From a virus: DNA of 24,607 bases. The position numbers and the translations under genes are program-made. The stretch spans positions 1 through 24,607 of IMG/VR virus record IMGVR_UViG_3300040815_003858; one strand, written 5' to 3'. Under the pieces are notes generated by a model that saw only the letters and a list, made by a program, of their open reading frames with translations, searched no databases and was not told the origin of the DNA. Shown here piece by piece: positions 1 through 24,607 of the stretch; position 1 is the stretch's first letter, and each line of letters begins with the position of its first letter.

Positions 1-961
1 GGGCGTCGCCGCCTCCGCCGAGGTTGATGTGAACGGCCGTGTGGCTGCGGCTCGCGGCAAGCTGATCGCCGGAGCGGGCGCTCATGGCGAAGAGGCTCGG
101 CATGACGCCGGTCTCGTGCGAAGTCGCGAGTTTCTCCATGACGGAGTCGCTCAGTGTCTTGCCGGAATCTTTCGTGATGTTGGCAGCACGGCGGACGCTG
201 TATTGCGTCGGCACGGTCTGGCCCTCAATCTGCTGGTTGTGACCGCTGACGGAGAGTCCGACGTAGCCGTGAATCTGCATCACGGTGTGCTCGGATGTTT
301 TCGTGGGCTCGCTGGAATCCGGAGCGAGGAACTGCTGGCGGGCTTCGCCGATCTCGAAGATCTCGCCGGAGCCGGCCGCGTTTCCAATGATGCCCTGGCA
401 CTGCATGGGGCCGAATGCGAAGGAGTAGACACTCGTGGCGGTGTTGGCCGTGGTGCCTCCGACGTTCAGAACGCTGCGCTCGAAGTCGTAGTCGTCGGGC
501 GCGTCGGTCATGGTGAAGGTGTTACCGGAGAGAAACGGCGTCATTTCCTTTGCCCCGGGGAATCCCTTGGCATCGTTGGACGTTCCTTTGATGATCTGGC
601 GCTCGACGTTGAGGATGTCAGCGAGGATCTTGGTCTCGGTCTGGATCTGGAACCAGTCGTGGCCTTCGTGGCTCTCGTTCCACTCACGCATGGTGATGTT
701 CTCGGCCTGGATGATTCCACCGATCAGCGAACACTGGAACTCGCGGAGCGCGAATCGTGCATTGCTGGACGTGAATCCCTCGTTGTAATCAACGAAGGCG
801 GAATCGGGCAGGCTGATGAGCGAGAGCGATTTGAAATTCTTGGTGGCCGACGTGCGGAAGTCGAACGCACTGAAAAGCGGCGCGCGTGTCTGCACGGAGT
901 AGAAGAGACTGGACGAAAGCGGTGCGCTGCGTCCCTGGGCGATTTCGAGTGCGGATGGCAT
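1..961 (-). CDS. Major capsid protein (partial, C-terminus beyond left edge)
   Basis: Translating the minus strand from the ATG at 961-959 gives 320 uninterrupted codons up to the window edge. The N-terminus reads MPSALEIAQGRSAPLSS. The gene directly follows the prohead protease, the usual capsid position in lambda/HK97-type head modules. The C-terminal part (QYSVRRAANITKDSGKTLSD, then an L/F-rich stretch ending SRSHTA) resembles the region of HK97-fold capsid proteins where an 'R-x-A/K-N-I' strand is followed by a helix and an RxxLxxSR-like segment. The protein would form the icosahedral shell. The gap to the protease is 37 nt and there is no clear Shine-Dalgarno sequence. No separate decoration-protein gene lies between protease and capsid. 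The capsid call rests on position and general resemblance; another abundant head protein is the alternative. Confidence 0.78.
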   Translation of the reverse strand, partial: MPSALEIAQGRSAPLSSSLFYSVQTRAPLFSAFDFRTSATKNFKSLSLISLPDSAFVDYNEGFTSSNARFALREFQCSLIGGIIQAENITMREWNESHEGHDWFQIQTETKILADILNVERQIIKGTSNDAKGFPGAKEMTPFLSGNTFTMTDAPDDYDFERSVLNVGGTTANTATSVYSFAFGPMQCQGIIGNAAGSGEIFEIGEARQQFLAPDSSEPTKTSEHTVMQIHGYVGLSVSGHNQQIEGQTVPTQYSVRRAANITKDSGKTLSDSVMEKLATSHETGVMPSLFAMSARSGDQLAASRSHTAVHINLGGGGDA

Positions 962-998
962 TTGTTACGGGGGCGGAGGTGGTGTTTGGAAAGGGGGC

Positions 999-2213
999 TT
1001 ACTTGGCGGGCTTGCTGAGCTGGTTGCGGAGGATGCTGCCCATGACGCCGCGGTAGTTTTCGGCGGTGACTTCGACGGGCTCGTCGCTGCCGTCGACGGT
1101 GTTGGCCGGGTTGGATGTCGGCGCGGAGTTCGGCCAGGCGTTCACGGGAACGTCGGCATTGCGAAGGTTGTTGATGTTCTCGATCGCGGCGGCCTGCTCA
1201 GTAATCTGGTTCTGCAGCGGCTCGACGGCGGATGCGACGGCGCTGGTGATGATGCTGGCGAGGTCGTTCGCGGGAGCGGGATCGGCAACGGGTGCAGCAG
1301 GTGCGACGGGCTCGGTAGGTGCGGCTTCAACAGCGGCGGCGGGTGCCTCGGGTGTTTCCTCCTCGACTGCTGCGGCAGGGGCTGCCTCGACGGGTGCGGT
1401 GCCAGGGGCTTCGGGTGCGACTTCGACTTCGTTGGTCGGTTCGGCGGCGGGTGCGTCAGGTGCGGCGGGAGTAGACATGTCAGAGATGGGCTCGGTGGCG
1501 GTAGTGTTGGTCACCGCGCTTTTGTCAAAGAGGGGGCGGAAAGGGGCGGGCACTTTGTCGAGGTCGACGCGGTTGCGAGGGGCTTCGCCGATGTGGTCAC
1601 GGATGCAGGCGGTGAGTGCTACTTCGTCGGTGACGTGGTCGGCGAGCCCGAGCTCGACGGCCTGTGTGCCGGTCAGCCATGTCTCCTCGTCCATCATGGT
1701 GAGGACTTCGTTGAGTGTGGCTCCGGCGTCGGCGCGGTTGCCGGTGGTCATCATCCGGGTCACGTATTGGTTGGCGACTGCGGTGTCCCATCCGCGCATC
1801 TTTTTGACCATGGATTCGAGGGTCCGGTAGTCGCCTTCCAGCATGATGCTGGTGTTGTGAATCATGATCTGGGCATTCGACGGAATGCGGATCTCGTCGG
1901 CTGCCATCAGAATCGTGGTGGCGGCTGATGCGGCGAGTCCGTCGACGGTGGCGGTGACTTTGGCAGGGTGCCTGACGAGGACGTCGTGAAAGGCGAGTGC
2001 GTCCCAGACGTAGCCACCGGCGGAGAAGATGTTCAGCTGGATCTCGTCGACGTCACCGGCTGCGCGGAGCTGGTTCTCGAGTTCGCGGAAGGTGCCGGCC
2101 GCATCGAATCCCCAGTCGTTGAGTTCGAGCGGGGCTCCGATCATTCCACGGATGTCGATCTCGACAGTGGAGTCGGAAAGGTTGGTCAGGCGATACCAGT
2201 TGGCGGCGGGCAT
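999..2213 (-). CDS. ClpP/S49-like prohead protease with scaffold-like C-terminus
   Basis: This 404-aa protein has two parts. Residues about 15-200 form a ClpP-fold serine protease: GGYVWDAL at 66-73 resembles the oxyanion-loop region, DGLAASAAT contains the probable nucleophile Ser96, IMIHNTS contains His119, and TWLTGTQAVELGLADHV is the typical end of the domain. Residues about 250-330 are an Ala/Pro/Glu/Val-rich low-complexity linker, followed by a predicted helical or coiled segment at about 335-370. In many siphophages the prohead protease carries or overlaps the scaffold (lambda C/Nu3), so the tail probably acts as an internal scaffold that is later cleaved. The start is supported by GAGG four bases upstream of the ATG. 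The gene lies between portal and capsid genes, as expected for head maturation. Confidence 0.92.
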   Translation of the reverse strand: MPAANWYRLTNLSDSTVEIDIRGMIGAPLELNDWGFDAAGTFRELENQLRAAGDVDEIQLNIFSAGGYVWDALAFHDVLVRHPAKVTATVDGLAASAATTILMAADEIRIPSNAQIMIHNTSIMLEGDYRTLESMVKKMRGWDTAVANQYVTRMMTTGNRADAGATLNEVLTMMDEETWLTGTQAVELGLADHVTDEVALTACIRDHIGEAPRNRVDLDKVPAPFRPLFDKSAVTNTTATEPISDMSTPAAPDAPAAEPTNEVEVAPEAPGTAPVEAAPAAAVEEETPEAPAAAVEAAPTEPVAPAAPVADPAPANDLASIITSAVASAVEPLQNQITEQAAAIENINNLRNADVPVNAWPNSAPTSNPANTVDGSDEPVEVTAENYRGVMGSILRNQLSKPAK

Positions 2214-2234
2214 GATGCCTCGCGCATGTCAATG

Positions 2235-2256
2235 GAGCGTCGCATGTGCGACGCTC
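2235..2256. repeat. 10-bp-arm palindrome between portal and protease genes
   Basis: The arm gagcgtcgca (2235-2244) is followed by a 2-base centre and its exact reverse complement tgcgacgctc (2247-2256). It fills half of the 42-nt gap between the portal stop codon and the protease start codon. In mRNA it would form a strong GC-rich hairpin, and no T-run follows, so it is not a typical terminator. Sixteen bases of it recur inside the primase gene at 17318-17333. It could be a REP-like element, an mRNA processing or stability hairpin, or a protein-binding site. Confidence 0.7.
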
Positions 2257-3854
2257 TAGGCTGCGTTTTCCTCCTGCATCTGGATGATGGACTGCGCAAT
2301 TTCATCGGGGTCGGTCGATCCAGAATCGGTGAGCTCGGCAGGGTTGAGCCCGAAGTAAAGCTCGAGCGGGACTCCTTTTTCCTGGCAGTATGCGATGTCT
2401 TCGGCGAGCTCGTCGATGATGCGGGTGCGCTGGGTGCGTCCGGCTTTTCCAGACATCTCGTGCCATTCGGATCGGGTCATGAGTCCGGCTTTTACGAGTG
2501 CCTCGAAGAGCTTGCCGTCGCGGCCTTTGTCGATCGTCATGGACGCGGGGCCCTGCCATGTAACTTTTTTCCAGTTGGCTCCGGGAGGTGGTGCCGGCAG
2601 AAGTCCGCGGTTCATGGAGTCGGAGATGATGCCCTCCCATACGGGTCGACAGAATCGGGTGACAAGCATCTCCCGAAGGTAGGCGAAAAACCAGTCGGCC
2701 TGCTGCAGAACAAGTCGGGCGTTGGGGCCGGACAGTCCGGAGAGTGCCCAGACAAACTGCGGCGGAACTCCGAAGCCGAGTGCGATATCATTGACCAGCC
2801 AATCGATGAATCCGGCGAAGGTGGTAGAGGGTCGTTCGTTTTTGAAGAACTGCATTTCTTCACCGGTCCCGAGGACGGGGATGCCGGCACCTCCGAAGAG
2901 GTTGGCATAGGTGCGGCTGACTTCTTTGGTGGTGGATGCTCCGTCGGCGTCTTCGGTGCTGATGGTGTCAGTCTCGGTGGACAGTAGATCTTCGATCCCG
3001 CCCGGGAGTTGGCCGTTGTGGGTCTTTATGCAGGCGGCGAAAAAGGAATTGAGTCGGGCGGCCTGCTTTTCCAGTGCTGTCAGGTCGAGAATGTCGAGCG
3101 CGGATTCGTCGCCATGATGGAGCCACGGCATGGGGCGGTTTTGATTGATGCGATCGAACCGGCCGATGTGCAGGAAGTCGGCACGGTCGAAGTCGGTATG
3201 GAGCAGCGCGCCGGTCTGACCGGGTTTCCGCTCGTGCATGATCCGGTATTTCAGCGGGCGGCCGCCTTTGTCGGATCGAAGGATGCCTTCTTTCCATTGG
3301 GCGCCTTCTGTTTTCTCGGCGCGATTCGGACCGAACTGACCACCGTTGGAGATGGCTTCGGTGTTGAATAGCTGGATCTGCGGGGTGCGGTCGTCTCCCC
3401 TCACCCGGGCTCCGCCGACGTCGCCGTCGCACATGACCTCGGGGAGGATGAGTTGCTGCATCTGGAAGAAGGACTGCTCCTCGCGGACGTCGAACTCGGG
3501 ACGGCTCGCCACCTCGAGGAATCGATCATCGGCGCGGCGGCTCCATTCCCGGTCGCCGGAGATGGAGGTGGGTTGGATACCTGCAGGGCCGAGTGCAAAG
3601 CGGGCGGAGTTCTCATAGACTCCGCGGACGAGTCCGAGTTTGGCGCGGAGTAGTCGCGAGTTTTTCACCATGTCGAGTCGCGAGGTCGGCGATGCCTCGC
3701 GGACGTCGCGCATGGTGAAGTCGGAGCCGCGTGTCCGCACTCCGGCGGTCGGAGTCGCGAAGACGTCGATCTCGTTCCTGGGTCGCGGACTGCGGCTGAC
3801 CAGTGATCCGATCAGCTTCGGGATGGCCTGGAATACGGAAATTTCTTTCGACAT
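2256..3854 (-). CDS. Portal protein, lambda family
   Basis: This 532-aa protein would form the dodecameric DNA-entry ring at the capsid vertex. The chosen start is MSKEISVFQAIPK at 3854, two bases after the upstream connector gene stops (TGATCATG). The open frame continues upstream to 3956, but that part overlaps the connector gene and is Arg-rich, with no portal-like character. Lambda-portal features include the central WLVNDIALGFGVPPQFVWA and GPNARLVLQQADWFFAYLRE stretch, where the family has a helix recognising a short gapped gp, followed by FCRPVWEGII. An early RGSDFTMRDVREASPT segment and VKNSRLLRAKLGLVRGVYEN are typical of the N-terminal wing. Neighbours are terminase, connector and protease, in canonical lambda order. 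Confidence 0.93.
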   Translation of the reverse strand: MSKEISVFQAIPKLIGSLVSRSPRPRNEIDVFATPTAGVRTRGSDFTMRDVREASPTSRLDMVKNSRLLRAKLGLVRGVYENSARFALGPAGIQPTSISGDREWSRRADDRFLEVASRPEFDVREEQSFFQMQQLILPEVMCDGDVGGARVRGDDRTPQIQLFNTEAISNGGQFGPNRAEKTEGAQWKEGILRSDKGGRPLKYRIMHERKPGQTGALLHTDFDRADFLHIGRFDRINQNRPMPWLHHGDESALDILDLTALEKQAARLNSFFAACIKTHNGQLPGGIEDLLSTETDTISTEDADGASTTKEVSRTYANLFGGAGIPVLGTGEEMQFFKNERPSTTFAGFIDWLVNDIALGFGVPPQFVWALSGLSGPNARLVLQQADWFFAYLREMLVTRFCRPVWEGIISDSMNRGLLPAPPPGANWKKVTWQGPASMTIDKGRDGKLFEALVKAGLMTRSEWHEMSGKAGRTQRTRIIDELAEDIAYCQEKGVPLELYFGLNPAELTDSGSTDPDEIAQSIIQMQEENAA

Positions 3855-3856
3855 GA

Positions 3857-4159
3857 TCAATAGGGAGCGCCGCGGAACTTGGCCTGGATCAATCCGACAC
3901 GGCCGGCGGAGACGTTGCCCTCGAGTCGCTCGATCGCAGCGCGGCAGGCTTTCCACCGGGACGTGGCCGGGATGGCTCGCATCGCGTTGTGGCTGGCACC
4001 GTCAAAGTTTGTGGTAGTGACAGACCAGTCTCCGCTTTTGACTTCTTCGCGAAGGGTGCTCCGGATTGCTTTAAGGTAGGTGATCTGGTCGGCGACGACT
4101 CCGGGGTGTTCTGCCTCGGCGTCCTCCAGATAGACATTGACCAGATCTTCGTGGTTCAT
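3857..4159 (-). CDS. Small head-tail connector candidate (gpW position)
   Basis: This 100-aa protein starts MNHEDLVNVYLEDAEAEHPG. Its ATG overlaps the large-terminase stop codon by four bases (ATGA, 4156-4159), and it ends two bases before the portal start, so the genes are translationally coupled. In lambda, a protein of similar small size (gpW) sits exactly between gpA and gpB and stabilises packaged DNA at the portal. The sequence is helical and acidic at the start, then basic (SRWKACRAAIERLEG). No strong motif is recognised; the call rests on position and size. A different head-completion protein is possible. Confidence 0.55.
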   Translation of the reverse strand: MNHEDLVNVYLEDAEAEHPGVVADQITYLKAIRSTLREEVKSGDWSVTTTNFDGASHNAMRAIPATSRWKACRAAIERLEGNVSAGRVGLIQAKFRGAPY

Positions 4160-6006
4160 GTCTCGATCGACCTGTCAATGGGTGCGTCGTCGCCCCTGAT
4201 CCGCCGGTTCGATATGATCCACGATCCGAGCTGGACGAGCTTGGCGACGTCTCCGTCGTGGTCGTTCCGGACTTTCTTCCATCGGGCCCGAACTCCGCGG
4301 TCAATTCTCTCCTGACCGGAATACCCCGCGATGTAGGCGGGGTCGACGTTCGATGGGAAAAAGAATCGTCGCTCCTGCCGGCGGCGGATCCGCAGATCGT
4401 AGAGCTCGTCCTTCGCGACTTTGTCCACGTAGGTGTAGAGCATCAGCCCGGGGTAGTTTTTGAGAACCGACTTCCCCCATTCTCCGGTCGTGGCGTCGGA
4501 TCCTTTCGACGGCCACCAGAATGATCCGGATCGCTGGCACATCTTATATACTTCGGAGGTGAAGTCGCCGGAATCGACGATGCCGAAACTCGGGCGGGCT
4601 TTGTTTTTCTCATGTCCCGCCCGGCAGTATTGCCATTTATGGCGAATTGCGAGGAGGTCGGGAATGCTGAGAACGGTGCCCCAGTCGATCATGTAGATGT
4701 TCTCGTCGATGTCGACGGCACCGACTCCCCAGTGGGTTTCTTTCTGCCCCGGGTCAGCGGCCGCGATGAGTCGTTTGATCTTCACGGGCGGGAGGAATCC
4801 GCGCATGTAGCTGAGATCGGCTTCGGCTTTGCATTTCCACAAGTCCTCGTCTTTCAGTTTCAGGTCGATGTCTTCCCACGGTTTCGCGAGTTCGTGGTTG
4901 AAGAACACCTGGAGCCCGGTTGTCAGGAGATCGCCGCGGTCGACGAATCCAATCGCGAGGTCGGCAAAGGTTCGCTTCGGTGAATAGAAGGAGGGAACAC
5001 GAACGGAGCACCGGGATGCGTCGGCTTTTTTGTTGTAGGACTCCGGCTCGAATGCGCGCATCATGGCGGGCTTGTCGGAGTCTACGATCTTGCATCCGTT
5101 GTGCGGGCACACGTAGTGCGCGGTCTCTCGAATCTTCGACTTGCTCCAGGTGCCGTCAGCGTTGCGGGCGTCGCCGTCCCAAATCACGGATCGATACTCG
5201 GCCGGCTTGCCTTCGTCGGATGTCTGCTCGAGCTCGCCAGGCGTGGCAATTTCGGAACCTTTGCGGCTCTCGAATTCAAATGGAAAATACTCTTTACAAT
5301 GAGGGCAGGGAACGAAGAAGTGGTCGAAGCTGCCGTCCTCGATATCTTTCCAGAAGATGTGATTGAAGGAGTTCGGCGTGGAACTTTTCCAAATGAATTC
5401 ATGCCCGAGGAAGTCTTTCGTCCGGTCCTCCGCCAGTCGGATCGGGTGCGCCTCGGGTGCGTCCGTCGAATGCTGGTGCTCGATCTTCGATGCCTCATCA
5501 ATGCAGACGATGCCCTGGGTGGATCCTGCCAGGTTGGTATCGGAGCCGGCACCCGTCACGAGTATGCGGTTAAATGCGAGATTCATTTCCAGCCCGCGGA
5601 ACTGGTGAGGGTCGGCGAGTTTCAAAGTCCGCAAGACCTCGTTACTATTAAAGAGGGGGTGCAGTCGGTTTTCTGAAATTTCGCGCTTCGCAAACGAGGC
5701 CGACATTCCGCCGACGATCATGATCGGGACTGGTGCGAAGTTGCAGCGATACGCACAGCCCACAGTCATCAGAGTCGTCTTCGCCATCTGCACCGCGACC
5801 GCGACATCACATCGACGGACTCCGGACTCCGGGTGGAACTTGTCGAGGATGTATCGGGCCCACGGTCTCGAATCGAGCGAGAACTTCCCCGGCGAGTTCG
5901 GCGACATCTTCTTCGGAATCACAAGATTAGATTCCGCCCACTCCGAAGGCATCGGGGCCGCGTCAAAATTGAAGTGCGGCAATACCAGATTCGCGAGTCG
6001 ACTCAT
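4156..6006 (-). CDS. Terminase large subunit, GpA family
   Basis: This 616-aa DNA-packaging motor combines an ATPase and a nuclease. The chosen start MSRLANLVLPHF at 6006 overlaps the small-terminase stop as ATGA; a 23-codon upstream extension would lie wholly within the preceding gene. Near residues 70-80 the P-loop position reads VQMAKTTLM, a deviant Walker A. The GpA family commonly lacks the classic GxxxxGKS. Walker B is GIVCIDEASK at 165-174. Two cysteine pairs, C234/C237 (CPHC) and C300/C305 (CPHNGC), suggest a zinc-binding insertion. The nuclease domain begins at AAADPGQKETHWGVGAVD (Asp418). Neighbours are the small terminase and connector, with 4-base overlaps on both sides. Confidence 0.94.
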   Translation of the reverse strand: MSRLANLVLPHFNFDAAPMPSEWAESNLVIPKKMSPNSPGKFSLDSRPWARYILDKFHPESGVRRCDVAVAVQMAKTTLMTVGCAYRCNFAPVPIMIVGGMSASFAKREISENRLHPLFNSNEVLRTLKLADPHQFRGLEMNLAFNRILVTGAGSDTNLAGSTQGIVCIDEASKIEHQHSTDAPEAHPIRLAEDRTKDFLGHEFIWKSSTPNSFNHIFWKDIEDGSFDHFFVPCPHCKEYFPFEFESRKGSEIATPGELEQTSDEGKPAEYRSVIWDGDARNADGTWSKSKIRETAHYVCPHNGCKIVDSDKPAMMRAFEPESYNKKADASRCSVRVPSFYSPKRTFADLAIGFVDRGDLLTTGLQVFFNHELAKPWEDIDLKLKDEDLWKCKAEADLSYMRGFLPPVKIKRLIAAADPGQKETHWGVGAVDIDENIYMIDWGTVLSIPDLLAIRHKWQYCRAGHEKNKARPSFGIVDSGDFTSEVYKMCQRSGSFWWPSKGSDATTGEWGKSVLKNYPGLMLYTYVDKVAKDELYDLRIRRRQERRFFFPSNVDPAYIAGYSGQERIDRGVRARWKKVRNDHDGDVAKLVQLGSWIISNRRIRGDDAPIDRSIET

Positions 6007-6665
6007 GCCGTCTGCAGTTCCTCGACTCCCTTGATCATTTCCTCGATCTGCGGTTGGAGCTTTTTCCGTTTCCACTCCGCGATCTGTGCGCGCGCGAATG
6101 CCTGATTGTCCGGATTCGCAATCGACGGCAGCTCGATATCCAGGTTGTTCAGCAACTCACCCAGCGGAGCAATGAACTGTTTCACAAACTCCTGGATCTC
6201 CGACGCACGAAACGTCAGCCGCTCTTTCAATTCCCACTCGGCCCGCTCCCGCTGCGCCCGGTCATGGTCGTCGCGCAGCTTCGGAAGATCCTTCACCCAC
6301 AATATCGCATGGTGCCGGGTCGATGGATCCGTCAGACACTCCTGCCAAGCCTTGAAGCACTGGTCATGCAGAATCCAGGCTCGCTTCTCTTTGATTTGGT
6401 TCGGACTGAGATCGTCATCCGGCACGTCATAAAACGAAGGAGGGCTCGCCGGCGCGAACGGAGAAAGATCTCCCATCGCCCTCGCCTCCACCGGAGCCAT
6501 CACTCCCTCCTTCTGCTTTCTCGCGACACCCTCCGCCGCCGTTTTCCCTATGAATTCCAGCCACCTGGGATCGTCGCTTTTCTCATGCCGCTGAGCCGTG
6601 CGAAGACTTACGCCAATCAGCTCGGCGTAGGTTTTTCTGAGGTCGGAATAGGCGTCCTTCGGCAC
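6003..6665 (-). CDS. Terminase small subunit (Nu1-like)
   Basis: This 220-aa protein is first in the late operon and immediately precedes the large terminase, overlapping it as ATGA. Its N-terminus YAELIGVSLRTAQRHEKSDD is a helix-turn-helix resembling the winged HTH used by Nu1/TerS to recognise pac/cos DNA. The middle (AQRERAEWELKERLTFRASE) is charged and helical, fitting an oligomerisation segment, and the C-terminus (LQPQIEEMIKGVEELQTA) fits a helix contacting the large subunit. The ATG at 6665 is preceded by no clear Shine-Dalgarno sequence. An inverted repeat begins at 6667, only two bases upstream of the start codon, so the gene is probably controlled through that site. Confidence 0.82.
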   Translation of the reverse strand: MPKDAYSDLRKTYAELIGVSLRTAQRHEKSDDPRWLEFIGKTAAEGVARKQKEGVMAPVEARAMGDLSPFAPASPPSFYDVPDDDLSPNQIKEKRAWILHDQCFKAWQECLTDPSTRHHAILWVKDLPKLRDDHDRAQRERAEWELKERLTFRASEIQEFVKQFIAPLGELLNNLDIELPSIANPDNQAFARAQIAEWKRKKLQPQIEEMIKGVEELQTA

Positions 6666-6666
6666 A

Positions 6667-6691
6667 TGTCGCTAAAACTGTCAATGCGACA
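6667..6691. promoter_or_regulatory. Operator-like inverted repeat 1 (TGTCGC-N13-GCGACA)
   Basis: TGTCGC (6667-6672) and its exact complement GCGACA (6686-6691) are separated by 13 bases and sit directly against the small-terminase start codon. The same half-sites with the same 13-base spacing recur at 6729-6753, exactly 62 bp away. A bound dimer here would block ribosome loading or transcription into the late operon. The binding protein is unknown. Confidence 0.55.
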
Positions 6692-6728
6692 CGGGTATTG
6701 CAAAAACGCCAACACGACCAGACTGCCT

Positions 6729-6753
6729 TGTCGCAATACAGAATCCAGCGACA
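6729..6753. promoter_or_regulatory. Operator-like inverted repeat 2 (TGTCGC-N13-GCGACA)
   Basis: TGTCGC (6729-6734), 13 unrelated bases, then GCGACA (6748-6753). Only the six-base half-sites match repeat 1 and the spacers differ, which is the pattern expected of a protein operator and not of a duplication. It overlaps the candidate late promoter described at 6733-6761. Confidence 0.55.
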
Positions 6754-6761
6754 TTGCACAA
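6733..6761 (-). promoter_or_regulatory. Candidate late promoter upstream of terminase
   Basis: On the minus strand, TTGTGC (6761-6756) and TATTGC (6738-6733) are 17 bp apart, a plausible sigma-70-like -35/-10 pair about 70 bp upstream of the small-terminase ATG. It is embedded in inverted repeat 2, so the bound regulator would compete with RNA polymerase. The match is moderate and was made by eye. Confidence 0.3.
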
Positions 6762-6803
6762 ATTCAACGCGAGATGCAAACATTGCTCCCAACAGACTGA
6801 ATC

Positions 6804-6816
6804 TAGGAGTCTCCTA
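6804..6816. repeat. 13-bp palindrome taggag-t-ctccta
   Basis: Perfect 6-bp arms around one base, in the AT-richer non-coding region upstream of the late operon. No neighbouring copy was seen. It may be a protein site, but it is short enough to occur by chance. Confidence 0.3.
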
Positions 6817-6993
6817 ATCACCCACCGTGGCCGACACATCACAGCGTGGCCTCCTCGTGGCTCAGCAGATCACACCGTAACCGCATTGTTTTGAGCTGCT
6901 TAGTTAAACCAACGCCATGCTAACCATGCAAACCACGAAAAAACAAAAAACGATTCACCCCATACAACCGCTCAATATATCAGGGAGCAAGAA

Positions 6994-7055
6994 AGGCGAA
7001 ATTTTGCGTGGTTTCCTGCTTAATCTGTGAATCAATCAGGCGAATCTAGGCGAAT
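6994..7055 (+). repeat. Left putative integrase arm sites (aggcgaa repeats)
   Basis: aggcgaat occurs at 7038-7045 and 7048-7055, exactly one helical turn (10 bp) apart. A third copy of the heptamer aggcgaa is at 6994-7000. They lie 50-110 bp from the tRNA-like core at 7105-7129. Similar (g/a)ggcgaa heptamers recur on the other side of the core at 7246 and 7256. Tandem short direct repeats on both sides of the core are typical of arm-type binding sites for tyrosine recombinases. The assignment is inferred. Confidence 0.45.
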
Positions 7056-7104
7056 ATCTCCCAGAAATAGTCTGCAGACCCTATACCGTCGTTAATATAT
7101 TACA

Positions 7105-7129
7105 GGTTCGAGTCCCGTACGGGTCGCCA
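7105..7129 (+). other. Putative attP core: 3' half of a tRNA gene
   Basis: The 25 bases run from GGTTCGAGTCCC (T-arm 3' half and loop) through the acceptor strand ACGGGTC to an encoded CCA end. No D-arm, anticodon arm or matching 5' acceptor (GACCCGT) is visible upstream, and the 5' side of the T-stem has one mismatch with its partner, so this is not a working tRNA. Phages that integrate into tRNA genes carry exactly such a 3' fragment as the attP core so that the host tRNA is restored. It lies 142 bp upstream of the integrase start. The amino-acid identity of the host tRNA cannot be read from this half. Confidence 0.7.
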
Positions 7130-7140
7130 TCTTCCAAACA

Positions 7141-7174
7141 GCCTGAAACCCTTATATTCCTTATGTTTCAAGGC
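7141..7174. repeat. Imperfect hairpin beside the attP core
   Basis: gcctgaaac (7141-7149) pairs with gtttcaaggc (7165-7174) with one bulged base, enclosing a 15-base AT-rich loop with two ccttat copies 9 bp apart. It could be an excisionase or bending-protein site within attP, or simply the former tRNA transcript terminator carried over. There is no T-run. Confidence 0.3.
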
Positions 7175-7212
7175 TTAGCGGCCACGCTGGAAAATTCCGG
7201 CTTGCTGCTTAG

Positions 7213-7262
7213 TGGTGGAATCTGGGGGAATTAGGGGTGGAAATAGGGCGAAACTGGGCGAA
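7213..7262 (+). repeat. Right putative arm sites: five degenerate tandem G-rich/GAA units
   Basis: Five units of 10-12 bp follow one another: gtggtggaatct, gggggaatta, ggggtggaaata, gggcgaaact, gggcgaagaa. The last two share gggcgaa exactly 10 bp apart (7246, 7256), echoing the left pair at 7038/7048. The array ends 8 bp before the integrase start codon, so integrase bound here could also repress its own translation or transcription. It is interpreted as the P' arm of the attachment site. Confidence 0.45.
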
Positions 7263-7270
7263 GAATTAGC

Positions 7271-8443
7271 GTGGCTTTGATCGCTCAATATCCATCGAAG
7301 GAGAATCCGTTCGTCTCGCTCTACTCCAGGGAGATCAGCGGGGCTGTGCGATATGAGGTGAGATGGAGGGCGGACGGCCGACGCCAGCGCAAGACCTGCA
7401 CCGATCGGGCATCCGCTGAGAAACTCGCTCAACAGCTGTCAGCCAACTTCAAAGCCAACTCGGGCCGGTATCACACCATCACGAACGAGGACTGGCTACT
7501 CCTCCAGAAAGCCAAGCAGCTCGGCGATGCACGCATCGAAGAAGCCCTCCACATGGCCCGTCATCCGAACCGTGCCACCGTATCCGAGCTGAAATCCCGC
7601 TTCCTCGATCACTACAACGACCGGGCCAAACGCACCCATGACGACATCCGGACCAAATTCAACGTCATAGAAGACACCTTCGGCGATCGCTACGTGGACA
7701 CCATCACCGTCGAAGAGATCGAGCACTGGTATTTCCAGCTGCCTGGATCGATCCGCACCAGAAATAATTTTTTGACTGCACTCACTACCTTCCTCAATCG
7801 TGCCAAGGACTGGGATTACCTGCCCCACGATCGCGAGGTGGCAGGTGCCAGGGTTCGCAGAGTCAAGCCGCTACCCAAAGACCCCGGCATCCTCACCCCT
7901 GACGAGGCCACGCAGATACTCCACGATGCAGAGCCCGACCTGATCCCCTACCTTGCCCTCGGAATGTTCGCCGGGATTCGCCCGTCCGAGGCCGCCGGCA
8001 TCATTGGTGATCGAGACGGGATCAAATGGGGCGATCTCGATTTCGACGAGAAAACCATCCGCATCCGCAGAGAAGTCGCCGGCAAACTCGGCCGGCCCCG
8101 GGTCATCGACATGCACCCCACCCTCGAACTGTGGCTGAAACCATTCATCCAGAAACCCGACCAGCCCATCTGCCACCGAACCAGTGGCAACAAACTCACC
8201 GCAGCCAACCGCGAACACCAATGGAAGACCCCATGGCCGCAGGACGGGATCCGGCACTCCTGGGTATCCTACCACTTCGCACGCGATCGAGACATCACCG
8301 CCACCGCCCAACAGGCCGGCAACTCGCCCCAGGTCATCGAAGAATCCTACAACAACCCCCGCTCCAAACGCGAGGCCCTCGAGTGGTTCAGTCTGACACC
8401 CGCCAAAGTAGGACGCCCCCTCGGCAAAATCCGACCCAAATAG
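7271..8443 (+). CDS. int: Tyrosine recombinase / phage integrase
   Basis: This 390-aa site-specific recombinase catalyses integration and excision through a covalent 3'-phosphotyrosine. The N-terminal part (about 10-90) is an arm-binding-like region, residues about 95-190 form the SAM-like core-binding domain (TVSELKSRFLDHYNDRAKRT), and the rest is catalytic. Visible active-site elements are Arg in FAGIRPSEAAG, the second box DGIRHSWVSYHF, where Asp replaces the usual first His, AGNSPQVIEESY, where the usual GH is GN, and the final Tyr in ESYNN. The start is GTG at 7271; the first internal Met would remove much of the N-terminal domain. There is no Shine-Dalgarno sequence. The putative attP core lies just upstream, as is usual. 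Confidence 0.93.
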   Translation: MALIAQYPSKENPFVSLYSREISGAVRYEVRWRADGRRQRKTCTDRASAEKLAQQLSANFKANSGRYHTITNEDWLLLQKAKQLGDARIEEALHMARHPNRATVSELKSRFLDHYNDRAKRTHDDIRTKFNVIEDTFGDRYVDTITVEEIEHWYFQLPGSIRTRNNFLTALTTFLNRAKDWDYLPHDREVAGARVRRVKPLPKDPGILTPDEATQILHDAEPDLIPYLALGMFAGIRPSEAAGIIGDRDGIKWGDLDFDEKTIRIRREVAGKLGRPRVIDMHPTLELWLKPFIQKPDQPICHRTSGNKLTAANREHQWKTPWPQDGIRHSWVSYHFARDRDITATAQQAGNSPQVIEESYNNPRSKREALEWFSLTPAKVGRPLGKIRPK

Positions 8444-8448
8444 AAAAC

Positions 8449-8697
8449 ATGGAAACCAAGCCCAAACTCTACCGCGCCCCCATCAAAAAGACCCGGCCCT
8501 ACCTCGGGCTCTCCATTGCCCTCGGCATCGTGGGACTGATTGCCCTGGTGTTCCTGAGTCTATGGGTCGGCCTGCTCGTCATACTGGTTGCCGCCCTCAT
8601 CGACCGTCCAAAATGGCTCTGCGGGATGTGCGGAAACCAGATCGAGAAAAGCACCTCCATCTGTCCCCATTGCCAGAGCCGGATTGTGAGGAAATAG
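8449..8697 (+). CDS. Small membrane protein with C-terminal zinc ribbon
   Basis: This 82-aa protein starts MET KPKLYRAPIKKTRPYLG. A basic N-terminus precedes a continuous hydrophobic stretch of about 33 residues (LGLSIALGIVGLIALVF, then WVGLLVILVAALI), enough for a membrane hairpin. CGMC and CPHC (spaced by 12 residues) form a treble-clef or rubredoxin-like zinc ribbon at the C-terminus. It begins 5 bp after the integrase stop and is probably cotranscribed with it. A prophage-expressed membrane protein is sometimes a superinfection-exclusion factor, but nothing in the sequence proves that role. No family name is recognised. Confidence 0.7.
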   Translation: METKPKLYRAPIKKTRPYLGLSIALGIVGLIALVFLSLWVGLLVILVAALIDRPKWLCGMCGNQIEKSTSICPHCQSRIVRK

Positions 8698-8702
8698 CGC
8701 GC

Positions 8703-8981
8703 TCAGTCACAGCCCTTTTTCTCATTCCCATAATCCCCGCCCGACTCATTTAGACGAGGACCGCCCAGATCCGCCTGGGCTGCCAGCTTTTTAACCGTCT
8801 CCATGATCACATCATCCAGACAACTGCAGTCATCCGCGACCCCTTGAGTCAACAGGTGGAGTATATAGTTTGAGAGCGTGCGGTTGTCCCGCTCCGCCTT
8901 TGCCACGGCCTTCTCGTAGACATCAACAGGCAAACGCACGCTGACACTCCGACTCTTCTTGCTTTCTTCGTTCGACGGCAT
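8703..8981 (-). CDS. Ribbon-helix-helix DNA-binding protein
   Basis: This 92-aa protein has the RHH pattern: a charged N-terminus, then the beta-strand SRSVSVRLPVDVYEKAVAKA, a turn (ERDNRTLSN) and the second helix YILHLLTQGV. Arc/MetJ/CopG-type dimers insert the N-terminal strand into the DNA major groove. A C-terminal tail of about 40 residues, ending in a Gly/Asp/Lys-rich stretch, follows. Its start overlaps the upstream RHH gene by 59 nt in another frame, indicating coupled expression. It ends 6 bp from the convergent zinc-ribbon gene. It is probably a repressor or antirepressor in the lysogeny switch. Confidence 0.78.
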   Translation of the reverse strand: MPSNEESKKSRSVSVRLPVDVYEKAVAKAERDNRTLSNYILHLLTQGVADDCSCLDDVIMETVKKLAAQADLGGPRLNESGGDYGNEKKGCD

Positions 8982-9105
8982 CTTTCAGTAGATGTTTAAG
9001 GAGGTTACTGAGAGACCTGTCTTGATGCTCAGCCAATTCAGCTGCAGCTCTGACCAGTTCTTCAGGACACCTAAACGCGACCATGCGAGTTTTTCCAGTC
9101 TTCAT
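8923..9105 (-). CDS. Arc-like ribbon-helix-helix repressor
   Basis: The 60-aa product starts MKTGKTRMVAFRCPEELVRA at the ATG at 9105. A longer open frame continues to 9276 but crosses the intergenic operator, so it is rejected. The strand RMVAFRCPEEL, helix VRAAAELAEHQ, Ser-turn DRSLSN and helix LLKHLLKDAVERR match the Arc/CopG RHH fold and the size of P22 Arc. A purine-rich GCGGAT lies just upstream. A 17-bp perfect palindrome (9115-9131) lies 10 bp upstream of the start codon and is the obvious autoregulatory operator. The gene overlaps the second RHH gene downstream. Confidence 0.85.
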   Translation of the reverse strand: MKTGKTRMVAFRCPEELVRAAAELAEHQDRSLSNLLKHLLKDAVERRKQEESECQRAFAC

Positions 9106-9114
9106 ATCCGCATT

Positions 9115-9131
9115 CTTACATAATATGTAAG
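9115..9131. promoter_or_regulatory. Palindromic operator between divergent RHH genes
   Basis: CTTACATA-A-TATGTAAG is a perfect palindrome with 8-bp arms. It lies in the leader of the minus-strand RHH operon, over or next to its likely -10 region (TATTAT on the minus strand). RHH repressors bind such short palindromes. Half-sites TCTTAC at 9189-9194 and TTAC at 9201-9204, 10 bp apart, may be a weaker second operator in front of the divergent plus-strand gene. Confidence 0.55.
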
Positions 9132-9150
9132 ACAAAACAAGACTTTTCGA

Positions 9151-9168
9151 CAAAAAACGGCTTTTTTG
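9151..9168. repeat. A-tract/T-tract palindrome (C-A6-CGGC-T6-G)
   Basis: Seven-base arms around CGGC in the middle of the 109-bp divergent intergenic region. Opposed A- and T-tracts imply bent DNA or a bending-protein site. It resembles a terminator but lies between divergent promoters, so a regulatory role fits better. Confidence 0.4.
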
Positions 9169-9214
9169 AATCTTTCGCCTTGCGTTTGTCTTACCATGTA
9201 TTACAAAGTCATAC

Positions 9215-9409
9215 ATGGCCGCAGAAAACCGTTCCAACGAAGTCACCGTCACCTTCCGAATCCCTTCGGATCTCAAAGAGGCGATTCAGGAAAAGATCCA
9301 GGGCAGGTATTGCACCCTCAGCGAATACATCCGCTGCAAAATCCGCACCGACGTCGAGAGCATCGACCCGTCGCCCTCGCCCGCCCCCGACACCGAGTCC
9401 GCCGACTGA
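9215..9409 (+). CDS. Small ribbon-helix-helix protein, first gene of the rightward early operon
   Basis: This 64-aa protein starts MAAENRSNEVTVTFRIPSDL. The strand VTVTFRIP, helix SDLKEAIQEKI, turn YCTLSEY and helix IRCKIRTDVESI give an RHH fold, followed by a Ser/Pro-rich tail. It is divergent from the Arc-like pair and shares their intergenic operator, so it could play the Cro-like or antirepressor part. There is no Shine-Dalgarno sequence. Its coding strand is still AT-richer than the genes to its right. DNA-binding role is inferred from fold only. Confidence 0.72.
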   Translation: MAAENRSNEVTVTFRIPSDLKEAIQEKIQGRYCTLSEYIRCKIRTDVESIDPSPSPAPDTESAD

Positions 9410-9448
9410 TCACACCCCGACCGAGCCAACCGCACCCCGATTTCCGCT

Positions 9449-9781
9449 ATGACTACAGAAACCACCGCGCGCAGCGCCCCCACCGACCTCAGCCGCGACC
9501 ACATCATCGCAGCCCATCACGAGACCTACCTCGCCGACGTCACCGCCCGACTCACCACCCTCCGTGACGAGGGTATCGGGCTCACCCTCACCGATCTCCT
9601 CAAATACATCGACGAGGCATTCGGAAAAGGAGCCCACGCCATGGCCGACGGCATCCAGGGAGAGCTCCACGCTCTCGAACTTGCCATCGACACCGGCGAC
9701 GCACCCACCGGCGACAACATCATCCAGCTCGCCTTTCCCCCCTCCGAATTCATCCGCCCCTGGGGAACCAGCCAGAACTGA
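9449..9781 (+). CDS. Hypothetical early protein
   Basis: This 110-aa acidic protein starts MTTETTARSAPTDLSRDHII and is mainly helical (AHHETYLADVTARLTTL, LTDLLKYIDEAFGK). No domain is recognised. It begins with ATGACTACAGA, shared with the genes at 9827, 14089 and 16361, and has no Shine-Dalgarno sequence. Codon use is strongly C-ending like the rest of the replication operon, supporting it as a real gene. It lies 39 bp after the RHH gene. Confidence 0.6.
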   Translation: MTTETTARSAPTDLSRDHIIAAHHETYLADVTARLTTLRDEGIGLTLTDLLKYIDEAFGKGAHAMADGIQGELHALELAIDTGDAPTGDNIIQLAFPPSEFIRPWGTSQN

Positions 9782-9826
9782 CCGCCCCACATACCCGCAC
9801 ACCCACACCGCCCCGTTCCGCACCCC

Positions 9827-10312
9827 ATGACTACAGATACCACCCCCGCAACCGACCGGCTCATCATCGACCACCTCCCCGAGCCCGACACCGTCCCCGA
9901 GCTCACCACCCTGCTCCGGGACGTCTACGACAGCGCCTACACCGCCGGCTACACCGACGGCCTCGCCGAAACCGCCAAAAACAGCGAAACCACCCACCTC
10001 GCCGATCACCCCGCCAAACCCTCGCGAGAATCCAGCCTGCCCTACCCGCACCGGAACCGCCGCGAACGCGAGGCCAAAGCCCTCGTCGAACAAATCACCG
10101 CCGGCCGCGACTCCGTCTTCACCATCCAGACCGACCAGCTCATCAATATAGCCCACCGGCTCGGCTACTTCCCTGACCTCCACGACGGCACCTTCCACGA
10201 CTGGTCCGTTGCTTTTAAAGCCCACCTTCACAGGCGGAAATTCAAAGTCGGAAACCTCTACTGGAAACCCATACTCAAAGTCACCGGCACCTGGTGGATC
10301 GAGCGCGCCTGA
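9827..10312 (+). CDS. Hypothetical early protein
   Basis: This 161-aa protein starts MTTDTTPATDRLIIDHLPEP. It has an acidic helical N-terminus with a YTAGYTDGLAETAKN repeat-like segment, then a basic middle (HRNRREREAKALVEQ) and a Trp-rich end (FHDWSVAFKAHLH, then KVTGTWWIERA). No known family is recognised. Its first 11 bases match the early-gene start motif ATGACTACAGA. It is placed in the early operon between two other small unknowns with gaps of about 45 bp. Confidence 0.6.
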   Translation: MTTDTTPATDRLIIDHLPEPDTVPELTTLLRDVYDSAYTAGYTDGLAETAKNSETTHLADHPAKPSRESSLPYPHRNRREREAKALVEQITAGRDSVFTIQTDQLINIAHRLGYFPDLHDGTFHDWSVAFKAHLHRRKFKVGNLYWKPILKVTGTWWIERA

Positions 10313-10358
10313 GCCGCCACCCCACCTATCCGGACACATCCGAACACCTCACCCATCC

Positions 10359-10769
10359 ATGAGCACACCCACCGCCGCCACCGCAGCCACCGCATCCCCT
10401 GCCCGGACCATCACCCTACAAGGCCAGCGACCCCACTCCCCCCGCGGCACACTCGCCCGCATCACCGTCCCCTTCGACCCCCATATCAAGATTGCCGGAG
10501 ACCGATACAAAGAACTCTCCTCCACCGCACGACGGGGGAACATCTGGGTGCCCCTTGCCGGAGACTTCCACGCCGGAGACCAGAACGACATCGACCTCCT
10601 CATCTCCTTTCTTTGGCCCCTCCTCCATGGGCGCGCCACCATCTGCCTCACCACCGAGCCCCCCAAATTCCGCAAAGACTACGAGACACTACTCGTCTGC
10701 CGCGCCGCCATCGAGTGCGCCGATGCCCGCTCCAACCGCGTCGTCGACATGCGAAGCCTCACCGCCTGA
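10359..10769 (+). CDS. Hypothetical early protein
   Basis: This 136-aa protein starts MSTPTAATAATASPARTITL. A Thr/Ala-rich unstructured N-terminus of about 30 residues precedes a mixed alpha/beta region (LARITVPFDPHIKIAGDRYK, GNIWVPLAGDFHAGDQNDID, then LLHGRATICL). No family is recognised. An open frame extends upstream to 10209 but that part overlaps the preceding gene; the ATG at 10359 was chosen because it follows CCATCC spacing like neighbouring starts. Confidence 0.58.
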   Translation: MSTPTAATAATASPARTITLQGQRPHSPRGTLARITVPFDPHIKIAGDRYKELSSTARRGNIWVPLAGDFHAGDQNDIDLLISFLWPLLHGRATICLTTEPPKFRKDYETLLVCRAAIECADARSNRVVDMRSLTA

Positions 10770-10805
10770 TCCCCCTTATTTTATTCTGATTAGTAAATAC
10801 CAACC

Positions 10806-11213
10806 ATGAAAACTGAAAACCAATCCACTCCATCCGAAACTATTGATGCAATCATCGAGAGATCCGGAAACACAATCCCACCCGAACTCATCGAAGAACT
10901 CATCCAGCACTCCATTTGCTTGATGTGGGCCGTTCACGCAGTGATCCACGACGACCACGCGCGATATACCGATAAAATCACGCAATGGAAGACCGCGTTT
11001 GAAGGGGCCGACAAAACAATCATCTCCCTTCGCAAGTATCTCGGGGATGGCGACTTGCCCAGCAAAAGCGCGCCATCCATGCCACCTGAAGAAGTGCAAG
11101 TGGAGTGGAATCTCGCACTCATTAAAATGAGAGAGATTGTAGAGCGATATCCCGAGTGCCCACTCCTGGCATTTGCAGATGATCCACTCGATGAGATTCC
11201 CGCCTTTGAGTAA
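10806..11213 (+). CDS. Hypothetical protein in an AT-richer patch
   Basis: This 135-aa protein starts MKTENQSTPSETIDAIIERS. It is helical and acidic (PPELIEELIQHSICLMWAV, VQVEWNLALIKMREIVERYP). No domain is recognised. Its base composition is clearly less GC-rich and its codons less C-ending than its neighbours, and it is preceded by an AT-rich leader (TTATTTTATTCTGATTAG) that could hold its own promoter. It may be a recently acquired moron. The next gene starts 7 bp after its stop. Confidence 0.6.
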   Translation: MKTENQSTPSETIDAIIERSGNTIPPELIEELIQHSICLMWAVHAVIHDDHARYTDKITQWKTAFEGADKTIISLRKYLGDGDLPSKSAPSMPPEEVQVEWNLALIKMREIVERYPECPLLAFADDPLDEIPAFE

Positions 11214-11220
11214 CCCCACC

Positions 11221-12324
11221 ATGACCTACTGGGAAAACGGCCACCAGGTCGACATCACCACCCCCGACCATTGGTCCCCCCGGGACATCGTCGACGATCC
11301 CTTTCCCGACACCGGGAAACCCGTCGACGGGTGGTGGTGGCCCAGTGCCGAAAACCCCCAACTCCACCTCGAAACCCTCAACGAAGAACAAGCCGCCCGC
11401 ATCGTCGAGCACACCCGCCACCAGCTCATGCAGTGGCTCGCCGGCGACGGACCCTACCCCGCCCGCATCCTCCAGCGCACCTACGACCTAGCCCTCCTCC
11501 TCGGCATCACACTCCGCGGCCCCCTTGCCGAGATCTACCCCGACCGACCCCTTCCCAGGAAAAAACGCCGCCCCGACCTCGACCCATGGGACACCGCACT
11601 CTGGAAAGACCGGCCCGACCCACTCCAGACCTGCCGCGACTCCCGCGAAGCCCTCACCGGCCTGCAGGCCCTCCGCAAATACACCCTCCAGCCCGACCCC
11701 CGCACCGCCCGCGACATGATGACCCACCACCTCGAAGAACTCAGCGAAGACACCCTCGCCCGCATCGACCACGAAAGACGCGACAGCACCGCCACCATCG
11801 AGGCCCGCACTCTGGCCGCCCTTGCCAGTCGCAGACTCCTCCAGTGGATCACCGAAGACGGGCACACCACTCCCTTCGCCGCCGTCCAGAGATGGTTCGC
11901 CCTCGCCTACGAACGCTACCGCGACCTCATCGGCAGCATGTCCGGCGAAGACATCGGGAACCACCTCCTGCGCCAGACCCGGGCCGCCTTCCAGGAAATC
12001 ACCGACCGCCTCTTCGTTCAGAAATCCCTCATCCGCACCGGCGTCGCCATGAAAGTCCACGGCCAGAAACCTGCCGCCGCCTCCGAGACCTACGCCGCCA
12101 ACGCCAAGAAACACAAACCCAAACAACAGCTCCACGGCTACGCCGGCGAAACCACCGAACAACGCAAAAACGAATCCCAGACCCAGAACACCCGGCAGAC
12201 CGACAAAACCGCCCAGATCATCCGGCAGGCCCGCGAACGACAGATCCAGCGCGACGCCGAAGAATTCCAGCGCATCCAGGAAAGACAAAAAGCCCAACGA
12301 ATCCAACGCCAAACCAAAAACTAA
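11221..12324 (+). CDS. Hypothetical early protein with charged coiled C-terminus
   Basis: This 367-aa protein starts MTYWENGHQVDITTPDHWSP. The preferred start is the ATG at 11221, just after the previous gene ends; the open frame reaches 11173 but that would overlap it. The body is helical (ARIVEHTRHQLMQWLAGD, LLQWITEDGHTTPFAAVQRW). The last 80 residues are Lys/Gln/Arg/Glu-rich with IQRDAEEFQRIQERQKAQRI, a likely coiled coil or disordered basic tail. No enzyme motif was found. Placement just before the ParB-like gene suggests a DNA-replication or segregation accessory role, but this is a guess. Confidence 0.62.
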   Translation: MTYWENGHQVDITTPDHWSPRDIVDDPFPDTGKPVDGWWWPSAENPQLHLETLNEEQAARIVEHTRHQLMQWLAGDGPYPARILQRTYDLALLLGITLRGPLAEIYPDRPLPRKKRRPDLDPWDTALWKDRPDPLQTCRDSREALTGLQALRKYTLQPDPRTARDMMTHHLEELSEDTLARIDHERRDSTATIEARTLAALASRRLLQWITEDGHTTPFAAVQRWFALAYERYRDLIGSMSGEDIGNHLLRQTRAAFQEITDRLFVQKSLIRTGVAMKVHGQKPAAASETYAANAKKHKPKQQLHGYAGETTEQRKNESQTQNTRQTDKTAQIIRQARERQIQRDAEEFQRIQERQKAQRIQRQTKN

Positions 12325-12365
12325 CCAAAAAAATTTCCGCGCACTCCCTACCTACCGTCTACACC

Positions 12366-14072
12366 ATGAGTTCCCCCTTTCCCGATCCCCCCATCCAGAG
12401 CCCCCGCCCCGTCGAGACACCCGCACCCGTCGACCCCGCCCCCGGGACCGCCACCCTCCAGACATGGCCCGTTCACCGGATCCAGATCTCCGACAACTCC
12501 CGACTCGACCACGACCCCGACAAACTCGCCGAGCTCATCACCTCCATCCGTGACACCAAAGGCCCCCTCCAGTCCCCCGTCGGCTACCTCGTCGACACCC
12601 CCGACGGCCCCCTCGTCGAACTCATCCTCGGCGGCCGACGACTCGCCGCCCAGCAACACCTCGCCGAAGAAGACCCCGACACCTTCGGCCACCTCGAAGT
12701 CCGCATTGTTGAAAAACCAAGCCGACGCGACCTGCTCAAGTGGAACCTCGTCGAAAACCTCCAGCGCGACAACCTCCGCCCCTCCGAAGTCGGACACCGG
12801 TTTGCCCAGATGCTCGACGAGACCGACCCCGTCACCGGCACCCACCTCTTCAACCGCTCCCAGATCGCCGACGAGACCGGATGCCCCGACCAATACGTCC
12901 ACGACTGCCTCCAGCTCATCACCCTCACCCCCGACACCATCGCCCGGTTCGACAGCGGCAAACACGCCCTCCGCATAGCCTCCCAGATTGCCTCCCTCCC
13001 CGCCGAACTCCAGAGCAAAGCCACCGCCGAGATCCTCGACCGGCCCTCCGGAGCCATGACCCAGAAAGAAGCCGGCGAACACATCCGCGACCACTACCGC
13101 GCCGACCTCCGCCAGGCCCCCTTCCAGAAAGACGACACCACCCTCTGCGCCGACATCGGCCCCTGCACCCAATGCCCCTGGTGGGGCGGAAACCGCGAAG
13201 AACTCCCCGCCAACACCCGGAACAACGTCTGCCTCAATCCCGCCTGCTTCCGGCAGAAATGCGCCGCCCACGCCCGTCGCGAATCCGCCGAAGGCACCCG
13301 CGTCCTCGATGCCGAAGAAACCCGACGCCTCCTCGAGCCCGGCACCGGCGACCTTTCCCCCACCTCCGGCTACATCGACCTCGATACCAAACCCGGCGGA
13401 TTCTTCCTCTCCCCCGAGACCAAGACCGCCCCCACCTGGCGCGAAGCCCTCGACGGTCAGGAAATCCCCCTCACCGTATTGTATGACGAAGACGGCCGCC
13501 GCCGCGAGATCGCCGAGACCACCCTCGCCCTCACCGCCGCCACCCAGGGCCGGCGCGCCTCCCTCTTCCGCCCCGAAGCCGGCGGCAAATTCCAGACCGA
13601 AGACCAGCGCAAGCTCGACCAGCGCATCCGCAGCGCCCGCGACAGCGCCGCCCGCGAAGTCAAAGTCGAAGCCATCCGCGAACTCGCCGGAAAACTCCGC
13701 GAAGACGGCGCCACCACCGAAATGCTCCGTGCCGCCGTCCTCATCTCCGTCGAGACCCACCTCCAGCGCGACGACATCAGCCTGTTGCTCGACTGGTTCG
13801 CCGCCGAAGACTGGCGCTCCAGCGGCGACCCCCGGCCCGTCCTCGACGGACTCCTTGCCCAATCCACCGCCGGCCTCCTCACCACCCTGCTCGTCCTCCT
13901 TCCCCAGGTCCGACGCATCCGCCTCGAGGGCTGGGAATCCTGGCGCGAAGACGACTCCCCCATGACAACCCTCCTCAAAGGAGCCGACTGGGAACCCGCC
14001 CAATGGTCCCGCCGCCTCCGGTCCCGCGTCGAGATCGCCGAGCGCAAAACCCGCGAGCAACACGGAGAATAA
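12366..14072 (+). CDS. ParB/Spo0J-family protein with cysteine cluster
   Basis: This 568-aa protein begins with a Pro-rich leader. The ParB N-terminal domain at about 33-135 shows LILGGRRLAAQ (box equivalent to the arginine patch, GERR in canonical ParB) and VENLQRDNLRPSE (the ENxQRxxLxPxE box). An HTH follows at 164-185 (RSQIADETGCPDQYVHD). Cysteines at C261, C267, C270, C289, C294 and C299 look like a zinc-binding insert of the kind seen in phage and plasmid ParB-like proteins. The C-terminus is helical and charged. ParB-fold proteins bind and may hydrolyse CTP, or act as nucleases. The upstream open frame to 11271 runs through the preceding gene and is not used. Confidence 0.85.
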   Translation: MSSPFPDPPIQSPRPVETPAPVDPAPGTATLQTWPVHRIQISDNSRLDHDPDKLAELITSIRDTKGPLQSPVGYLVDTPDGPLVELILGGRRLAAQQHLAEEDPDTFGHLEVRIVEKPSRRDLLKWNLVENLQRDNLRPSEVGHRFAQMLDETDPVTGTHLFNRSQIADETGCPDQYVHDCLQLITLTPDTIARFDSGKHALRIASQIASLPAELQSKATAEILDRPSGAMTQKEAGEHIRDHYRADLRQAPFQKDDTTLCADIGPCTQCPWWGGNREELPANTRNNVCLNPACFRQKCAAHARRESAEGTRVLDAEETRRLLEPGTGDLSPTSGYIDLDTKPGGFFLSPETKTAPTWREALDGQEIPLTVLYDEDGRRREIAETTLALTAATQGRRASLFRPEAGGKFQTEDQRKLDQRIRSARDSAAREVKVEAIRELAGKLREDGATTEMLRAAVLISVETHLQRDDISLLLDWFAAEDWRSSGDPRPVLDGLLAQSTAGLLTTLLVLLPQVRRIRLEGWESWREDDSPMTTLLKGADWEPAQWSRRLRSRVEIAERKTREQHGE

Positions 14073-14088
14073 TTTCCTTTCCCTTCCC

Positions 14089-14985
14089 ATGACTACAGAA
14101 ACCACACCCCACGCCACCGTCCTCGACCACACCAGCGGCCGCGATTGGAACCTCTACCACTCCGACTGCGTCGAGTTTGCCAAATCCCTGCCCGACGACT
14201 CCATCCACCTCAGCGTCTACAGCCCGCCATTCGCTAACCTGTATATCTATTCCGATTCCGTCGCCGATATGGGGAATTGCAAAGACGACGACGAATTCTT
14301 CACCCAGTATCAATACCTCATCCGCGAGAAATACCGCATCACCAAGCCCGGGCGGATCACCTGCGTCCACTGCATGGATCTGCCCATGAGCAAACAAATG
14401 CACGGAGTCGTCGGCCGGCGCGACTTCTCCGGCCGCATCGTCAAAGCCCACGAAGAAGCCGGCTGGATCTTCCACTGCCGAGTCACCGTATGGAAAGACC
14501 CCGTCGTCGAGATGCAGCGCACCAAAGCAGTCGGACTCCTTCACAAACAACTCAAGAAAGACTCCACCCGTAGCCGAATGGGGAACCCCGACTACCTCCT
14601 CGTATTCTTCAAGCCCGGCGAAAACCCCGAGCCCGTCACCCATACCGCCGAAGAATTCCCCGTCGACCAGTGGCAGGAATGGGCCAGCCCCGTCTGGATG
14701 GACATCCGCCAGACCAACGTTCTCAACAAAAAAGGAGCCCGCACCGAAGCCGACGAAAAGCACATCTGCCCACTCCAGCTCGACTTCATCGACCGATGCC
14801 TCGTCATGTGGAGCAATCCCGGCGACATCGTCTTCTCCCCCTTCACCGGCATCGGCAGCGAAGGATACCAGTCCATCAAGCGCGGGCGCAAATTCATCGG
14901 CACCGAGCTCAAGCGCAGCTACTTCGACGAGGCCACCGCCAACCTGCAACTCGCCGAATCCGAGCGCGGCGACTTCTTCCGATAG
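14089..14985 (+). CDS. DNA methyltransferase, beta-class (N4-cytosine or N6-adenine)
   Basis: This 298-aa protein starts MTTETTPHATVLDHTSGRDW with the shared ATGACTACAGA. Motif IV is SPPF (residues 45-48) in SVYSPPFANLY, and the SAM-binding motif I FSPFTGIGSEG (249-259) comes near the C-terminus. The IV-before-I order marks the beta class, and SPPx in place of DPPY favours N4-cytosine methylation, though N6-adenine is possible. It is a solitary methyltransferase without an evident restriction partner, so protection from host restriction is the likely role. It is 12 bp from the helicase gene and probably cotranscribed. Confidence 0.88.
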   Translation: MTTETTPHATVLDHTSGRDWNLYHSDCVEFAKSLPDDSIHLSVYSPPFANLYIYSDSVADMGNCKDDDEFFTQYQYLIREKYRITKPGRITCVHCMDLPMSKQMHGVVGRRDFSGRIVKAHEEAGWIFHCRVTVWKDPVVEMQRTKAVGLLHKQLKKDSTRSRMGNPDYLLVFFKPGENPEPVTHTAEEFPVDQWQEWASPVWMDIRQTNVLNKKGARTEADEKHICPLQLDFIDRCLVMWSNPGDIVFSPFTGIGSEGYQSIKRGRKFIGTELKRSYFDEATANLQLAESERGDFFR

Positions 14986-14996
14986 AAAACAGACCC

Positions 14997-16352
14997 ATGG
15001 ACTACCTCGACTTTCTCAAAAACAAAACCATCGCCGACATCACCCCACCCGGCATCCTCGACATCGAAGTATCCGATCAACTATTCCCCTTCCAAAAAGA
15101 CGTAGTCCGCCACCTCCTCAGCATCGGCCGCGCCGCCGCCTTTCTCGATACCGGACTCGGGAAAACCATCATCCAGCTCGAATGGTCCCGCCACATCGAC
15201 GGAGACGTCCTCATCGTTGCCCCGCTCGCCGTCGCCCAGCAGACCATCGCCGAAGGCAAACGCCTCCTCGGCCTCGATATTCACCTATCCAAAGACGGCA
15301 CCCGCAAAGGCAAATACACCATCACCAACTACGACCGCATCGACCGGTTCACCGCCGAAGGACTCCACGGCGTCGTCCTCGACGAATCCTCCATACTCAA
15401 AGGACAAAACAGCAAAACCAAACAACTACTCATCGACAAATTCCGCGACGTTCCCTACCGGCTCGCCTGCACCGCCACCCCCGCGCCCAACGACTACACC
15501 GAGATCGGGAACCATGCCGAATTCCTCGGCATTATGAACACCCAGGAAATGCTCATGCGCTGGTTCATTCACGACTCCATGAACACCGCCGACTGGCGCA
15601 TCAAAGGCCACGCCCGCAAATCATTCTGGCAATGGGTCGCCAGCTGGGCCGCCTGCGTATCCAAACCCTCCGACCTCGGCTACGACGACGCCGACTACCA
15701 ACTCCCCCCGCTCAGCATCCAGACCGTCACCGTAGACACCCCCCTGCTCGATCGCATCGACGAAGGACTCCTCTTTGATATCCCCACCCCCAACGCCACC
15801 AGCCTCCACGCAGCCAAACGCCAGACCATCACCGAACGAGTCGACGAAGTCGCCCGACTCGTGAACCACTCCGACGAACCATGGATCGTGTGGTGCGAAA
15901 GCAACGACGAATCCGCCGCACTCCACTCCGCCATCCCCGACTCCGTCGAAGTGAAAGGATCCGACAGCTCCGACACCAAAGAAAGCCGACTCATCGCATT
16001 CAGCGAAGGCCGCGCCCGCGTCATCGTCAGCAAGCCCAGCATCTGCGGATTCGGCATGAACTGGCAGCACTGCAACAAAATTGCATTCGCCTCCATATCC
16101 TACTCCTACGAGAAATTCTACCAGGCCATCCGTCGATCGTGGAGATTCGGCCAGACCCGTCCAGTTGACGTTTACGTCATTATTGCCGATGCCGAACTCA
16201 CCGTGTGGAGAGTCATCGAGACCAAGTCCAAATCCCACGACGAAATGAAAACCGAGATGCGCCACGCCTCCTTCCATAGCGCCGCCGCCCAAAGTATCAA
16301 GATCCCCTACCTCGCCGAAAAAACAGCCCCCCTTCCCAACTGGATTCAATAA
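14997..16352 (+). CDS. SNF2/DEAD-like superfamily 2 helicase
   Basis: This 451-aa enzyme starts MDYLDFLKNKTIADITP. LFPFQKDVV is the Q-motif region, LDTGLGKT (50-57) is Walker A, VVLDES (126-131) is the DExx motif and ACTATPAPND (158-166) is motif III. The second RecA lobe contains GFGMNWQHC (motif V) and YQAIRRSWRFGQTRPVDVYV (motif VI, the SNF2 'QaxxRxxRxGQ' form). SNF2-like translocases remodel or unwind DNA. The order methyltransferase-helicase is seen in other phages, and the two may act on the same DNA. The start at 14997 was chosen because the longer open frame overlaps the methyltransferase gene. Confidence 0.9.
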   Translation: MDYLDFLKNKTIADITPPGILDIEVSDQLFPFQKDVVRHLLSIGRAAAFLDTGLGKTIIQLEWSRHIDGDVLIVAPLAVAQQTIAEGKRLLGLDIHLSKDGTRKGKYTITNYDRIDRFTAEGLHGVVLDESSILKGQNSKTKQLLIDKFRDVPYRLACTATPAPNDYTEIGNHAEFLGIMNTQEMLMRWFIHDSMNTADWRIKGHARKSFWQWVASWAACVSKPSDLGYDDADYQLPPLSIQTVTVDTPLLDRIDEGLLFDIPTPNATSLHAAKRQTITERVDEVARLVNHSDEPWIVWCESNDESAALHSAIPDSVEVKGSDSSDTKESRLIAFSEGRARVIVSKPSICGFGMNWQHCNKIAFASISYSYEKFYQAIRRSWRFGQTRPVDVYVIIADAELTVWRVIETKSKSHDEMKTEMRHASFHSAAAQSIKIPYLAEKTAPLPNWIQ

Positions 16353-16360
16353 CCACACCC

Positions 16361-16846
16361 ATGACTACAGACGACCCCACCTACCTCCAGACCCTGCGCG
16401 ACGTCGTGCTGACCGAGGCCGCCACCCGCGACTCCCTCACCGAAGCCCGCTTCCTCGCCATCGAGGCCATCAAATCCCTCGACTACGAGACACTGCACCA
16501 GTGGCGACTCGACCACATCACCACCCCGCCCCGTCTCGACAGCATCGAGAGCGCCGAAACCCTCAGCCCCCTTGGCGAAGACACCCTCCTCTTCATTGCC
16601 TACACCCCCGGCGACACCTTCCGGACCTATCCCGACCGGGATGACAACCAGGGAAAGATCCACCAGGGCGCCGAAGAGCTCGCCCGCTTCGGGCACCTCG
16701 AGAAACACATCCAATACATCGGCACCTCCGACAGCGGAAACACCGGGCCCATCTGCCTCTGGCGACTCACCGAATCCGGCCGCAGCCACGCCCGCCTCCT
16801 CCGCCTCCGCCGCGCCAACCAGACCCCCCTGACCCGACAGGGTTAA
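16361..16846 (+). CDS. Hypothetical early protein, winged-helix-like C-terminus
   Basis: This 161-aa protein starts MTTDDPTYLQTLRDVVLTEA, sharing the 11-base start motif. The sequence is largely helical at the N-terminus, with FIAYTPGDTFRTYPDRDD in the middle and a tail (LWRLTESGRSHARLLRLRRA) resembling the end of a winged-helix with a basic recognition helix. No family is named. It starts 8 bp after the helicase stop, so it is in the same transcription unit. Confidence 0.55.
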   Translation: MTTDDPTYLQTLRDVVLTEAATRDSLTEARFLAIEAIKSLDYETLHQWRLDHITTPPRLDSIESAETLSPLGEDTLLFIAYTPGDTFRTYPDRDDNQGKIHQGAEELARFGHLEKHIQYIGTSDSGNTGPICLWRLTESGRSHARLLRLRRANQTPLTRQG

Positions 16847-16947
16847 GTCACCCACCCAACCCTGTTTACTCCCCCCATGCCCGCCACCGACCACCCACCC
16901 ACCAAAAACCAATAACTAACCACCAACCACCAAGATCCAACTCACCC
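16847..16947. other. Early-operon spacer, purine-poor leader of the primase gene
   Basis: The 101-bp gap is C/A-rich (many ccacc and accaa words) with almost no G at its right half, so the primase mRNA leader should be unstructured. A 12-codon ORF (16877-16915) occurs inside but has no supporting feature. No hairpin or terminator is seen, so the operon probably continues through. Confidence 0.4.
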
Positions 16948-19422
16948 ATGCCCGCCCACATACCAGACTCCGAGATCCAGCGGATCAAAGACGAGACCGA
17001 CATGGTTGCCCTCGTCGGGCAATACGTCGACGCCCCCGTCAAACGGAGCGGGCAGGGCCAGTTCGTCACCCATTGCCCATTCCACGACGAAAAGACCCCC
17101 TCCTTCACCCTGAGCCCCGACAAAGGCTTCATGAAATGCTTCGGGTGCGACTGGAAAGGCGACGTCATCCAGTTCATCAAAGACCGTAAAGGCATCCCCT
17201 TTCCCGAAGCCGCCATCATCCTCGGCGCCCGTCCCGAAGACCCCGACACCGGCCAAAAAAGCAAGACGCCACGCAAACCATCCACGCCACGCAAAACCGG
17301 ACCCGCCAAAAAGGCGGGCGTCGCACATGCGACCCCCAAACCCGTTCGCGACACCGGCGCCACCGCCGACACCAGCGTCGCACCCCCCACCCCGCGCGGC
17401 CACACCCTCGAAGCCATCTACGACTACCAGCGGCCCGACGGCACCGTTGCCCATCAAAAGATCCGCTTCAACCCCAAGACCTTCCGCCAGCGTCGACCCC
17501 TCGCCCCCGGCGAGATCGCCGAATGGGAACACCGCCAGACCACCGATCCCAAATTCAAAGCCCCCTACCACCAGGACGGATGGGTCTACTCCCTCGAAGG
17601 CACCCTCCTCTACCCTTACCGGCTCCCCGACCTCATCGCCGCCGATCCCGCCGACCCCATCTTTCTCTGCGAAGGCGAGAAAGACTGCGACACCCTCGCC
17701 GAACTCGGGCTCCACAGCACCATGCTGACCGACAAAGACTGGCGCGACGAATACAAAGACTGGTTCCGCGATCGCTGGATCGTCATCGTCGAAGACCACG
17801 ACGCCTACGACCCCCGCATCGACGGACGCGCCGGCGAGATCCACGCCGCCCGCATCGGCAAAGGCGTCATGCCCGTCGCCGCCCGCGTCACCTGGCTGCG
17901 AATGCCCGAGATCTGGAAAGACTGCCCCGACGGCATCGACATCACCGACCACGTCACCCGCTGCCGCGAAACCTTCCAGGCCGACGAAGACATCCGTCGC
18001 GACCTCCTCGAAGCCGCCGACGCCGGCGAGCCCCCATTGCCCGTCCTTTACGAAGGCTTCTACGAACTCGGCGAAAAAGGCGGCACCATCCTCCTGCAGG
18101 ACACACTCGCCGACCGCATCATGTCCCATCGACGACTCCTCCTCGCCGGCGGCGACTTCTGGCAATGGCGGATCCGCAGCGAAAAAGAATCCGGCACCTG
18201 GCGAAAAGTCCACGTCGGCGCCCAGATCCACGACTGGATCCGCAAAGTTCTCCGCACCGCCGAACCCACCCGGCGACTCATCGACGCCCGCACCCTCGCC
18301 AGCGTCACCACCATCATGGGATCGAGCCGCTACGCCCACCCCGACGAATTCAACGACCACGACCCCTACCTCGTGAACTGCCAGTCCGGGATGCTCAACG
18401 TCCTCACCGGCGACCTCCGGCCCCACGACCCCCGATTTCTCTCCACCACCCAGAGCCCCGTCCGCTGGGACGATAACGCCACCTGCCCCCTCTGGCTCGA
18501 AATCCTCGAACAACTCCAGCCCGACGAAGAAGTCCGCGCCCAGATCCAGGAAATGTTCGGCTACTGCCTCGTCACAGCAGTGAACTACCACACCTTCTTC
18601 TTCCTCTTCGGAGACGGCGGCACCGGCAAATCCACCGTCGCCGACATCCTCACCGCCCTCATCGGCGAACAGAACACCCTCGCCCTCCAGCTCGAGGAAC
18701 TCGACAACGCCTTCATGCGGAGCCAACTCGTCGGCAAACAACTCTACCTCGCCGGCGAGCTCACCCCGCGATCCTTCAAACACATCGGCCTCATCAAGCA
18801 GATCGTCGCCGGCGAGCCCATCTGGGTCGACGTGAAAAACAAGCCCGGCTACACCTACCGGCCCCGGGGTAGATTCGTCATGACCTCCAACGTCGTCGCC
18901 CACACCCCCGACACCTCCGGCGGATTCGAGCGGCGCTTTCTCCAGATCGACTTCAACAACGTCATTCCCAAAGAAGACCGCGACTACGAACTCCACGCCA
19001 AACTTCTCGCCGAGCTCCCCGGCATCTTCAAATGGGCAGTTGAAGGCTTCCAGCGCCTCCACGAGCGCGGCCGATTCGAGCACACCAAAGCCTCTGAAGA
19101 GGCCACCAAAGAACTCATGCGCCACCGCGCCAGCGTGAAAGAATTTCTCACCGACCCCGCCTGGCTCGAGGACCGGGGGCCCAAAGACGACATCCTCCCC
19201 CTCGGCGTCGAGAGCCTCTTCCGCCACTACCAGCTCTGGTGCGACTTTCACGGCGTGAATCCATTTTACCAGGACAAAAACACCTTCGCCAAAGAAGTCT
19301 ACCGCCGCTCCCCCGACCTCAAGACCCGCGCCGTGCGCCGCATCATCGACGGCGAACGGCAGATCGGCTTCGTCGGAATTATCCAGAAATACCCCGACGG
19401 ATGGGAACCCGGAGCCGAATAA
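16948..19422 (+). CDS. Primase-helicase (CHC2 zinc finger, TOPRIM, SF3 helicase)
   Basis: This 824-aa protein starts MPAHIPDSEIQRIKDETDMV. Residues about 10-95 form a CHC2 primase zinc domain with C43, H46, C64 and C67 (THCPFHDEKTPS, KCFGCDWKGD). A Lys/Pro/Thr-rich linker spans 100-150. TOPRIM-like residues are E242 in LCEGEKD and D283/D285 in IVEDHDAYD. The SF3/D5 helicase at about 515-690 has Walker A GDGGTGKS (555-562), YLAGELTPRS as the Walker B region and FVMTSN as sensor 1. A wing-like C-terminal domain (REFLTDP, then VESLFRHYQLWC) follows. It should prime and unwind during phage replication. The palindrome-like repeat at 17318-17333 lies in its linker. Confidence 0.95.
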   Translation: MPAHIPDSEIQRIKDETDMVALVGQYVDAPVKRSGQGQFVTHCPFHDEKTPSFTLSPDKGFMKCFGCDWKGDVIQFIKDRKGIPFPEAAIILGARPEDPDTGQKSKTPRKPSTPRKTGPAKKAGVAHATPKPVRDTGATADTSVAPPTPRGHTLEAIYDYQRPDGTVAHQKIRFNPKTFRQRRPLAPGEIAEWEHRQTTDPKFKAPYHQDGWVYSLEGTLLYPYRLPDLIAADPADPIFLCEGEKDCDTLAELGLHSTMLTDKDWRDEYKDWFRDRWIVIVEDHDAYDPRIDGRAGEIHAARIGKGVMPVAARVTWLRMPEIWKDCPDGIDITDHVTRCRETFQADEDIRRDLLEAADAGEPPLPVLYEGFYELGEKGGTILLQDTLADRIMSHRRLLLAGGDFWQWRIRSEKESGTWRKVHVGAQIHDWIRKVLRTAEPTRRLIDARTLASVTTIMGSSRYAHPDEFNDHDPYLVNCQSGMLNVLTGDLRPHDPRFLSTTQSPVRWDDNATCPLWLEILEQLQPDEEVRAQIQEMFGYCLVTAVNYHTFFFLFGDGGTGKSTVADILTALIGEQNTLALQLEELDNAFMRSQLVGKQLYLAGELTPRSFKHIGLIKQIVAGEPIWVDVKNKPGYTYRPRGRFVMTSNVVAHTPDTSGGFERRFLQIDFNNVIPKEDRDYELHAKLLAELPGIFKWAVEGFQRLHERGRFEHTKASEEATKELMRHRASVKEFLTDPAWLEDRGPKDDILPLGVESLFRHYQLWCDFHGVNPFYQDKNTFAKEVYRRSPDLKTRAVRRIIDGERQIGFVGIIQKYPDGWEPGAE
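17318..17333. repeat. 16-base copy of the portal/protease palindrome inside the primase linker
   Basis: gcgtcgcacatgcgac is identical to the complementary strand of bases 2239-2254. It encodes the Gly-Val-Ala-His-Ala-Thr part of the primase Lys/Pro linker, a region tolerant of insertion. A shorter agcgtcgca copy sits at 17373-17381. Confidence 0.5.
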
Positions 19423-19442
19423 CCCAGCCACCCCACACCTCC

Positions 19443-19724
19443 ATGCCCGCCCCGCCCCAGATCGAAGCCGAGATCCGCGAAGTCGCCGGACTCCTCTCCG
19501 CCGAAGACATCACCGGCCCCCGGCGAGAAGAACTCCGCGCCCGGCTCCACCGCATCGCCGATCGACTCCGCAGCCACGAGAGCCCCTACCTCACCATAGC
19601 CGCCGCCGCCCGCCGCTACGGCATCGACCGCAAAGAAATCCGCCACCTCATCGACGTCGGAATCGTCCAGACCGTCACCATCGCAGGACGGGAACGGGTG
19701 GATATGAGGAGCGTGGAGATTTGA
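19443..19724 (+). CDS. Small excisionase/MerR-type HTH protein
   Basis: This 93-aa protein starts MPAPPQIEAEIREVAGLLSA. Residues about 1-45 are helical and charged. Residues 50-93 (YLTIAAAARRYGIDRKEIRH, then LIDVGIVQTVTIAGRERVDM) match the helix-turn-helix plus wing of Xis/MerR-like DNA-binding domains. The short wing and final 'VDMRSVEI' agree with excisionase-type proteins. The gene lies 18 bp after the primase gene, far from the integrase, so whether it is the Xis of this phage is not shown. Its last stretch (ggatatgaggagcgtggagat) departs from the local C-rich codon style. Confidence 0.68.
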   Translation: MPAPPQIEAEIREVAGLLSAEDITGPRREELRARLHRIADRLRSHESPYLTIAAAARRYGIDRKEIRHLIDVGIVQTVTIAGRERVDMRSVEI

Positions 19725-19735
19725 ACGATCAAGAC

Positions 19736-19810
19736 ATGGCATACGAAGGATTGCCAGCAGCGCCTTGTTCTCTCCCGAATTACGATGAAACCCCGAACGC
19801 AGATCAATGA
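19736..19810 (+). CDS. Possible 24-codon ORF upstream of the truncated methyltransferase
   Basis: It encodes MAYEGLPAAPCSLPNYDETP plus four residues, and its TGA overlaps the following ATG as ATGA. It is an orphan in an otherwise empty 80-bp gap. The overlap suggests translational coupling, but a chance ORF is as likely. Confidence 0.22.
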   Translation: MAYEGLPAAPCSLPNYDETPNADQ

Positions 19811-19917
19811 ATGAGTTGGCACTTTTCGCAGGCGCTGGTGGAGGCATCCTTGGGGGAAAAATCCTTGGATGGAAAACTGTGTGCGCCGTCGAATGGGATG
19901 GGGAATCTATTGGCTAA
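19807..19917 (+). pseudogene. Truncated cytosine-C5 DNA methyltransferase (N-terminal fragment)
   Basis: The 36-aa reading frame begins MNELALFAGAGGGILGGKIL and continues GWKTVCAVEWDGESIG before a TAA stop. FAGAGGG is motif I (SAM binding) and CAVEWD is motif II of m5C methyltransferases of the Dcm/HhaI type. The catalytic PC motif IV and everything after are absent; only 64 bp separate the stop from the next gene, so this is a truncation, not a frameshift. It ends in a region with an AT-richer junction and a small palindrome. It may be a relic left when the Mom-like gene was acquired. Confidence 0.85.
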
Positions 19918-19932
19918 CGTTCAGGATGACTC

Positions 19933-19948
19933 ACGCGATTTATCGCGT
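19933..19948. repeat. Palindrome acgcgat-tt-atcgcgt at the truncation junction
   Basis: Seven-base perfect arms around two T, located between the truncated methyltransferase stop and the Mom-like start, 33 bp upstream of the Mom-like ATG. It may be an operator of the modification gene or a remnant of recombination. No poly-T follows, so terminator function is unlikely. Confidence 0.4.
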
Positions 19949-19981
19949 TGATGTCCATCCGTTTGTTATCCCCTTTTTATT

Positions 19982-20653
19982 ATGACAATCGAGCCGATAC
20001 CAACCAAAGACGCCGAACCGTGGCTACTGAAACGGCATTATGCCCGCCGAATGTGTCCCGTGTCCTACGCGTTTGGCGCGTATCGTGGCGGAGAGCTTCA
20101 AGGGGTGGTGACGTATGGAACGCCAGTAAGTTCATCTCTCAGGAAAGGCATAGCGGGGCAAGAATGGGAAAATAATGTCTTAGAATTGAATCGGCTTTGC
20201 TGTGTGAGTGAAAAGAACATGGCGAGCCGTCTCGTAGGGCAATCGTTACGAATGTTGCCAAAGCCTTCGCTGGTCGTGAGCTACGCGGACACGGAGCAGG
20301 GGCATGTTGGCTACATCTACCAAGCCACGAACTTCATTTATACTGGGTTGAGCGCAAAGCGAACAGACTGGAAAATCAAAGGCAAAGAACACCTACACGG
20401 GGCAACCGTGGCAGATGAAAGTAGGGGACAAGAGAACCGCGCGCAGTGGATGCGCGATAAATACGGGGATGACTTTTACCTGGAGGAACGCCCCCGCAAA
20501 CACCGATACGTTTATGCGTGTGGAAACAAGAAACAACGCGCCGCGATGCTGGATGATCTCCGCTACGCGGTGGAACCATACCCCAAGGGCGAAAGCCGCC
20601 GATATGATGCCGACGCTACCATCGAGCTACAAACGACCTTTTTCTTGGGATAA
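19982..20653 (+). CDS. Mom-family DNA modification protein (GNAT-like)
   Basis: This 223-aa protein starts MTIEPIPTKDAEPWLLKRHY. The pattern matches the phage Mu Mom family: the RHYARRMCPVSYAFGAYRGG region, ELNRLCCV, VVSYADTEQGHVGYIYQA, and NFIYTGLSAKRTDWK. Mom proteins are structurally GNAT-like and convert adenine in phage DNA to a bulky N6-modified form (in Mu, N6-(carbamoylmethyl)adenine), which blocks many host restriction enzymes. The gene lies just after a truncated C5 methyltransferase. Its GC content and codon use are lower and more mixed than the early operon, indicating separate acquisition. There is no clear Shine-Dalgarno sequence. Confidence 0.82.
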   Translation: MTIEPIPTKDAEPWLLKRHYARRMCPVSYAFGAYRGGELQGVVTYGTPVSSSLRKGIAGQEWENNVLELNRLCCVSEKNMASRLVGQSLRMLPKPSLVVSYADTEQGHVGYIYQATNFIYTGLSAKRTDWKIKGKEHLHGATVADESRGQENRAQWMRDKYGDDFYLEERPRKHRYVYACGNKKQRAAMLDDLRYAVEPYPKGESRRYDADATIELQTTFFLG

Positions 20654-20687
20654 CAAGTAGCTACACTAACTATTAAAAGTTTCGATT

Positions 20688-21020
20688 ATGCCAAACTCAC
20701 GCTATTTCAGGAAGTTAAGCGAAAAAGGAAGGCGGCTCGCTACGATCCGATGGGAGCGGGAACGGCAACGCATTGAATCAGAAATGCCCGCACGGATTCG
20801 CGAAATGGAATACCTGGAGGCAATCGGGGAATCCGAGATCAAAGCCGGGGATTATATCGGAACTCTGCAATGGCACGGTAGCGACGGGCAGGTCAGGCGA
20901 TGGAGCATTTTCCAGGCGGCGCGCAAGAACCAGATTCAGATACGGGGAATCGACACCGCGAAAACCTGGACCTTTCTACTCGATCGGCTGCGGAGGCATC
21001 TGTCGTGCTACACTCGGTAG
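20688..21020 (+). CDS. Hypothetical basic protein downstream of the Mom-like gene
   Basis: This 110-aa protein starts MPNSRYFRKLSEKGRRLATI. The first 40 residues are strongly basic and helical, followed by a mixed segment (EIKAGDYIGTLQWHGSDGQV) and a helical basic end. No family is recognised; the basic pattern fits a DNA- or RNA-binding role. It belongs to the lower-GC patch with the Mom-like gene and could be a modification accessory or an unrelated moron. It ends 2 bp from the convergent gene at 21023, with no terminator seen between. Confidence 0.5.
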   Translation: MPNSRYFRKLSEKGRRLATIRWERERQRIESEMPARIREMEYLEAIGESEIKAGDYIGTLQWHGSDGQVRRWSIFQAARKNQIQIRGIDTAKTWTFLLDRLRRHLSCYTR

Positions 21021-21022
21021 TT

Positions 21023-21277
21023 TCACACCGACTCCGACCGCCGGAACGCGCGGTGCGTGTTCCGCGTGAATCCTCCCCTCGCGCTGCGATAGCCCCACGG
21101 GGTCCGGCCCTCGAGGATGCCGCGACGGTAGAGAAAGAAATTCATTTTCTTCGTGTCCTCGCAGTTTCCCCACATATCCTGCCAGCGTTTGCCGGTGTCT
21201 GGGTGGGCCTCATACCATTCACAAACGGCGGCGTGGCCGATGTCGCGGTTTCGGATCTGGATGTCTGCAGTATTCAT
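21023..21277 (-). CDS. Hypothetical protein, last gene of the late operon
   Basis: This 84-aa protein starts MNTADIQIRNRDIGHAAVCE. Aromatic and basic residues are frequent (WYEAHPDTGKRWQDMWGN, then FFLYRRGILEGRTPWG). No family is recognised. It is the end of the leftward operon and converges on the accessory gene at 20688. It is separated from the phosphoesterase gene by 49 bp without an overlap. A helical structure with one small domain is all that can be said. Confidence 0.5.
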   Translation of the reverse strand: MNTADIQIRNRDIGHAAVCEWYEAHPDTGKRWQDMWGNCEDTKKMNFFLYRRGILEGRTPWGYRSARGGFTRNTHRAFRRSESV

Positions 21278-21326
21278 CGACTACAGGCGGGACGTCAAAG
21301 CGGGAACCCGCGGCCGGTCAGTCCGG

Positions 21327-22334
21327 TCAGGCCGTCTTCTTCGCCGTGTGGAACAGCGGCAAGAGCAGGCTCTGCCCCTCCACGATCGGGACGTTCAAGT
21401 GGAGAAACTCCCCCGACTTCGCCACGATCTGCACCGCGTAGCCCGTGCCCCATCCCGTCGGGCTGGTATGACGCCAGAGCGGTTGCTTCGTGCAGAGACA
21501 ACCCGGATTCCAGGCTGCAATCGCGCCCACGTTCGGCAGATCCGTATGCGCCGAGTCGATCCGGTGCGTGTGACCGAAGACCACATTGCCGCCCGCCTTC
21601 TGCAGCGTGACCGATGCCGCGTGCTTGCTCGCGCAGATCCCGTGGACAAACCAGCATTTGCCGAGACGCAGCCACCCGGGGACCGTGGCACCTCGGTATT
21701 TCTCGCCCTCGCGATAGTAGTGGATGCCCCGTTCCTCGATCTTCAGAAGCGTATGCGGACTGATGAGCCGGCGGAGAAACTCCGAATCCTTCCCGTTGCG
21801 GAGCGCCTTCGTCACGCAGTAGGTCTCGACCCGTCGCTCGTGGTTGCCCTCGAGTAGATGAAACTTCGCCCGCGGCGCGATCTCCTGGATCTGGTCGAAA
21901 TGCGAATTCGCCGCGGCCACGTCATCCTCGTAGGTGTAGTCCGTCTCCGCCACGAATCCGAGCGTATGATGCTCCGCGAGGAATCCCCCGCAATCAATCG
22001 AGTCACCCAGGTGAATGATCTCGTCCGGATCCAACCGCTTGATGTCGGCCAATACCGCAGCGAACGCAGCCGGGTCGACCTTGCTTCCGTGCGTGTCCGT
22101 GATGATCACCCGCACCCAGTCCTCCTTCTTTCTCGTGCGCGATCGGGCCGCCGGGATGCGGGCCACCTTCGCCTTTCGAGCGTCGCGCAGCGATTTCTCC
22201 AGTAACTTCGACCGCGCCTGGGTCGCTTTCAGATCCTCCTTCGCATCGGCGAGCTCATCGGCCAGCTTCTGCGCCTTTCGTTCCGCCGGACTCGGCTTCT
22301 TCGTCGTCCGCGAGGTGAGTTTTTGCTTTCTCAT
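21327..22334 (-). CDS. Calcineurin-like metallophosphoesterase
   Basis: This 335-aa protein has a basic coiled-coil N-terminus (about 10-70, AERKAQKLADELADAKEDL), then the metallophosphoesterase fold. Metal-binding motifs are D80-T-H82, GDSID (110-114), GNHE (163-166), VHG (230-232) and GHTH (254-257). The family hydrolyses phosphoester bonds of nucleic acids or nucleotides using two metals. The ATG overlaps the stop codon of the upstream HTH gene by 4 bases. A late-gene position suggests a role with DNA ends or host nucleotides late in infection; the substrate is unknown. Confidence 0.9.
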   Translation of the reverse strand: MRKQKLTSRTTKKPSPAERKAQKLADELADAKEDLKATQARSKLLEKSLRDARKAKVARIPAARSRTRKKEDWVRVIITDTHGSKVDPAAFAAVLADIKRLDPDEIIHLGDSIDCGGFLAEHHTLGFVAETDYTYEDDVAAANSHFDQIQEIAPRAKFHLLEGNHERRVETYCVTKALRNGKDSEFLRRLISPHTLLKIEERGIHYYREGEKYRGATVPGWLRLGKCWFVHGICASKHAASVTLQKAGGNVVFGHTHRIDSAHTDLPNVGAIAAWNPGCLCTKQPLWRHTSPTGWGTGYAVQIVAKSGEFLHLNVPIVEGQSLLLPLFHTAKKTA

Positions 22335-22570
22335 TTCGCGAGGTGCTTCGGATTCACAAGAAATGCGGTCGGCTTGCCTCCCCGGTAGAGAACCACGTAG
22401 CCTTTGATCTTTTTCGCGTGATTCCGCACCGTGTAGATCGGCAGATCGAGCTCCGCTGAGACTTCCGCCAGGGGAATCCCCTCGTCTGCTTTCAGCGTCG
22501 CCGCGAGATCGCGGATCTGTTCGTTCGGGCTTTTCTGCAAACTGTTTAGTTTTACGGGTTTAGCAGACAT
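22331..22570 (-). CDS. Small winged-helix-like protein
   Basis: This 79-aa protein starts MSAKPVKLNSLQKSPNEQIR. The central segment (LAEVSAELDLPIYTVRNHAK) is a helix-turn-helix, and KIKGYVVLYRGGKPTAFLVN could be the wing strands. It precedes and is coupled to the phosphoesterase gene by ATGA overlap. It may regulate late gene expression or target the partner to DNA; neither is shown. Confidence 0.6.
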   Translation of the reverse strand: MSAKPVKLNSLQKSPNEQIRDLAATLKADEGIPLAEVSAELDLPIYTVRNHAKKIKGYVVLYRGGKPTAFLVNPKHLAK

Positions 22571-22605
22571 GAACGGGTCGGGGTGTCATTTGAAGACCGT
22601 AGGGC

Positions 22606-22887
22606 TCACTCAAAAATACCGGAGTATTCCTGCCGGATCTCCTTCACATTCGGAACGTGGATGTCTGGATTGATCCGTCGAAATTCGCTCCAGCTCTCCC
22701 GCTCCATGTAGTAGGACCAGCGATTTCCAAGTTTGGCCTCAAACCCCTGCAGCTTGGTTTCCCACTTCACCACACGCTGCGCCAGATTCCAGACTCCGAT
22801 CGTGGTGGTCGAAAGCAGCAGGATCAGGAGCCCCAGCGACAAGGGGACGATCGAGTCTTTTGATAGTTCCTTGATTCGTTCAGTCAT
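22606..22887 (-). CDS. Small single-span membrane protein in the lysis cassette
   Basis: This 93-aa protein starts MTERIKELSKDSIVPLSLGL. One transmembrane segment spans about 13-33 (IVPLSLGLLILLLSTTTIGV), followed by a helical, possibly coiled segment (KWETKLQGFEAKLGN) and a tail with INPDIHVPNVKEIRQEYSG. Its ATG overlaps the endolysin stop codon (ATGA). The topology and position fit an i-spanin-like or holin-accessory protein. No o-spanin lipoprotein is seen beside it, so that role is tentative. An upstream extension of the frame lies inside the endolysin gene and is not used. Confidence 0.62.
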   Translation of the reverse strand: MTERIKELSKDSIVPLSLGLLILLLSTTTIGVWNLAQRVVKWETKLQGFEAKLGNRWSYYMERESWSEFRRINPDIHVPNVKEIRQEYSGIFE

Positions 22888-24287
22888 AGTACGGCTTTGA
22901 TCCATTTGGGCAGCCCGTGAACGGCATAGTAGCTGCCGGCGGAGAGATTCGGGATGGCTGCCTGGAAGTGCATCCAGTCCTTCCCCCATGCGCGGCCGCC
23001 ACTGAGAAACCCGTGCTTCTCCATGATGTCGATGGCTTCGGCGGAAAAGGTCGTGGTGCGGGACTGGAAAGCGTTCTTCCCGGGATTCACATCGATGGCG
23101 ATCCCCCACGAGTGGGTCGACAGACTCGATCCACCGCGCTTCACCCGATAGTTAAAACATCCGCCATAGATGTTCCATCCCTCTTTCTCGAACTGTTCTC
23201 TGCCGAGGGTGTCGTAGATCTCCTGCAGCGCGGCCTCGAGTCGTTCGGCGATCGCCTTGTGGCATCGGTGATCATCCCGGTCATCCCCCACCCGACTGGA
23301 TAGCGGAGTTCCGCTCTCGCTGTAAAGTCGGACGTTGGAAACGGGGAAGGAAAACCATGTCAGGTAGTGGCCTGACTTGCTCGCAGTGCCGTAGAATGCA
23401 TTCAGAGACGATGTCGACTCGCGCGGCAGAGTGATTGTCCGCGACGCGGCCGTATCCGGCAACGACTCGAGAACCGGCGCGGGCTCCACCGGCGGCGCCG
23501 TCATCGGGTCGGTCACGGGAACACGGACGGGGGCGGGTGTTTCCGCATTCCACGTCTCCGCCAGGTCAAAGACGCCGTCCCATCGATTCACAAAACCCTT
23601 CCAGAAGTTCGCCCGGTAGCCGACCACCGTGCGCTCGTAGAATTCGCGGTTCTTGCGGATGTGTTTGTTCAGGGAATCGGGGAAATCGCGATCCGCTTTC
23701 ATCAGTGCGGTGCGGGTGTTCGGGCCCCACTTGCGGTCACGAATCACCGAATACCCGAGCGCGCGGAGAGATGTCTGGACCACCCATGCCGAACCACCGG
23801 CGCCGCGGTGAAAGGTCGTATCGAGCACCTGGTAGAGTGTGCCGATGCGGATCCGGTCGGACTTCGACAAGCCCGTCATGCGCAGCGTGTAGTTCTCGAT
23901 GTATTCCGCGCAGGCCGCCTCGCGATCGGGCGGGGCCATGCCGGTCAGCTTTTTCAGCATCTCGGGATGATAGACGGAATTGATGCCGGCTACCTCGTGC
24001 GTGCCTCCTCCGTCATTCCCGGGGAGTCGATAGATCACCACATTTCCGGCGGCGTCACGCCGCGCCTCGCGATCGACGATGGCGAGACCGATGCGGAGAT
24101 CGTCCGTCGACGGACCGGCCGGAAGATCCGGCGAAGGTGTCGACGGTGTCGACGGTGTCGAAGGGGGAAATACGGGGTCCGGCTCCGGAATCTCGACCGG
24201 CGACCATGACGGGGGTGTTTTCCTGGGCCGTTGAAAGGCGGAAAGACTGCCGAACAGCCACTCGAGGAGTTGAAAGAATGCGTTCAT
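22884..24287 (-). CDS. Two-domain endolysin: GH108-like muramidase plus M15 peptidase
   Basis: This 467-aa protein starts MNAFFQLLEWLFGSLSAFQR at 24287, overlapping the holin stop as ATGA; the longer frame lies inside the holin gene. After a (PST)n Pro/Ser/Thr linker at 40-60, residues about 65-200 resemble a GH108-type muramidase with a candidate catalytic Glu74 (VDREARRD), a Gly-rich GNDGGGTHEV turn, then FHRGAGGSAWVVQTSLRALG and WGPNTRTAL. A second linker leads to an M15/VanY peptidase at about 335-450, with the zinc ligands H392 and D399 (STHSWGIAIDVN) and H440 (WGKDWMHFQ). It would cut both glycan and peptide bonds of the host wall. Confidence 0.88.
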   Translation of the reverse strand: MNAFFQLLEWLFGSLSAFQRPRKTPPSWSPVEIPEPDPVFPPSTPSTPSTPSPDLPAGPSTDDLRIGLAIVDREARRDAAGNVVIYRLPGNDGGGTHEVAGINSVYHPEMLKKLTGMAPPDREAACAEYIENYTLRMTGLSKSDRIRIGTLYQVLDTTFHRGAGGSAWVVQTSLRALGYSVIRDRKWGPNTRTALMKADRDFPDSLNKHIRKNREFYERTVVGYRANFWKGFVNRWDGVFDLAETWNAETPAPVRVPVTDPMTAPPVEPAPVLESLPDTAASRTITLPRESTSSLNAFYGTASKSGHYLTWFSFPVSNVRLYSESGTPLSSRVGDDRDDHRCHKAIAERLEAALQEIYDTLGREQFEKEGWNIYGGCFNYRVKRGGSSLSTHSWGIAIDVNPGKNAFQSRTTTFSAEAIDIMEKHGFLSGGRAWGKDWMHFQAAIPNLSAGSYYAVHGLPKWIKAVL

Positions 24288-24607
24288 TTTCCGATTTTTC
24301 CCGTCCACTTGCTCGCAAAATAACTGCCGACGTGCTGCAGCCCGCGGGAACCAAAATAGAAACCGATCACGGTGACGGTGATGTCGGCGATGAGCTGCCC
24401 CGGATCGGCGTGAATGCCCCGGGCATTGAGGACGCGCCACGAGAAATGATCGATCAGGAAAGACCCAATCACGAGATACCCGACGATCGGGCGCCACGTT
24501 TTCGACAGCGGCGAATCGCTCATCATGTCCGTGGCATGGCGGGAGGTGGCAGCCGCCCTGTCGTCCGCGGCATCGGCGAGGGTGGCTTCCTTTTCGCGGA
24601 CGGCGAG
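24284..24607 (-). CDS. Holin-like membrane protein (partial, start beyond right edge)
   Basis: The frame is open from the right edge through to a TGA that overlaps the endolysin start (ATGA). Internal ATGs occur at 24526 and 24523, but the upstream frame (LAVREKEATLADAADDRA) continues without a stop and has the charged helix common just before membrane spans in phage holins, so the true start is probably outside. Visible spans are WRPIVGYLVIGSFLIDHF and ADITVTVIGFYFGSRGLQ. Gene position directly before the endolysin supports a holin function, with 2 or more membrane spans. The exact family is not certain. Confidence 0.7.
   Translation of the reverse strand, partial: LAVREKEATLADAADDRAAATSRHATDMMSDSPLSKTWRPIVGYLVIGSFLIDHFSWRVLNARGIHADPGQLIADITVTVIGFYFGSRGLQHVGSYFASKWTGKIGK

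Follow-up and report, generated by a model that had tools for sequence, protein, structure and literature searches.

A Mom-like gene and a methyltransferase remnant in a probable phage slot for integron-type gene cassettes

Introduction

How a phage comes to carry an intact DNA-modification gene immediately behind the broken start of another is the question raised by the stretch of viral DNA analysed here (24,607 nucleotides, positions 1 to 24,607 of IMG/VR record IMGVR_UViG_3300040815_003858; hereafter, the window). The first-pass annotation took the locus to be a variable slot where one anti-restriction modification had been replaced by another. In the reading preferred here, to which a probability of about 0.8 may be given, this part of the phage genome is a slot for integron-type gene cassettes, with no detectable integron integrase, in which the Mom-like gene is a cassette behind an attC site (attC-II) and the truncated frame is the remnant of a C5 methyltransferase cassette.

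Integron cassettes have the form GTTRRRY ... RYYYAAC, with crossover points after the initial G and before the final C and with complementary ends, and the integron integrase cuts the folded bottom strand of the attC at the R' box. The features of the window are the following.

14089-14985, + strand: beta-class (N6/N4) DNA methyltransferase of the early operon (PF01555, E 2.2e-19)
19443-19724, + strand: small ORF of the HTH type (93 aa; weak match to HTH_17, E 0.22), which precedes the array and whose stop codon overlaps the R'' box of attC-I
19720-19773, + strand: tentative, degenerate attC-I, TTTGAAC ... GTTCTCT, preceding the stub
19807-19917, + strand: 36-codon stub, in which codons 1-32 (19807-19902) come from a C5-cytosine methyltransferase and the other four are foreign, with stop TAA at 19915-19917
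19903-19911, no strand: junction GAATCTATT, nine bases that separate codon 32 of the methyltransferase from the R'' box, the breakpoint falling within them
19912-19971, + strand: attC-II, with R'' GGCTAAC, a bulged L''/L' hairpin and R' GTTATCC, inside the 64-bp gap between the stub and Mom
19966-20653, + strand: Mom gene cassette of 688 bp with complementary ends TTATCC ... GGATAA, predicted crossovers falling after 19965 (between G and TT) and after 20653 (between AA and C)
19982-20653, + strand: Mom-like DNA-modification protein of 223 aa, its stop TAA lying inside the R'' box GGATAAC
20688-21020, + strand: 110-aa ORF following Mom, matched by neither Pfam nor PHROG and lying, like Mom, in the patch of lower GC (GC 0.55)
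21327-22334, - strand: metallophosphoesterase (Pfam and PHROG), the convergent late gene bounding the slot, with 77-78% protein identity in the related contigs L207 and L208

Several points of the first-pass annotation are borne out by these features, namely a truncated Dcm-type frame that stops before the PC motif, a complete Mom-family gene 64 bp after it, a patch of lower GC (0.52, against 0.62 in the early and 0.60 in the late operon) and a separate beta-class methyltransferase in the early operon. It is possible, as that annotation also proposed, that two chemically different DNA modifications occur in one virion.

Results

An attC site between the stub and the Mom gene

The attC in the gap between the stub and Mom, and with it a likely mechanism of cassette mobility, had been missed in the first pass. 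attC-II shows the features by which attC sites are recognised, i.e., the core boxes and an imperfect L''/L' hairpin with conserved bulges and a covarying stem. In a first alignment of six sites, all 14 hairpin pairs were kept, with nine compensatory pairs, invariant AAC and GTT and conserved bulged bases, and a covariance model (R1) then detected further sites. In the 11-site model (R2), the inner helix was paired at 98.7%, with 16 pairs showing double changes, which was matched by none of 500 shuffles, and the core boxes (...AAC of R'' and GTT... of R') were invariant in all 11 sites. Under a leave-family-out model of five sites (R3), from which the near-identical family of the window's own site had been excluded, attC-II was the top match in 788 kb, at 61.7 bits and E 4.8e-14. 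The bottom strand folds with a z of -3.5, the top strand folding nearly equally well; the 52-bp core from AAC to GTT is 98% identical in L208, and the hairpin is closed by GGCTAAC/GTTATCC in the window and by GGATAAC/GTTATCC in L207. By its architecture attC-II is an integron attC site, and an integron integrase would be expected to recombine it.

The second site, attC-I, scores 17.8 bits under R2 (E 0.0018 in 2.4 kb) and E 0.25 in 788 kb under R3, and its fold is no better than those of shuffles (z -1.1). Both of its ends match those of the site at L207:9233-9292, and the cassette start GTTCTCTCCCGAA is common to the window and the contig L114, where it stands ahead of that contig's own methyltransferase. 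The site at L207:9233-9292 is itself a lone attC amid late genes, remote from the main array of L207.

The window holds, then, one strong and one weak attC, and no integron integrase above the cut-off. An ORF of 390 aa at 7271-8443 gave a weak tyrosine-recombinase match (PF00589, 22 bits against a cut-off of 27.1; TIGR02249, 20.6 bits against a cut-off of 265), and is possibly the phage's own integrase.

The Mom gene as a cassette

The Mom-like gene is full length (Pfam PF25680, E 7.7e-42, 143.7 bits against a cut-off of 27.1, profile positions 3-202 of 202; PHROG 1384, E 1e-53) and its product has 27% identity to the Mom of phage Mu. The likeness between the two lies in this full-length family match and identity; the difference is one of position, given that the Mu gene sits in the com-mom operon, whereas that of the window sits behind an attC. 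The activity of the Mom family (PF25680) is the carbamoylmethylation of adenine in DNA, and the Mom of the window would be predicted to modify adenines in the phage DNA.

The gene has the structure of a single-gene cassette, with complementary ends of the form TTRRRY ... RYYYAA and its TAA in the R'' box. The block at 19912-20655 recurs with 98% identity in L004/L207 between unrelated flanks, and its first part reappears in L005/L206 ahead of another gene. The attC that would belong to the 3' side of Mom is missing from the window and from L207, where the R'' box GGATAAC alone is left, and is present at L206:10339-10397, so the copy in the window looks like a cassette that has lost its 3' attC.

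Perfectly complementary ends were found in 8 of 14 cassettes, with a permutation P of 0.00015 which is only indicative, because the set of cassettes was assembled by hand; with the addition of four cassettes from phage P12002L, the count is 11 of 18. An automatic test of 80 Mom loci returned six with complementary ends against 0.46 expected, these being the window, L004, L005, L010, L009 and L034. The ends at L009 and L034 are probably due to chance, those of L034 falling in coding sequence. About 75 of the 80 Mom relatives have neither an attC nor cassette ends, which makes the cassette state the minority state of this gene.

A variable slot in related phage contigs

The window, L207 and L208 have late genes in common, and differ in what precedes the metallophosphoesterase, the last gene being Mom in L207, a beta-class methyltransferase in L208 and, in the window, Mom followed by two small ORFs. 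The Mom of L207 and the beta-class methyltransferase of L208 each end at an R'' box, after which both contigs continue with the same 65 bp (no more than two differences; L207:3455-3530 and L208:6990-7060), beginning AACAGTTGAAACATCAACTTTTT; this 3' flank is not present in the window. A parallel is provided by P12002L, in which two different last cassettes are each followed by an identical 68 bp (L230:37200-37275 and 29170-29240). The last cassettes of L207, L208 and P12002L have no recognisable attC of their own. In L208, an intact C5 methyltransferase lies upstream of the last cassette, among other genes, and in L103 an intact enzyme of this type forms a complete cassette, GTTATGC ... GCATAAC, with its attC. 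The idea of a slot where one modification replaced another holds, given this, in its first half, the slot being variable; its second half fares less well, as Mom and the methyltransferase look like separate cassettes.

The attC sites of these phages are arranged in arrays, with eight sites in L206 (which carries Mom), five in L207, two in L208 and four in L103, plus one recognised by eye. In L010 an attC stands directly ahead of a Mom that is 75% identical to that of the window, with ends GTTAGCC/GGCTAAC, and in L114 a methyltransferase is cut after GGFPCQDIS and followed by an attC. At least two close attC sites and no integron integrase, the combination that defines a CALIN, were clearly found in L206, L207 and L208 within their records. 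In nine records, each of them possibly incomplete, no integron integrase reached the curated cut-off. Searches of bacterial genome contigs, with a strict attC pattern and with Mom as the query, returned no matching bacterial integron, and the attC array of L206 found no plasmid match and, in phages, only 34-base matches at chance level. A single attC (46.5 bits) was also seen at L216:13411-13471, close to the end of a phage record of 87 kb, where it precedes an ORF whose leader resembles that of the Mom gene of the window.

The strongest alternative to a cassette slot is ordinary phage mosaicism, in which Mom and its leader would have come in through illegitimate or homologous recombination, the hairpin being only a terminator or a regulatory element with an accidental likeness to an attC. 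The 3' flank common to the different last genes of L207 and L208 does hold a terminator-like hairpin, and the Mom of the window has no attC after it, both of which would suit such an origin. It does not account, however, for the features specific to attC sites (the invariant AAC and GTT, the R-box mismatches that track the cassette boundaries and the bulged, covarying L helix), for tandem arrays of up to eight sites, or for complementary cassette ends far above chance, and no terminator-like site was found on the + strand in the region of attC-II. Mosaicism of this kind is, on balance, unlikely, and an integron-type slot remains the preferred reading.

The methyltransferase stub

The frame at 19807-19917 translates as MNELALFAGAGGGILGGKILGWKTVCAVEWDGESIG. 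Its residues 1-31 have 90% identity to the intact C5 methyltransferase of phage ct2t2046, and 32 residues have 94% identity to the intact 383-aa enzyme of the backbone relative L208, to which the DNA is 86% identical across 19803-19901. Motif I of the C5-cytosine methyltransferases (FAGAGGG) and the acidic E29 are found in the stub, the catalytic PC motif and the target recognition domain are missing from it, and no remnant of the enzyme was seen downstream in the window. The profile scores of the frame are low, with the Pfam DNA_methylase match below the cut-off (E 0.026) and PHROG 363 at E 2e-5. In comparison with the orphan phage C5 methyltransferases (PF00145, PHROG 363), the stub is their N-terminus, with the difference that the copy in the window breaks off behind codon 32 and does not reach the catalytic motif. 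The stub is a pseudogene rather than an enzyme. Compared with L208 it differs in 13 codons, 11 of them synonymously, which excludes a chance ORF, indicates a genuine and recent loss of the methyltransferase, and implies that selection acted on this gene until recently.

The homology to L208 stops at 19901-19902 and that to L207 begins at 19912, and the end of the frame lies in the R'' box of attC-II. The box at the start of the stub (GTTCTCT) and that at its end (GGCTAAC) agree at only one of the four variable positions, as would be expected if the two ends derive from different cassettes. The 36-codon frame is best read as a recently decayed methyltransferase cassette, to which a deletion probably fused the terminal part of another cassette; that the stub is a cassette remnant at all leans on the weak attC-I. 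The simplest account of the fusion would be a deletion running from codon 32 to the end of the following cassette, which depends in part on the same weak site. A deletion that linked the stub, which ends at an attC, to the tail of another cassette is a likelier cause of its shortening than a replacement by Mom.

Two other origins of the frame were rejected. An assembly frameshift of an intact enzyme would leave methyltransferase sequence beyond codon 32, of which there is none, and an internal deletion within a single gene finds no counterpart among the sampled methyltransferase C-termini, none of which ends in ...ESIG(stop)TAAC.

The frame might also encode a small protein with a function of its own, or a leader peptide of Mom, kept under selection, as almost all of its differences from L208 are synonymous and its stop codon lies 64 bp ahead of Mom. 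This is very improbable: the synonymous pattern also fits the recent loss of a selected enzyme, in L207 the Mom block, at 98% identity, has an unrelated 86-aa gene in front of it, and none of about 120 sampled copies is a conserved standalone protein of 36 aa, whose existence would have spoken against the reading of the first pass. The search for an intact C5 methyltransferase in relatives, which the first pass had proposed, is answered by the enzymes of L208 and L103. A tblastn search of the phage collection with the whole stub gave nothing at E 0.01, the query being too short.

That codons 31-32 are a recombination hot spot or a homing target, broken with no relation to cassettes, is scarcely credible, since none of the roughly 120 other IMG/VR copies sharing this N-terminus breaks at this codon and the break in L114, which likewise has attC sites nearby, comes much further along, even if one phage, ctn9Y15 (L001, 3000-3335), has its methyltransferase broken at the same codon (31) with no attC nearby. 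The N-terminus of ctn9Y15 runs into an unrelated sequence of 80 aa, and the shared position of the break is probably a coincidence.

Discussion

Phage CALINs are known, and to our knowledge they are few. Clusters of attC sites lacking an integrase were described in phages TJE1, P12002L and PH101, and five of the six attC sites tested from these phages were active with IntI1 (Qi et al. 2023, PMC9892861). Model R1 found two sites between cassette genes in TJE1 (E 7e-5 and 7e-4) and, in P12002L, a weak match (E 0.17) in the gap between two methyltransferases. The locus of the window resembles these published clusters in having a phage-borne attC without an integrase, their cassettes including DNA methyltransferases and the boundary of that of TJE1 showing a terminator-like inverted GTT/AAC motif (PMC9892861). 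It differs from them in its cargo, a Mom-family gene and a decayed C5 methyltransferase, and in its extent, with one strong attC (two if attC-I is counted) and a last cassette without its own attC.

Mom is not mentioned in the main text of PMC9892861, and a full-text literature search for Mom as integron cassette cargo in phages returned only one general review of anti-phage defence. Mom as cassette cargo thus appears to be new within the literature searched, whereas phage CALINs with methyltransferase cassettes have already been published. The gp53 of P12002L is itself a diverged Mom-like protein (30% identity). In this isolated Polaribacter phage (L230, 37305-38816), complementary cassette ends are found at gp53 (GTTACCC/GGGTAAC) and at the methyltransferase gp54 (GTTACCT/AGGTAAC), and an attC-like hairpin lies between the two.

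The presence of an attC before Mom, together with the matching cassette ends, suggests that anti-restriction genes may enter and leave the slot as preformed cassettes. An integron integrase (IntI) supplied in trans, from the host or from a co-infecting element, would cleave the bottom strand of the attC, in its folded form, at the R' box, which may result in the insertion, removal or exchange of cassettes. No promoter-like site was found upstream of Mom on its strand, and the cassettes would therefore be expressed by read-through out of the early operon, after which the modification of adenines in the phage DNA by Mom would block host restriction. The stub would have arisen when a deletion joined codon 32 of the methyltransferase to the last codons and the R'' box (GGCTAAC) of another cassette, since lost.

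A more speculative extension of this mechanism, put forward tentatively and somewhat doubtful as it stands, is that this group of phages keeps a dedicated docking slot free of integrase, bounded by an attC on its left and, on its right, by a constant 3' flank next to the convergent phosphoesterase. An integron integrase borrowed during infection would exchange Mom, beta-class and C5 methyltransferases there at the R boxes. Precise exchange at the R boxes would leave a terminal cassette without an attC of its own, and, if such a slot exists, integrons would keep phages supplied with counter-defence genes.

The interpretation of the locus as a cassette slot explains why a dead methyltransferase stub adjoins an intact Mom, and for annotation it makes the accessory slots of phages worth scanning for attC-like gaps. 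Several phages carry, as the cargo of cassettes, a gene family that serves to evade restriction, with four related Mom copies (the window, L207, L206 and L010) and the diverged copy of P12002L, which points to integrons as a source of phage counter-defence genes.
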